64,000 bases of DNA. Source: Sedimentisphaerales bacterium (GTDB lineage Bacteria; Planctomycetota; Phycisphaerae; Sedimentisphaerales; Anaerobacaceae). Below, piece after piece: positions 1-64,000 of the stretch. The stretch spans positions 1 to 64,000 of the forward strand of contig JAFGRL010000017.1 in assembly GCA_016935195.1 (NCBI GenBank), written 5' to 3'. A program made the translations under genes and the position numbers. Positions within the stretch are counted from its first letter, which is position 1. Each line of letters begins with the position of its first letter. The notes beneath the pieces are model-generated. The model searched no databases and was not told the origin of the DNA. It saw only the letters and a list, made by a program, of their open reading frames with translations.

Positions 1-169
1 CTGACAGTTTTGTTTTTAAACGGTCAGTTTGAGTTACTTAACATCCCAGAAATAAAGAAATTATATCATTTTCTTCAATCGTTATGAGACTTTTGCTAAT
101 TTCCTTTGCACATTTTGTAAAGTTTTGTTAAAAATATAGTTTGTTGCGAACACTTATTGGAGGCTCGAA

Positions 170-613
170 ATGAAAGGATTCTACCGAAGAGCTATTCTTC
201 TGGCAATAGTTACCTTTTCAGGATGTCATTCCGACATTGTATGCACACCCCACCTTAAGGACCTCACCTACAGATGCGTCCATATCGAACCCATCCAAAG
301 CCAGAACCCCTATGTGGGCAAAGTACTCAGAGATGTCCTCGAAAAGGAATTTATCAGACGAAAATTTGAAATATGCGATGCCGATACAGCCACAATCCAC
401 ATTGCCGGCTCGACCTTTATGACACTGCGAAACGCTGATTCCTCGAGCTCTAAAAGCAGGGCCTCTAACCAGGCTATTGAAAGCGTCTCCATCATCGCAA
501 AAGACCCCAACGGCAATGTTCTGCTCACCGCCTCTTATGACAATAAGGAGCAGTACACGGCCAGCAAGCTTGCCAAAGAGCTCGGCTCAGCACTGGCCAA
601 TAAGTTAAAATAG
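170..613 (+). CDS. hypothetical lipoprotein
   Basis: 147-aa ORF; N-terminal hydrophobic stretch followed by lipobox-like FSGC; SD-like ggagg upstream of ATG. Confidence 0.6.
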   Translation: MKGFYRRAILLAIVTFSGCHSDIVCTPHLKDLTYRCVHIEPIQSQNPYVGKVLRDVLEKEFIRRKFEICDADTATIHIAGSTFMTLRNADSSSSKSRASNQAIESVSIIAKDPNGNVLLTASYDNKEQYTASKLAKELGSALANKLK

Positions 614-852
614 GCATCGGCCTTTTCGCAAGGAATACTTTATTCTCCCCTGATACCTTTGACCGGTCGATGCTACATAATGCCAAAGAGCAAAAACCTC
701 TTGGGAAAATCGAACCTTTGAAATAAAGCTTCAGGCATATCTAAGACCGATGGTAGTCCTTAGGGACAAGGATAGGTCTACGCCCACGTTTTTGGTTGCT
801 GGCGGATTAAATAGGTTGAAATTGAGATATTCCGGCATTTTTAGAGCATTTC

Positions 853-881
853 TTGACTTCTTAGCCGTTTTGTTTTAAGAT
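853..881 (+). promoter_or_regulatory. putative sigma70-like promoter upstream of hicBA
   Basis: TTGACT (853-858), 17-bp spacer, TAAGAT (876-881); about 50 bp upstream of the HicB-like start. Confidence 0.4.
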
Positions 882-931
882 ACAAGTTTGATTAAAAGAA
901 TTTTTGAAATACCAAATAAAAAGGTAGTCTT

Positions 932-1144
932 ATGAACAGTGTTTATACGGCAGTGACAAAACAGGATAACGGCTGGTGGGTCGGCTGGATTGAGGAAGTG
1001 CCCGGAGTAAACTGTCAGGAGCATACGCATGAGGATCTGCTGGAGAGTTTGAAAGTAACATTGAAAGAGGCACTGGAGTTCAATCGGCAAGACGCTATAT
1101 CTGCTTTGGGAACGGATTTTCGTGAAGAGCAGATAGCTATATGA
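932..1144 (+). CDS. hicB: HicB-family antitoxin (short form)
   Basis: 70 aa, Y-T-A-V...GWW-V-G-W-IEEVPGVNCQ...TLEEAL-like HicB fold motif; stop overlaps start of HicA-like ORF (ATGA). Confidence 0.8.
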   Translation: MNSVYTAVTKQDNGWWVGWIEEVPGVNCQEHTHEDLLESLKVTLKEALEFNRQDAISALGTDFREEQIAI

Positions 1145-1329
1145 AAAGGAAGAAACTGCTCAAATATCTTCACTCACAAGGCTGCGAATTTATCAGAGAA
1201 GGAGGGCGACATTCCTGGTGGCATAATTCATCATTAAACAGAAGGTCTGCAATCCCAAGGCATAACGAAATCAGGGACATCCTCGCCAAGAAGATTTGCA
1301 AAGACCTTGGAATACCTCCGGTTAAATGA
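1141..1329 (+). CDS. hicA: HicA/YcfA-like mRNA interferase toxin
   Basis: 62 aa, KLLKYLHSQGCEFIREGGRHSWWHN...IPRHNEIRDILAKKICKDLGI: HicA signature with G-[ST/R]-H motif. Confidence 0.85.
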   Translation: MKRKKLLKYLHSQGCEFIREGGRHSWWHNSSLNRRSAIPRHNEIRDILAKKICKDLGIPPVK

Positions 1330-1412
1330 AGACACAAAAAGCTAAGCCCGCTAGGCCGATGGTAGCCCAACAGCGAAATCAAAAATCAAAATAAAAGAGC
1401 AAAATTATAGAG

Positions 1413-1435
1413 ATTCTTCGGCTTCGCCTCAGAAT
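1413..1435. repeat. imperfect palindrome ATTCTTCGGCTTCGCCTCAGAAT
   Basis: Inverted arms ATTCT/AGAAT and GGC/GCC around TTC; followed by GACAG. Confidence 0.4.
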
Positions 1436-1541
1436 GACAGCCAATGTTTTCTACAGAGCATTTTGAGTTGGGGATTTTGAAAAACAAGGCCGGCTATGAG
1501 AATGGGTCAGGCTTTGCGATATGCCAACCTGTACACCTGAG

Positions 1542-2050
1542 CTATTTGTTAGCTTTTGATTTTTCAGAATTAACTTCACCGATAAATTTTTGGAGTTCAA
1601 CGATAGTCTTCTTATCTCCGAGTTTTGACATAAATTCCACTGCGTTCTTCAGGGTTGCAATTGCTTCATCATAACGTTCCTGCTTTACAAGTGTCCGTGC
1701 AAGCAGTAAGTGGCTTTGTACGTCATAAGAGTTCATGTTTACCGCTTGCTGCAGATACTTGGTAGCTACTTCCAACTGCCCGACTTGCACCAAGGCTACA
1801 CCCATCCCAGAAATTGCGACAAGCGAATTAGGTTCTTCAGCCAATTCTATATTAAATCCTTCTATTGCTTTCTGAAAATGTTCTCTTGCCTCCTCTGGTT
1901 GTTTTATTTCTTTAAGGAACAAACCTAAATAAAGGTGAGTATATGCTAAATTAATTTTATGTTCAGCTTGTTCATTGTACTCAATTGCTTTTTTTAAGCT
2001 TCTGCTGCTTTGTCCAGTTGGCCCAACGGTTTTATATTCGGCCGGTTAAT
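1542..2050 (-). pseudogene. degraded TPR-repeat protein gene
   Basis: ORF 1542..1922 (TPR units, e.g. KAIEGFNIELAEEPNSLVAISGMGVALVQVGQLEVA) continues without an ATG into KAIEYNEQAEHKINLAYTHLYLGLFLKEIKQPEEAREHF; a further TPR-like piece (KPLGQLDKAAEA) lies in a different frame across an A-rich homopolymer, preceded by a stop. Confidence 0.55.
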
Positions 2051-2221
2051 TTACCTCAAAGGAGCGAAAAAGCTAAAGAAATTCGATTTAACTAAAAACT
2101 GATAACCCTAAAAAAGGCTCTGTTTGTCAGGCCAACAAGCTTTCTACAAGGCAGTTAAATGCAGGTTCGCTCATTGAAGTGCTTTACATAACAACTTTGC
2201 CGGTTATACTTTATCATCGAA

Positions 2222-4024
2222 ATGGATACTACCGACAAAAATACCGTTGGCATTGTCAAAACGAACGTTATAAGGCTAATCGAAAGCGACAGACCCCTAA
2301 AGCTTCGCAGCGGAAGAGAGCTGGCACCGATAGATGTTGCCTATGAGACCTATGGTGAGCTCAATGATGCCCAAGACAATGCAATTTTGATTTGCCACGC
2401 CCTAAGTGGTGACGCTCACGTTGCCGGCTACCACAGCCGGGATGATAAAAAACCCGGATGGTGGGACTGTATGGTTGGACCCGGCAAGGCAATAGACACA
2501 AATAAGTACTTTGTTATCTGCTCTAACCTTCTTGGCGGCTGCAGCGGCACTACGGGGCCGGCTTCGATAAATCCGCAAACGGACAAACCGTATGGCATGG
2601 ATTTTCCAATCATTACCATAGCCGATATGGTCAAGGTGCAAAAGCTTCTGCTCGAAAAGCTTGGGATAAAAAAACTCCTGGCGGTAATTGGCGGTTCCAT
2701 CGGCGGGATGCAGGTGCTGGCCTGGGCCATTGAATATCCGGATTTTGTTGATTCTGCTATTGCTGTTGCAACTACCAGCCGTCTTGGAGCCCAGTCGATA
2801 GCATTCGATGCGGTCGGACGTAATGCAATTGTTGCTGATCCGAATTTTGACAACGGCAATTACTACGGGCGCAAAGTACCCGACAGAGGTCTGGCTATTG
2901 CACGAATGATAGGACATATAACATATCTTTCGGAACAGAGCATGCGTGAAAAGTTCGGCCGGCAGTTGCGAAGTGCACAGGCCTACAGCTATGATTTTGA
3001 TTCTGAATTTGCAGTTGAAACTTATTTGGATTACAAGGGTCAGAGTTTTGTGGAGAGGTTCGATGCGGGCAGTTATCTGTATATAACAAAGGCGGCAGAT
3101 TATTTCGACTTAGCGAGGAAACATAGAACACTTAAAAAGGCATTTGAAAAGGTCAAGTCGAGATTTCTGATAGTCAGCTTTTCAAGCGACTGGCTTTTTA
3201 CTCCAGAGCAGTCCGAAGCCATAGTCAAGGGTCTTATTGCCAACGGTAAAGATGTGAGCTTTTGTAACATCAACTCACCTTATGGCCACGACGCATTTCT
3301 ATTAGAGCCGGAAACGCTTGGAAATTTTATCTCCGGTTTCTTAAAGGCTACGCACAGTCCCATAGCGAAAGACCACGGCAGGCAACTAAATGGCGCAAAC
3401 CAGAAAACGTTGAGCCGATTCGAACAGGCGCAGAGGGCTCGCGTTGATTACGAGCTGATAGAATCGCTGATAGAGCCTGACAGTATCGTCCTGGACATTG
3501 GATGTGGTGATGGTGAATTGCTGGCAAGGCTGAAGAAAGATAAGAATATAAAAGGAAGAGGCATTGAGTTAGTTGAAGAGCTTGTCCTTGAAGGCATCAG
3601 GCGCAGGCTGCCGATAGTACAATATGATATTGAACGCGGCCTGGAAAATTATGCCTATAAAAGTTTTGATTACGTGATTCTGTCGCAAACGCTGCAGACC
3701 GTAAAAAACCCGAAGAAAGTTTTTATGGAGTTACTGCGTCTCGGCAGGAAAGTGATAGTCAGCTTTCCCAACTTCGGCCATTGGCGATGCAGGGCACAGC
3801 TGCTCTTTCTCGGAAAGGCTCCGCAAACCAGACAGTTGCCATTTGGTTGGCACGATTCACCGAATATACATTTTCTGTCTCTTAAGGATTTTGACGAGTT
3901 CTGCAGGAGATTGAACGTAAATATCGAGAAGAAAATGCCTTTGGTGAAGGCGCGTTTAAGTCCTGTAAGATTTGCAGCCAATCTTTTGGCTGAACAGGTG
4001 ATTTATGTAACGAGCAAGGATTGA
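2222..4024 (+). CDS. metX: homoserine O-acetyltransferase (MetX) fused to MetW methyltransferase-like domain
   Basis: N-term alpha/beta hydrolase with CHALSGDAHVAG and GGSIGGMQVLAWAIEYP nucleophile elbow; C-term VLDIGCGDGELLARL...VILSQTLQTV...SFPNFGHWRCRAQLL...LPFGWHDSPNIHFLSLKDF typical of MetW. Confidence 0.95.
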   Translation: MDTTDKNTVGIVKTNVIRLIESDRPLKLRSGRELAPIDVAYETYGELNDAQDNAILICHALSGDAHVAGYHSRDDKKPGWWDCMVGPGKAIDTNKYFVICSNLLGGCSGTTGPASINPQTDKPYGMDFPIITIADMVKVQKLLLEKLGIKKLLAVIGGSIGGMQVLAWAIEYPDFVDSAIAVATTSRLGAQSIAFDAVGRNAIVADPNFDNGNYYGRKVPDRGLAIARMIGHITYLSEQSMREKFGRQLRSAQAYSYDFDSEFAVETYLDYKGQSFVERFDAGSYLYITKAADYFDLARKHRTLKKAFEKVKSRFLIVSFSSDWLFTPEQSEAIVKGLIANGKDVSFCNINSPYGHDAFLLEPETLGNFISGFLKATHSPIAKDHGRQLNGANQKTLSRFEQAQRARVDYELIESLIEPDSIVLDIGCGDGELLARLKKDKNIKGRGIELVEELVLEGIRRRLPIVQYDIERGLENYAYKSFDYVILSQTLQTVKNPKKVFMELLRLGRKVIVSFPNFGHWRCRAQLLFLGKAPQTRQLPFGWHDSPNIHFLSLKDFDEFCRRLNVNIEKKMPLVKARLSPVRFAANLLAEQVIYVTSKD

Positions 4025-4047
4025 GATTATAAAGTCTATTTAGCAGG

Positions 4048-4473
4048 ATGGGAAAAATGGAACAGCTCGAACGCATAGGTATCTCTCTTGATCAAACTCT
4101 GCTCAGTGCATTTGACCAGTTAGCCACGAAGCAGGGTTACCAAAACCGCTCTGAGGCAATCCGTGATATGATGCGTCGACAGATAAGCACAGAGAAATTA
4201 GCTGACCCGAATGCACAGGCGGTCGCGGTTGTGTGCCTGGTTTTCAACCATCATTCTGCAAAGCTGGTGCAGAAGTTAACCGCTCTTGGACATTCTCACC
4301 TGCTACAGACAATTTGCTCGATGCATGTCCATCTCGACCGCTGTGATTGTATGGAGGTAATTGTTCTAAAGGGTCGATGTGGCCAAATCAAAAAAATAGC
4401 AGAAAGGCTGCTTAGCCACAAGGGTGTAAAGCTTGGAAACATCAACATGATAGCCGCCGAACAAAGTCACTAA
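4048..4473 (+). CDS. nikR: NikR-family nickel-responsive transcriptional regulator
   Basis: 141 aa, N-term RHH (RIGISLDQTLLSAFDQLATKQGYQNRSEAIRDMMR) plus ACT-like domain with HH...H.H...MHVHLDRCDCMEVIVLKG metal-site motif. Confidence 0.9.
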   Translation: MGKMEQLERIGISLDQTLLSAFDQLATKQGYQNRSEAIRDMMRRQISTEKLADPNAQAVAVVCLVFNHHSAKLVQKLTALGHSHLLQTICSMHVHLDRCDCMEVIVLKGRCGQIKKIAERLLSHKGVKLGNINMIAAEQSH

Positions 4474-4476
4474 AGG

Positions 4477-4496
4477 CAGTTGTCAGCTGGCAACTG
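4477..4496. terminator. palindrome in convergent gap between nikR and DUF1080 gene
   Basis: CAGTTGTCAGCTGGCAACTG near-perfect inverted repeat, followed by direct repeats CTGACCCCTGACCCCTGA; lies between two convergent stops. Confidence 0.35.
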
Positions 4497-4519
4497 ACCC
4501 CTGACCCCTGAATACCCTG

Positions 4520-5779
4520 CTAAAGCTGGCTGATTTTTATGTTTCTAAATTCCACCCTCATTCCATCATAATTCTGCAGTCCGATGTAGCCTTTGCGCCG
4601 CTGCAATGCAGGATTTGACTCTAACTTGTCCATATGCTCATTAAGATTGGTATCGACGATGCGCTCGCCATTCAAAGTAACCTGCAACTTCGGCCCATTG
4701 CATACGATAACCATCTTCTGCCATTGGTTTGCTCGCTTGCTAACGCGTCGGGCCGGTGCCTTCATTGAATAGAGGCTGCCGGTATATTGCCAAGGTTTAA
4801 GGTCGGAATGTTTATCGGCATAATCGTCGAGTATCTGGATTTCCAGCGCTCCGCCGTAAGGGATATTAGGTTCGTGTTCGTGTGAGGCTCGCAGGAAAAT
4901 CCCGCTATTGCCGCCCGGGGGAACTCGAAATTCCAGTTCAAGCTCAAAGTTCTCATATTCTTCGGTGGTCGATAGCCATCCTCCCTGGCTACCCTCAGTG
5001 CATAAAACTCCATTCTCAACTTTCCAGTGCCCTTTTTCCTCGGCTCTATCCTGCCATCCGGTCAGGTCTTTGCCGTTAAATAACGTTTCGGTTTGCGGAA
5101 TTTGGCGAATGAATATGTTTCGAAAGGATAAGACAGTCTTGTGGGCCTGCAATTCTATTGGGCCAGACGAATAAACAGGCTTGTTCGGCTCCCAATAATT
5201 CTCCATAACCACATCATCAACCACTAAAACGTCGTTAAGATAAACCGTTACCTTCTCGGCGACCATAGTGATTCTGAATGTATTCCACTGTCCAATCGGG
5301 TTATCCGCGCAGGTTAAAGGCTTACTTGGGGCTTTTTTGTTGTTGTATAAACCGCCGGAGCCTTCGGGCCAGTTTGCAGTATCCCATATCTGAACCTGTG
5401 GGCTGGCCCGCAGGTAAATTCCGCTGTCGCTGCCGGCTTCAATCTTGAAGTCCACCAAAAGCTCAAAGTCGCCGTAATCTTTTACTGTGCAAAGATTATC
5501 ACCCTTGCCGTCAAAGACCAGGGCGCCATCTTTTACCTGCCAATGCTCTGCCATACGTTTATCTGCCAGCAACTGCGCTTTAGCCAGTTCCTGCGGACTC
5601 ATCTTCGAGCGTTTAATCGGGTCGGCGACAAGACCCTTCCAGCCGGTAAGGTCTTTGCCGTTGAATAGTGCTACGAAACCCTTCGGCGGCTGCTCCAATG
5701 TGTTGTCTGCGCAACACCCATGGCCTGCTAAAACCATCACCAAACCTAAAACGGTTAATAAAGAAACTTTCTGATACAA
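4520..5779 (-). CDS. secreted protein with two tandem DUF1080 (3-keto-disaccharide hydrolase-type) domains
   Basis: signal peptide; two FNGKDLTGW motifs (FVALFNGKDLTGWKGL and TLFNGKDLTGWQD) each followed by NSGIYLRA/NSGIFLRA. Confidence 0.9.
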   Translation of the reverse strand: MYQKVSLLTVLGLVMVLAGHGCCADNTLEQPPKGFVALFNGKDLTGWKGLVADPIKRSKMSPQELAKAQLLADKRMAEHWQVKDGALVFDGKGDNLCTVKDYGDFELLVDFKIEAGSDSGIYLRASPQVQIWDTANWPEGSGGLYNNKKAPSKPLTCADNPIGQWNTFRITMVAEKVTVYLNDVLVVDDVVMENYWEPNKPVYSSGPIELQAHKTVLSFRNIFIRQIPQTETLFNGKDLTGWQDRAEEKGHWKVENGVLCTEGSQGGWLSTTEEYENFELELEFRVPPGGNSGIFLRASHEHEPNIPYGGALEIQILDDYADKHSDLKPWQYTGSLYSMKAPARRVSKRANQWQKMVIVCNGPKLQVTLNGERIVDTNLNEHMDKLESNPALQRRKGYIGLQNYDGMRVEFRNIKISQL

Positions 5780-5794
5780 CTTAAATCTCCTGCA

Positions 5795-6973
5795 TTATCC
5801 TTTGAAGAAGAGAACAAACGCCACAGCACAGGCAATCGTCAGCGCACAGGGCACAAGAAAGATTGGGCGCCATCTAAACTGTCCATCTTTCTTAAACAAA
5901 TCCATTATAACCCCGGTAATCTGTGTTCCTATAAAGTTGCCGAAGCCTAACGTTACAACCGCAATTAATGCCTGAGCTGAAGCCCGAATGTCTATAGGCG
6001 CAACCCTGTCCACATACATCTGTCCGAGGAAGAAGAAGAACGTATAGCCTAAGCCGTGCATCACCAGCGACGAAATAACAAGCCATGTCGGTCGCATAAT
6101 CGCAAAGATGATATACCTTATCGGCCAGGCTACGACACCAATAACCAGCGTCCAGCGGAAACCAATCTTAGGCAGCAATAACGGTAGCAGCAACGCCATT
6201 GCAAATATCTCGGAGAATTGTGCTAAAGTCATTACAGCGGAAACATTCTTGTGCCGAACACCGAGGTCTTCCAGAAACGGCGCTGTCGGAACATAGTAAA
6301 ACTGCAATTCGGTTGTAACTACAAATGATATAATCAGGAAAATTAAAAAGTTTGCATCACCCAACATTTTAAATGCTTCTACAAACGCCAGCGGACTCGA
6401 AGGTTCTTTTGGCGGGGGAGTATGAGGTAAGAAAAAGCAAAATACTCCCATTATCAGTGACAAAAGCCCTGCCAGAGCAAGGGCGTCGCTGCCTCGAATC
6501 TTCAGCCTGCTTATCCGGCGCCACAACGCTATGGTCAGCCCCGCAACTATCCATCCAATCGTCCCCCAGACACGAATTTTACCTGCCTGGGCATCAGGGT
6601 CTGTCAGGTGCGTGAACATCAGCGAATTTACTAACGCCAAAGTAGGCGCATAAAGCAGCGAATAAAGTCCCATCAATCCGAATAAGCCCCAGAACCGCTT
6701 TGCCCGCGCCGCCAGGAGCAGCAGCACCCCACCAGCCAGGTGAACAATTCCCAAAAATACTTCGGTGGCCATCCATCTATCGGCGATCTGACCTCCAATA
6801 AAGGGAGCTACAATGCAGCCAAGCCATAATGTTGCGTATATCCACCCCGTTTGTTTGCCGCTCATCTTTAGCGGGCCCAGCAGGTGCGATGCCAATATCG
6901 GAGCCCAGGCACCCCAGATGGCAAACTCGAGAAACATCATCGCACTTAACAGAAAATAGAGCTTAAAATCCAT
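5795..6973 (-). CDS. MFS transporter, nucleoside:H+ symporter (NupG/XapB)-like
   Basis: 392 aa, multiple TM segments; MMFLEFAIWGAWAPILASHL, IRVWGTIGWIVAG and SLVMHGLGYTFFFFLGQMYVDRVAP motifs. Confidence 0.85.
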   Translation of the reverse strand: MDFKLYFLLSAMMFLEFAIWGAWAPILASHLLGPLKMSGKQTGWIYATLWLGCIVAPFIGGQIADRWMATEVFLGIVHLAGGVLLLLAARAKRFWGLFGLMGLYSLLYAPTLALVNSLMFTHLTDPDAQAGKIRVWGTIGWIVAGLTIALWRRISRLKIRGSDALALAGLLSLIMGVFCFFLPHTPPPKEPSSPLAFVEAFKMLGDANFLIFLIISFVVTTELQFYYVPTAPFLEDLGVRHKNVSAVMTLAQFSEIFAMALLLPLLLPKIGFRWTLVIGVVAWPIRYIIFAIMRPTWLVISSLVMHGLGYTFFFFLGQMYVDRVAPIDIRASAQALIAVVTLGFGNFIGTQITGVIMDLFKKDGQFRWRPIFLVPCALTIACAVAFVLFFKG

Positions 6974-7045
6974 AGCTACTCCCTTCCAAATCTGTAACTA
7001 AGAAAAATTGTTACACCATTTACAGACATGAAACATTTCCGACAA

Positions 7046-8389
7046 TTATAACGTCCATCCCTGACGATACTGACGGCTAAGGTACTGGTTTGCCTCGGGA
7101 ACATTAGTAACCTTCATATTAGGCCCGTCCCAATGAAGTATATTGCCAGCACGAACGGCAACATTACCCAGGAGAACCGCCTCAGTTAAAGGGCCTGCAT
7201 AATCAAAATTGGCCAGGGTTTTCGATTTGCCTTTGCATGCCAGAACCCACTGCTGATAGTGGCCAACATCACACCTGGACAGTGATGGTTTTGGCCGATT
7301 GAAACTTTTCATTTTTTCCTCGGGTATCAGCCTCGGCCCGGCTATGTGAGGTATTAGTATTTTGCCTTTTTCGCCAATATAGAGCCCGCCTTCGGCAGGA
7401 AAATTCCGCCCTTGTTCCAGTTCTTCCGGACGCCAGGGGTATATCCCGCCGTGATACCAGGTAACTGTAACCGGCGGCAGCTTGTCCCTTGCGGCGAACT
7501 CATAACGAACCACAGCCGTATCGGGATAAACTTCGTCATTAAACTTTGTAGTCTGGGCTTCAACAGTTACTGGAGAAGTTAGCTTAAGTGCCCAAAAGGC
7601 CGGGTCCATTATGTGACAGGCCATATCACCAAGTCTTCCGGTACCAAAATCCCACCAGTAGCGCCACTTAAACGGGTGGTAGGCAGAATGATATGGACGC
7701 TCCGGAGCCGGGCCAAGCCACAAATCCCAGTCTAACGTGGACGGCACCGGCGGTGTCTGCTTGGGGCGGTTAATTGCGTGGGAGCTAATTGGCTTATTGC
7801 TCCAAAGGTGAACCTCTCGTACCGGGCCGATAGCTCCGGCCCAAATCCACTCGCACAGCAAACGTATGGACTCATCGGCGTGGCACTGGATACCCATCTG
7901 AGTAACAACGTTGTGCTTACGGGCGGCTTCAGTAAGTCGGCGAACTTCGTAGATTGAATGGGCCAGCGGTTTTTCACAGTAAACGTGTTTTCCCATTCTT
8001 ATTGCAGTCATTGCAATAAGAGCGTGTGTGTGGTCCGGCGTAGCTATCACGACCGCATCGATATCCTTTTCTTTTTCGAGCATCTTTCGGAAATCACGGT
8101 ATTTCCTGGCATTGGGATAGGTATTGAACACACCGGCGGCGAACTGGTCATCCACGTCGCACAACGCAACAATGTTTTCGCTGCCAACTCTTTCAATGTC
8201 TCTTGAGCCCTGACCGCCAAGGCCGATGCCGGCAATATTCAGCTTTTCACTGGGCGGGGTATAACCAGGGCCTCCTAAGACGTGCCTCGGGACAATCGTA
8301 AAGGCCGCCACAGCCGCAGCGGCACCTAAAAAATCACGTCTCGAAATTTTCCCATTCTGCTGCTTGACGGGTTTTTTCATCTCTTTCAT
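7046..8389 (-). CDS. Gfo/Idh/MocA family oxidoreductase with Tat signal (copy 1 of tandem triplet)
   Basis: [27 protein letters not shown] Tat signal; GIGLGGQGSRDI Rossmann; YCEKPL motif. Confidence 0.93.
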   Translation of the reverse strand: MKEMKKPVKQQNGKISRRDFLGAAAAVAAFTIVPRHVLGGPGYTPPSEKLNIAGIGLGGQGSRDIERVGSENIVALCDVDDQFAAGVFNTYPNARKYRDFRKMLEKEKDIDAVVIATPDHTHALIAMTAIRMGKHVYCEKPLAHSIYEVRRLTEAARKHNVVTQMGIQCHADESIRLLCEWIWAGAIGPVREVHLWSNKPISSHAINRPKQTPPVPSTLDWDLWLGPAPERPYHSAYHPFKWRYWWDFGTGRLGDMACHIMDPAFWALKLTSPVTVEAQTTKFNDEVYPDTAVVRYEFAARDKLPPVTVTWYHGGIYPWRPEELEQGRNFPAEGGLYIGEKGKILIPHIAGPRLIPEEKMKSFNRPKPSLSRCDVGHYQQWVLACKGKSKTLANFDYAGPLTEAVLLGNVAVRAGNILHWDGPNMKVTNVPEANQYLSRQYRQGWTL

Positions 8390-8434
8390 ATTAATCCCCT
8401 CGATAATAACAACTGTTTTGAGGCTTTTATATAA

Positions 8435-9805
8435 TTAAAGAGCCCATTCCTTGCGATACTGGCGGTGCAAATACTCGTTGGCCTCCGGTATATTGGTAAT
8501 CTTCATATTTGTGCCATCCCAGTTTAGTTTGCTACCCATCCTAATGGCAATATTGCCAAGCAAGGCTATTTCAGTCAGAGGACCACCGTAATCAAAATTG
8601 GCACTGGCAATCTCACTTCCTTTGCAGGCACCAATCCAGTCCTTGTAATGGCCTTTCGAGCGGGGTAGCGTTTTAGGAGGCCTCTTGTATTCTCTCATCT
8701 TCGATTCCGGGATTAAACGTGGACCTTGGCCGTATGTGCCGCATATCAACTTACCTTTATCACCTATAAAAATTACCCCACCATACTCATTACCCATCCG
8801 TCTACCTGGCTCGAGCTCTTCCGGCCTCGGTGGCATCAGACCACCGTCATACCAGGTCAAATTGACCGCTGGCATTTTTCCTCGGGCAGGAAACTTATAA
8901 TACACTATAGATGCCTTAGGATATGTCTCCGAATTAACTTCCGTCGAACTGGCTTCGACACTGCTCGGGTAACCGAGATTAAGTGCCCAGAATGGAATGT
9001 CTATTGTATGGCACGCCTGGTCGCCGAGCACCCCCGTTCCGAAATCACACCAGGCACGCCATTTAAGGGGCAAATAGGCTGGGTTGTAAGGTCTGTATGC
9101 TGCCGGACCGAGCCATAAATTCCAATCCAGCGTGGACGGCACGGGAGGTTCATCCTTGGGCCGTTCAATACCTTGGACCCACCATCTCTCTTTGCCTTGC
9201 CTTAATGGCAAAGGTGTCCACGCTTGTACCTCCCGAACTGGGCCTATTGCACCATCTCGAACCCATTCGCACACCAAACGAATTCCTTCACTGGAATGAC
9301 CCTGATTGCCCATCTGCGTGGCAATCTTGGCTTCTCTGGCTGCCTCGGCAACCTTACGAGCTTCATAAACGGTATGTGTCAGAGGTTTTTCACAATATAC
9401 ATGTTTGCCCATTTTTATTGCCATCATAGAAATTACAGCGTGGTTATGATCCGGAGTAGCTATTACTACAGCATCGATATCCTTCTGTTTTTCGAGCATC
9501 TTGCGGAAGTCATGGTATTTCCTGGCCTTGGGGTATGTATTGAAGACAGCGGCAGCATTTTCATCATCCACGTCACACAACGCAACAATGTTTTCGCTGC
9601 CGACTCTTTCAATGTCTCTTGAGCCCTGACCGCCAAGGCCGATGCCGGCAATATTTAACTTTTCACTGGGCGGAGTATAACCAGGGCCTCCTAAGACATG
9701 GCGCGGGATGATTGTAAATGCAGCTGCAGCAGTGGCACCACCTAAAAAATCACGTCGGGAAATCTTTTTACCCTGATTCTTGAGAGTTTTCTTTATTTTT
9801 TCCAT
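8435..9805 (-). CDS. Gfo/Idh/MocA family oxidoreductase with Tat signal (copy 2)
   Basis: [67 protein letters not shown]. Confidence 0.93.
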   Translation of the reverse strand: MEKIKKTLKNQGKKISRRDFLGGATAAAAFTIIPRHVLGGPGYTPPSEKLNIAGIGLGGQGSRDIERVGSENIVALCDVDDENAAAVFNTYPKARKYHDFRKMLEKQKDIDAVVIATPDHNHAVISMMAIKMGKHVYCEKPLTHTVYEARKVAEAAREAKIATQMGNQGHSSEGIRLVCEWVRDGAIGPVREVQAWTPLPLRQGKERWWVQGIERPKDEPPVPSTLDWNLWLGPAAYRPYNPAYLPLKWRAWCDFGTGVLGDQACHTIDIPFWALNLGYPSSVEASSTEVNSETYPKASIVYYKFPARGKMPAVNLTWYDGGLMPPRPEELEPGRRMGNEYGGVIFIGDKGKLICGTYGQGPRLIPESKMREYKRPPKTLPRSKGHYKDWIGACKGSEIASANFDYGGPLTEIALLGNIAIRMGSKLNWDGTNMKITNIPEANEYLHRQYRKEWAL

Positions 9806-9842
9806 ATCAGTTTACTTGATAACAACAGCTATCTGTGCATAA

Positions 9843-11252
9843 TTAAAGAGTCCATCCCTGGCGATACTGGCGGTGCAAATATTCGTTCGCTTCGGGGACA
9901 TTTGTAACTTTCATATTTGCACCGTCCCAATACAATTTTTCACCAGCCAAAATCGCAACATTGCCCAAAAGAACCACCTCTGTCAAAGGCCCTGCATAAT
10001 CAAAATTGGAACCTGCCGGTTCGCCGCCTTTGCAGGCCTGGATCCAATTACGCCAGTGACCTTGCTCGATCCTCGGAATCGTCTTGGCAGGGCGCTCGTA
10101 CTGCTGCATCTTTGCCTCGGGTATCAATCGCGGATGTTCACCATAGCAGCCGCACATTATTTTCCCCTTGTCTCCTATAAACAGCACACCTCCGTCATCT
10201 CCGCCCATTCTTCGGCCTGGCTCTAATTCCTCCGGTCTTGGCGGTATAAGCCCACCATCGTACCAAGTCATTTTCACAGCCGGCATATCCTGCCGTGCAG
10301 GAAATTCATAATGTATAATAGATGCAAGAGGATATGTCTCATCAATGCCCCGGTATTCCGGAGCTACCATTGGGTCTGTGCGCAGACACATTTTTGCGTA
10401 AGTTGCCTCAATACTGGTTGGATGTCCAAGTTTCATCGCCCAAAAAACAGGGTCTATAATATGACAGGCCATATCGCCCAGAGAGCCGGTTCCGAAATCT
10501 CGCCATGCTCGCCAGTTAAACGGCAAATAAACCGGATTGTAAGGTCTGTACGGTGCCGGGCCAAGCCATAAATCCCAGTCAAGGGTAGCCGGAACCGGCG
10601 GCGTTTCTTTCGGCCTGTCTATCCCCTGTCTCCAGGTAGGCCTGTTTGTCCAGACCTGCACCTGGCGAACAGGCCCGATAGCACCGGCCCAAATCCACTC
10701 GCATATAAGCCTTATGCCTTCACCGGAATGGCCTTGAATGCCCATCTGTGTGGCAACTTTGGCCTGCCTTGCTGCTTCGGTAAGTTTCCGGGCTTCGGAA
10801 ATACAATATGTCAACGGCTTTTCACAATAGACGTGCTTACCCATTTTGATTGCTGCCATTGCAACTACAGCGTGATTGTGGTCGGGCGTAGCCACAATGA
10901 CTGCATCGATATCCTTTTGCTTTTCAAGCATCCTGCGAAAATCACGATATTTTTTTGCCTTTGGATACTTGTTGAAAACTTCTGCCGCATATTTCTCATC
11001 AACGTCGCACAGTGCTACGATGTTCTCATCACCTATGCGGCGGATATCATTCCTGCCCATACCGCCTATGCCGACTCCTGCTACGTTGAGTTTTTCGCTC
11101 GGCGGCTTATATCCCGGACCTCCTAACACATGCCTTGGGACTATTGTAAATGCAGCGGCAGCTGCCGCACCTCCCAAAAAATCCCTCCGTGAAATACCCC
11201 TTCTCTTATCTTTGTTGACTTCTTCCAGACTTTCATTCTCCATGTTGACCAC
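9843..11252 (-). CDS. Gfo/Idh/MocA family oxidoreductase with Tat signal (copy 3)
   Basis: [65 protein letters not shown]. Confidence 0.93.
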
Positions 11253-11309
11253 CTCTAACTTATCTTATTTTCTCTGTTAGTAAAATTTTTTTGTTAAATA
11301 CCTTTGTTC

Positions 11310-12893
11310 CTATTGTTCAACCAGCCATATATTGCGGTACTGTACCTTATCTCCATGGTCCTGCAGATACAGGCCGCCACGGGCAACTTCATTTTTACCC
11401 ATACCTCCTCCGGTTGGTTTTGGGATTTCGATGTTGTCGTGTATCTTTACGCCGTTATGTAAAACCGCCATTTTGGCATTGCTTACTTTGCTGCCGCTTT
11501 TATCAAAACTCGGCGCATAGAAAGTTATGTCATAACTCTGCCACTGCATCGGGGGAGCACACATATTCACTGCCGGTGTTGCAACCTTATAGACTCCTCC
11601 GCATTCGTTGTCTTTGCTTTCCAGGCCGTAACTATCAAGTACCTGTATCTCATATCTGCCCTGAGGGTAAACGCCGCTGTTGCCACGGTGCTGCTTGTCG
11701 GATTCGGGCATAAAGGGCGTTCGAAATTCAATGTGCAGTTTACAGTCTCCAAACTCTTTTTTAGAAATAATTGAACCTGCGCCTGGCCTAATTTCCATTG
11801 CACCATCATCTGTCAGATTCCAGAGTACCACATCCCGCTGTTTGTCAATATTCAACGGAATCCAGTTTATCTGTGTTGTATCCTTCTGTTCCGGACCGAA
11901 GGCGATACCTAAAAGTTCACTGGCATTTTTGCCGGCTTGACTGTACGGACCTGTAACCTCCCAGACAGTCAGGTAGCCATCATTTCTTTCAAGATACTGT
12001 CGAGTGCCGGGATTTTGTGATGACTCCTTCGCTAAATCCGGATCCTGCTCAGCAATGTTGTTGAGGCTTTTACCTTTTATACTCGTAAATCGCACGCATA
12101 ATCCCCATTCTTTTTCAAAATTGGTGATCTTAAATAAAAGCTCGTTGGAACCTTTATTCAATGTCGCTTTTACCTTGTCCTGATTTCGCTTAAGAGGCCT
12201 TTGAAGATTTTTAGTATGAAGTAACCGGCCGTTCAGCCAGACTTTTACACCATCATCGCTGCCTAATTGCATTTGAACTTCCTGGTTTTCTTCAGACCAT
12301 ATTCTACTGCGAAGGTAAGCGGCGCAATTTTCAGTCGGCATAAGCTGCTCAAGTGCAATAAATCCTCGTGTTCCACCCGGATGCTTCCACTGGCTAAAAT
12401 CGGTTCCATCAAACAACATCACAACACCTGCCGGTTTCTTCAGTCCCAAAGTAGGTGAAAAACGAACAACTCGCTGCATTCTGAAAGTTCCGCCTTTACT
12501 GTTTTCGAAGGTGCCCTTGAATATACCCCCTTCGATGGTCGCAATCCATTTGCTGCCATTATAATCACCGCCTTTAGCCTGGCCGGCTAAACGCACTGCC
12601 AAACCTTCCAGTTGGCCCTGTAACACTGCTATTGGCGGTTTAGACTCATCAAATTCCCCTAGAATGTTTGCCCTGTATTTGCCATTGCCGAGGGCTATAA
12701 CCTGCGCGGCCAACGACTGTTCTTGACCGTCCTGATGTTTACAGATCCCTTTCCAGTCTCCCATAAAACGGTCAACGCCGTTATCATCTGCTTTGGCCAT
12801 TTGAAGCATTTCGCACCTTGCTGTGTTTGTTGTAAAGGCAAATGCTATCAAAAGCGCCACGAAAACTTTTTTGAAACTTTTATTTTTAGTCAT
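11310..12893 (-). CDS. secreted DUF1080-domain protein with additional N-terminal region
   Basis: 527 aa, signal peptide; C-term WNLTDDGAMEIRPGAGSIISKKEFGDCKLHIEFRTPFMP...NSGVYPQGRYEIQVLDSYG; middle FDGTDFSQWKHPGG. Confidence 0.85.
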   Translation of the reverse strand: MTKNKSFKKVFVALLIAFAFTTNTARCEMLQMAKADDNGVDRFMGDWKGICKHQDGQEQSLAAQVIALGNGKYRANILGEFDESKPPIAVLQGQLEGLAVRLAGQAKGGDYNGSKWIATIEGGIFKGTFENSKGGTFRMQRVVRFSPTLGLKKPAGVVMLFDGTDFSQWKHPGGTRGFIALEQLMPTENCAAYLRSRIWSEENQEVQMQLGSDDGVKVWLNGRLLHTKNLQRPLKRNQDKVKATLNKGSNELLFKITNFEKEWGLCVRFTSIKGKSLNNIAEQDPDLAKESSQNPGTRQYLERNDGYLTVWEVTGPYSQAGKNASELLGIAFGPEQKDTTQINWIPLNIDKQRDVVLWNLTDDGAMEIRPGAGSIISKKEFGDCKLHIEFRTPFMPESDKQHRGNSGVYPQGRYEIQVLDSYGLESKDNECGGVYKVATPAVNMCAPPMQWQSYDITFYAPSFDKSGSKVSNAKMAVLHNGVKIHDNIEIPKPTGGGMGKNEVARGGLYLQDHGDKVQYRNIWLVEQ

Positions 12894-12979
12894 CTTGTAT
12901 TTCCAAAACCTTAAATTGGTCAGTCAACTTGTTAAGGCATCCTTTCTGTCATTTCACGCCTTGATTTGTTTTTGGTACA

Positions 12980-13978
12980 TTATACTATCTTCTCAAAGGC
13001 CGCATCAAATGCAAGCTTTGACGGCTTAAAATCTATTTTCCTGACAAACTCGCAGGCTTCTTTGGCACCGGCCTGGCGGTCCATTCCGCTGTCCTCCCAC
13101 TCGACCGATAAAGGCCCATCGTAACCTATCCTGTTTAGAGCCCTGATAATCTCCTCGAAATTCACGCCACCGTGGCCAAGAGACCGAAAGTCCCAGCCTC
13201 TCCCGGCTTGGCCAAAATTAAGATGGGAACCTAAAATCCCTGTTCTACCGTTTAATTGCAGTGCAGCATCTTTCATATGAACATGATAAATTCTGTCTGG
13301 AAACTCATTGATAAACTGGGCAGGGTCAATCATCTGCCAGAACAGATGGCTCGGGTCAAAATTAAAGCCGAAGGTCTTTCGATTACCTACCGCCTCAAGT
13401 GCACGCCTTGCCGTTACTATATCAAAGGCTATTTCTGTCGGGTGCACTTCAAGGGCAAATTTCACGCCGCATTGGTCAAATACATCAAGGATAGGATTCC
13501 ACATCTTCGCAAAGTAAGCGAAACCGGCTTCAATCATCTCATCGGTTACAGGCGGAAAGCTGTATAACATATGCCATATTGATGAACCTGTGAAGCCGTT
13601 GACCACCTTCAAGCCAAGATTCTTCGCAGCCCGAGCAGTATTTTTCACTGTTTCAACGGCCCATTGCCGTTTCTTTTGGGCATCGCCTGCACACTCGGCA
13701 GGTGCAAACGCATCCGACCGGCTGTCATTGTTCGGGTCGCAAACCAATTGACCTGCCAAGTGACAGCTAATAGCAAAAATCTTAAGATTATTCTTGCCCA
13801 AAATCTCCAATTGTTTCGCAGTATATCCTTTGTCTGTTGCAGCCTTGTCAACGTCCATATGGTCGCCCCAGCAGGCCAACTCAAGTCCGTCATAGCCCCA
13901 GCCCGCTGCCTTTTTCGCCAGCTCTTCCAAAGGCAAATCAGCCCACTGGCCGGTAAAAAGTGTTACAGGTCTTGCCAT
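12980..13978 (-). CDS. sugar phosphate isomerase/epimerase (AP-endonuclease-2-type TIM barrel)
   Basis: 332 aa; [60 protein letters not shown] motifs. Confidence 0.88.
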
Positions 13979-14024
13979 TTTGTAATCTCCTTTTTTGCGG
14001 AAGTTAATAAAAGTCCTTGCCGGC

Positions 14025-15194
14025 TCATCTTTTCATTGCAGTCCACTTCTGCCTGCTGTGAGCACTTGCCAGGACTGTTTCAATAAACAACATTCCACGA
14101 AGGCCATCGTTAACATCGGGGAAATCCGTCATCAATTTGTCAGGCTTGCTGCCCTCTAATTTGGCACGCAGCGTATCGGCGAAGTTACAATATATATTCG
14201 CAAAAGCCTCGAAAAAAGCCTCCGGATGGCCCGGCGGCAGACGGGTTGCCCGAGCTGCTGCCGTGCTTTTAGTGGCAACGTAATCATTGCCTCTCCGCCA
14301 AACTTGGACGGGACCGCCCAGCTCCCTTACATACAAATAGTTAGGATGCTCCTGGTGCCATTCAAGCCCTTTTTTTGCCCCGTAAATCCAAATAGCAAGG
14401 TCATTCTCATGGCCAATGGAAACCTGGCTGGCGTGCAATATCCCTCTGGCTCCATTATCAAAACGCACAAGGCAATTACAATCGTCATCTACACGCCGAC
14501 CTTTAACAAAGGTTGTAAGCTCGGCACATATATGAGTAATCTTCAAACCTGTAATATATTCAGCTAAATTTTCTGCGTGTGAACCTATGTCACCAACACA
14601 GCCTGCTCCGCTCTGTTTAGGGTCGGTCCTCCAGGCGGCCTGCTGCTGACCCGTTCTTTCCAGAGGTGTAGCCAGCCAGTCCTGCGGATATTGAACCACA
14701 ATCTTGCGAATCTCTCCCAGCTCTTTCTTAATGACTAAATCACGCGCCAGCTTAACCATAGGATAGCCGGTATAATTATGCATCAACCCAAAAACTAAAC
14801 TCTTGCTTTTAACAAGTTTTTGCAGTGTCTTCGCTTGCCTGACGTTAAATGTCATTGGCTTTTCACACATCACATTAAAGCCCGCTTTAAGAAAATCTCT
14901 TGCGATAGGAAAGTGCCAGTTATTCGGCGTAGTTACAGAAACAAAATCAATCCTTTCTCCTACAGGTAATTTAAGTTCTTCCTTAATCATCTCTTTGTAA
15001 TTGTTGTAAACTCGCCTGCGATTTAGAAGAAGCTGCCTGGCCATCTGTTGGGATTTACGTGGTTCGATATCAAAGGCACCTGCCACAAGTTCGATTTTGG
15101 CGTCAAGACGTGCTGCTTTTCTGTGAACTTCACCGATAAATGCTCCGGGTCCGCCGCCCACCATCCCCATTTTCAATTTGCGTTTAAGTTTCAT
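14025..15194 (-). CDS. Gfo/Idh/MocA family oxidoreductase (cytoplasmic, fourth copy)
   Basis: [20 protein letters not shown] Rossmann; [15 protein letters not shown]; no Tat signal. Confidence 0.9.
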
Positions 15195-15313
15195 TTATAC
15201 CACCTTTCATTCAAAGCTCCAAATATAAAAAAGCGGCTGTCAATATAAGCTTTCTCCAAAGTAATGTCAAGACAGCAAAAAGAATTGAGCACCTCTGCCA
15301 CCCAAATCCGATT

Positions 15314-16465
15314 TTACCTGGCTGAGGCGATTTGGCATGCCATATCACAGTAAAGCCGGACCCTTTCGACAGTCGTCTCGGGCGTAATGGGGCTGCCAAG
15401 ACTCATTATGAATCGGCTGCTGTTTCGCCGACCCGCAGCAATTTGCCTTGCAATCTCCTCCCGCAATTGCTCTTCGCTGCCGTCTTGTAAAACGCCGATA
15501 GCATCAAGATTGCCAAGCACAGCACATTGTCCCTGGACTTTTGCAGCAACATCTTCGATGTCAATTTCAAAGCCTTTCTTGCTCTCTTCAAGAGAAATCG
15601 CATCGGCACCGATGCTAAGTATGTGTTCCCACTTGCCTGCAGGATTGCCGCAGTAATAGTAAATGCTTTCTAAGCCCAGCGTGCGAATCTCTTCAACCAG
15701 TTTCCTGACAAATGGAACGTTAAGCGATGCAAAGGCATCAGGGCTAATCATATCTGTCAGGCATTCTTCTATCCAAATCCCCTGCGCACCAAGAGCTGCG
15801 GCTTTATGAACCTGATTTGTACCTAAGGCAAGATATCTTCGGCAGGCATATTTTACCAAATCAGCTCGCGATGCAATCATAGTCATCATACCTTCAAAAC
15901 CCCACAGACCATAACAGCTCCACAGCGGTGATGAAATCTGGCAGAGAGGGTAAAGCTGGCCGCCAAATTCCGCTAACAATGCCGATGCTAAGTCGCATTT
16001 TCCTGATTCCAGGAACTTTTCTTTATCAAACCTTGAAACATCACTAATCAACTCATCGATTTCATCTGTTGTTTTCGGAATATGCTCAGGCTTAACTGAT
16101 TCCAAGTGCCCACCTGCGGACCAGCCACCTACTTTAGGTTTGGATAGTTTTTGCTGTCGCACTGTGCTTTTATCAACTAACAACACTTTATCATCATTTG
16201 CAGTTGTCTGTATATTTAGATTTCCCTGATCTTTGGTGCTGTAGAAATCCCGAAGGCTGAGCCAGTCCTGTCCAATTTTATTTATTGCATCACGATGCCA
16301 TAATATTTGTTTCTCGAGGTTAGGTTCTTGCCTATACCACCAGGGATAGTCGGTCAACTGCTCCCAGTGGTCACGTATAAAAATGCCCTCGTAAGGAATA
16401 ACTACAGGAATCTCACGCGTTCCATCTTTTGAAAACGCAGCCTTAATTTTATCTCTTCCAGTCAT
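15314..16465 (-). CDS. uroporphyrinogen decarboxylase (URO-D)-family protein, probably catabolic/methyltransferase-type
   Basis: 383 aa from MTGRDKIKAAF (supplied ORF extends to 16579 but that N-term looks spurious); YYYCGNPAGKWEHILSIGADAISLEESKKGFEIDI and VLGNLDAIGVLQDGSEEQL motifs. Confidence 0.8.
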   Translation of the reverse strand: MTGRDKIKAAFSKDGTREIPVVIPYEGIFIRDHWEQLTDYPWWYRQEPNLEKQILWHRDAINKIGQDWLSLRDFYSTKDQGNLNIQTTANDDKVLLVDKSTVRQQKLSKPKVGGWSAGGHLESVKPEHIPKTTDEIDELISDVSRFDKEKFLESGKCDLASALLAEFGGQLYPLCQISSPLWSCYGLWGFEGMMTMIASRADLVKYACRRYLALGTNQVHKAAALGAQGIWIEECLTDMISPDAFASLNVPFVRKLVEEIRTLGLESIYYYCGNPAGKWEHILSIGADAISLEESKKGFEIDIEDVAAKVQGQCAVLGNLDAIGVLQDGSEEQLREEIARQIAAGRRNSSRFIMSLGSPITPETTVERVRLYCDMACQIASAR

Positions 16466-16611
16466 CTTTGCTACCTTTCTGCCGAACCTGATAAGATAAT
16501 GTCCAAAGCTTAGTACTACAGCGCAAGTTACAGTTTTGCTACTGGCGATAACATACTGGTATGTAAACAAATACGCCAATTTATATTAAATATCAAAATG
16601 CAAATATCAAA

Positions 16612-16647
16612 ATTAACCCCTAAGGGGTTACCTCCTAAGGGGTTAAT
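16612..16647. terminator. strong inverted repeat between uvrD-like and UROD-family genes, possible terminator
   Basis: ATTAACCCCT-AAGGGGTTACCTCCTA-AGGGGTTAAT perfect 10-bp arms, with an alternative nested palindrome TAACCCCTAAGGGGTTA; T-rich flanks on both strands. Confidence 0.5.
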
Positions 16648-16765
16648 TTTTAATATTTGGTTTTTATCCGTAAAAGCGTGTTTTACACTAAGTTGCGCCA
16701 TAGTATTATGCACGTATTTTTACACTGTTGTTCCATCACAAACAACGCCAGCTTGGGTTGATATT

Positions 16766-18889
16766 TTAATGACCTGGCATTTTTGTGAGTCTGGCGAATT
16801 TGACCATCAGGCTTTTTTCCTGTCCTTTGTTAAATCTGACAGTCACCACACTGTTTTGCCCCATATCAACAAAATTTTTTACCACGCCGGGGCCGAAAGA
16901 TTTGTGAATCACTACCTGGCCTGCACGATAATGCGGGAGTTCATTATCTGCAATTTTGCTATCATCGGTGCTTTGCTCTTCTGCCGGCTGGGGCTCTATT
17001 GCCAGTTCATAGATAAACTGCGACGGCATCGTTCTGAGCTGCTGGCCCCGTATAGTTCGGTAGCGCGTGCAGCTTATACATAACGCATTTTTTGCCCGCG
17101 TCATACCTACAAAGAGAAGCCTGCGTTCTTCTTCCATCTCATCCTCATCGTCATAACTTCTCTCGTGCGGCAGCAGGCCGTCCTCTGTCCCTACTATAAA
17201 CACATTCTCAAATTCGAGCCCTTTTGCTGAATGCAGCGTCATAAGTGCCACCCTGCCGCTCGAAGGGTCATACACATCCACATCGCTAAAGAGTGATATC
17301 TGCTGAAGATAATCAACCAGAGACGGGCTTTCTGCGCTTTTATCATATTGCGCCGCCGAATTAATAAGTTCAGAAACGTTCTCTAAGGCACTTTCACCCT
17401 CAAAACCTGCATCTTTGAGCGATTTTTCCAGGCCCGATTCAGCAAATATGCTCTCTGTCAAAGATGCAACTCTGCCGGTACTTCGTTTCCTGAATTTCTC
17501 TATCATCCTCACAAACTGCTCAACTTTCGCCTTTGGGTTCTTTGATAAAGATTCAATATTTTCTATACGCTTTAAGGCATCAAAGAAGCTAATCGGGTGC
17601 GATGCACCATATCCGGCAATCCTTTCAATAGTCGTTTTGCCGATACCACGAGCCGGTGTGTTGATTATCCGAAGCAGAGCAATCTCATCGTCCGGATTTA
17701 CCAGAATCTTCAGATATGCAATCAAATCTCGAATCTCTTTTCTGTTATAGAATTCCACACCTCTGACAATCTGGTACGGCATATTAGCTTTTATAAAAGC
17801 CTCCTCCAGTGCCCGGCTTTGTGCATTGATGCGATAGAAAACCGCTATTTCATTTAATTGAACATCTTCGGCCTCCCGCAGCCGTTTTATCTGTTCGACA
17901 ACCGACTCAGCTTCGGCAGCTTCATCTTCAAAAACGTTAACCATAATGTCAGGGCCTAAACCTCTGGTAGGTATTAATCTTTTTTGTCTTCTATTTTGAT
18001 TAAATGAAATAAGTTTATCAGCTGCTTCGAGTATATTTGCAGCACTGCGGAAGTTCTCCTCAAGCCTTACAACCTTAGCATCGGGCCAGTCCTTTTCGAA
18101 AGCTAATATGTTCCGGATATCCGCACCTCGCCAGCGGTAAATAGACTGGTCGGGGTCACCTGTCACACAAATGTTATTGTGGGCCGAAACAAGTGCCCTG
18201 GTAATTCTATACTGCGAATGGTTTGTGTCTTGATATTCGTCGACAAGCAGAAATCTAAATCGCCTTGATAATTCTTCGCAAACCTTCGGATGTCTTTCCA
18301 ACAAAAAAGCAGCTTTCATTAAAAGGTCATCAAAGTCCATAGCATTGTGCTCTGTTAAAATCCCCTGGTATCTCTGGTAAATCCGCACCAGCCTTTTAGA
18401 GAAAAAATCATCAGCCTGGACATTGAAAGTCTCAACGTCGATAAGATTATTCTTCAGTGCCGATATCGCATTGAGCATTCGAGCAGGAGGAAAATTGCTC
18501 GTCTCTAACTCGCAATCTTTTACAGCCTGCTTGATGCATTTGCGTTGGTCTGCCGTATCGTAAATACTGAAACTATTCTTTACCTGTGCTTTAGCTGCAT
18601 ACTGACGCAGAATTCTAACACATAGAGAATGAAATGTGCTGATGTGTGAACCTGCCGTACAACCCAGTGCGGTTACCCGCTGGCGCATCTCGTCAGCTGC
18701 CTTATTCGTAAAAGTAATCGCACAGATATTCTGTGGACGAATCCCTGAGTCAATAAGCGATGCTATTCGATGTGTGATTACGCGGGTTTTGCCGCTTCCA
18801 GGACCGGCCAAAACAAGCATCGGTCCATCAATATGAAAAACAGCCTTTCTTTGGGATGGTGTTAGCTGGTCGTAGAGGCTTCTATGCAT
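16766..18889 (-). CDS. pcrA: UvrD/PcrA-type ATP-dependent DNA helicase
   Basis: LTPSQRKAVFHIDGPMLVLAGPGSGKTRVITHRIA, LLVDEYQDTNHSQY, VTGDPDQSIYRWRGADI, LMTLHSAKGLEFENVFIVG. Confidence 0.95.
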   Translation of the reverse strand: MHRSLYDQLTPSQRKAVFHIDGPMLVLAGPGSGKTRVITHRIASLIDSGIRPQNICAITFTNKAADEMRQRVTALGCTAGSHISTFHSLCVRILRQYAAKAQVKNSFSIYDTADQRKCIKQAVKDCELETSNFPPARMLNAISALKNNLIDVETFNVQADDFFSKRLVRIYQRYQGILTEHNAMDFDDLLMKAAFLLERHPKVCEELSRRFRFLLVDEYQDTNHSQYRITRALVSAHNNICVTGDPDQSIYRWRGADIRNILAFEKDWPDAKVVRLEENFRSAANILEAADKLISFNQNRRQKRLIPTRGLGPDIMVNVFEDEAAEAESVVEQIKRLREAEDVQLNEIAVFYRINAQSRALEEAFIKANMPYQIVRGVEFYNRKEIRDLIAYLKILVNPDDEIALLRIINTPARGIGKTTIERIAGYGASHPISFFDALKRIENIESLSKNPKAKVEQFVRMIEKFRKRSTGRVASLTESIFAESGLEKSLKDAGFEGESALENVSELINSAAQYDKSAESPSLVDYLQQISLFSDVDVYDPSSGRVALMTLHSAKGLEFENVFIVGTEDGLLPHERSYDDEDEMEEERRLLFVGMTRAKNALCISCTRYRTIRGQQLRTMPSQFIYELAIEPQPAEEQSTDDSKIADNELPHYRAGQVVIHKSFGPGVVKNFVDMGQNSVVTVRFNKGQEKSLMVKFARLTKMPGH

Positions 18890-18910
18890 GACAAATGCTG
18901 AATCTGTACA

Positions 18911-20668
18911 TCATTTAGATTTTTCTGACTCTTCCAATAATTTGCGTTCCTGCTGTTCCAATTGTTCGGCAAGCTTGGGCCTTTCGAGTCTTATCCTGCC
19001 AAGTAAATTACGCCTTAGATTTGGCGGATACTGCCAGTCTTCAAGAAAATCCACAAGCGCAAAGTATCTTAACAATTTAATATCAGGAAGGTCAATCCTT
19101 TGATCATCAGAATACATCGATTGATAGTGCCTGTACACTTCTTTAGCCAATTTTTCTCTGCCGAATGCCTCGTCATCATCATGCATGGCATATCTGAAGT
19201 AACTCTCTCGAAACAGCATTGTCACCATCTCCTTGGCGTCGTATATATGCATACTCTTTAGTTCATCTATCAAGCGGTTCCTGGCAAATTGTACTAATGA
19301 GACATTATATTCTTTCCGCGGGTACATTTTGCGAAGCTGGTTGAAGATTTTAAGTGCCTGGGGCTGTAAGCCGCCCTGGTAAAACACAAGCACTGCATTT
19401 ATCAGCATACTGCGATGGCCATTGGTAAGTGACTCGTAAACGCCTTGTCTCGCTATATCTTTATATTTATTGAGAATTGCAAGCATCGCCTCATTATAGG
19501 TTACGAACATCCTCAAATCAGGTCGCAGGAATATTTCGTCGCTGGTCGCTGGCGACTCGTTGCTCGACTCGGCGGTCACAGGCTTGTAGATGTATATCTT
19601 TCCGTGCCTAAAGAGGTTCTGCAGGCTGTGTGCCACAATTCTGTCTGTGTTGGTTTCGTCGATAGAGTATTCTTTTTTGCCTGCAACCTCTAATCCCTTC
19701 ACTGCCCAGTAAATTGCGTGGCTGTCGGGATGGCGCCAATCCAGCGACAAATGCTTATTCGGATCGGTCCAGTCGATGGGCCCGTACTTGTGATTTAAAT
19801 CGTTCATCAAAGCCGGCTCGAGCTTCCAAACATTGCGAAGCTGATAAGCCTTTGCGAAAGTGTCGAATTTCTCTAATGCTTTGCTGCCGCGAAAATTGTC
19901 GATTACCTTAAAAGCCGTCGGCTTAAACCTGCCGGGCTTTTGCCTCAAAGCCAAATATTTGCTCACTAACTTGTCATCGATGCCAAAGCTCTCATCAGCC
20001 GAAGCCAGTGCCTCAATTAACGAAGCTACGTTCGAATCTTTGATGATTTCCTCAAGTTTGGCAGGTGCTTTGGTAAGAGCCTCAAAATACTCTTTATTCG
20101 CCGGCCCAAGCAGAGGCTCTATTGCCAGGGCTAACTGCAATTTATAATACTTATGTGTATCATCTGTAACTGCTCCTATCTTGCTCTGGAATATCCAGGC
20201 AAGCTGGCGATAAAGCAAAATACTATTGGGATTGAGAGGAATCCCCCTGTCGCGCAAAAGCTCATAGCCGTTCTTGACCCATCTCCATCGCTGCTGTGGC
20301 TGAGATGCCGGCATCGCTACAGAGATATTGTAAGCCATATTCCAGGAGTGAAACTCCCATACCTTTGCAAAACGAGGCTGCAGGAACGTAATCCATTCTG
20401 CGAGCTGCTTGGCATCAAAAAACTGCCCCTTATTCTTGAGCTCGTCGGCACGGATCCACAGCACATCAACAACAAGCCCCCGGAAAGCTCCCATCGCAAC
20501 TGTAGCAAATGCCAATGAAGGCGGAGCATTCTCGAGCGGCTCATTTGCCACTAACTTCATCTTATGACGCTGAGAATTTATATAATCAAGCTGACTGGCC
20601 GCAACAATAAGCAGGCCCGCTGCAACAACAATACATACGCACAAGATTAAAACGTCTCTATAACTCAT
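18911..20668 (-). CDS. membrane-anchored TPR-like hypothetical protein
   Basis: 585 aa, single N-terminal TM then helical-repeat-like sequence (WITFLQPRFAKVWEFHSWNMAYNISV). Confidence 0.7.
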   Translation of the reverse strand: MSYRDVLILCVCIVVAAGLLIVAASQLDYINSQRHKMKLVANEPLENAPPSLAFATVAMGAFRGLVVDVLWIRADELKNKGQFFDAKQLAEWITFLQPRFAKVWEFHSWNMAYNISVAMPASQPQQRWRWVKNGYELLRDRGIPLNPNSILLYRQLAWIFQSKIGAVTDDTHKYYKLQLALAIEPLLGPANKEYFEALTKAPAKLEEIIKDSNVASLIEALASADESFGIDDKLVSKYLALRQKPGRFKPTAFKVIDNFRGSKALEKFDTFAKAYQLRNVWKLEPALMNDLNHKYGPIDWTDPNKHLSLDWRHPDSHAIYWAVKGLEVAGKKEYSIDETNTDRIVAHSLQNLFRHGKIYIYKPVTAESSNESPATSDEIFLRPDLRMFVTYNEAMLAILNKYKDIARQGVYESLTNGHRSMLINAVLVFYQGGLQPQALKIFNQLRKMYPRKEYNVSLVQFARNRLIDELKSMHIYDAKEMVTMLFRESYFRYAMHDDDEAFGREKLAKEVYRHYQSMYSDDQRIDLPDIKLLRYFALVDFLEDWQYPPNLRRNLLGRIRLERPKLAEQLEQQERKLLEESEKSK

Positions 20669-20734
20669 AATATATTGTCTATCCTCAGCTACCCCGTATT
20701 AAATCCGCACCGTATCGTAAACAAGCTCAAAAAA

Positions 20735-22114
20735 TCAGATGGTAATCTTTGCTATCTCTCGATAACTGAAAATCAAAAGGGCCAATAGCAACAGAAAGCC
20801 CGCCTTTAATATCACCATAACAGATGCAGCCTTAGCGACAATAAACCAGCTCAACAATCGGCCCGGTACTAAATATTTTGACGGATTGACCTTATCGAAC
20901 TGTGGAAGAAGTTGGACTATCGGCTTGAGAGTATAAGTGTACACGCTGGGCAGCTCTCCACCGAGAAGATTAAATGATTCCATAATAAAGCCGCTGATTG
21001 TACCTGTGAACAAAACCACTAAACACAATAAAATTGAAACCGGAAGCGATAGAAAACTTGCCGCTAATATGCCAAGAGCTGCAAGGAAAATCAGTCGAAA
21101 CAGAATTATTAAAACTGCCCTTATATAATTTGCTCCAAAAGTGTCGGCCTTGTAGAGCACTTCCAGACCATCTTCAGGCGGAAAAAACACTATCGTATCA
21201 TTCAGGCCAACATTGAAAAACCGCACTGCCAAATACCCATCAGCAGCAACAGCATCGGCAGGGACCTCCATCTCTCGAAAGGTGCGAATTATGTCTTTAC
21301 GCTCAAACTGATAGATGCCGGTCTCAACTTTTGTGCCATATCTTAAGGGGCGGTCATCGCCCACAAGCCACCGGCTGTATATCTGCAAATCCGGAGGATT
21401 TACAGAAACATCGTACTTGAACTTGATAAACAGACTTTCATCAGGATCCAAAAGCTCGATATTGTGAAATTCCCAGCCTATCTCTTGTCCGGCCAAGACA
21501 GCACGTTTGGCGTACTTCTTCTGACTGGTTATCTGATTAATTATTCTGTTCCTGACGGCCTTATTCTCCGAAGCGCCTGCAGGAAGCTGGTGTGTCCTTT
21601 CGAGCTTCTTGTAGGTTTCAAGAACTTCCTTGCTAACATCCTGTACTCGAGGTGTCAAACCTGCCCGGGCAGTGTAAAATTCATTTCGCGCCGCAGCCAG
21701 CTCTTCGGCGGCGGCATCAGAAAACTTAAGGCTGTAATACACAACTGCAAATATCAGACTCGAAAAAACTACCAGAAGTCCGGTACTTAGTAATATCACG
21801 CCGAGCAGCTTGCCGGCAACCAGCTCGAAACGTCGAACCGGTTTGGTCAAAACCATATATATTTGCCTTTGCTCGAGGTCGCTGGTCATTGTGTATATCG
21901 AGCAGATAATTGCCAGCAGAGATAACAGCAGGCTTGTCAGCGAAAGGCCATAGCTGACAAATGTCTGCAGCCGACCTTTAACTGTTCCATCGCCAGTTGC
22001 AGTTGCTCCCATAACAGGAAGTAAAATCAGCATCAGCACTACAAAAACAATTGCTATTTTAAGCCGAAGTGCCTGCTTAATGGTATTTACCGCGATTGCC
22101 CAGATGCTATGCAT
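20735..22114 (-). CDS. ABC-2 type transporter permease with large extracytoplasmic domain
   Basis: start set at MHSIWAIAVNTIKQALRLK (supplied ORF starts at 22234); MTSDLEQRQIYMVLTKPVRRFELVAGKLLGVILL typical of ABC-2 permeases; overlaps ATPase stop. Confidence 0.85.
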   Translation of the reverse strand: MHSIWAIAVNTIKQALRLKIAIVFVVLMLILLPVMGATATGDGTVKGRLQTFVSYGLSLTSLLLSLLAIICSIYTMTSDLEQRQIYMVLTKPVRRFELVAGKLLGVILLSTGLLVVFSSLIFAVVYYSLKFSDAAAEELAAARNEFYTARAGLTPRVQDVSKEVLETYKKLERTHQLPAGASENKAVRNRIINQITSQKKYAKRAVLAGQEIGWEFHNIELLDPDESLFIKFKYDVSVNPPDLQIYSRWLVGDDRPLRYGTKVETGIYQFERKDIIRTFREMEVPADAVAADGYLAVRFFNVGLNDTIVFFPPEDGLEVLYKADTFGANYIRAVLIILFRLIFLAALGILAASFLSLPVSILLCLVVLFTGTISGFIMESFNLLGGELPSVYTYTLKPIVQLLPQFDKVNPSKYLVPGRLLSWFIVAKAASVMVILKAGFLLLLALLIFSYREIAKITI

Positions 22115-23396
22115 TGTCGGAATTCCCTGAATTATTTTTGTCCTCCGTAAGTCCTTGGGACTGCTTTCCATAAGGAGTCCTTCGGACTTTATTTTCCTCT
22201 TGGCGGTTTTTGCCTGCCAATTGATCCAGGACACCTTTTTTGATTTTTTCCTGCTGCTGGGCTTGATCTGTCACCGGCTCAGCTTGCTCAACAGGCTTAT
22301 GGCTAATCGGCTCCTTCTGCTCGGCAAGTCTCTTAAGGAGCTTCTCGTCCGGTTTTGGCGCAGCCGGCTTAGTTTGCAGAACCCCGGACTTTTCTCCGTA
22401 AGGAGTCCCGAGGACTGCCCTTTCCTTCTTAGCCTGGCCTTTGCCGGATACGGGCGCAGAAACTAATTTATCCAGAATGCTCTTTTCTATTGTTTGCGCT
22501 TTTAAGAAATCACCTATCTGAGTTGTGCTGACAGCGCCACTGGTAGTTTGGGCCTGCTGGGCTGCAGCAACGGTTTTGATAAAGAATGTCTCGAGCTTAT
22601 CCATAGGCGATGTTACAACACACTGCTGCTTCTCATTGGCAATAACCTCCTTTATCGTCTCTATCGCTTTACTACTTATAGAACCTGTGGTTATCTGCAT
22701 CTTGTTCGTCTGGGCCAGCAGCTCTTGTACATTCCCTTCGGATTGAATTCTGCCGCCATATAGAACAGCAATTCTATCGCAAATATCCTCCACATCGGCC
22801 AGCAGATGGCTGCAAAGCAGCACGGTTTTACCACGTCTGGCAAGTTCTAAAATCAAATCCTTTATCTGCTTTGTCCCAATTGGGTCAAGTCCCGTAGTCG
22901 GCTCATCCAGTATTAATAAGTCCGGATCATTGATAAGGGCCTGGGCCAGGCCTATCCGCCTTGCCATACCTTTCGAATATGTCCCGACAGGCCTGTTTGC
23001 GACAGCCTTTAATCCGACCATATCGAGAAGTGCCTCTGTCCGCATCTTTCTTACTTTATGACCAAGATCAAAGAGCCTGCCATAAAAATCCAGCGTCTCC
23101 CGCGCATTTAAATACCTGTATAAATATGACTCCTCCGGCAGAAAGCCGATTCTGGCGCTTATCTTTGGATCACTGGTTTGGCCGCTCAAAACAACTGATC
23201 TGCCTTTGGTCGGATAAAGCAGACCAAGCAGCATCTTCAATGTGGTCGTTTTTCCAGACCCATTAGGACCTAAAAGCCCAAATACTTCGCCGTCCCGGAC
23301 CTTCAAATTCAGGTCCTCAACCGCATAAACTTTTTCCCTGCCCCACCAGTCGGAGAAAATCTTTGTCAGTGAAAATGTCTCAACAGCATATTCCAT
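22107..23396 (-). CDS. ABC transporter ATP-binding protein with long low-complexity C-terminal extension
   Basis: GLLGPNGSGKTTTLKMLLG Walker A, YSKGMARRIGLAQALINDPDLLILDEPTTGLDP signature/Walker B; about 130-aa tail with repeated motif. Confidence 0.92.
   Translation of the reverse strand: MEYAVETFSLTKIFSDWWGREKVYAVEDLNLKVRDGEVFGLLGPNGSGKTTTLKMLLGLLYPTKGRSVVLSGQTSDPKISARIGFLPEESYLYRYLNARETLDFYGRLFDLGHKVRKMRTEALLDMVGLKAVANRPVGTYSKGMARRIGLAQALINDPDLLILDEPTTGLDPIGTKQIKDLILELARRGKTVLLCSHLLADVEDICDRIAVLYGGRIQSEGNVQELLAQTNKMQITTGSISSKAIETIKEVIANEKQQCVVTSPMDKLETFFIKTVAAAQQAQTTSGAVSTTQIGDFLKAQTIEKSILDKLVSAPVSGKGQAKKERAVLGTPYGEKSGVLQTKPAAPKPDEKLLKRLAEQKEPISHKPVEQAEPVTDQAQQQEKIKKGVLDQLAGKNRQEENKVRRTPYGKQSQGLTEDKNNSGNSDNA
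22143..22188. repeat. two adjacent degenerate copies of the 23-bp double-hairpin repeat
   Basis: CTCCGTAAGTCCTTGGGACT (22143-22162) and TTCCATAAGGAGTCCTTCGGACT (22166-22188). Confidence 0.6.
22394..22416 (+). repeat. 23-bp double-hairpin repeat copy
   Basis: CTCCGTAAGGAGTCCCGAGGACT. Confidence 0.7.
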
Positions 23397-23451
23397 AGCC
23401 TAAGCCCTCGAAACCATATCGATGTGGTGGTTTAACCTTTTATGTTGCTGT

Positions 23452-25383
23452 TTACACCACCTGTCCGGCATGCTCAAGCTCCTCGCCGTATCGAATAAGA
23501 CGGGCACTATTGAAAACCACGACCAGCGAACTGGCGAAGTGCAAAAAGGCTGCCAGCTGCGGCAGAATAAATTGAGAAGCAGAAATCCCAAGCACGATAA
23601 AAAGTATTCCAAATGCAAGATTCTGTTGTATCACTCTGCGGGTCTTACGCGATAACCTCACAAGCACAGCCAGCCTTCTCAAGTCATTGCTCATTAGTGC
23701 AATCGAAGCAGAGTTTATGGCAACGTCGCTGCCGGCAGCTCCCATTGCTACACCCAGATCACCTGCCGCAAGAGCTGGAGCATCATTGATACCATCTCCG
23801 ACCACAACCACAGCGTGTCCGTCCTCCTTCATTTGCTCGACGATGGCCAATTTGTCCTGAGGCAAACAATTTGCCTTATAATCTGTACAGCCTAATTCCG
23901 CAGCAACCCTGTTGGCTACTTCATCGCGGTCACCTGTAAGCATTGTAGTTCGCCTGATACCTATATTAAACAAATCACTAAATGCCTGATATGCTTCAGG
24001 CCTGGTTTTGTCCTGCAATGCTATCCAGCCTATGCACCTGCTGTCCTTGGCAACGTATAGAGTGCTAAAACCTTGTTCCTCGTCAAGAGCAGGGTCGCTT
24101 ATGCCGCTCAAATCAATGTCATTTTCCTTAAGAAATGACTCTCTTCCTACCATCACCCTGAATGAGTCAACCGAAGCGGTTACTCCTTTACCCGGAACTT
24201 CCTTAAAATCCGACGTTCCCGGCAGAGGCAGATTCGCTTCTTTTGCAACTTCGTGCAGTGCCCGTGCCACGGGGTGTTTGCTCATCTGCTCGGCAGATGC
24301 TGCCACCGACAACAGCTCAGCAGGTTCAATTCCTTCTGCCGGTGTTAGCTTTGTCACATACAATCGGCCGGTCGTTACCGTACCGGTCTTATCGAACACA
24401 ATCGCTGTTATTTTGCCCGCCAACTCAAGGTCAGCAACATTCTTTATCAAAACACCTAAACGAGCAGCAGCTGAAATTGCCGCAACCATTGCTGTCGGTG
24501 TCGCCAATATCAAAGTGCAGGGACAGGCAATAACAAGTATGGTAATTGCCTGGTTTACGTTTCTCGTAAAAAATAAGGCGATTCCTGCAATCATCAAAAT
24601 AGTTGGTACATACCACCTTACATAGCGGTCTATTATCCGCATAATCGGAATTCTTGTCTTCTCTGCCTGCATAATCAACGTTTGAACTTTGCCTAAGGTG
24701 GTATCCTTTCCTGCCTTGGTAACTTTTATATCAAGAACACCGGTTAGATTATTAGTCCCCGCAAAGACCTGCATTCCAGGTACCTTATCAACCGGCAAAG
24801 ACTCTCCGGTTATCGAAGCCTCATTTACCGAACTAAGCCCGCTGATAATCTCCCCATCGGCAGGTATATTATCGCCCGGCCTGACCCGCACACAGTCAGC
24901 TGGTTTGAGCACACTTACTTTAACTTCTCTTTCGTTACCCGGGCTGTCGAGAAGGTTTGCCTTCTTTGGCGTAAGCTTTATTAAAGATTCAATTGATGCA
25001 CGAGCGCCAAGAGCCGTACGGGTTTCAATAAGCTGGCTGAGCAGCATGAAAAATCCGATTATGCCGGCGACCAGATAGTTTTGCATAGCAAAGGCGGCAA
25101 TAATTGCCAAAGCAGCCAGCTCATCCATATGAGATTCACGCTTAAACAGACACCTGGCTGCGTGGAAAACAATCGGACCTCCGAGCAGAATTGCTCCTAA
25201 TATCGCAAAGAACTCTACATTGAAGCTTCCGCTGCCGTAAAAAAACCGTCCGAGCTGGCTGTTTATCAGCAAAACACCTCCTGCCAATGTGCCTAATAAA
25301 GCTATACTGATGCGAAGCTGCCTGCCGCGTGTGTAGTCACCGGCAATATCTTCCTTGAAATGTAAATGTTCATGAGCCATCAT
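23452..25383 (-). CDS. heavy-metal translocating P1B-type ATPase
   Basis: VIACPCTLILATPTAM transmembrane CPC, VFDKTGTVTTG phosphorylation site, SKHPVARALHE HP motif, VVGDGINDAPALAAGDLGVAMG. Confidence 0.93.
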   Translation of the reverse strand: MMAHEHLHFKEDIAGDYTRGRQLRISIALLGTLAGGVLLINSQLGRFFYGSGSFNVEFFAILGAILLGGPIVFHAARCLFKRESHMDELAALAIIAAFAMQNYLVAGIIGFFMLLSQLIETRTALGARASIESLIKLTPKKANLLDSPGNEREVKVSVLKPADCVRVRPGDNIPADGEIISGLSSVNEASITGESLPVDKVPGMQVFAGTNNLTGVLDIKVTKAGKDTTLGKVQTLIMQAEKTRIPIMRIIDRYVRWYVPTILMIAGIALFFTRNVNQAITILVIACPCTLILATPTAMVAAISAAARLGVLIKNVADLELAGKITAIVFDKTGTVTTGRLYVTKLTPAEGIEPAELLSVAASAEQMSKHPVARALHEVAKEANLPLPGTSDFKEVPGKGVTASVDSFRVMVGRESFLKENDIDLSGISDPALDEEQGFSTLYVAKDSRCIGWIALQDKTRPEAYQAFSDLFNIGIRRTTMLTGDRDEVANRVAAELGCTDYKANCLPQDKLAIVEQMKEDGHAVVVVGDGINDAPALAAGDLGVAMGAAGSDVAINSASIALMSNDLRRLAVLVRLSRKTRRVIQQNLAFGILFIVLGISASQFILPQLAAFLHFASSLVVVFNSARLIRYGEELEHAGQVV

Positions 25384-25389
25384 TAATTC

Positions 25390-26289
25390 TTATTTACCTT
25401 TAAATTCGTTAGTTGTTTTATTGAAAAACTCGATACACTTTTTTATTTCAGGCGATGAATTTTCCCAGTTATATTCATATTCGATTGAAAAAACTCCCTT
25501 AAAGTTTTGACGTTTAAGTTCTGCCAGCATTTCTTTGGCCCTGCACTTGCCCGTCCCCCAAGGCACATCGTGTGCATCTGGGTCTTTAAGTTTGTTCAGG
25601 TCTTTGAAATGCAGAGATATTATTCGGCCTTTGAGTTTCCTGAGCATATCTACAGGCTCCAAGCCGGACCTGCTGAAGTGTCCGGTATCTGCGCATGCGC
25701 CTATCCACTTACTACGACCTTTGCAGGCTTTTAGAACTTTATCGGGATTCCAGTAGTGCGATGGTTTTGGATGGTTGTGTATAGCCAGCTTGATTTTGTA
25801 TTCCTTACACAATTGTTCTATCAAATCCAGGGCCTCTTCAGGAGGTTCAGAGACAATCGTTTCAATACCCATATCTTTTGCAAAGTCAAAAACCTTTCGA
25901 CACTCATCTTCATCTGCAGAAAGCGGCACTACGCCGTAGTTGACCAGCTTGACCTTGGCATCGGCCAGTTTCTTCTTGACCTCTGCTCTAAGCTCTGCCG
26001 GCATATTATGGCCAAATTTTACATCAGGCCTTTCGCTGCTGATCGACTGATTTGGATAACCTTCGATACAATTTAAACCCAGCGAAGCTGTCTTATCGAC
26101 TGCCTCATAGAATGTAAACTTTCTGAAGGTCCACGCTTGTATACCTAACCGCCATTCGTTATTGCTTTTGAGAGCTTTTTGCTCAGATTCCAATTCCTCA
26201 CTCCCATAGCAACTGCATGTCCAAACAACCAGACAAAAAAACAAAATCTTGAACAACACTTCAGTTTTACATATTTTGTTTCTAAACAT
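25390..26289 (-). CDS. secreted/lipoprotein sugar phosphate isomerase/epimerase (TIM barrel)
   Basis: N-term hydrophobic segment with WTCSC; LGIQAWTFRKFTFYEAVDKTASLGLNCIEGYP, IHNHPKPSHYWNPDKVL, GACADTGHFSRSGLEP, ISLHFKDLN. Confidence 0.85.
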   Translation of the reverse strand: MFRNKICKTEVLFKILFFCLVVWTCSCYGSEELESEQKALKSNNEWRLGIQAWTFRKFTFYEAVDKTASLGLNCIEGYPNQSISSERPDVKFGHNMPAELRAEVKKKLADAKVKLVNYGVVPLSADEDECRKVFDFAKDMGIETIVSEPPEEALDLIEQLCKEYKIKLAIHNHPKPSHYWNPDKVLKACKGRSKWIGACADTGHFSRSGLEPVDMLRKLKGRIISLHFKDLNKLKDPDAHDVPWGTGKCRAKEMLAELKRQNFKGVFSIEYEYNWENSSPEIKKCIEFFNKTTNEFKGK

Positions 26290-26305
26290 ATATTAACCAA
26301 TATAA

Positions 26306-27589
26306 CTATCGTTTTTCTTCTGATTTAGACTTTAAAGAAGGGTCTCTGTTTATAAGTATCCTCATCTCCTTCTCTTTCGCACCTTCGGTTGGCTGGATTA
26401 TCATTTTTTCCTGGGCGTTGTTAAGCACGTATTCTATTGCATCCTGATATATCTTCTGGACAACAAGTTTTGGCCTTTTGCGATATTCAGGAAGTATCTC
26501 GTGCAGATACTCTGCGTTGGCTTTGGCTGTTTCTACGACTTTTGTTCTATAGGCTCTTGCCTTGGCAAGTTCCCCCTGCGCCAGGCCTGACAACTGCTCC
26601 CAAAGATTTCCCTTTTTTTTTCCTGTCAGTTCTTCTTGCTTAAGGGTATCAAGAATCTCTTCTGCCCTCGGTCCTCCGGCTTCGCTAAGGGTGGTCTCGT
26701 AGTAGCTTCTTGCTTGGCTTATACCCTTTTGGCTTGCTTGTTTTGCCTTGATATTTGCAAGAAACGCACCATCAACCTGTTGGGGCCAGGTGATATCAGT
26801 CAGTTGAATCGAAACAACCTTTATGCCGCTGTCAATCTCATCAAGCTTTTCCTGAAGCAATCTGCGCACATGTCCTGGTATTGTAGCCTGGCTTCGGAGA
26901 GCCTCATCAATCGTGTAATTAACCATGGCGGTAACTACCGCATCGCAGACCATAGCCCGCAGAATTGACGCTACACTATCTTTTATAGCATCAAGGTATA
27001 TCTCCCCGGGCTTTATGTCCTTTACATAAACATTGCTGAAGAACCGTTCAGGGTCGATAATCTGATATGTAAGCTGCCACTTATTGTGGACAATATTGTA
27101 GTCGCTTCCGGTAAAGCTTAATCCCTGCGAATCCTGCCTTTCGCTGCGCGTGATGCAGTAGCCATCTTTGACAGGGTTAAGTGTGGGATCGACCCACCGC
27201 CTTTTCTGGGCGATAGCCTGCTCAGGTCTTTCGTAATACCAGAAATCTTCTATTACTATGTTTATCTTCTTTGTTATTGGAATCTTTACAATTTCATCTA
27301 TCGGATACGGAAATACCCAGTGAAGCCCTGGACCAAGAAGTCTTTCCTGTCCCACTGTCCGTATCTTCCCAAACCTCAAAACAAGCGCCTGCTCATCTGG
27401 CCCCACCGTTCGAAAACCAGAGGCCAGGAAAAGAACAACGAGCACCACCATAATGAATTTCAAAATACCGAAACTTATTCGCAGCGCTTCTGCAAGTGAC
27501 CGGCCGGCCGGGTCAAGCCCCTCAACCGCGGCCTTTTGCTCTGGTTTGGCCTGTAAAGATTCGTTTTCTTCGATATTGCCTTGCGTCAT
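26306..27589 (-). CDS. hflK: HflK-like SPFH/band-7 membrane protein
   Basis: GFRTVGPDEQALVLRFGKI...GPGLHWVFPYPIDEIVKIP; DSGIKVVSIQLTDITWPQQVDGAFLANIKAKQ. Confidence 0.85.
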   Translation of the reverse strand: MTQGNIEENESLQAKPEQKAAVEGLDPAGRSLAEALRISFGILKFIMVVLVVLFLASGFRTVGPDEQALVLRFGKIRTVGQERLLGPGLHWVFPYPIDEIVKIPITKKINIVIEDFWYYERPEQAIAQKRRWVDPTLNPVKDGYCITRSERQDSQGLSFTGSDYNIVHNKWQLTYQIIDPERFFSNVYVKDIKPGEIYLDAIKDSVASILRAMVCDAVVTAMVNYTIDEALRSQATIPGHVRRLLQEKLDEIDSGIKVVSIQLTDITWPQQVDGAFLANIKAKQASQKGISQARSYYETTLSEAGGPRAEEILDTLKQEELTGKKKGNLWEQLSGLAQGELAKARAYRTKVVETAKANAEYLHEILPEYRKRPKLVVQKIYQDAIEYVLNNAQEKMIIQPTEGAKEKEMRILINRDPSLKSKSEEKR

Positions 27590-27615
27590 CTCAAATAGCC
27601 TAAAAATAAAGAACC

Positions 27616-28515
27616 TTACTTCTTCGGTTCAAGTTTCGGCATTTCTTTTAATAGCTTAAAAGGCTCTGTATCTGTGCTCAGTACAACAGTTGCTCGCTTC
27701 TCTAAAATTTTCTTTATAGCCTCAATATCTCGCAAAAACATCGCAAGAGCAAGATCTTCTTCAAGGAGCTTATAAAATTTCGCAGCCTCTGCGTCTCCCT
27801 GTCCTCGTATCGCCTTGGCTCTTGCCCCGGCGGCAGCCAACAGCTCAATCTTCTTGGAGTCGGCATCGGTTTTTATTCTTGTAGCTTCAGCGGTACCCTG
27901 AGCTATTGTTGCCTCGGTGCGCCTATTTCTTTCAGCCTTCATCCTCTCGAAAACATCCTTACTGACATCTTCGCTGATTTTAAGCTGCTTTATTCCTAAT
28001 GTCTTAACTTCAACGCCATAGTTTTCGTACGCCACCGTCTTAATATCCACAAGCATTTCATCTTCGATTTGTTTGAGCTTAATCTTGCTCGGGTCACTGT
28101 TGACAAACTCGCCAAAGTAATGCTGGCCGATAACTTTATTCTGTGTATCGCTAATATGGCTGATCAGCTTATTTTCAGCTTCTTTGACTGTACCTACAGC
28201 GTTGTAGAATTGCAGAGGCTCAGCAATCCTCCATACTACATATGTATTGACTATAATCGGAACTGCTCCCTTGGTTGTTGTCTCGCCGAGGTCGGCCTCT
28301 AAAACCCGCAGACGCGAGTCGAACTTATACACACGCTGAATCGGCACAGGCCATCTAAGATACCACCCTGCCTCGGTAAGCTCATCTTCGCTTGTTGCTT
28401 TGCCAAACGTCGTTACCAAAGCCGACTGGGTTTCCCTGACCTGAAACGAAACCAAATACAGCGCCAGCACTACTATTATTATTATTGCGAAAATTTTTGT
28501 AGCTATATGTCTCAT
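27616..28515 (-). CDS. hflC: HflC-like SPFH/band-7 protein
   Basis: VRETQSALVTTFGKA...GWYLRWPVPIQRVYKFDSRLRVLE; VFERMKAERNRRTEATIAQGTAEATRIKTDADSKKIELLAAAGARAKAIRGQGDAEAAKFY. Confidence 0.93.
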   Translation of the reverse strand: MRHIATKIFAIIIIVVLALYLVSFQVRETQSALVTTFGKATSEDELTEAGWYLRWPVPIQRVYKFDSRLRVLEADLGETTTKGAVPIIVNTYVVWRIAEPLQFYNAVGTVKEAENKLISHISDTQNKVIGQHYFGEFVNSDPSKIKLKQIEDEMLVDIKTVAYENYGVEVKTLGIKQLKISEDVSKDVFERMKAERNRRTEATIAQGTAEATRIKTDADSKKIELLAAAGARAKAIRGQGDAEAAKFYKLLEEDLALAMFLRDIEAIKKILEKRATVVLSTDTEPFKLLKEMPKLEPKK

Positions 28516-30590
28516 CTTTTTTTACTTTCCTCTAATTCGGGTATCTCATATAAACTTGGCTCAAGCTTTTTCTGGAGGTCGACTATAAAAACTTCTATGT
28601 TATTTTCATCGGCAGCCACTATAAATTTCCTGATGTTTTTAAGGGAGTCCTCAAGCATTCCTAACCTTTGCTCTCGTACATAAATCTGCGGTGCGGCAGT
28701 GAACGCCTTGAGCTGGCTGCTAAATCGCTCTCCCGTTGCTCGTGCAAGCGTCGCTTTCTCAAACGCATAGGACTTTGCCTCTCTCAGCGTCTGAAAAACC
28801 TCTCCGCTTGCCTGACCAAAAGCGGCATCAAGCTCTTCTTCAAGCTGCTCAGACTTGTCAGTCGATTTATCCCGCCTGGCCTTGTCGTAGGAAGCAGCAA
28901 GTTGATAAAGCTCATCTGCCTGCTCTACCGAACCTACAAGACTGCTTAAAACCTTGTTGAGCTGCGCCTGTGCTTCCAGGATAAGAGCCTGCTTCTTTTG
29001 CACAGAGCCGATTACTTCCTGATAAGATGCCGCCACTTGCTCATCCGGCGGCGGGTGTATCCCCTGCAGGCCCAAAAATACCAGCTCTATCCCTAAACCA
29101 GCCTCATCGGCAGTGGCCTGAATGCGTTGGCTTAAAACTTTCTTTGCCTCGGCACGGCCGGCACCAAGGAGACTGTCCTTCAAATGCCTGCCAGCGGAGA
29201 CATCCTCATCAACTTCAATCGTAGAACTCGCCATAAATTTGGCAAGCTCCTGGTAGCAAATAGACTCAAATAACCGTTCAGGCTCGCTATGGTTGTATAT
29301 AAATGAATAGAGGTCTCTCACCCGGTACTGAACGGGGATGTTTGCTTTGACGATGCTGACAGGAACTGCTCCTTGTTCATCAACTCGCGTTTGGGGGCTT
29401 GCAACCAAAACATTGTATTCTTCCCGGTAATGGGCATTGCCCCAAAGCAAAGGCTCATGAATTATCTGTCCGGTCTTGGGGTCTGTCTTCGGCACAAAAC
29501 CAATCTTGGCTTCCACAATTTTCTTCGTTGGATACTTGTATGCGATATCGATCGGCCAGGGCCACTTAAATGTAAGACCAGGCCCGACCATTCTGGCATT
29601 GCCTGTACTGTGCAAAGGATTACCAAAATGCTCGATTATAGCCTGCTCATTCGGGCCTAATACAACCACACAGCTTATCAGATAAAGTGCTGCTGCTCCG
29701 AAAAGTACCAAAGGAACGATAGCTTTTTCCAAAAGCTTATAGAACCAGGTTTGCGAAACCTTAAAACCGAACTGATAATCTATCGCACTTGCGGCACTGC
29801 GGAATAACCCACCAGGCTCGTTGATAACACCCAGCAGCCGGCTGTCGAAAGCAGCCCTGTGATATTGACCTTTCAATCTCGGCCTATAAATATCAAGAAT
29901 TGCATTCAAACCTGTCTCTAAACCGATCAGGATAAGTAAAACAGGAATCACCCAGTTGATAACATTTATGACCACGAAGATTTTAAACTGCCAAAGCGCA
30001 AGGGCTATCGCCAGTGCAAAACAAAGAATCGATACCCCGAGCATGAAGCTGCCTGCGGCGCGCAAAGGCCTCCACTGCATCTGTCCCGACATCCCCGTAG
30101 CATAGCGCGAAAACAAAAAGCTCACAAAAGCTATAACCATCATCGCGACTGCGCAAATTAAAGGCCTTTTTGTCTCAACATCAAAAAAGCCTCCAATAGA
30201 CTTAAGAAGGAAAAATCCGATCGCTATTTGATAAACGGCTATGGCTGCTGAAAAAACCGGAAGAAACCATTTTTCCAGTATCTCGAGACGTCCAGCAGCG
30301 ACTGCAAAAAGTCGCCCCCCCTGGCCCTTGGCTTGAAATATTGTTGATGACCGCTCTTTTTCGGAGAGTTGCCTTAAATCAAGTTTTTCCTGCTCAGCTA
30401 ACGAACTTTGATGAAACTGAATCCAGAGCACTAAGCAGATAAACGCCTCTGATAGAACAAAGAAGCTAACTGCCGAGACTGCAAAAAAACCGCTCCATCT
30501 GCCGAGAAGCATCGCAATGATAAAAAACACTACGCTCAATATCATCAGGGCTGCTGCGGTGTATTCGGCGCGTTTGGCAGAAATTGTCAT
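28512..30590 (-). CDS. large HflK-like SPFH protein with N-terminal polytopic membrane region
   Basis: 692 aa; about five or more hydrophobic segments before VVLGPNEQAIIEHFGNPL...GPGLTFKWPWPIDIAYKYPTKKIVEAKIGF SPFH domain; overlaps hflC start (ATGA-type). Confidence 0.85.
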   Translation of the reverse strand: MTISAKRAEYTAAALMILSVVFFIIAMLLGRWSGFFAVSAVSFFVLSEAFICLVLWIQFHQSSLAEQEKLDLRQLSEKERSSTIFQAKGQGGRLFAVAAGRLEILEKWFLPVFSAAIAVYQIAIGFFLLKSIGGFFDVETKRPLICAVAMMVIAFVSFLFSRYATGMSGQMQWRPLRAAGSFMLGVSILCFALAIALALWQFKIFVVINVINWVIPVLLILIGLETGLNAILDIYRPRLKGQYHRAAFDSRLLGVINEPGGLFRSAASAIDYQFGFKVSQTWFYKLLEKAIVPLVLFGAAALYLISCVVVLGPNEQAIIEHFGNPLHSTGNARMVGPGLTFKWPWPIDIAYKYPTKKIVEAKIGFVPKTDPKTGQIIHEPLLWGNAHYREEYNVLVASPQTRVDEQGAVPVSIVKANIPVQYRVRDLYSFIYNHSEPERLFESICYQELAKFMASSTIEVDEDVSAGRHLKDSLLGAGRAEAKKVLSQRIQATADEAGLGIELVFLGLQGIHPPPDEQVAASYQEVIGSVQKKQALILEAQAQLNKVLSSLVGSVEQADELYQLAASYDKARRDKSTDKSEQLEEELDAAFGQASGEVFQTLREAKSYAFEKATLARATGERFSSQLKAFTAAPQIYVREQRLGMLEDSLKNIRKFIVAADENNIEVFIVDLQKKLEPSLYEIPELEESKKR

Positions 30591-30715
30591 CCTTATCCCG
30601 TCCTTTTATCCTTGAACAAAACCGGCAAATCAAAGTATGTTATGTTTATCAGAACCAACTATTTACTCGAAAAGCTGTTAATATAAAATATCTTTTCTTT
30701 GCAATACAGACAATA

Positions 30716-31678
30716 ATGTACAAACTACTTACGCTATCAAAAAATACATTCATTGAGACTTTAAGGCAACCTGTTTATGCAATAATCATCGCCGGAGCCA
30801 TGCTTATTTTTTTCATAAGTCCATCTCTGACGATGTTTTCTATGGACGACGACAATAAGCTCTTACGGGAATTAGGCTTATCTACGCTGTTGGTAACAAG
30901 TTTGTTCATTGCCATATTCGCCGCCTCCGGCGCCGTTGCCGAAGAGATAGAGAATAAAACTGTAACCGGCGTACTTAGCAAACCTGTATCACGTCCGATA
31001 TTTATCATATCCAAGTTTTTCGGTGTCGCTGCTGCTGTCGCCCTTGCACACTATATCTGTACCATAGCTCTACTTATGGCAATAAGGCACGGCGTTCTTG
31101 AGACGGCAAGCGACAGCCACGACTGGACCGCAATCTCTGCGGCCGGAGCCGTCACATTAGCAACATTTGCTCTAAGTGCTTTTTTCAACTACGCTTACGA
31201 CTGGAGGTTTTCCTCAACCGCCGTCGTTTTAGGCAGCGTCTTGGCCACGATGGGTATTGTATTCCTTGCTTTTATCGACAGAAACTGGCAGTTTAACCCA
31301 CAGCAAAACGGCATAAATATGTTCGATATCTACGGCTCCGTACTTTTACTGCTGGCTGCTATAATAGTTACTGCCCTGGCCCTGGCCTTATCATCCAGGT
31401 TCAATATTATGGTAACTCTCGCTGGCTGTGTCGGCATCTTTTTATTGGGTCTGATCAGCGATTACGCATTCGGCAGATTTGCGGATACCGAAATCTGGGC
31501 CAAAATAGGAAGGATTTTGGTGCCGAATCTGCAAATTTTCTGGATAAGTGACGCCATTTACGAAGGCAGTGATGTCCCGCTAAAGTATATACTCATCAGT
31601 GCCCTTTACGCCTTCTGCTATACAACCGGCATAATCGCTATAGCCGTTGCCCTTTTCCAGAGACGCCAGGTGGGATAG
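30716..31678 (+). CDS. ABC-2 type permease
   Basis: start set at MYKLLTLSKNTFIETLRQPVYAIII (supplied ORF begins at 30584); IENKTVTGVLSKPVSRPIFIISKFFGVA. Confidence 0.8.
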   Translation: MYKLLTLSKNTFIETLRQPVYAIIIAGAMLIFFISPSLTMFSMDDDNKLLRELGLSTLLVTSLFIAIFAASGAVAEEIENKTVTGVLSKPVSRPIFIISKFFGVAAAVALAHYICTIALLMAIRHGVLETASDSHDWTAISAAGAVTLATFALSAFFNYAYDWRFSSTAVVLGSVLATMGIVFLAFIDRNWQFNPQQNGINMFDIYGSVLLLLAAIIVTALALALSSRFNIMVTLAGCVGIFLLGLISDYAFGRFADTEIWAKIGRILVPNLQIFWISDAIYEGSDVPLKYILISALYAFCYTTGIIAIAVALFQRRQVG

Positions 31679-31718
31679 CTGTTGAGCATCTGTGGAGAGC
31701 CCAGAGGAATCAGGGGCG

Positions 31719-32657
31719 TTAAAGTAGATTGTCGCGATACCAGTGGATTGCTTTTTTCAGGCCATCACTAAATGAAACCGTCGGCTTATAGCCAATTATC
31801 TGCTCAGCAAGTGTTATATCTGCCAGCGAATGCTTCACATCCCCGGCCCTTGGTTCTGTGTATATCGGTTCAGCCTGCTTTCGGACAAACTCATTAATCA
31901 TATCAATTATCTCGTTGACGGTTACAGCCTGGCCGCAGGCAACATTAACGACCTGGCCTGCCGTATGTTCAGCCCTTGCAGCCAACAAATTGGCCTCGAC
32001 GACGTTATCAATATATGTGAAATCCCGACTCTGTTGGCCGTCGCCATAAATCGTAGGCTTCCTGTCGGTCAATATTGCCGTCACAAAAGCAGGAATAGCG
32101 GCTGCATACTGACTTGCCGGGTCCTGAAAGGGGCCAAAGACATTAAAGTAACGCAGGGAAATAGTCTCTAAGCCGAAACAATCGAAAAAAACTTTGGCAT
32201 AATACTCCCCTGCAAGCTTTGCTACTGCATAGGGTGAGAGCGGTTGAGGCAGCATAGTCTCGACTTTCGGCAGCGTCGGAGTGTCTCCATAAGCTGCCGA
32301 GCTTGCTGCATATACAAAGCGTTTTACCTGGGCGTTGCGAGCTGCCAAAAGAAGTGTAAAAGTCGCATTAACACAATGCCTGTGAGTAGCAGAGGGGTCA
32401 TCGACACTCCTCGGCACCGAAGGCAGGGCACCCTGGTGGAGAACAACTTCAATATCCTTCATTGATGCCTTAGCTACCTCGGCTTGGCCCATATCCGCCT
32501 CGATAAATTCAACTCTGTCTATAATATCTGCAAGATTACTCTTTTTGCCGGTTAGAAGATTATCGACAATTCTGACAAAACAACCCTGAGCAACAAGTTT
32601 CCTGCAGATATTAGAACCGATAAAACCTGCACCTCCGGTTACAAGGAATTTATTCAT
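31719..32657 (-). CDS. NAD-dependent nucleotide-sugar epimerase (GalE/WbpP-like SDR)
   Basis: FLVTGGAGFIGSNICRKLV; YAASSAAYGDTPTLPKVE; SPYAVAKLAGEYYAKVF; GDGQQSRDFTYIDNVVEA. Confidence 0.93.
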   Translation of the reverse strand: MNKFLVTGGAGFIGSNICRKLVAQGCFVRIVDNLLTGKKSNLADIIDRVEFIEADMGQAEVAKASMKDIEVVLHQGALPSVPRSVDDPSATHRHCVNATFTLLLAARNAQVKRFVYAASSAAYGDTPTLPKVETMLPQPLSPYAVAKLAGEYYAKVFFDCFGLETISLRYFNVFGPFQDPASQYAAAIPAFVTAILTDRKPTIYGDGQQSRDFTYIDNVVEANLLAARAEHTAGQVVNVACGQAVTVNEIIDMINEFVRKQAEPIYTEPRAGDVKHSLADITLAEQIIGYKPTVSFSDGLKKAIHWYRDNLL

Positions 32658-32711
32658 TACAAAAGCCTCACAAACAGATCAAATAAATCAACCGAAAATA
32701 GCCTTAATTGG

Positions 32712-34946
32712 TTAAACAGACTGTGCAACTTGCAGTTTTTGATATTTCCGGTAGGATTTGAACTGCTCCTGGAAATAACCGCCTTTGAAGGCCTCGGCAG
32801 CAAATAGAACACAACCAATAATCCTGGAGTTGATTTCGGTAAGCTGGCGTATTGTCCTTACAGCAGCTCCTCTTCTGGTATTGGCTGCATTAAACACAAG
32901 AATCGTTGCATCTACGACTCTGGCAAGGACTTTGGCATCGCTGACCAGCAGCACGGGCGGCCCATCCACAATAATATAATCATAATGTTGCCTCTGCTGC
33001 TTTATCATATCTCGCATCTCCTCTGTGCTGAGCAATTCAGCAGGATTAGCAGGCAAAGGTCCTGAATCAATCAACCAAAGGCCATCAAGACCGGTTGGCC
33101 TTACAATATCCCCAACACCACACTGGCCCTTCAGCAGACTACTTAATCCCAAGTCGGGCAGATTAGGAACAGGGCCTTCGTTTATGACAGCAGGAAATAT
33201 CTTGTAAAGGCTTGGTTGCCTTAAATTGGCATCAATCAATAAAACCTTCTTACCTTCGGCAACAAAAGTATGAGCCAGATTGACCGCAACCGGCGTCTTG
33301 CCATCACCCGGCATGCCGCTGCCGATAAGTAATACCTTGGCAGTATCCAAGGCGCCGGAGAGGCTTAAGTTAGTCCACATGGCACGGTAAGATTCGCTAA
33401 CGATAGAATAAGGCGCCTGGTGAACCACGTGATTTAAGTCTACGCCTCTAAGCTTCTCGTCCTCGTCAGCGTGGGGAATAACGCCCAAAAGATCGATGTC
33501 CAGGTACCTGTGAACGTCCCGCGGCGTTCGAACAAGGTCGTTTAGCAGCTCTATAAGAAAGGCAAGCCCCGTGCTAACTATAAGTCCAAGCATTATTCCT
33601 GCAGGGAAAAATACCCGTTTTTTCGGGAAACTGACCTCCAAAGGTTCCGGAGCCTGGCCTATAGATTGGACCTTAGGAGTCTCAGGGTCATCAAGCAAGG
33701 CCTTTTGTTTGACAATAGCTAATTTAATATCGTCAAGTCTTTCTTTTCTCTCATCTCTGATACGGGCCCGCTTTTCATATTCAACTCTGGCAGCGTCAAG
33801 GTCTTTTTTTCTTGCTATTGCTTCTTCCCGCAGCGTTTCGAGTCTTTCTAATCTATCGGTCAGCAATACCAGGCTATCCTGGGCATTCATCAGATTTGAC
33901 CTTCTTGTCTGCTCAGCAATAACAGCTTTTCTGGCTCCTCTTTCCTGTTGAATCTGATTTATCCTCTCCCTGACCTCGATTACATCTCTATGATTTTCAC
34001 CCAGCCTTGTAAGTCTGCCGGCAAGAGCTGCCTCAGTAAGGGCAAGCTGCTGTGCAAGCATAGTCATAATAGGGTCGGTCTCAATCTGACGTTCGACCTG
34101 TTCGTTAATGGGTCCGGCGGCCTGATTGCCAAGGGTTCTTACGGCAGATTGAGTTTCTTCTATATCTAACGTGATCTTGTTCTGTTCAACTGTCAGATTA
34201 TCGAGTTCGTTCTCAACTGTGCTTCGGAAGTTACGTTGTTCAAGGTCGGCAAAACCGGCTGGCAACAATTGGCGGACTTTATTAAGGGCGTCTTCGGCGT
34301 AATTCAGATCTTTTTGAACATTATCCTGCTGATCGGTAAGCCGGGCCATTTTCTCAAGGATTTCTTCTCTTTTTGTCCCCCCATACGAACTAACAAATAA
34401 ACGGACCATCTCATTAACAATCAGTGCTGCTTCCTTCTTATCGCCACAAGTCATCGATAGAGATATAAACTCGGCATCCCTCTGAGCAAAAGCTTGCGAA
34501 TATTTCTTCAATTCCTTAAAGGCCTCTCTGATGCGTTCACTTTTTGTCTTTGCCAGGCCTTTGAACCAGTTGGTTTCCTGAATCCTGTCTCTATCGATCA
34601 ATTTCTGCATAGAACTCTGCTGTCTAATAAGGTTGGCTATCGAGACTCGATGGCCGTACCGAATATCTTTGCTAACCAGGGCTCCTCCGATGGTTAGAGG
34701 GTCTTTTTCTACGGGAGGAAGAACTCTTATTAACGTTTGAGCCGTATATTTTGGAGCATATCTTAATAACAGATACCAAGACACAACACCGCTGATCGAA
34801 CCGAGGATAGCAAGACAGACTATCAGCAGGATATGCCTGCGGAGGATACCAAAGACTTCCTTTGGTGTCAGCGTCACCGCTTCGCTGGCCTGTCGGCCCC
34901 TACCAGGTCTAACCATTTTGTCTATGACCATTTTTTTCAGTTCCAC
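32712..34946 (-). CDS. Wzc-like polysaccharide chain-length determinant / tyrosine autokinase
   Basis: Wzz domain plus GSGMPGDGKTPVAVNLAHTFVAEGKKVLLIDANLRQPSLYKIF Walker A/A-prime and YDYIIVDGPPVLLVSDAKVLA; short Tyr-containing C-tail. Confidence 0.92.
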   Translation of the reverse strand: MELKKMVIDKMVRPGRGRQASEAVTLTPKEVFGILRRHILLIVCLAILGSISGVVSWYLLLRYAPKYTAQTLIRVLPPVEKDPLTIGGALVSKDIRYGHRVSIANLIRQQSSMQKLIDRDRIQETNWFKGLAKTKSERIREAFKELKKYSQAFAQRDAEFISLSMTCGDKKEAALIVNEMVRLFVSSYGGTKREEILEKMARLTDQQDNVQKDLNYAEDALNKVRQLLPAGFADLEQRNFRSTVENELDNLTVEQNKITLDIEETQSAVRTLGNQAAGPINEQVERQIETDPIMTMLAQQLALTEAALAGRLTRLGENHRDVIEVRERINQIQQERGARKAVIAEQTRRSNLMNAQDSLVLLTDRLERLETLREEAIARKKDLDAARVEYEKRARIRDERKERLDDIKLAIVKQKALLDDPETPKVQSIGQAPEPLEVSFPKKRVFFPAGIMLGLIVSTGLAFLIELLNDLVRTPRDVHRYLDIDLLGVIPHADEDEKLRGVDLNHVVHQAPYSIVSESYRAMWTNLSLSGALDTAKVLLIGSGMPGDGKTPVAVNLAHTFVAEGKKVLLIDANLRQPSLYKIFPAVINEGPVPNLPDLGLSSLLKGQCGVGDIVRPTGLDGLWLIDSGPLPANPAELLSTEEMRDMIKQQRQHYDYIIVDGPPVLLVSDAKVLARVVDATILVFNAANTRRGAAVRTIRQLTEINSRIIGCVLFAAEAFKGGYFQEQFKSYRKYQKLQVAQSV

Positions 34947-34955
34947 TTGTTGGTC

Positions 34956-34978
34956 CTCCGCAAGGAGTCCCTAGGACT
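34956..34978 (+). repeat. 23-bp double-hairpin repeat copy
   Basis: CTCCGCAAGGAGTCCCTAGGACT in gap between wzc-like and giant TPR gene. Confidence 0.75.
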
Positions 34979-35010
34979 ATTTTTGCTTTGTGTTTGTGAG
35001 ACAGCGAAGC

Positions 35011-38000
35011 TTAATCCTGACTCTGCGAACTAATCCGCTCAATGGCTGCATTTATCCGCTCCTTTGCCTGCTGAGCCTGCTCCTGGTCTCCCACATCGAG
35101 CGCCTGCCTAAAAGCTGCAAGGGCCTCTTTCAATGAGCCAAGCTTCTCATGTACCTGTCCTAAATGCTCATACACTTCCCAGGGTGCCGATATTCTACCC
35201 TGCTCATACTGCTGCAAGGCAGCCTGCAGAAACTCTGCCGCCTGTGCATATTCGCCTTTTTTGTATAATACATAAGAGTAAGTATCGAGATAACTTGGAT
35301 TTTCAGGCTCAACCTGGTAAGCACGCCTGGCATACTCAACGGCGTCGTCAAGCCTTATGTCTTTTTCAGCCAGCAAATAAGCCAAGTTATTTAGAACACT
35401 TGTATTGTTCGGCATTTCTGCCAACAGACTTTCGTACACATCGACCGATCTTTTTAGATAAACGTTATCGGATGTTTTTCTATAGGCGGCCTGTAAAACT
35501 TCTGCCTTTTTAGCCATATAACTAACTCTTCCCGGGCTATTAGGGCCTGCTATCTCCAACATTTTTTCAATATAATCTAAGGCTTTGTTGTACTGGCCGT
35601 TGATATTTGCCAAATTAAACATGGCCAGATTAGCAGCAATTGAATCTGGGTTAGCTGTGAGTTTTTCCTGACAAAGCTCGTGGAGTTCTTCTGCGCCCAG
35701 CAAGTTGTACATCCTTTGCAGAACCATTGAGGTAAGTTGCTCATTAGTACCAGCCTTATCGACCGCCTTACGGCAAAATTCCACAGCGGCGTTTTTATCA
35801 TTTAACTGAAATTTCGCTTCGGCCATCCGCAGGTAAACCACAGGAGCAAAACGGCGGTCAACATACCTGCCCGCAAATTCAAAAACCTTGTCAATCTTTC
35901 CTCCTTTTATAAGCGAGAGCATATAACCATCCACTACTTCGACCCTGACGTTGCCATGCTGTTCTGCTAACTCTATTGCCTGACCATATAATTGTTCCGC
36001 CTTTTCGAAATCATTCTGTGCCATTGCAAATGCACCGGCCTGATTGTACCAGTAATCACTGTCTGCGAACTTATCCAGGGTTTCTTTGTAAAATTTCTCA
36101 AGTTCTTCTTTTTTCCCGAGCCGCCAGTAAACCTGCTCGAGTAATGCCCGGGCTTCCATATCCACGGCCGGCATATCAATTGCGCTTTTGAGCTCCATTA
36201 CAGCATCCTCGTAGCGTCCGGCGCGCAGGTAAGCTCTGGCGAGAATTATTCTCGTACTCGGCTCATCGGTTAATAGTTTGCTTCTTTTAAGGTCAATTAT
36301 AGCCTGTTCAGGGTCGCCCTTGAAAAGATTTACCTGACCTCTTAATCTCCATGCCCGAAAGTTATTCCTGTTACTCTCAAGGTTTTGATTCACGAGCTCC
36401 AATGCCCTGTTCATCTGCCCTTTTCTCATCACCAGCGCTGCTTCAAGCAAAAGGGCTTCAGAACTTTCGGGGTATCTCTCTCTAAAGCTTTCAAGTTTGC
36501 CTTCGACTTCCTGAACGAGGCCAACCTTAAGAAAGCTCTGAATCTGTAGAAGTTCATTTTGTACATTTTCTTCAAGTGCTAAAAGTTCCTCTGAGTATTT
36601 TCTGATTCCTTCTCTATCAGATGACTTTTCAGAAACCATCCACAGGCCTTTTAGTATGTTCACATCAGAAGGATTGTCTTGGTAAAGCGTGTTAAGAATC
36701 TCCCTGGCCTTATCAAACCTGCTGTCTTGATAATAGTAGATCCACTGCAACTGCTTATCCTGGGACTGCTGCAGTAATTCTTCAGCTCTTTCTGGCTGTC
36801 CTGTTAGCCGATAGTACTCAGCTAAGCTACTGATGACGTCTCTGTTGTCCGGCTCGATAGCTTTAGCCTGCTCAAAGGACGAAAGAGCCATATCAAATAA
36901 AGCCTTTTTGCGTTGACTATCGCTGTTCTGAGAAGCTATCCTCACTGCCATTTTGCCAAGCAGCAAGGCGTTCTCCACAGTTGGATTAGCCTTTTGTAGT
37001 CCCTGCCGTATTGCCAAAGCCCTGGCAGGCTCTGTGGAACTTATGTACTCAGCGTAAAAACTATACAACTCCAAATCTCCCGGGTTAAGTATTCTGGCCC
37101 TATCGATAGCTGTTCGTGCTTCAATGACCTGATCGGAAGATGTGTCATCGCCGAGCTTTTGATTACGCCTGAATAGTGCACTGGCCAGGTGCTTTGCAAT
37201 GGCAGCATCCAGTGGATTTAAAGACGATGCTTTACGAGCATCCTCAATAAATGCATGCTCATTTCCAAGAGCTCCGTTGACAGAGCTTCTGAGCATATAA
37301 GCATATGAGAAAACTGGCCTATATTTCAGACTTTCATTCAGATTTGCCAAGGCCGCTTCATATCGCTGCCTGGCCATATCAAGCCGAGCAGCGAAAAACG
37401 TACCTTCACAATCATCAAGATTTTCGCCTCGAGCCAAATTCAAGACCTCATCTGCCAGAGGCCAATCCTTCTGAATAAGCGCTATATCGAAAAGATAACC
37501 TGCAGCCAGGCGCCGATTATTAAGCCTTACTGCCTTCATGGCCGACGGTAAATTGACGTCTGTACCGGCTGTTTCAAAAACTTTCCTGCCATCGGCTTTG
37601 GTCTCGAGTATTTTTCTGAATTCAGCGACTGCTTTGTTCGGCTCATTGTACCCCTGGTAAAATATGCCGAGGCTCATTGCTCGGGCCTGAGGCTGCTCAA
37701 TATCTTCCAAAACCCCCTGATTGATCTGTCTGAATCTCTCCTCAGGAACATTGTTCGGCTCAGGTTCTGATAAGACTTTCTGGTAAATCTTAAGCCTTGT
37801 ATTGTCGGGAAAATGACGTAAGCATTGACCGGCTAAATTCTTCGCCTCGGTTATTTTGCCCTGTGCAATATAGCTTCTTATAACGGTGTTAACAGGAATT
37901 TTGGGAACAGCATTTGGCTCGGTTTCCAACAGCCTGCTAAGCAGCTTTGCCATATCATCAATACAACCGACCAACTCAGCCTGCATTAATTGTGTAGAGC

Positions 38001-39972
38001 TCCCGGGTTCAGCAGTTTCCTTATCGCCGCCCGAAAATTGCTCAGTACTTTCTTTCATCTGCTGCCGGCCTATAGTTCTTTGAACCTGCTTAATCTTGGC
38101 CTGGACAATGACCAGTTTAAATCTGAGTGTGTTGGGGTCATTAGTGTCTCTTTTCGCCAGTTCCTGTTCAATCTCGTCAACCTGACCTGCACCGGCATAA
38201 GCTTCTATTCGTATGCGGTTGCTTCTATCATTCTTCCAATACCTCTGTTCAAAAGAATTAATGACGCTTATAGCTTGCTCGTACATTCTGACTTTAAGAA
38301 GCATTTCTGCATAGTCCAGAAAAACTTCTGGTTTTGTTCTATAGATTCCGGCATTAAGAGCTCCGGCCAGGAACTCAAGAATGGCGCCATCTTCTGAAGT
38401 ACCTTTAAAAACTTCAGCAAGCGTAAAGCAGAGATGAGGATCCAACTGGTGGGGTTTCTCGGCTGCCCCTTTGATTTGTTCATAGACAGTATAGAGGATT
38501 CTAATGGCGTTGGTTCGATTACCTTTTGCCAGCTCCAACATCCCCCGCCATTTAACAACCACAGGGTCTTCACCGCTGCCTCTTAGTTGTTCAATTTGAT
38601 GGACCACCTGGCCGGCCCTTTTGAGCCATTCCTGATATTGCACAACCTGGTCACTATCAGTTTCACCTTGCAGCAACATCGCCTGCTCGGTATAGCATTT
38701 TGCAAGAAAAACATACAGCGAAGTCCTGTATGTCCTGGCAGCCAGATATCGTGGGCCGCTTTGCTGCTGGGCATCTGCCAGATCGAGCGCGTTCTCTGCA
38801 ATCTCTAACCCCCTATGGAGATCCGGACGTCGTTTATAAAGCGAAAACCTTCGATAGTGCAATTCGGCCGCAGTAATCGCATAAGGAACTGCTTGACGGT
38901 CCAGTTCGGTTGCTCTATCAATTTCCTCCACGGCTTTATCGAGATAGTCATGGCCGAGCATCAGGTAAAATTCTGCTAATGCTGCGTAAGCTTCGGCACT
39001 TGAGTTGAATTTTTCCACAAGCAAGAGGTATTCGGGCTCAAGTGTGTTGAGCTGCTGTTTGTCAGACCCAGCCCCCGGCATTTGGGAAATAATAACGTCT
39101 CGTTTCATCTTTAGCATATTAACCTGGGCTCTTACATCATCATCGGCAGCCTCGGCAGCAAGTTCTAAAAGCTCAATCGCATGTGCTGCTCCTTTTTGTG
39201 CTTCTTCAACATTGCCTTTTGATGCGAGGATTTGTCCCTTAGTTTTGAAGGTTTGTGCCAGATACCAGCAAGCATCGATGTTGTTTGGTTCGAGTTGTCG
39301 CACTTTTTCTAAGTCACTAATAGCATTGGCCAGAGATTCATCCGTGTCGGTTACCGCCCCCATTGTTGCCATTCCCAGGACAGCCCTGCCGCGAACGAGG
39401 TACAGGTATGGCTCCAGTGTCTGCGCGAGCTTTTCGGCTTGTCCCATAGGATAAGACTCAAACTCATTGACGTCTCTACTGAGCAAATCCTGCTGCTCAG
39501 CCACTTTCAGAAAATCCGAAGCATCTGAGCGAACATCCTGCCAGCCACCATATAAGCCCAAATCTGCCAGGCTGTCAGCCATGATATACATATACTTCAG
39601 CCGGCCATAGCGAGCCTTTGCATTATTGCTCTGCACTCTTATGATCTCGTTCCAGGCACCGATTACCTTATTCCACTGGTCAGTTTCATAAAAAACATCC
39701 GCAAGCTTAAAAAGTATCTGTACCTTTAGCTCATCTTCCTTTGCTCTCGCACGTGCTCTAAGATAGTTTCTCTGAGCCTTTTCGTACTGTTGCTCTTTTT
39801 CCTCTTGAACAACTTCCAGCCGAGCTGCTTCCAATGCCTCATCACCGTCGCTGATAAACTTTTGCGGGTCCCTGGCCAGATACAGAATCGCCACAATTGC
39901 GAGGAAAATCAATAAGACAAAAACCGCAGAGCCGACGAGTGCGACTTTTTTATTCAATCTTCTCCTTGCCAT
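35011..39972 (-). CDS. giant TPR-repeat membrane-anchored protein (1653 aa) of the EPS/exosortase locus
   Basis: N-term TM (VALVGSAVFVLLIFLAIVAILYLA) and many TPR units; located directly downstream of EpsI-like/exosortase genes. Confidence 0.85.
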   Translation of the reverse strand: MARRRLNKKVALVGSAVFVLLIFLAIVAILYLARDPQKFISDGDEALEAARLEVVQEEKEQQYEKAQRNYLRARARAKEDELKVQILFKLADVFYETDQWNKVIGAWNEIIRVQSNNAKARYGRLKYMYIMADSLADLGLYGGWQDVRSDASDFLKVAEQQDLLSRDVNEFESYPMGQAEKLAQTLEPYLYLVRGRAVLGMATMGAVTDTDESLANAISDLEKVRQLEPNNIDACWYLAQTFKTKGQILASKGNVEEAQKGAAHAIELLELAAEAADDDVRAQVNMLKMKRDVIISQMPGAGSDKQQLNTLEPEYLLLVEKFNSSAEAYAALAEFYLMLGHDYLDKAVEEIDRATELDRQAVPYAITAAELHYRRFSLYKRRPDLHRGLEIAENALDLADAQQQSGPRYLAARTYRTSLYVFLAKCYTEQAMLLQGETDSDQVVQYQEWLKRAGQVVHQIEQLRGSGEDPVVVKWRGMLELAKGNRTNAIRILYTVYEQIKGAAEKPHQLDPHLCFTLAEVFKGTSEDGAILEFLAGALNAGIYRTKPEVFLDYAEMLLKVRMYEQAISVINSFEQRYWKNDRSNRIRIEAYAGAGQVDEIEQELAKRDTNDPNTLRFKLVIVQAKIKQVQRTIGRQQMKESTEQFSGGDKETAEPGSSTQLMQAELVGCIDDMAKLLSRLLETEPNAVPKIPVNTVIRSYIAQGKITEAKNLAGQCLRHFPDNTRLKIYQKVLSEPEPNNVPEERFRQINQGVLEDIEQPQARAMSLGIFYQGYNEPNKAVAEFRKILETKADGRKVFETAGTDVNLPSAMKAVRLNNRRLAAGYLFDIALIQKDWPLADEVLNLARGENLDDCEGTFFAARLDMARQRYEAALANLNESLKYRPVFSYAYMLRSSVNGALGNEHAFIEDARKASSLNPLDAAIAKHLASALFRRNQKLGDDTSSDQVIEARTAIDRARILNPGDLELYSFYAEYISSTEPARALAIRQGLQKANPTVENALLLGKMAVRIASQNSDSQRKKALFDMALSSFEQAKAIEPDNRDVISSLAEYYRLTGQPERAEELLQQSQDKQLQWIYYYQDSRFDKAREILNTLYQDNPSDVNILKGLWMVSEKSSDREGIRKYSEELLALEENVQNELLQIQSFLKVGLVQEVEGKLESFRERYPESSEALLLEAALVMRKGQMNRALELVNQNLESNRNNFRAWRLRGQVNLFKGDPEQAIIDLKRSKLLTDEPSTRIILARAYLRAGRYEDAVMELKSAIDMPAVDMEARALLEQVYWRLGKKEELEKFYKETLDKFADSDYWYNQAGAFAMAQNDFEKAEQLYGQAIELAEQHGNVRVEVVDGYMLSLIKGGKIDKVFEFAGRYVDRRFAPVVYLRMAEAKFQLNDKNAAVEFCRKAVDKAGTNEQLTSMVLQRMYNLLGAEELHELCQEKLTANPDSIAANLAMFNLANINGQYNKALDYIEKMLEIAGPNSPGRVSYMAKKAEVLQAAYRKTSDNVYLKRSVDVYESLLAEMPNNTSVLNNLAYLLAEKDIRLDDAVEYARRAYQVEPENPSYLDTYSYVLYKKGEYAQAAEFLQAALQQYEQGRISAPWEVYEHLGQVHEKLGSLKEALAAFRQALDVGDQEQAQQAKERINAAIERISSQSQD

Positions 39973-40044
39973 AATTATCCCTTCTGTCTTGGCAGGGCCA
40001 ATGAAAGCACCTACTGCGCAACAAAATGTGAAAAATAACGTTTT

Positions 40045-40848
40045 TTACCAATCCGGCAAATGCTCCTTTTCCAAAACTGGCAGAATCACATCCAAAAGCT
40101 TATGCGCGGACGCCACCGCCTCAGCCTTGGTAGGTGAGACGTTACTTTGGTTGAAAATTATCTCTATCTTGCAAAAGTACGAAGATTTACGAAAAATATT
40201 TCTGTTCAGTGCCAGTCGTGCCTTTTCTCTGCTGCTGGCGTAGGTACCATTGACATGAAAAAGATAAAGAACAGGAAATTTTGAACTATTCCACCAATGG
40301 CCTGGTTGAGTACCTGTAAAAACCAGATACTTACCTTCAATCTTGCGTACATCGTCCTTATGTCCTTTAGCCCTGCTGTAATTATCTTGATTGGCCGGGT
40401 AAACTGACTTCTTAACTTCAAACATTACATTATCTGATGCAACCTTCTGGTATCCACCCCCGACATAGCATTCTTCAGGTACGTGTGGCACACGGTCGGG
40501 CAAATCATAGTAAGTAACAAACAGCATAAATTTTCGAATTGGGTTGTTATCAGCGACCTCGGTATCCTCAAGCAGCCATTGAATGTAGTCTTGCGTACCC
40601 AGACTCTCAAGCACATCTTTATTATCAATTTTCTTCTTTGCAACCACCTTATATGGTGCCAAGTTGCTCTGGTCCATAAGCTCCAGGGGTTTTTTAAGAG
40701 GCAAAGGTACCTTCTCTAAGTATATGCCGAATTTCTTTATAGCCGCCGACATACCACCTGCGGATATTGCAAGGACGGCCACACATATCAAAAAAGCCGG
40801 CTGCAGGTAAATATTCTTCAAACGTAATTTCTCGTCGGTCAGCTTCAA
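40045..40848 (-). CDS. EpsI-like (exosortase-associated, DUF3485-type) protein
   Basis: single TM; DRVPHVPEECYVGGGYQ resembles HxPxxCYxGxGW EpsI signature; adjacent to exosortase. Confidence 0.7.
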   Translation of the reverse strand: MKLTDEKLRLKNIYLQPAFLICVAVLAISAGGMSAAIKKFGIYLEKVPLPLKKPLELMDQSNLAPYKVVAKKKIDNKDVLESLGTQDYIQWLLEDTEVADNNPIRKFMLFVTYYDLPDRVPHVPEECYVGGGYQKVASDNVMFEVKKSVYPANQDNYSRAKGHKDDVRKIEGKYLVFTGTQPGHWWNSSKFPVLYLFHVNGTYASSREKARLALNRNIFRKSSYFCKIEIIFNQSNVSPTKAEAVASAHKLLDVILPVLEKEHLPDW

Positions 40849-40901
40849 ATCTCACCTATTTTAACTGCTAAAGTAAAGCTTTAACACAAAACACTTACCC
40901 A

Positions 40902-41885
40902 TTATTGGTGCCGGAGCCTTTTTCTAACTATAACATTTGGAAGTTTGGACTCGGTTTGCTCAATAAATAAACTTGCCATAAACCACGCGATAAAGCCGTA
41001 GATTGCAAATGCCAATGGCAGCATTACTAAGCCCAGCATATCATGATATATACCCTGAGTATATTTGGGATGTATTAACACATAAATAAATCCTGTCACC
41101 GTAACGCGGATAATATTGCAGAGTATGGCTATTGGTATTGTGCTTCCAAGCAGGACCGCCCGCTGCCATATCGGTCTGTAATGTAAATATGCCATTGCTA
41201 CACCCAGAGCCAAAAACGCCATCAATAGCCTCATTCCACTACATGCCTCAGCCACGTTAAGTGACGGCTCCAGTTGCTGGCCCTGGTATGTTATATCTAT
41301 CACAACACCATTGGCTGTGGCTTCAAGACCTTTGACTAAATTCAGCACAGCAGATGATACGTCAGCGGCAAGTAACCGCATAGGCATAGTTAACTGCACA
41401 TAATATCTTTGTGGCAGTGGTATAGCAAAAATCAGGAAAAAGATCGGCAGCCAGGTATACTTCAAAAGACGCCAACCTCCCAGAAACAACACAATCGCAC
41501 AAAGAGCCGGTATCATACAGAGAGGTCGAAAATATCCGTATTGGAATTGAACTATATTAAGGGGATAGAACAATATGACACAAATCAGAAGGAAAAGCCC
41601 AAGCCAGTTTGGTCTTGTTCTAACGTTCAGTATGTTGTGCTTGCGCTGATTAACAAAGTACAAACTGAAAAATGGAATCAAAAATCCATGCGACCAACTA
41701 CTGTCGGTAACCCATCGCCGTACAATCGTTTCAATCTCACTATGAAAAAGCCAAAAAAATAACCCTCCAATTATTAGAATTTTTATATAACTGTGCACAT
41801 TTAGGTCAGACCAGTTTGCATGCGGGCTGGCCAAGCCACGTGACGGTGGCGTTTCTTGATCTGAGAAAACAATATTTTCTGCCAT
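40902..41885 (-). CDS. exosortase
   Basis: polytopic; catalytic AEACSGMRLLMAFLALG, NIIRVTVTGFI and YHDMLGLVMLPLAFAIYGFIAW (Cys/Arg/His triad region). Confidence 0.92.
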   Translation of the reverse strand: MAENIVFSDQETPPSRGLASPHANWSDLNVHSYIKILIIGGLFFWLFHSEIETIVRRWVTDSSWSHGFLIPFFSLYFVNQRKHNILNVRTRPNWLGLFLLICVILFYPLNIVQFQYGYFRPLCMIPALCAIVLFLGGWRLLKYTWLPIFFLIFAIPLPQRYYVQLTMPMRLLAADVSSAVLNLVKGLEATANGVVIDITYQGQQLEPSLNVAEACSGMRLLMAFLALGVAMAYLHYRPIWQRAVLLGSTIPIAILCNIIRVTVTGFIYVLIHPKYTQGIYHDMLGLVMLPLAFAIYGFIAWFMASLFIEQTESKLPNVIVRKRLRHQ

Positions 41886-41900
41886 AGCTTAACAATTCTG

Positions 41901-43361
41901 TCAGAACCAATCGGGAATCGGTCTGCTTGTGCCATAATCACGGTCAGCGAAATTACGGTCATAAATGAAACCGAAACCATACGTAGCCCTGAACGCATTC
42001 CGCAAAACGGCACGCCATCTCGCTGTCGAGTGCGTACCCACATTGATTAAATCATTCGGCTTAATGTAAAAATCAGGCTGCTCGCCTCGGGCTATCTTGT
42101 CCAAATCAACCATTACGATTTCTTCTTTGTTTTTGCCTATTCTTCTTACTATTTCGCAGCTTTTTGGCCAAGCCAAAGGTCCAAGCCCTCCAGCGGCGGC
42201 TATCGCCATCTTCAAAGTCATCGGCCTGCCCGTAATCGGAATAAAGCCTGTATTGTTAACGTTACCCATAATACAGAATTCCCCGATAATATCAACAGGT
42301 ACATTAACAGTATCGCCAGGCCTTATAATAATATCATATCTGGGGTCGCCCCCTAAAAAACTATCAACTGGAATCTTTATGACGCGCCTTTGAACACCCC
42401 CTGTACCTATCTGCTCCCAAGCCAAATCGCGAGGTATCTCCTCTTTGAGAGGTTCTACCTCTTTTTCCGGCTTAATTTCAGGTTCCGGTACCTCTGTCCT
42501 GCCTACCTGAACAGGCACCCACCTGCCATCCTGAAAAACCCACTCGATTTGACCAGCCTCATCCACCAACTGTTCCTTTTCTGCTTCGGCGATTTCCTGC
42601 TCGGTAGCCATTTCCGCTGATGAAACAATTGTTTCAAGATAAGAAACTGCTCTTGCTCTTGGTGCTATTACTTCCAGCAGCTCCTGTTCAGGAGGAACGA
42701 TCTCTTGAGGTTTGGCCGGCTTAAGCTCTTCAACGGTTTCTGTTATAGCTTCTTGGCCGGTGACAGAACGCGAAACGTATATATAGGTAACGTTGAACTG
42801 ACTTATACCTCCGGCGATTGCCAAAGCATCGGAGAGCCTGAAGTCGTAACGCGGAACTACGTATCTATTTGGTCGAAGTACACCTTCACCCAATATTGAA
42901 AAAGCGCGCTGTTGAGAACTGAGCAAAGTCACCGTAAGCAGTGGGTCTTTCAATATACTCGGCTCAAGAAGCTGTCTTATTTCCTCCTCGAGCTGCGACT
43001 CGGTAAGACCAGATGCCTCAACCACACCTACGTAGGGTATGGATATCTTTCCTGTCTCAGAGACAACAAAGTCATTTACATAAGTCTCTCCCTCTCGGCG
43101 CAGTTCAAATATCTGCACTCGCACGCTATCGGCAGGATTAAAGACATAATCGGTCTCATAGGCCATGATATCCACAGGCTTAGGCTCCTCGGCTCCTTTC
43201 CAGGCCGAGGGCGTCTCCTCGGCAACACCTAAAGAATCTAAAATTACATTAACCGCAGGAACCGGCCTAAACCTGCCTATCTGGGTGGGGTCAAAAAACT
43301 TGTTGCCGCAGCCGGAGATAAGAATTACCGAAACTGATAACAGCAAAAATCTTTTCTCCAT
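41901..43361 (-). CDS. Wza-like polysaccharide export lipoprotein (SLBB domains)
   Basis: start likely MEKRFLLLSVSVILISGCGNKF (lipobox ISGC; supplied ORF extends to 43421); NPADSVRVQIFELRREGETYVNDFVVSETGKISIPYVGVVEASGLTESQLEEEI. Confidence 0.9.
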   Translation of the reverse strand: MEKRFLLLSVSVILISGCGNKFFDPTQIGRFRPVPAVNVILDSLGVAEETPSAWKGAEEPKPVDIMAYETDYVFNPADSVRVQIFELRREGETYVNDFVVSETGKISIPYVGVVEASGLTESQLEEEIRQLLEPSILKDPLLTVTLLSSQQRAFSILGEGVLRPNRYVVPRYDFRLSDALAIAGGISQFNVTYIYVSRSVTGQEAITETVEELKPAKPQEIVPPEQELLEVIAPRARAVSYLETIVSSAEMATEQEIAEAEKEQLVDEAGQIEWVFQDGRWVPVQVGRTEVPEPEIKPEKEVEPLKEEIPRDLAWEQIGTGGVQRRVIKIPVDSFLGGDPRYDIIIRPGDTVNVPVDIIGEFCIMGNVNNTGFIPITGRPMTLKMAIAAAGGLGPLAWPKSCEIVRRIGKNKEEIVMVDLDKIARGEQPDFYIKPNDLINVGTHSTARWRAVLRNAFRATYGFGFIYDRNFADRDYGTSRPIPDWF

Positions 43362-43373
43362 CGGTATCAGCTG

Positions 43374-43394
43374 TTCTATGGACTCCTTACGGAG
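43374..43394 (-). repeat. partial 23-bp double-hairpin repeat copy (minus orientation)
   Basis: minus strand CTCCGTAAGGAGTCCATAGAA, just upstream of the likely Wza-like start. Confidence 0.6.
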
Positions 43395-43581
43395 TACATT
43401 TCTGAGAAAATCAACCTTCACAATTCTAAGTCCTCGTCATAGCCAAATGTAAAATTCAAATACAGACAATGATTATCAAATCATTATCGGGCCCTAAGCT
43501 CTAAACAGCTATGCCCTTGACTGAATTTATCGGTTTACCTTTTTGTCTGCTTAACTTAATTTATTGCTCGAGTGATTTGTT

Positions 43582-43604
43582 CTCCCTAAGGAGTCCATAG
43601 GACT
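43582..43604 (+). repeat. 23-bp double-hairpin repeat copy
   Basis: CTCCCTAAGGAGTCCATAGGACT in the intergenic region upstream of the EPS locus. Confidence 0.75.
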
Positions 43605-43953
43605 AAAGACCGCTTAAAACCGTAAAAACAGCTATTCTAAAAAGATCAGCAAAACCTAATGTCAAACCACGAGCCTCTAAAGAAGTCTGCATCAGTAAAT
43701 TTTGCGTTAGCCCGATACTTAACTTCATTTGCCAAAAGCGTTTATAGGCCACTCCTCGCTCAAGAACCACTCCTGTGCCTCTAAAAGTTAAAAAAACAGC
43801 AGAAAGTACAATAAATTGAATGTCTTAACTATACCCCCAGCAGACAGGATTTGTTCGCTAAGCTGTCTAATAGCTTAGGCCGATAATAAGCACAAAGGCC
43901 ATCCCCGAAATAAAGACTCCCACTTCTTTTTGAGCTAATTTACCCAACAGATG

Positions 43954-44820
43954 CTAATAGACACTCACCTTTATGGAATGATAGTCGATGGTGAATATCC
44001 GTTCCTGAAGAAATGCTCCAGGTTCACCCTCGCTGGCAGTATGCATTTTCAAATAAGCAGGATTGCCGTGAAAAATTTCTATCTTGCCCGGCAGCAAGAT
44101 GTTGCTCTTTTCAGCTTCTCTGTAATCATAAACACGAACCACCAAAGGTTTTGTTTTTTCATCACGTGGTAGCAAAATCACCTCAACCAACGAGTTGTCG
44201 AGACTCTGATAGTAAACAATCTTTGACGAATCAATAACCTCACTGGCAAAAGCACCGACGGATCCAGCCAACCGGTGAATAGGATAGTACCAATGTCCTT
44301 CAATCCTTATTGGCTGTTTCCCCTTAATAAATGCCGCAGGGGCCCCCACATTCTTATCTAACAAATCTGCCGGTATCGTCATCGCAATCAGAATCGCTTC
44401 AGCAAAGTCCTCAGCACCGACATCTGCAGGGAAAGCATTAATCCGCCTAACGCCTTTTAATGCACTAAAGCCTTCAGGTGATAACTGCCAGGTAAGTTCT
44501 CCTTCCGGTTCTGTGCCGACGATTCTGACCAACCGTAACCAGGGACAAATCTCATGATGCTGCTCGGTTAAATAAAAGCCTCCGTCCGAAGTATAAACCG
44601 TGAGCACGCAATCCAACTGGAGCTTTTTAGCTTTGGCCCAGGCCGTCCGGCCACCTGTGGCGTCTATTACTTCCATCGCATAGTCAGGTACCACAAAATT
44701 GGGGTCGGTCAAAGGCTCATAAATAACCTGCTTGCCCCTGGAGTTTTGCTGACATCCCACAAAAGCAAAAACCGCCAAAACAACAAGCCCATAAATAGTT
44801 CTGCTTAGCCGAGCGCTCAT
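43954..44820 (-). CDS. hypothetical lipoprotein
   Basis: 288 aa; LVVLAVFAFVGCQQN lipobox. Confidence 0.75.
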   Translation of the reverse strand: MSARLSRTIYGLVVLAVFAFVGCQQNSRGKQVIYEPLTDPNFVVPDYAMEVIDATGGRTAWAKAKKLQLDCVLTVYTSDGGFYLTEQHHEICPWLRLVRIVGTEPEGELTWQLSPEGFSALKGVRRINAFPADVGAEDFAEAILIAMTIPADLLDKNVGAPAAFIKGKQPIRIEGHWYYPIHRLAGSVGAFASEVIDSSKIVYYQSLDNSLVEVILLPRDEKTKPLVVRVYDYREAEKSNILLPGKIEIFHGNPAYLKMHTASEGEPGAFLQERIFTIDYHSIKVSVY

Positions 44821-44915
44821 TTTAACCCTCCAAAGAATAACAGTTACTCTAATTGTTCTTGTGAGCTTCTGCGGGCCCTATTTTGCTCTTTTTTGCAAAA
44901 TGGGAACCCTGCCAT

Positions 44916-47900
44916 TTACTGCTTTGCCACAGTTTTCTCGCCCTTGACTTTCTCCTGCTTCGAATCGCATACCGGCAGTGCCGCAAGTTGTTCCAGCAAA
45001 GCATATCTCTGCGCAGCATCACCGGCTGCAAGTTTAATTAGTTGCGCTGCCTCACGGGGTTTCGACTGTCGCAATGTACGGTAACGATTCTCACCATAAG
45101 CATATTCTGCAAAATCCAGAGCCGGGGCCTTTGAATCAAGCTGCAACGGATTCTTGCCTTGCTCTGCAAGCCGAGGGTCAAACCTGTACAGCGGCCAATG
45201 TCCGCACTCAACAGCCTTTTTTTGCTCCTGATAACCCTCGGTCATATTAATCCCATGAGCGATACAATGTGAATATGCAATTATAAGCGAAGGCCCATCG
45301 TAGGCTTCAGCCTCAACAAATGCTTTTACAGTCTGATTCGCATTGGCACCCATCGCCACGTAAGCTACATAAATATTGCCATAAGTCATTGCAAGAAGCC
45401 CAAGGTTCTTCTTCGGACTTGGCTTGCCGCCGGCTGCAAACTTGGCCACAGCCGCCCTTGGTGTTGACTTTGACATCTGCCCACCGGTATTGGAATAAAC
45501 TTCCGTATCCAGAACAAGCACATTAACATCAGCACCACTGGCCAAAACATGGTCGAGTCCACCATAGCCGATATCGTAGGCCCAGCCATCACCGCCCAAA
45601 GCCCAGACGCATTTTCGCACAAGGTAATCTGCAACAGCGAGTAGGTGCTTACACTCTGGACATCCGTTCCTTTCACAGAGCTTCTTCAGTTCATCTATTC
45701 GCACCCGCTGCTGCTCAATAGCTGATTGGCTTGGATCGTTCGCTAACGTAACCTCCCGGATTTCCTTAGCCAAATGCCCTTCAACACACCCTTTGGCATC
45801 CACTTTGCCGAGAAGCTCAAGTGCAAGCTCTCTAAACTTATTCACTGTCAGCCTCATACCAAGGGCAAACTCTGCGTTGTCCTCAAACAGGCTGTTACTC
45901 CAGGCAGGTCCTCTGCCGTCGGCTCGCTTGGTATAGGGAGTAGTTGGCAGATTGCCGCCATAAATTGAAGAACAGCCGGTGGAATTCCCGATCAAAGCTC
46001 TATCACCAAACAACTGGGTCAGGAGTTTAACATAAGCAGTCTCACCACAACCGGCACAAGCACCCGAGTATTCAAACAAAGACTGAATGAACTGACTGCC
46101 TTTAACCGTACCAGGGTTGAAAAGATTTCTATCTGTGTTCGGAATAGACAGAAAGTACTTGTAATTCTCCCGCTCTGAAGCACGAATAGGCTCCTGCAAC
46201 GACATATTTATTGCTTTTCTTCCGGTCGGCTTTTTATTTTCGTCTTTCTCCTGGGCCGGACAGTTAAGCACACAAGCACCACAGCCGGTGCAGTCCTCAG
46301 GGGCAACCTGTACCGTGAACTTCATACCGGCAAAATCTTTACCCTTGGCATCAACACTCTTAAAGGTCTTTGGCGCATCTTCAAGATACCCGGGCTCATA
46401 CGCCTTTATCCTTATGGCTGCATGCGGACAAAGCAGAGAACATCTGCCGCACTGGATACAAACCTCCGGCTCCCAAACAGGTATATGAACCGCAATGTTG
46501 CGCTTCTCGTACTGGGTTGTGCCGCTTGGAAACTTGCCGTCTGCCGGCATCTTGCTTACTGGAAGTTTATCTCCACGAAGCGATATAAGTTCCGCAGTAA
46601 CATCCCTGACAAAATCCGGCGCATCTTCCGGCACGGCCGGCCTCATCTTTATCTTGCTGGTTACTTTATCCGGAACTTCAACCTCATAGACCCTGTCAAT
46701 AGAGCCATCAACAGCGGCATAATTCTTCTGGACAACTTTTTCGCCTTTTTTGCCGTAGGTTTTCTTTATTGCATTCTTTATTGCCTTTATCGCGGTATCG
46801 AGTGGGACAATACTGCTGATTTTGAAAAACGCCGTCTGCATAATTACATTGATTCGAGCACCAAGCCCAAGCTCCTGGGCGAGAGAAATTGCATCAATTA
46901 CATAAAACTTTAGGTTCTTGTCGATTATTTGCTGCTGAACCTCTCGCGGCAGGGTATTCCAGACTTTATCTTTGTCGTGGATACTGGTCAGTAAAAACGT
47001 TGCGCCTTGACGCGCCGATGAGAGCATATCATACTTTTCCAAAAAGCTCGGATTATGGCACGCAATAAAATCGGCCTTACTAACAAGATATGGCCTTCGA
47101 ATAAGCCGCTTGCCAAATCGCAAGTGTGATATCGTAATGGCACCGGCTTTCCGAGAATCATAGACAAAATAACCCTGTGCATAGTTATCAGTTAATTCAC
47201 CGATAATTTTTATCGAGTTTTTATTTGCACCAACCGTGCCATCAGAGCCAAGACCATAAAACATTGCCGAGAAAAGTCCTTCGCTTGGAATCTCAACTGT
47301 TTCATCAACCTCGATACTTTTGTTAGTAACATCATCAATAATACCAACCGTAAAACCGTTTTTTGGCTTCTCAGCATCAAGATTGTCGAACACAGCCTTG
47401 ACCATAGCGGGAGTGAATTCTTTTGAGCCAAGGCCGTATCGTCCACCAACAATCAAAGGATACTCTGAAAAAGGTGCTTCGCCTGCAGCCATTGCTTCAC
47501 CCACGGATGTTCGAACATCAAGGTACAAGGGCTCACCTAAAGAGCCGGGCTCTTTGGTTCTGTCCAGCACCGCAATTTTCTTAACCGTCTTTGGCAAAGC
47601 ACTCATAAAATGTTCAGTGCTAAATGGCCTAAACAAACGTACCTTTACCAAACCGACTTTCTGTCCCTTTGAAACCAGATGGTCTATCGTCTCATGAGCC
47701 GTATCTGCGCCGCTTCCCATAATGATAATGACTTTCTCAGCATCCTTGGCACCGACATAATCAAACAGGTGGTAGCTTCGTCCAACCACTTTAGTGAACT
47801 TATCCATCGTTTCCTGAACTATTTCAGGTGCCGCCAAATAAAACTTATTCACAGTCTCTCTGCCCTGGAAATAGACATCCGGATTCTGTGCAGTGCCGGA

Positions 47901-48545
47901 AATTACAGGCCTGTCCGGCGATAAAGCTCTGGCCTTATGTGCCCGTACGAGCTCATCATCAATTATTGTACGCATATCATCAAATGTTAGCTGCTCGACC
48001 TTTTGAACTTCGTGGCTTGTTCTGAAACCGTCAAAAAAGTGCACAAATGGAACCCGGCAGGCCAGAGTCGCCTGCTGGGCAATCAGCGCAAAATCCATAA
48101 CCTCCTGAATGTTGCACGAAGAAATAAAACCAAAGCCGGTTTGACGACAGGCCATAACATCCGAGTGGTCGCCGAATATAGAAAGGGCCTGACAGGCTAA
48201 AGACCTTGCTGAAACGTGAAAGACAGTCGGCAGCAGTTCGCCGGCTATCTTATACATATTTGGTATCATAAGCAGCAAACCCTGTGAAGCCGTAAATGTA
48301 GTTGTCAAAGCTCCTGTTGCCAGTGCTCCGTGTATAGCACCCGATGCTCCACCTTCTGACTGCATCTCAGTAACCGAAGGCAGAGTACCCCAGATGTTCG
48401 GCTCACCTGCTGTAGTCTTTGCATCGGCGATCTCACCCATCGACGAACTGGGTGTAATGGGATATATTGCAATTACTTCGTTTGTGGCATGTGCCACATA
48501 TGCAGCCGCTGTATTACCATCTATAGTAACCATCTTGCGATTCAT
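44916..48545 (-). CDS. nifJ: pyruvate:ferredoxin (flavodoxin) oxidoreductase
   Basis: start likely MNRKMVTIDGNTAAAYVAHATNEVIAIYPITPSSSMGE; two 4Fe-4S motifs CIQCGRCSLLCP and CTGCGACVLNCP; CAGCGETAYVKLLTQLFG; TPP-binding GGDGWAYDIGYGGLDHVL. Confidence 0.96.
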   Translation of the reverse strand: MNRKMVTIDGNTAAAYVAHATNEVIAIYPITPSSSMGEIADAKTTAGEPNIWGTLPSVTEMQSEGGASGAIHGALATGALTTTFTASQGLLLMIPNMYKIAGELLPTVFHVSARSLACQALSIFGDHSDVMACRQTGFGFISSCNIQEVMDFALIAQQATLACRVPFVHFFDGFRTSHEVQKVEQLTFDDMRTIIDDELVRAHKARALSPDRPVISGTAQNPDVYFQGRETVNKFYLAAPEIVQETMDKFTKVVGRSYHLFDYVGAKDAEKVIIIMGSGADTAHETIDHLVSKGQKVGLVKVRLFRPFSTEHFMSALPKTVKKIAVLDRTKEPGSLGEPLYLDVRTSVGEAMAAGEAPFSEYPLIVGGRYGLGSKEFTPAMVKAVFDNLDAEKPKNGFTVGIIDDVTNKSIEVDETVEIPSEGLFSAMFYGLGSDGTVGANKNSIKIIGELTDNYAQGYFVYDSRKAGAITISHLRFGKRLIRRPYLVSKADFIACHNPSFLEKYDMLSSARQGATFLLTSIHDKDKVWNTLPREVQQQIIDKNLKFYVIDAISLAQELGLGARINVIMQTAFFKISSIVPLDTAIKAIKNAIKKTYGKKGEKVVQKNYAAVDGSIDRVYEVEVPDKVTSKIKMRPAVPEDAPDFVRDVTAELISLRGDKLPVSKMPADGKFPSGTTQYEKRNIAVHIPVWEPEVCIQCGRCSLLCPHAAIRIKAYEPGYLEDAPKTFKSVDAKGKDFAGMKFTVQVAPEDCTGCGACVLNCPAQEKDENKKPTGRKAINMSLQEPIRASERENYKYFLSIPNTDRNLFNPGTVKGSQFIQSLFEYSGACAGCGETAYVKLLTQLFGDRALIGNSTGCSSIYGGNLPTTPYTKRADGRGPAWSNSLFEDNAEFALGMRLTVNKFRELALELLGKVDAKGCVEGHLAKEIREVTLANDPSQSAIEQQRVRIDELKKLCERNGCPECKHLLAVADYLVRKCVWALGGDGWAYDIGYGGLDHVLASGADVNVLVLDTEVYSNTGGQMSKSTPRAAVAKFAAGGKPSPKKNLGLLAMTYGNIYVAYVAMGANANQTVKAFVEAEAYDGPSLIIAYSHCIAHGINMTEGYQEQKKAVECGHWPLYRFDPRLAEQGKNPLQLDSKAPALDFAEYAYGENRYRTLRQSKPREAAQLIKLAAGDAAQRYALLEQLAALPVCDSKQEKVKGEKTVAKQ

Positions 48546-48808
48546 TTTACTTCCACCTCTTACAAAAACAAACGGCCATTTAACTTCTTCACAGCTCAGG
48601 AATAACAACGCCCCACACGAGAAAATGGCCAACCAAAGATAACCAGCAGCCGAAAATTTTAGACTTAGATGCGCTGCCCTGAACCGCTTTTATACAACCT
48701 TTTTGCAAATCAGGCAATGTAAAAGCTCAATTTGACAAAAGGACTGTTCGAAACAACTATCCAAAGGCAACAAATAAATCGCCCTAATTGCTGTATCTCC
48801 ATCGACTT

Positions 48809-49738
48809 TCAGTGTATTTCCGTTTCACAAGTTCCTATACCGTGTCGGTAAAAATTAAACTGCACATTCGGATGTTCGGCCAACAACGACATCGGTACGG
48901 CACTGTCCGCTATTTTTTTACCAATCATCAATGTAGTAAGACGCATCCCAAATGCATTATCGTGATTTCCCGCCTGCCAAATCGAAACCTTTTCAGCCTG
49001 CCAGGTCTGTACGGGGCCGACAGTTATTGCCTTTGTCGGAACACCGGTAACTACACCCCCGCCGGACGTCCGTGCGTTCTGCATCAAGGTTACAGGATGC
49101 AAATCAACAACCCGTGTCGTCAGCTTGCCGAACTCTTGTGGTGAAGGAGGCTTATCCTTATATTCGCCTTGGCGCTTAAAAGGATCGTTAAAGGCCCAGT
49201 GTTTTATATCCCCTTGTCCGCCCTGCATAACCGCACAGCGAACACCCTGCCAGCTTTTAATATATTCTGTCGGGTCAGCCTTGGGAAAATGCAGATTTTG
49301 ACGTGGCATTTTTAGCTCATCACGAATCCTGTCAAAGCAAAGCTCCTTATCTGCCCTGGCAAAACTCAAGGGATGTGTTTCCGGCACCTCTTTGCCGTCC
49401 TTGTACCATTCGTCCATTCCCCAGAAATGCGCATCCGGCAGCTTCAAACCCAGCTCGTTGACAAGTCTTGCAACAAGCGGCAACTGCTCGGTGGGCCCGA
49501 TGGGCCCGCAGATACCAACAGGATTATCTGTAGTTGCCTGCTTCCAGGCCGTTACATACTCCAGGGCCTCGGCCAAATAAAAATCTTCCAACGTATCATA
49601 GAAGACAACTCTAAAACCATCTCGCGACAGGCCCAGGACATCCTTGGCTGTCAACTTTGCTGCATCATTGAGAATTTCATCATCAAGGGTGGTATAATCC
49701 CACCATCCCGGTGCCAACATACTTTGTTTTCGCGCCAC
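48809..49738 (-). CDS. glucosamine-6-phosphate isomerase/deaminase (NagB)-like
   Basis: 309 aa; [52 protein letters not shown]. Confidence 0.8.
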
Positions 49739-49750
49739 TTTGTTACCTCC

Positions 49751-50506
49751 TTAAATTATGTGAACCAATTCTCCTAATTCGGCCTTCAATATGTTCTCCT
49801 CCGGATAAGCTTCTCCTAAATGCTGACGAAAACCTTCGCCAAAACTGCTGCTGATTGCTTCGCCGCGCAATCGGGAGAACCTCTTCATAAATTCGACATA
49901 TTCGTCCACACCGTGATGCTTCAGAAGCCAGGTTCTTTGGCTTTCGTGACATTTTAACATCTTCTCCTTTGTCTGGATTACGCCACTTATATCAACAATC
50001 ATCTGCGGCTTTATCTCATTGCCGAAAATATCCCTGCCCCTGACGGCATCAACATAATACAAAAAAGGCACCGGCTCAAATGATTCGGCACCTTTAGTTT
50101 CTATATTCGGAATACCACTGGAAAAACACGCAGTCATTGCAATTTTACTTGCCGTTGTATGGTCAACCATATAATCTACCGGACTGGCTGTGAAAACGAC
50201 AGCAGGTTGAATTTGACGCATCAGTTTAATCGCCTTTAACAGAGTCGGCTTGTCATACATTACAAATATGTCCTCACATTCGAGACAATGGTAGGAGCCG
50301 CCTAAGATTTTCGCAGATTCGGCAGCTTCGGCCTTGCGTATATCGCTTATTTGTTTACTATTGAGCTCCTTCGAGCCGCAGTCCCCCGCCGTCATAGTTG
50401 CAATATGAATCTGCCAGCCCCTCTGGGCAAGCAAAGCCAACGTCCCTGCGCACATAAATTCCGCATCGTCAGGATGGGCAAATAAACCAAAAACAACCTT
50501 ATTCAT
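49751..50506 (-). CDS. PIG-L/LmbE-family deacetylase
   Basis: GLFAHPDDAEFMCAGTLALLA metal motif; TMTAGDCGSKEL; DYMVDHTTASKI. Confidence 0.92.
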   Translation of the reverse strand: MNKVVFGLFAHPDDAEFMCAGTLALLAQRGWQIHIATMTAGDCGSKELNSKQISDIRKAEAAESAKILGGSYHCLECEDIFVMYDKPTLLKAIKLMRQIQPAVVFTASPVDYMVDHTTASKIAMTACFSSGIPNIETKGAESFEPVPFLYYVDAVRGRDIFGNEIKPQMIVDISGVIQTKEKMLKCHESQRTWLLKHHGVDEYVEFMKRFSRLRGEAISSSFGEGFRQHLGEAYPEENILKAELGELVHII

Positions 50507-50608
50507 AGTCGCTCTCCAAAATCATTTTTGAAAAAACTTGTTTATGAGCCAAAAACAATCATAATATAAAAATTTGAGTTTTACAATTATTTTAGCTTAC
50601 AAGGAAAA

Positions 50609-51286
50609 ATGGAAGATTTCTCTTCGGCCTCAGACAGGCGGAAAGTATTACTGGCAATTAAGTTCAAGCTCTACGGCACCCTGAGATTTCTATCGCACGC
50701 TGAGCTTTTAAGGCTCTTCAGGCATTCTGCCATCCGAGCCGGTTTAGAACTTCGATACAGCCAGGGCTTTAATCCCCATCCGAAAATCTCTCTGCCTTTG
50801 CCCAAGAGCACGGGAATCGAGTTAGACGAAGATATGCTTTGCCTTCAATTAGAATCAGATAATTCCGAGCAAACACTGTCTAACATTAAATCCCGGCTGT
50901 CACAACAGCTGCCCACCGGCCTGGAGCTGACAAAAGCCGACGCTCTGGCAGCAAAAACCAAAGTTCAACCGGTACTGGCTACCTATCTTTTCCATCTGCG
51001 CCTATCGCATCTTACTGATAACCTCGAAGAAAAAATTCTGTCTCTTATGGGCAAAAACATACTCAATGTTGCACGGGTATATTCCAAACTACCAGGCCGA
51101 AATGTAAACGTCAGGCCTTTCCTCGAATCGATAAGATTAGATGGCCAAAAGATCGTCGCTAAGTGCAGGGTCTGTCAAGATGGTTCTATACGACCTGGCG
51201 AAATCATCCAATTACTACAGCTAAATGCAGAAAAGTTAGCTAAACCTATAAGACGCTCAAACGTACAATGGCTGATAACCAATTGA
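50609..51286 (+). CDS. DUF2344/TIGR03936-type radical SAM-linked protein
   Basis: FKLYGTLRFLSHAELLRLFRHSAIRAGLELRYSQGFNPHPKISLPLPKSTGIE. Confidence 0.9.
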   Translation: MEDFSSASDRRKVLLAIKFKLYGTLRFLSHAELLRLFRHSAIRAGLELRYSQGFNPHPKISLPLPKSTGIELDEDMLCLQLESDNSEQTLSNIKSRLSQQLPTGLELTKADALAAKTKVQPVLATYLFHLRLSHLTDNLEEKILSLMGKNILNVARVYSKLPGRNVNVRPFLESIRLDGQKIVAKCRVCQDGSIRPGEIIQLLQLNAEKLAKPIRRSNVQWLITN

Positions 51287-51296
51287 AGGAAAGAAA

Positions 51297-52829
51297 ATGG
51301 CAAGAGAAATGCTTGTAAATGTCGCCGAAACCGAAGAATGCAGAGTAGCGATAGTTGATGACGGTTCACTCGAAGAATTATATATCGAAAGAGCAGGCCT
51401 AAGCAGGCATGTCGGCAACATTTATAAGGCAAAAGTGGTAAATGTCGAATCCGGAATCCAGGCAGCGTTTCTGGATTTCGGAATTGGCAAAAACGGCTTT
51501 CTGCATGTCAGCGACCTCCATCCACGCTATTTTGCAGAAACAAAAGGCACAAGCCAGGGTGCTGAAAAAATAGGCCGGAGAACCGCCTTAAAGGAAAGGC
51601 TGCCGATTCAAAAGTGCCTGCACAAGGGCGACGAACTCGTCGTACAGGTTACAAAGGAAGGACTCAAAGGAAAAGGACCAACCCTCAGCACATATCTTGC
51701 TCTGCCCGGAAAGTATCTTGTTATGATGCCCTGGATGCAAAAACACGGCATCTCTCATAAAATCGATGATGACCAGGAGCGAAAGAGACTGCGCCAAATA
51801 CTACAAGAGAGCAAACCGCCGAAGCAGCAGGGTTTTATTATTCGAACGGCAGGTCTGGGATGCTCTAAGAGCGATATCCAAAACGATTTAAGATATCTTC
51901 AACGGCTCTGGAAGGCTATCGAAAAAAGGATAGATGCACAAAAAGCACCGGGCGAGATCTACCAGGAATCAGACCTCGTTATCCGCACACTAAGGGATGT
52001 CTTCAACAGCAAGATAAGCAGAATAATTTGCGACTCACAAAATGTAGTTAAGAAAATTAAAGACTTTCTCGCAATAGCTACTCCACGACTTAAACGCCGC
52101 GTATCACACTACGATGACAGAGTACCACTTTTCCACAACTATGGCATCGAAGACGAAATCACTAAAATTCAGTCCAGAACCGTCCAGCTTAAAAGCGGTG
52201 GTTCAATTATAATAGAGCAAACAGAGGCCCTGGTCTCCATAGATGTGAACAGCGGCAAATACCGAAAGCATCAAAATGCCGAACAAACGGCTTACAAAAT
52301 CAACATTGAGGCAGCAGCCGAAATCGCCCGGCAGCTTAGGTTAAGAGACCTTGGCGGCCTGATAATTTGTGACTTCATAGATATGAGGAACCAAAAGCAC
52401 CGCAGGGATGTTGAAAAGAACTTTCGAAACGCCGTTAAAGCAGACCGTGCCCGCAACAAAATACTCAGAATAAGCAGATTCGGCATCATAGAAATGACAC
52501 GGCAGAGAATGCGCCCCTCCCTGCAGTCGGCCACCTATTTGGCCTGTCCACATTGCGGCGGAACGGGCTTTGTCAAAAGCCACGAGTCACTCGCTATTGA
52601 AATAATACGTTTGCTAAATCTTTCTGCAACAAAGGAGAATATCAAACGTCTCGAGCTGTTTGTCTCACCGGAAGCTGCTGATTATCTGCAGAATGAGAAA
52701 AGAACCGCCATCGCCCAGATGGAGCAACAAAGCGACAAGCGGATTATAATTCGCTCCTCTTCCGGCTACACCGGTGAAAAACACGACCTGGTTTGCTACA
52801 ACGAGCAAGGCACCGTGGTAAAGTTGTAG
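51297..52829 (+). CDS. rng: ribonuclease E/G family protein
   Basis: S1-like YIERAGLSRHVGNIYKAKVVNVESGIQAAFLDFGIGKNGFLH; ALVSIDVNSGKYRKHQNAEQTAYKINIEAAAEIARQLRLRDLGGLIICDFIDM; CPHCGGTG. Confidence 0.96.
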   Translation: MAREMLVNVAETEECRVAIVDDGSLEELYIERAGLSRHVGNIYKAKVVNVESGIQAAFLDFGIGKNGFLHVSDLHPRYFAETKGTSQGAEKIGRRTALKERLPIQKCLHKGDELVVQVTKEGLKGKGPTLSTYLALPGKYLVMMPWMQKHGISHKIDDDQERKRLRQILQESKPPKQQGFIIRTAGLGCSKSDIQNDLRYLQRLWKAIEKRIDAQKAPGEIYQESDLVIRTLRDVFNSKISRIICDSQNVVKKIKDFLAIATPRLKRRVSHYDDRVPLFHNYGIEDEITKIQSRTVQLKSGGSIIIEQTEALVSIDVNSGKYRKHQNAEQTAYKINIEAAAEIARQLRLRDLGGLIICDFIDMRNQKHRRDVEKNFRNAVKADRARNKILRISRFGIIEMTRQRMRPSLQSATYLACPHCGGTGFVKSHESLAIEIIRLLNLSATKENIKRLELFVSPEAADYLQNEKRTAIAQMEQQSDKRIIIRSSSGYTGEKHDLVCYNEQGTVVKL

Positions 52830-52894
52830 GAATCACATATAATTATCTATTTGAAACTCTATCTAACCAACAAACTAATTTGGAGCTTAACAAA

Positions 52895-53872
52895 GTGAAA
52901 TTCGACCTTGATTATGCTCGAAGAGTGATCGAAAGCGAATCCGAAGCTATCAAAAGCATCACGCGAATAGTTGATGACTCGTTCGCTACAGCTGCTATGA
53001 TGCTCTATCAGTGCAAGGGCTCGGCCATAGTAAGCGGCATAGGCAAAGCCGGTATCATAGGCCGGAAAATAAGCGCAACTTTGGCTTCTACCGGAACACC
53101 GAGCCACTTTCTGCATCCGGCCGAAGCCGTCCACGGCGACCTTGGCAGAGTTCGAGAAGGTGATGTTGTTCTCGTCTTAAGCTATGGGGGTGAAACTGAA
53201 GAAGTCATTCGACTAATAAACCTTGTCAAACAACTGCAGGTGCAACTTATAGCAATGACCTCAGACGAGGATTCAACGTTGAGCAGACACAGTGACGTGG
53301 TTCTTTGTCTGGGTAAAATGTCCGAGGCCTGTCCGCTCGGTGTCGCCCCAAGCGTTTCAACCACCTGTATGCTTGCAGTTGGCGATGCACTTGCATTTAC
53401 GGTTATGAAGGCAAGAAACTTTAGTGTCGAGGACTATGTAAGATTCCACCCCGGGGGCTCACTCGGCTCGAAACTTATGACCGTAGAGCAGTCTATGATG
53501 TTCAAGCCCGGGGAAAAGCTGCCTATAGTTAATGTCAACTCTACACTTAAACAGATGCTTGAAAAAACAAAGGATATTAAACGCCATGGTGCGGTAATGG
53601 TCGTTGACAATAATGGAAGATTGGCTGGAATAATCACTGATGCTGACCTGCGCAGGCTCATTACCAAACAAGGCCCAGGTGCCTTCGAAGTAAACACCGG
53701 CAAAGCTATGACATCTGACTGTAAAAGAATAAGAATTGATGCTCTTGCAGCCGAGGCTACAGCAATGTTTCACAAATACAGAATTGACGAACTGCCGGTT
53801 GTTGACCGTGATGATAGGCCTGTTGGTCTGATAGATGTACAGGATATTGTTACAATAAAAGTTGTCGGCTAA
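52895..53872 (+). CDS. kdsD: arabinose-5-phosphate isomerase KdsD/KpsF (SIS + 2 CBS)
   Basis: GTG start at 52895 with ggag upstream is more plausible than 52793; GIGKAGIIGRKISATLASTGTPSHFLHPAEAVHGDLGRV; FHPGGSLGSKLM; CBS pair. Confidence 0.93.
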   Translation: MKFDLDYARRVIESESEAIKSITRIVDDSFATAAMMLYQCKGSAIVSGIGKAGIIGRKISATLASTGTPSHFLHPAEAVHGDLGRVREGDVVLVLSYGGETEEVIRLINLVKQLQVQLIAMTSDEDSTLSRHSDVVLCLGKMSEACPLGVAPSVSTTCMLAVGDALAFTVMKARNFSVEDYVRFHPGGSLGSKLMTVEQSMMFKPGEKLPIVNVNSTLKQMLEKTKDIKRHGAVMVVDNNGRLAGIITDADLRRLITKQGPGAFEVNTGKAMTSDCKRIRIDALAAEATAMFHKYRIDELPVVDRDDRPVGLIDVQDIVTIKVVG

Positions 53873-54436
53873 TTGAAAAAAATCATTACATTAACAGGAG
53901 TTAGGGAAGTGAGCAAAAATTCCCAGCCCAGGCTTGAAAATATACAAATGCTAATACTTGATGTGGACGGAGTTCTAACCGATGGCACCATCATAGTCAA
54001 TGCTGATGGGACCGAAAGCAAATCCTTCAGTGCCCTTGACGGCCATGGAATTCGCCTCTGGAAAAGGTCCGGCTTAAAAGTCGCCTTTTTAAGTGGCCGT
54101 AAATCCGAACCGACAGTACACAGAGCCAGACAGCTCGAAGTTGACTATGTACTCGAAGATTGTCACGACAAACTAAAAACTTTGAAAAACCTTCTTGAGA
54201 AACTATCCCTGGCACCGGAGGAAATTGCCTATATTGGCGATGATTGGCCGGACCTGCCGGTTATAAAGTACGTGGGCTTCGGTGTTGCCACAGCCAATGC
54301 GGCCGAAGAAGTTAAGCAACACGCAGATTATATCACAACATCCAAAGGAGGAAACGGAGCCATCCGTGAAACGGTCGAATATATTCTCAAAAATAACAAC
54401 AAATGGCAGCAGCTTGTTGAAAGATACACACTCTAA
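53873..54436 (+). CDS. kdsC: 3-deoxy-D-manno-octulosonate 8-phosphate phosphatase (KdsC, HAD family)
   Basis: MLILDVDGVLTDGTIIVNADGTESKSFSALDGHGIRLWKRSGLKVAFLSGRKS; YIGDDWPDLPV; alternative GTG start at 53909. Confidence 0.93.
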   Translation: MKKIITLTGVREVSKNSQPRLENIQMLILDVDGVLTDGTIIVNADGTESKSFSALDGHGIRLWKRSGLKVAFLSGRKSEPTVHRARQLEVDYVLEDCHDKLKTLKNLLEKLSLAPEEIAYIGDDWPDLPVIKYVGFGVATANAAEEVKQHADYITTSKGGNGAIRETVEYILKNNNKWQQLVERYTL

Positions 54437-54454
54437 GGTCAATAAGGCAAAACT

Positions 54455-56626
54455 ATGGCATTTGAAACCCGTAAATTATTAACAGGCCTGTTCTCACTGC
54501 TGGCAGTTTTGCTGATTTATTTACTCTACTGCTGGATTAGTAATACTCCCGAAATTAATATCGCAACTAACCTGCAGGAGGTCAATAACAATGCAGATGC
54601 AAACACACCTCAGAAACAAGGTGATATTGGTGTAGTAGGCGGTGTCGGCGTGGGATCTGCACAGGTAGCAGAGTTTATAACACTAAATAAGGATAACCAA
54701 ACAGAGAGAAAATTCGGTTTCGAAAAACTTCTACACAAAACCGGGAAGAACTGGCAAATAGAAAAGCCATATATGACTATCTTCCGCCCAGACCTTAGCT
54801 GCCACTTAACTGCCGAGACGGGTAATGTCATAGTGGATGAGGCTCTCGGCAAACCCAGCCCGACAGACGCAACGCTTACAGGAAATGTCAAGATTCACAT
54901 CTCGCCGGAAAACAGCAGCGATATTCAGGACACATATATCTACCTTGATGAGATAACCTTCATTAGTGATAAATCTCAATTATCTACTGCCGGCCCAGTA
55001 AAACTTGTATCCCCGAACGCAAATATGTCCGGCACAGGCCTGGAAGTCGTCTATAATGACCGGGCTAATCGCCTCGAATATCTTAGAGTAATCCAGCTTG
55101 ATACTTTAAAACTCAAAATACCAAAGCAGCATTCTGCCGCTCTGAGATCACCTACTGAGCCGTCTCAGACTGCTTATGAAAGCAAAGTCGAAAAACCAAC
55201 CGAAACAAGCTCACAACAAAACAAAGCTGACTCTTCACAAAAGACCTTAAATTACAGATGTGGATTCGATGGAAATGTTGTTATCAAAAGTCCTGAGCAA
55301 ATAATCTCTGCCAAGCAGGTCTATATAAACAACATCTTCATTCCGAAAGAATCATCTGAAGCTGACAAAGACGATTCCACAAGTAGAAATAGCAAACGAA
55401 TGGGCAACTCTGCGGAAAATGACAGAAAATCTCAAGACTCAGGTGAATTTACTGATATTACCATCACCTGTGATAATGGTGTTATCATTACTCCTGTGGA
55501 TTCTGCGTTAACATTCGAGAGTTTCAAACAAAACAAAGCAAAGGACATCGAAGCAGTTCAACCGGAAAAAATCGACCCAAAGAACTTTCCGGACAAACAC
55601 ACACTTGTCGCTGAAAAAATCGACTATTGTGCTCTGACTGACAAGACAGATGTAACCGGACCGCTTGAGCTAACTGTCCGGATTAACAGTTTGAACGATA
55701 CCGAAACCGAAAAAAAGTCCCTGCCCGCAAAGATATTTGCATCGGAAAAGGCCACATTTGACCATACGTCAAATTCTGTGCTTTTCGAAGGCAACTGCTC
55801 ATGCACGATGCGTCAGTTAAGTTCGACTTACGAGTTCAGTTACAGCCTGTGTGCACCTCAAATAACCGCAATACTGTCATCGGCCACTGCTCCCCTGGGC
55901 CCTGCCAGCTCGGTCAAGAGCGTTACTGCGACCGGTGGAAATGTGAAACTGGCAACACTGAAGATGCAAATCCAGAACAACCATATTGACACTAAACACA
56001 TCCAACCTGTCGATCAGGATAAGGTGCTAAGGGGTATGGAACTAAAATGTGCCAGGTTTGATTTCAACGCCGAGCAAAATCAAATTTCCGCAGCCGGGCC
56101 GGGTATAATGAAGATAAAAAATTTTAGCAATGACAATACCAACTCTCGGCTGTCTCGATGGGGTCTAAACAAACCCCATTGGGCCTTTCTGCAGGATTTT
56201 GCAACATTGGTATATTCCCTTAAGACACATCTGCTGACAGCTAATGCCGAACCTAAGCAGATGCTGCGCATCGACTACATACCCATAACAAAAGATCGCT
56301 ACGACCAATACATCACCATTTACACCACAGCTATAAAGACTCAGCTTGCGGAGACATCAAGCGGACAATTCGAAATTCGCTCACTCAATGCAGACGATGG
56401 CGTCTTTTACGAACAGCAAACCTTAAAAAGTGAAAGTACAGTACCCAAAACTCTGTACTTCTCAGCTAATGAAATGCTATATGAAGCTGAAGATGGCAAA
56501 ATTAAAGCCTGGGGCAACGACGGGCAGCCATGCCTGCTCAACGGCGCTCTCGTAGACGGCATCGAGTGCAATCTCAAGACAGGCAAAGCAAAAAATAAAA
56601 TCTTTGCTCCTGGTTCATTAAGATAA
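54455..56626 (+). CDS. large membrane-anchored LptC/OstA-like protein
   Basis: N-term TM then beta-rich sequence with LTAETGNVIVDEALGKPSPTDATLTGNVKIHI (OstA/LptC-like); downstream of kdsD-kdsC. Confidence 0.65.
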   Translation: MAFETRKLLTGLFSLLAVLLIYLLYCWISNTPEINIATNLQEVNNNADANTPQKQGDIGVVGGVGVGSAQVAEFITLNKDNQTERKFGFEKLLHKTGKNWQIEKPYMTIFRPDLSCHLTAETGNVIVDEALGKPSPTDATLTGNVKIHISPENSSDIQDTYIYLDEITFISDKSQLSTAGPVKLVSPNANMSGTGLEVVYNDRANRLEYLRVIQLDTLKLKIPKQHSAALRSPTEPSQTAYESKVEKPTETSSQQNKADSSQKTLNYRCGFDGNVVIKSPEQIISAKQVYINNIFIPKESSEADKDDSTSRNSKRMGNSAENDRKSQDSGEFTDITITCDNGVIITPVDSALTFESFKQNKAKDIEAVQPEKIDPKNFPDKHTLVAEKIDYCALTDKTDVTGPLELTVRINSLNDTETEKKSLPAKIFASEKATFDHTSNSVLFEGNCSCTMRQLSSTYEFSYSLCAPQITAILSSATAPLGPASSVKSVTATGGNVKLATLKMQIQNNHIDTKHIQPVDQDKVLRGMELKCARFDFNAEQNQISAAGPGIMKIKNFSNDNTNSRLSRWGLNKPHWAFLQDFATLVYSLKTHLLTANAEPKQMLRIDYIPITKDRYDQYITIYTTAIKTQLAETSSGQFEIRSLNADDGVFYEQQTLKSESTVPKTLYFSANEMLYEAEDGKIKAWGNDGQPCLLNGALVDGIECNLKTGKAKNKIFAPGSLR

Positions 56627-56933
56627 CACCAATAAGCCGTCTTTCACTTAAAGTCTATTGTGTCGTGCAAAAAACATCTCATTTCAAACTTTTTTTAAGG
56701 TTGAACCAAGTGCCCCTGAGTACACTTTTATGGGACGTCAACAGCTGCCATTAAATAGAAAAAATTTACTATACTATATGTTGTGATAAACTACTCTCTG
56801 CCTTGTATTTTGTGTCAATAGTTATAGGACAATCTCTATGTTTCACCACAGTTGTTAAAGAAAAAGTTTTATTACTGCCGATACTTCGATACATTGCACT
56901 TAAGCAGTTACTTTTTTTAAGGGCATAAATCTT

Positions 56934-57083
56934 ATGAGCAAAAGGGAATTGATTGATTGTATTTGTGAGATAAACAAAAGCGCAAAGCCCGAATTTCTCG
57001 CTAATTTCTCTGAGGAACAATTAAGGCTTTACCTTGAGAACCTGATGGAACTGGATTTGGCAGAGCTGGCTGCTTGCCCATAG
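56934..57083 (+). CDS. small conserved-looking ORF (49 aa)
   Basis: ATG at 56934: MSKRELIDCICEINKSAKPEFLANFSEEQLRLYLENLMELDLAELAACP; below the 60-aa cutoff of the supplied track; coding-like composition. Confidence 0.55.
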   Translation: MSKRELIDCICEINKSAKPEFLANFSEEQLRLYLENLMELDLAELAACP

Positions 57084-57114
57084 ATTGCCCCCTATCGAAA
57101 AACTTAAAACTTTT

Positions 57115-58269
57115 TTAAGGGCCCCCCTGCGAGTCTGCCTGGCTCTGCGAACTGCTTTCGACTGGTTCTGTCGGCTTGGCCGGCTTAATGAATGGAATAA
57201 GCTCAGGGGCTTTATCTGGCGACAGCGGCGCTGCAAGCTCAGCTACGTTATTCTGCTTAAATTCTGCGACGACTGGTACCACCTCGTTTGGCACATAGAA
57301 AATAAAATCAATCCATTTTACGCTGCCATCGAAATCTTGTGAGGACAGTTTTATTATGTGGCTTAGTTTTGCCAATTGAATCTTGCCAGGCGTCCCCACG
57401 TAACCTGCTGGGTAAACATCGACACCGTTACCTGAAAACACATCAGCTCGCTGGGTTTTCAGCTTACATACAACCCTTACCTGCCCAAGTGTGAATTTCT
57501 CAACCGCTGGCAAAGCACTTCTCTTAATCCCAATGCGGACAATTGTCAGTTCGCACCCGCTCTTTGGTTCTATTACCCGGTTAGGATCCGCTGAGATTCT
57601 GAGCCCTTCCGGTGCAGGCCACAGGCTTTCTTTTGAAACCGTTATAGCCTGTGAAGTCGTAACAATTGGTACATCGTCCGAAGAATTGAGCTTGTTCAAA
57701 AAGAGCTGATCCAGGAAGTCAGCACGCAGGACCGCAAAGCTGTTCCTCCCGCTGAAGCTGCCCCTGCTGATAGTGCTGAACCAGCCCACTGCAAATCCAT
57801 CGGCATTGAGCAGTGATTTTCCTGGCAAATCAGGATTGGGATTGAGCTTATCAAAGCGCTCGTAAGGAATATTATTCGATAATGGTGCCATTGCAAGAGC
57901 TGTAAGTACCAGCCCTGATGCGATAAGGCCCAGCAAAGCACCGCAAACAATACGCCCAGCCCGTTCTGCAATTACGCCTAAGTCAATCTTCTCCCGGACT
58001 ATCTGAGCTATGGCTGTCTGTAAAATCGCAAAAGCAACAACAAACAGCAGAGCAAAACACAGTGCCGGTGCCCAGGGTACTAAACCGGCATTGCGACTGC
58101 TTTGGCCCCGGCTGATAAATACATTCGCAAGGGCTTCAAAATAGCCGAAGGCAACCACACTAGAGCAAATTACAGCCATTATAGTGGCAAAGGCTTTAAC
58201 AAGCGTTCCTTTGATATACTGATAAGCCACACAGCCAACAATAATCACCAACACTAATAAACTTGACAT
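57115..58269 (-). CDS. CvpA-family membrane protein with C-terminal extension
   Basis: LLVLVIIVGCVAYQYIKGTLVKAFATIMAVICSSVVAFGYFEALA; four-TM CvpA-like N-term. Confidence 0.75.
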   Translation of the reverse strand: MSSLLVLVIIVGCVAYQYIKGTLVKAFATIMAVICSSVVAFGYFEALANVFISRGQSSRNAGLVPWAPALCFALLFVVAFAILQTAIAQIVREKIDLGVIAERAGRIVCGALLGLIASGLVLTALAMAPLSNNIPYERFDKLNPNPDLPGKSLLNADGFAVGWFSTISRGSFSGRNSFAVLRADFLDQLFLNKLNSSDDVPIVTTSQAITVSKESLWPAPEGLRISADPNRVIEPKSGCELTIVRIGIKRSALPAVEKFTLGQVRVVCKLKTQRADVFSGNGVDVYPAGYVGTPGKIQLAKLSHIIKLSSQDFDGSVKWIDFIFYVPNEVVPVVAEFKQNNVAELAAPLSPDKAPELIPFIKPAKPTEPVESSSQSQADSQGGP

Positions 58270-58427
58270 CGCTGGGTATCTCCGATTACTGCCTTGTCTC
58301 TTACGACCGTTACTGTCTCAACTGAAAGAACTAATATTCTCAAACTGGCCGATTTATGGTTAAAAATTGACGTAACCCTTTATTTAAAAATATGTTCTGT
58401 AACACAAAAAGTTCAATAAAACCAGTC

Positions 58428-58444
58428 ATCCGCCGCAGGCGGAT
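58428..58444. repeat. perfect 7-bp-arm hairpin ATCCGCC-GCA-GGCGGAT
   Basis: in gap between pseudo-gspE end and cvpA-like start. Confidence 0.5.
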
Positions 58445-58506
58445 TCGGCACTTTTGCATTGTACATTTTGATTTTTGCATTCTTTGTCAGGTAATTAACA
58501 TAGCCT

Positions 58507-60168
58507 TTATGGCCTTTTCCTTTGATCTTTCTTTCGGGAAAGCACCCTTACCATTTCATTTATACATGTTGTGCCAGCAATTACCTTCTGCAGGGCGGTT
58601 TCCTGCAGATAGACCATTTTGGCGCGCCTGAATTGCGTGCCAACGTCAGCTAATGACTTCGACTGCTTTATAACCTCTCTTAGCTGATCATTTATCATAA
58701 TGATCTCGAAGATAGCCATTCTGCCTACAAAACCTATCCCCTGACAATTCTCGCAGGTTCTGGATTTACCACGTTTGTCATATACTACCTTGCCTGCCCT
58801 ATAAAACACTTTTGCTTTTTCTGGCGGGATATTAAATTTGCGGAGAATCTCCGGATTGGGGCTGTAGGCCTGCTTACATTCATCACAGAGAACCCGAAGC
58901 AATCTTTGGTTGACTATCCCAATGAGTGTATCAGCAACCAAATTCTTATCGCCTGCGAACTTAATCCATCTGGCCAGTGCTTTTAGCACATTATCTGCTT
59001 CAACCGTAGCATATACAATTTTTCCGTCTTTGGCCGCAGCGCAGGCAACCTCAGCAGTCTCCGTATCAGCACAGTCAGCAACACCCACTATGTCAGGACC
59101 CATCCTCACAATAGACAATAGTTTCTTTGCATATGTTGTAACACCTGTATCGCTTAAAGCAAAGACTTCCTGGGTGATATTAGGCAAATCTACAACCACT
59201 TTTCGCTCAAGTGTGCTGATGCTGTAAACAAAGGGGTCGTGATTTCTGACAAGAGCGTAAAACGTTGTGGTAACACCGGAGTTTCTGGGGCCCGACACTA
59301 TAAACAGGCCCTGCTTCAAATGTCGTATTGTTTCAAGCTGCTCTCGTTGCTTAGACGATACACCGATATCAGACAACCTTGATATCTGTTGTTGCATTAT
59401 TTGCTTGAGCGCAATCTGTTCCCCCGCAGTGGAGCCGGCAGTAGCCAGTTCCCAGTCCGTGGTTTTTCCTTCACGGCGTACCCTGAATTTGCCTTTTTGA
59501 GGCTTGCGTCTTTCATCCATATCAAGGGCCGCCAGATTCTTAACGAAGCGAATGAAATATTCAGTCTGGTCTCTGGGCATTGCTGGCTGCTTCAATAGTG
59601 TTCCATCTACGTTGTATGTTACCTTGTATTCCTGAGCTGTGGGTGTAAAAAGTACATCGCTTGCTCTTCGCCAAATAGCATCGCTGAAAATATCGCACGC
59701 CATCTTATAGCCTAAGAAATCAGGGGTCTTGGGCTGTGGTAAAGGAACATCGTTATTATTTGCCGTTATAAACTTATAACTTTCAAGCTGTTCAATTGTT
59801 CTCTCTTGGTTAACGAATAGGTCCTTGATGTGTTCGATAGTAAGAATTCGGTCAAACTCCGGAACCTGGGTATTTCGGTGCATAACGTACCCTAATGATG
59901 AGGCTCCGACAACAATGATGTAAAACAGCAGGCCTACGACAAAAATAGGCGTCAGAAGCCAGATTACACTCCCTGCGGCCCCGGCGCCGAACACAACAGC
60001 CGCCCAAAAAGCCTCATTTGTACCAATTGCTCTGGCATCCCTGTACAGCCAGGACAGAAGCGCAATCCACAGAACAAATAAAACCACAAAGACAGCAAAT
60101 TTAGGTATTGATATATACCCCCCATATTCGACAGCAACAATTAAATCCGTCATTAAACACTCCATCAC
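58507..60168 (-). CDS. membrane-anchored GspE/PilB-family protein with degenerate ATPase motifs
   Basis: N-term hydrophobic segments; GspE-like core GLFIVSGPRNSGVTTTFYAL (Walker A Lys replaced by Val), MGPDIVGVADCADTETAEVA, C-terminal CDEC...CENC and GFVGRMAIFEI. Confidence 0.88.
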   Translation of the reverse strand: MMECLMTDLIVAVEYGGYISIPKFAVFVVLFVLWIALLSWLYRDARAIGTNEAFWAAVVFGAGAAGSVIWLLTPIFVVGLLFYIIVVGASSLGYVMHRNTQVPEFDRILTIEHIKDLFVNQERTIEQLESYKFITANNNDVPLPQPKTPDFLGYKMACDIFSDAIWRRASDVLFTPTAQEYKVTYNVDGTLLKQPAMPRDQTEYFIRFVKNLAALDMDERRKPQKGKFRVRREGKTTDWELATAGSTAGEQIALKQIMQQQISRLSDIGVSSKQREQLETIRHLKQGLFIVSGPRNSGVTTTFYALVRNHDPFVYSISTLERKVVVDLPNITQEVFALSDTGVTTYAKKLLSIVRMGPDIVGVADCADTETAEVACAAAKDGKIVYATVEADNVLKALARWIKFAGDKNLVADTLIGIVNQRLLRVLCDECKQAYSPNPEILRKFNIPPEKAKVFYRAGKVVYDKRGKSRTCENCQGIGFVGRMAIFEIIMINDQLREVIKQSKSLADVGTQFRRAKMVYLQETALQKVIAGTTCINEMVRVLSRKKDQRKRP

Positions 60169-60219
60169 GCAGGTTTCCTTTTTGAGAAACTTGCAAAATG
60201 TCCTTCTACAAATGAAAAA

Positions 60220-61371
60220 TCACAAAATACCGCCGGCAGTGGTCCTGATACCTTTAAGTGCCATCTTCAGCTCTTCCTTGTTGGGAGCATAATGATAAGC
60301 ATCTTTCGGATCTACCATACCTTCCTTAATCAGTGCGCAAAGATTGTCCGTAATGTCCTGCATCCCTTCTTCTTTAGCGCTTCGGATAACATTAGGCAAA
60401 TCAGCCTCACGCTCTTCTGAAATTAATTTCTTCACCGATGGATTTGCAAGCAAAATCTCTACTGCGGGTATCCTGTCTACACCTTCCTTGATGCATGGCA
60501 GCAGGGCCTGACTGATTATCGCCTTTATGGTAAGGCTTAAGGTTTGTCTTATCAAATCCCTTTCTGTCTGTGGAAACAAATCCAACAATCGTTGAACAGC
60601 CTGAGATGTATTTTGAGAATGCATTGTGCCGAAAACAAGATGGCCCGTCTCAGCGGCCCGCATACCGGCGCTTACGGTTTTTGCGTCGCGCATCTCTCCA
60701 ATAAACACCACATCAGGGTCCTGCCGCATAAGATATGTCAGCGCCTCTTCGAAATTCTGCACGTCAATACCAATCTCCCTTTGTGAAACAATAGCCTTTT
60801 TGTCTTTGAACAGATATTCAATAGGATCCTCAATCGTAACTATGTGGCACATACGTGTGGCGTTTATGTAATCTACCATTGAAGCGATAGTTGTGGTCTT
60901 GCCGCATCCGGTTGGACCAACCACCAAAACCAGCCCCTGGCTTTCATTGGCTATCTTTTCTAATATCTTGGGTAGATGAAGCTGCTCAAAAGGAGGCACT
61001 TCTGCATTCACACGACGTGCCGCAAGGCTTACAAAACCTCTCTGCCGAAATACGTTGATTCTGAAACGGTCCTCGCCGCCAATCTCATGTGCAAAATCCA
61101 GTGTGCCGAATTTAGCAAAAAACTCTTTCTGTGCCGGCGTGAGTATTTCGAAGATGAGATACTCAATTCTTTCCTCGGTCATAACCTCGCCGGTAGTGTC
61201 CTTTAATTGACCGAAAAGCCGCAATTTCGGCGGCTGACCCACTTTTAGATGAAGATCACTAGCGCGGGTTTTTATCGCCGCCCTGAAGTACTTATGAATC
61301 TCCGGCTCATGGTCCAAATACACCTGCGCATCAATAGGCTGCTTCTCAACCATAATTGCTTCTAACTCCAA
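60220..61371 (-). CDS. pilT: type IV pilus retraction-type ATPase PilT
   Basis: VVGPTGCGKTTTIASMVDYIN, TIEDPIEYLFKDKKAIVSQREIG, RQDPDVVFIGEMRDAKTVSAGMRAAETGHLVFGTMHSQNTSQAVQRLLDLFP. Confidence 0.96.
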   Translation of the reverse strand: MELEAIMVEKQPIDAQVYLDHEPEIHKYFRAAIKTRASDLHLKVGQPPKLRLFGQLKDTTGEVMTEERIEYLIFEILTPAQKEFFAKFGTLDFAHEIGGEDRFRINVFRQRGFVSLAARRVNAEVPPFEQLHLPKILEKIANESQGLVLVVGPTGCGKTTTIASMVDYINATRMCHIVTIEDPIEYLFKDKKAIVSQREIGIDVQNFEEALTYLMRQDPDVVFIGEMRDAKTVSAGMRAAETGHLVFGTMHSQNTSQAVQRLLDLFPQTERDLIRQTLSLTIKAIISQALLPCIKEGVDRIPAVEILLANPSVKKLISEEREADLPNVIRSAKEEGMQDITDNLCALIKEGMVDPKDAYHYAPNKEELKMALKGIRTTAGGIL

Positions 61372-61707
61372 ATCCTGTAAACTAACCGCTGGAGCTCCTC
61401 ACACATTCCAACTATCGGCCAGGCCTCTGCCGAACATCTGGATTAGTGGAAAGATTAGATAATTTTAAGCTAATATTGTTCATTATAGGAACTTGCACAC
61501 AACTGTCAATCTCGTTTTCACACTCGTGATGACCCATTTTTGAGTTGTTTTTGGATATAAATGTAAACCGAACCTGCTTACCATCCCAGCAAACACCATT
61601 TGCTGCTGTTAAATGGATTCGTCATATTTTCTTTTTCCAAATCAGGGGTATATTAAACACATTGACTGGGTGAAACAAAACTGTTTTCATTATTTTAAAA
61701 AATTTCC

Positions 61708-61737
61708 TTGACAAGAAACAAAACATTATGGTATTAT
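61708..61737 (+). promoter_or_regulatory. putative sigma70-like promoter upstream of PEP-CTERM gene
   Basis: TTGACA (61708-61713), 18-bp spacer, TATTAT (61732-61737). Confidence 0.55.
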
Positions 61738-61804
61738 CCAACTGGCGTAGATTCTGTATTAGAGTTATTAATACAAATAAAAGTCAAAAGTCAGAGGAGA
61801 AGGT

Positions 61805-61900
61805 TTGGCATTTTTAAATTCGGAGGAGATCAAACCAGTCAATAATTCTTACCATAAACATATAATCGCTTACAATAGAGTCAATCCACATTATTTGTAA
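61805..61900 (+). CDS. possible leader/small ORF (31 aa, TTG start)
   Basis: gaggagaagg 5-prime of TTG; MAFLNSEEIKPVNNSYHKHIIAYNRVNPHYL. Confidence 0.25.
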   Translation: MAFLNSEEIKPVNNSYHKHIIAYNRVNPHYL

Positions 61901-61964
61901 CAGCAATTAAAAGCTTGGCAACGGTGCCAGGTAGAAAATGTTTTTGGAAGAAGGAGGAGAAACG

Positions 61965-62765
61965 ATGCAGAAAAAACTATTGTTAATGTTGTCTTGTGTT
62001 TTGGTATTTTGTCTTACAGGAAGCACATTGGCTGTCAATGTGTGGTGGTACGGCGCAGACGATGACGGAGACTGGTTCAACGGCAACAACTACTCCAACA
62101 GCGCTGTGCCCCTCTCTGACACAGGCGTAAACTGGTCCGTGTCTGGGCTTTCCAAAGCTCCTATAGACATCAGTTCCGGTGCAGCACTTTGTTCCTCGTT
62201 ATGGTCGTACAATGAATCTAATACTCACACCACAATGACCATATCTGGTGGAAGTATCACTGGTACGGGGTATTTGTTAACCGGTACCGGCAGCCTCTCA
62301 GGGAAGTCAACATTTTATCTGGAAGATGGAACCATTACTTTCCCGCGTGTAATTGTCGGTCACAACATCTACTCAGGTGCAACCGACAAAGGTTACTTGC
62401 ACATGACAGGTGGTACACTAAATGCAACTTCTTCTTTGGAGTTGCACAAGGCCGATTCTCTCGGTCAACTGAACCTCTATGGAGGCACTATTAATGCAGG
62501 TGTGCTCTACATGGACACAGGGCATCTGCTCGACATCACCGAAGGTGTTATGTACTTAGATGGCGATCAAACAGATGCCGGCGATGATCTCCAGACATGG
62601 ATAACAGATGACTGGATTATAGCCTATGGTGGTGCCGGTACAGTTATGTCTGAGTACAATTTCGGTTCTGACCAGACCAAGGTCTGGGGTATTCCTGAGC
62701 CGGCAACGATTGCTCTGCTGGGTCTTGGCGGCCTGGTTCTGATGCGTAAAAGAAAAACAACCTGA
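61965..62765 (+). CDS. secreted PEP-CTERM-anchored protein
   Basis: start MQKKLLLMLSCVLVFCLTGSTLA with aaggaggag SD; C-term IPEPATIALLGLGGLVLMRKRKTT. Confidence 0.92.
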   Translation: MQKKLLLMLSCVLVFCLTGSTLAVNVWWYGADDDGDWFNGNNYSNSAVPLSDTGVNWSVSGLSKAPIDISSGAALCSSLWSYNESNTHTTMTISGGSITGTGYLLTGTGSLSGKSTFYLEDGTITFPRVIVGHNIYSGATDKGYLHMTGGTLNATSSLELHKADSLGQLNLYGGTINAGVLYMDTGHLLDITEGVMYLDGDQTDAGDDLQTWITDDWIIAYGGAGTVMSEYNFGSDQTKVWGIPEPATIALLGLGGLVLMRKRKTT

Positions 62766-62820
62766 TGTAAATTTTTGGCCCATGATTTTAGACAGTAAGT
62801 GGGCAACAAGACAACAACAC

Positions 62821-62878
62821 TTGGGGCGAGCAATGACGGCATTACTCTGTATGATGCCGCCACTGCTCGATGCCCCAA
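62821..62878. repeat. long bulged hairpin downstream of PEP-CTERM gene
   Basis: TTGGGGC/GCCCCAA, GAGCA/TGCTC, CGGCAT/ATGCCG stems with an 11-nt terminal loop. Confidence 0.6.
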
Positions 62879-63063
62879 ACTGAATCGTAAAGATTGAGAG
62901 AGAATAGTCCGATTGTAGTTATATTATGTTTATACGAGACAGGATGTACTTAAAGGCAAGATTCGCCTTTTAAAATTGAACCGACCATGATTTACTTTCT
63001 GTGTTTTGCGGAAGAAACATATCATATATTGGTTAAGTTGTCGTATTTTTAAGGAGGAGTATT

Positions 63064-64000
63064 ATGTGTAGAAAGCTGCTTTTATTAATCTGTGTTGCCT
63101 TTGTGGTTGTTTTGACAGTCAGTGTCTCTGCCACTAATGAGTGGTGGGAGGGCAGAGTCAGCAACGACTGGGACGATGCGAGAAACTATAGTTATCTGGA
63201 AGCTGTCGGCTTTGTGCCGACCAGTGCTGACGGCATCAATATGACTAAGTCAGGGACAACTGATGCGAATTTCCCATTAGTTATTACAGCTGGCGATGAT
63301 ATGGTCTGTGCAAGTATGTGGGCCTACGGCGGTGATTTGAATGAGATAGAGAACTGTTCCTGGTCGATGGCCGGCGGTACTCTGACAGGTCCTGGCCAAC
63401 TTTTGTTAGGTACCGGTAGTGACAGTGGTAATACCACATTTGACCTTACTGGTGGTATCGTAACATTTGACAGAGTTACGATTGGCCATATCATTAGCGG
63501 AGGCAAGGGCACAGGAACGTTGAATATGAGCGCACCGGGGGGCACAGTCAATTGCGACTCCCTCGAACTCGACTACAAAAATGCTAAAGGTGTTATCAAT
63601 CTCAATGCCGGAACCATAAATGTCGGTTCAAGTGGTCTTAAAATGGAGGCCAGCCATTCTATCGACATAACAAACGGCATAATGGTAATAGATGGCGACC
63701 AGATGATTGAGATTGGCGATTACAGTACGGCCGGCTGGATTACAGCCTTCGGCGGTACCGTTGCCAGGGCATATCCCAGAGCGGCGTATGACCCCGGCAC
63801 AGACAAGACTACGATAACGGCTTATACACCCGCTGCAAATGTTGCATATGCACCGAGTCATCTGGGAACCCTGCCAATTGTGGAAAATATCATCACCTGG
63901 GCGCCCGGTGACAGTGCCGAAAAGCACACGATTTATTTTGGCACCTCTTTGGCTGATGTAAATGCCAGTGCTACTCCGGTCATTGTCGAGCAGGATCCCA
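63064..64000 (+). CDS. secreted protein paralogous to the upstream PEP-CTERM protein, incomplete at window end
   Basis: ATG at 63064 with aaggaggag SD; MCRKLLLLICVAFVVVLTVSVSATNEWWEGRVSNDWDDARNYS...; ORF open to the window edge and so absent from the supplied track; C-terminal part WAPGDSAEKHTIYFGTSLADVN. Confidence 0.85.
   Translation, partial: MCRKLLLLICVAFVVVLTVSVSATNEWWEGRVSNDWDDARNYSYLEAVGFVPTSADGINMTKSGTTDANFPLVITAGDDMVCASMWAYGGDLNEIENCSWSMAGGTLTGPGQLLLGTGSDSGNTTFDLTGGIVTFDRVTIGHIISGGKGTGTLNMSAPGGTVNCDSLELDYKNAKGVINLNAGTINVGSSGLKMEASHSIDITNGIMVIDGDQMIEIGDYSTAGWITAFGGTVARAYPRAAYDPGTDKTTITAYTPAANVAYAPSHLGTLPIVENIITWAPGDSAEKHTIYFGTSLADVNASATPVIVEQDP

Follow-up and report, generated by a model that had tools for sequence, protein, structure and literature searches.

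A stretch of 64,000 nucleotides from contig JAFGRL010000017.1 of a Sedimentisphaerales bacterium (class Phycisphaerae), here called the window, encodes a GspE/PilB-type protein that very probably sits in the membrane and is almost certainly catalytically dead, judging by the residues that it and its relatives have lost. We call it TM-GspE. The whole class retains it in this form under strong purifying selection, beside a CvpA-like membrane protein and usually beside PilT. On balance, we lean towards the explanation that it serves as a non-hydrolysing scaffold or coupling ring at the inner membrane, and that its partners there are the CvpA-like protein and, usually, PilT.

Results

Identity, fold and membrane anchor

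The gene starts with a GTG codon at 60168 and has a plausible ribosome-binding site (AAAGGAAA). Its main features are as follows.

58507..60168, minus strand: putative membrane-anchored pseudo-GspE/PilB (TM-GspE), 553 aa; from Pfam T2SSE, AF2 and class-wide orthologues
59866..60108, minus strand: three predicted transmembrane helices, residues 21-101 (21-48, 52-72, 76-101); from AF2 secondary structure, hydropathy and a conserved signature
58744..58887, minus strand: zinc region, kept, C428xxC431 and C472xxC475; invariant in both the order-level and the class-wide alignment, with some of the cysteines missing in a few distant class members

T2SSE is the sole Pfam domain of the protein (4.9e-62, residues 159-541, 210 bits against a cut-off of 24.9). 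In NCBIfam scoring it reaches 235 bits for GspE (TIGR02533, cut-off 630) and 214 bits for PilB (TIGR02538, cut-off 676), and thus stays below both curated equivalog cut-offs. The AF2 model, a single chain built from a 20-row alignment, has a mean pLDDT of 83.4 and presents a PilB core after three helices. Foldseek aligns this core with solved PilB/PilF cores at TM-scores of up to 0.92 (5it5). The modelled fold, consisting of N2D, a RecA-like ATPase core and a C-terminal domain, places TM-GspE in the PilB/GspE superfamily. Profile and model therefore agree with the initial annotation, which had recognized a GspE core layout by eye.

Two strong hydropathy peaks coincide with the helical region of the model, and the residues K23, D44, P74, Y94 and R98 form a conserved anchor signature. 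Among the nine intact GspEs that this genome encodes, eight lack a comparable hydrophobic stretch, and the remaining one is itself a membrane-anchored paralogue. We consider it very probable that TM-GspE is anchored in the membrane, and expect its C-terminus to lie in the cytosol. The N-terminal membrane segments and the retained CxxC...CxxC region had both been pointed out before, and both stand.

Loss of the catalytic residues

The four boxes that carry the catalytic residues of GspE-type ATPases read as follows in the window protein.

59263..59292, minus strand: eroded Walker A, GPRNSGVTTT; read from the sequence
59200..59217, minus strand: eroded Asp box, STLERK (within STLERKVV), with the Asp lost and the Glu kept; read from the sequence
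59071..59088, minus strand: eroded Walker B, VGVADC (within PDIVGVADCADTETAE); read from the sequence
58993..59013, minus strand: eroded His box, YATVEAD (within YATVEADNV); read from the sequence

Every one of these motifs had been read correctly in the open reading frame at 58507-60168, including the replacement of the Walker-A Lys by Val at residue 299 (codon GTT at 59272-59274). An ungapped alignment shows that the Walker-B Glu is replaced by Asp.

The Walker-A Lys is missing from all of 188 distinct Phycisphaerae orthologues, and its replacements are varied: Val in 85, Leu in 36, Arg in 27, Ile in 19, and others, among them Ala, Thr, Gln and Met. An isolated mutation or sequencing error is ruled out by this count, and close orthologues with an intact motif, which the initial annotation had named as evidence against its reading, do not occur within the class. 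Two named loci that seemed to have the Lys turned out to be neighbouring PilT ORFs at truncated contigs. The His-box His is kept in 10 of the 188 sequences and the Asp of the Asp box in 3; at the Walker-B position there is a Glu in 48. None of the sequences has more than a single one of these four residues. Recurring in every class orthologue that was read, the pattern goes far beyond what chance would produce. These counts make it almost certain that the protein is catalytically dead. Hydrolysis has been lost and, very probably, tight ATP binding with it; given an acidic residue of either kind at the Walker-B position in 108/188, weak nucleotide binding may persist.

Other positions in the same boxes have been kept, namely the second P-loop Gly in 188/188, the Asp-box Glu in 187/188 and, in 90% of sampled class rows, the Thr that follows the lost Lys. 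Together with the frequent acidic Walker-B residue, they could be taken to mean that TM-GspE still binds a nucleotide, though unable to hydrolyse it, and serves as a sensor or switch. We think this unlikely. The Lys that contacts the phosphates is lost everywhere, and its varied replacements and the lost constraint in the remaining boxes are hard to reconcile with a conserved ligand site; Gly and Glu may have been kept for structural reasons. An ATPase with a non-canonical active site is far less likely still. Its candidates would be the Thr and the residues D311 and E321, which are conserved near the pocket in the dead family, but D311 and E321 also occur in intact relatives, and apart from H310 hardly any new polar residue has been gained class-wide in the pocket region.

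Distribution and selection

Of 60 relatives examined by protein search, 56 have a strong orthologue, the window genome included; one copy, in G010, is interrupted by a frameshift. A profile made from 20 orthologues scores the dead family at 761-884 bits, as against 227-266 bits for the nine intact GspEs of the window genome. By profile search, 144 of 150 Phycisphaerae genomes have the gene, nearly always in a single copy. Most of the named records in which the family occurs are assemblies of Sedimentisphaerales, Phycisphaerales, Phycisphaerae or unclassified Planctomycetota. The whole-genome searches covered a sample of Planctomycetota, with the top candidates scored in each genome. As the profile of the order missed relatives that score near canonical GspEs, a second profile was built and used for the scan of the phylum. 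The window genome is a draft with an estimated contamination of 6.13%, and the gene is conserved across many independent assemblies.

The gene is under strong purifying selection, with dN/dS values of 0.025-0.06 in same-genus pairs and 0.12 in one more distant pair. Lost catalytic motifs would also be seen in a decaying pseudogene or after sequencing or assembly errors, a reading to which we give practically no credence: the open reading frames are long and intact in nearly all 188 orthologues, dN/dS is about 0.03-0.06, and the gene is retained throughout the class in independent assemblies, complete chromosomes among them.

The regions of the protein differ in how conservation has changed. 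In the catalytic boxes, intact relatives have a mean column identity of 0.68-0.85 and the dead class one of 0.27-0.45, whereas it goes from 0.25 to 0.30 in the transmembrane region, from 0.51 to 0.47 in the zinc region and from 0.43 to 0.39 in the C-terminal region; it also drops in N2D (0.54 to 0.28) and in the rest of the ATPase core (0.55 to 0.31), and since the intact and dead groups differ in breadth, the contrast between regions counts more than the absolute identities. That conservation is lost in the boxes and hardly changed in the anchor, zinc and C-terminal regions indicates a protein that has been repurposed and is not decaying. The pattern is the signature of a lost enzymatic constraint with a structural role kept.

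The "non-hydrolysing, membrane-tethered" half of the original proposal thus has strong support in the sequences, in the 0/188 count for the Lys, the purifying selection and the three predicted helices.

The operon and its partners

The neighbouring genes of the operon are these.

60220-61371, minus strand: PilT/PilU-family ATPase, immediately upstream in the operon; TIGR01420 1.7e-121, 405.7 bits (cut-off 319.1)
57115-58269, minus strand: CvpA-like membrane protein with four predicted TM helices and a C-terminal beta domain; AF2 pLDDT 87.5

The order pilT, TM-GspE, cvpA-like is conserved, and the link to cvpA is tighter than the link to pilT. Counted by simple ORF calling, which makes the numbers lower bounds, a cvpA-like gene directly follows the TM-GspE gene at 40/40 loci of the order, 40/43 other loci of the class and 44/51 loci outside the class; pilT lies upstream at 36/40, 29/43 and 38/51, respectively. 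The CvpA-like protein, which the initial annotation did not consider, is therefore the most constant neighbour. Lost catalytic residues, combined with strong conservation beside a membrane protein and usually an intact PilT, the retraction motor, suggest that TM-GspE is probably a structural or regulatory part and not the engine.

The PilT of the window is intact, as had been claimed: Walker A (GPTGCGKTT), EDPIEY, GEMRD and the His-box His can all be read. At the other loci where the adjacent PilT was read, Walker A is intact too; in two of them the simple pattern search hit another stretch. The motif of the window PilT that seems to match AIRNLIRE is SVKKLISEE, and this PilT may therefore be functionally specialised. 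At all three loci outside the class whose upstream region was read (L330, L332, L341), and in family f5 (L065), hisF lies directly upstream of pilT, and the order hisF-pilT-tmGspE-cvpA links the operon with a histidine biosynthesis gene.

The CvpA-like protein of the window scores 22.6 bits with Colicin_V (PF02674; cut-off 29.3), and some homologues at the same position reach 33-37 bits. Outside the class the partners are mostly 185-280 aa long, as against 350-850 aa in the class. The class proteins have gained a C-terminal domain, absent from the short homologues elsewhere and beta-rich in the model of the window protein. No PDB match for the CvpA-like protein or its beta domain was found below an E-value of 0.01, the best being a Clostridium beta-sandwich protein (5bxg, 0.018).

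A secreted protein at 61938-62765 has a PEP-CTERM-type C-terminus (IPEPATIALLGLGGLVLMRKRKTT), which is ordinary for the phylum. On the plus strand, at 52793-56626, genes that by eye resemble an arabinose-5-phosphate isomerase (KpsF type), a KdsC phosphatase and a large LptC converge on the operon.

The initial annotation had further suggested that the protein regulates a T4P/T2S-like machine or takes part in its assembly, and here the genomic data are less accommodating, as PilT is a usual and not a universal neighbour and a GspF/PilC platform gene (T2SSF) is absent from the window contig (C198). The genome has seven GspF genes on seven other contigs, six of which share their contig with an adjacent canonical GspE and the seventh with a PilT-like gene. 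The missing platform gene makes a pilus role of the operon tentative. It would suit an envelope module of TM-GspE and the CvpA-like protein that is unrelated to pili, with PilT being a mere frequent neighbour or itself recruited. The tighter link to cvpA points the same way, as do the links described for enteric CvpA, which concern the export of colicin V and resistance to bile salts and not pili (PMC6705877). We nevertheless regard such a module as rather unlikely, because no other gene is found upstream as often as PilT, be the lineage intact or dead, and because TM-GspE keeps the PilB fold including its zinc domain.

Intact, half-eroded and dead forms

The window genome also contains an intact membrane-anchored form, on another contig (C151, locus L009).

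1489-3087 of C151, minus strand: intact membrane-anchored GspE paralogue; intact motifs
842-1483 of C151, minus strand: Colicin_V-positive membrane protein directly downstream of the paralogue; Colicin_V match

This pair stands without PilT. The paralogue has clear orthologues in more than half of the 60 relatives, followed by a CvpA-like gene of their own in the cases examined, so that the pair of membrane-anchored GspE and CvpA recurs without PilT. Eight of these orthologues were placed on the tree, where they form a separate clade.

Outside the class, membrane-anchored GspEs with the same neighbours have intact motifs (loci L181-L192, L330-L335, L349). In a second class, that of genome G308 and probably Planctomycetia, the family was found in 87 of 119 genomes and occurs in all states. 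Families f49, f119 and f120 and several f117 genomes have intact versions. Half-eroded versions are found in two f117 genomes in which the Walker-A Lys survives but the Asp, Walker-B and His boxes are gone (L345, L346), and in f121 and two further f117 genomes that retain three of the four boxes. Dead versions are found in f90, f99, f116, f123, f124, f126 and f127. At one locus of this class (L336), only the His is missing. L336, L345 and L346 are apparent intermediates of catalytic loss.

In a tree rooted on canonical GspEs and calculated with the motif columns left out, the intact lineages branch below the dead ones. This position and the mixture of states in the second class indicate that the dead state is derived. 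Since sister lineages have intact anchored forms and the window genome has one as a paralogue, neither of which the initial annotation had recorded, the anchor appears to predate the catalytic loss. If gene and species histories agree, the dead state arose at least twice; AU tests, with long branches involved, rejected neither a single dead clade nor one second-class clade (p 0.19-0.37). An origin by recent duplication, with a canonical GspE or the C151 paralogue as the source, was considered and rejected, as the dead family is nested in a clade of anchored GspEs (100/99 support) that excludes the paralogue.

The coexistence of both forms raises the question of whether inactive TM-GspE mixes into hexamers with an intact GspE/PilB, either the C151 paralogue or a canonical one, and so tunes the number of firing sites. 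The kept subunit fold and the presence of an intact anchored paralogue in the window genome and in over half of the searched relatives would allow it. However, six nearly complete genomes (G032, G039, G041, G044, G050, G054) have the dead protein without a paralogue at the threshold used, the C151 paralogue is encoded on a different contig and belongs to a separate old clade, and PilT and PilU, for comparison, form separate homohexamers that do not mix (PMC6821130). We judge mixed rings to be improbable.

Discussion

PilB and GspE, in their functional equivalogs, are cytosolic proteins whose soluble N1 domain docks on GspL/PilM. TM-GspE shares with them (T. thermophilus PilF/PilB, 5it5; G. metallireducens PilB, 5tsh) the N2D, the ATPase core and the zinc CxxC motifs, with 25-27% identity and a TM-score of about 0.9 over the core. 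It differs in that all four catalytic boxes are eroded, three predicted membrane helices take the place of the soluble N-terminal domain, and the neighbour is CvpA-like and not GspF. The intact anchored GspEs of other Planctomycetota are closer, having the same layout and the same operon with a CvpA-like protein and often PilT, but they keep GPTGxGKST, ED/EN-P, GEIRD and the His box. The partner protein has a putative membrane domain of the type found in CvpA, the Colicin V production protein, modelled as four helices, but scores under the Pfam cut-off and has the extra beta domain. To our knowledge, CvpA has no established biochemical function. We found no description of a degenerate or membrane-anchored GspE in Planctomycetota in the open-access literature, which is weak evidence of absence.

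A functional precedent comes from Vibrio cholerae, where PilU still powers retraction when PilT carries Walker A or B mutations, but not when PilT is missing (PMC6821130, PMC6762196). A dead ring can thus be an essential coupling part. As in that pair, two rings of related ATPases may act together here; the differences are that PilT and PilU are both natural ATPases, soluble and of PilT type, not PilB type, and that the dead state was engineered.

We propose the following model. A PilB/GspE-type subunit that was already fixed to the inner membrane by N-terminal helices would have lost ATP hydrolysis and kept its fold. It would form a scaffold or coupling ring that does not itself hydrolyse ATP, with its N-terminal helices and the CvpA-like protein keeping it at the inner membrane. 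The work would be done by an active ATPase docked onto it, for which the adjacent PilT is the most likely candidate. A coupling scaffold is the simplest model that accounts for the kept fold, the lost hydrolysis, the constrained anchor and zinc region, the constant CvpA-like neighbour and the usual PilT. Its parts differ in strength. A physical module of TM-GspE and the CvpA-like protein is quite probable. Coupling or docking of PilT is more tentative, somewhat short of even odds, and has to reckon with the 14 of 43 non-order class loci, and several other lineages, in which PilT is not adjacent, even if simple ORF calling may have missed some. Ring formation, the contacts with both partners and a role in pili are what we infer from fold and neighbourhood.

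Planctomycetes have unexplained crateriform structures with pili-like fibres (PMC5394234). One may speculate that the dead PilB-type ring and the CvpA-like protein form an undescribed inner-membrane machine base in Planctomycetota, with PilT acting on top, that replaces the soluble extension motor and the GspF/PilC platform and could belong to these structures. We regard this as a long shot; any link of TM-GspE to the craters and fibres is speculation.

The finding matters beyond a single operon, since a whole class keeps a motor that is dead by sequence, while sister lineages keep the running form in the same operon. This amounts to a natural experiment that separates the ATP-burning role of a PilB-type ring from its structural role. 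Because intact, half-eroded and dead forms occur in one sister class, the order in which the catalytic function was lost can be followed and put to the test. The finding also links a secretion-motor protein with CvpA, which is widespread among membrane proteins and has no known mechanism, and it supplies concrete candidate genes for the planctomycete craters and their pili-like fibres (PMC5394234).
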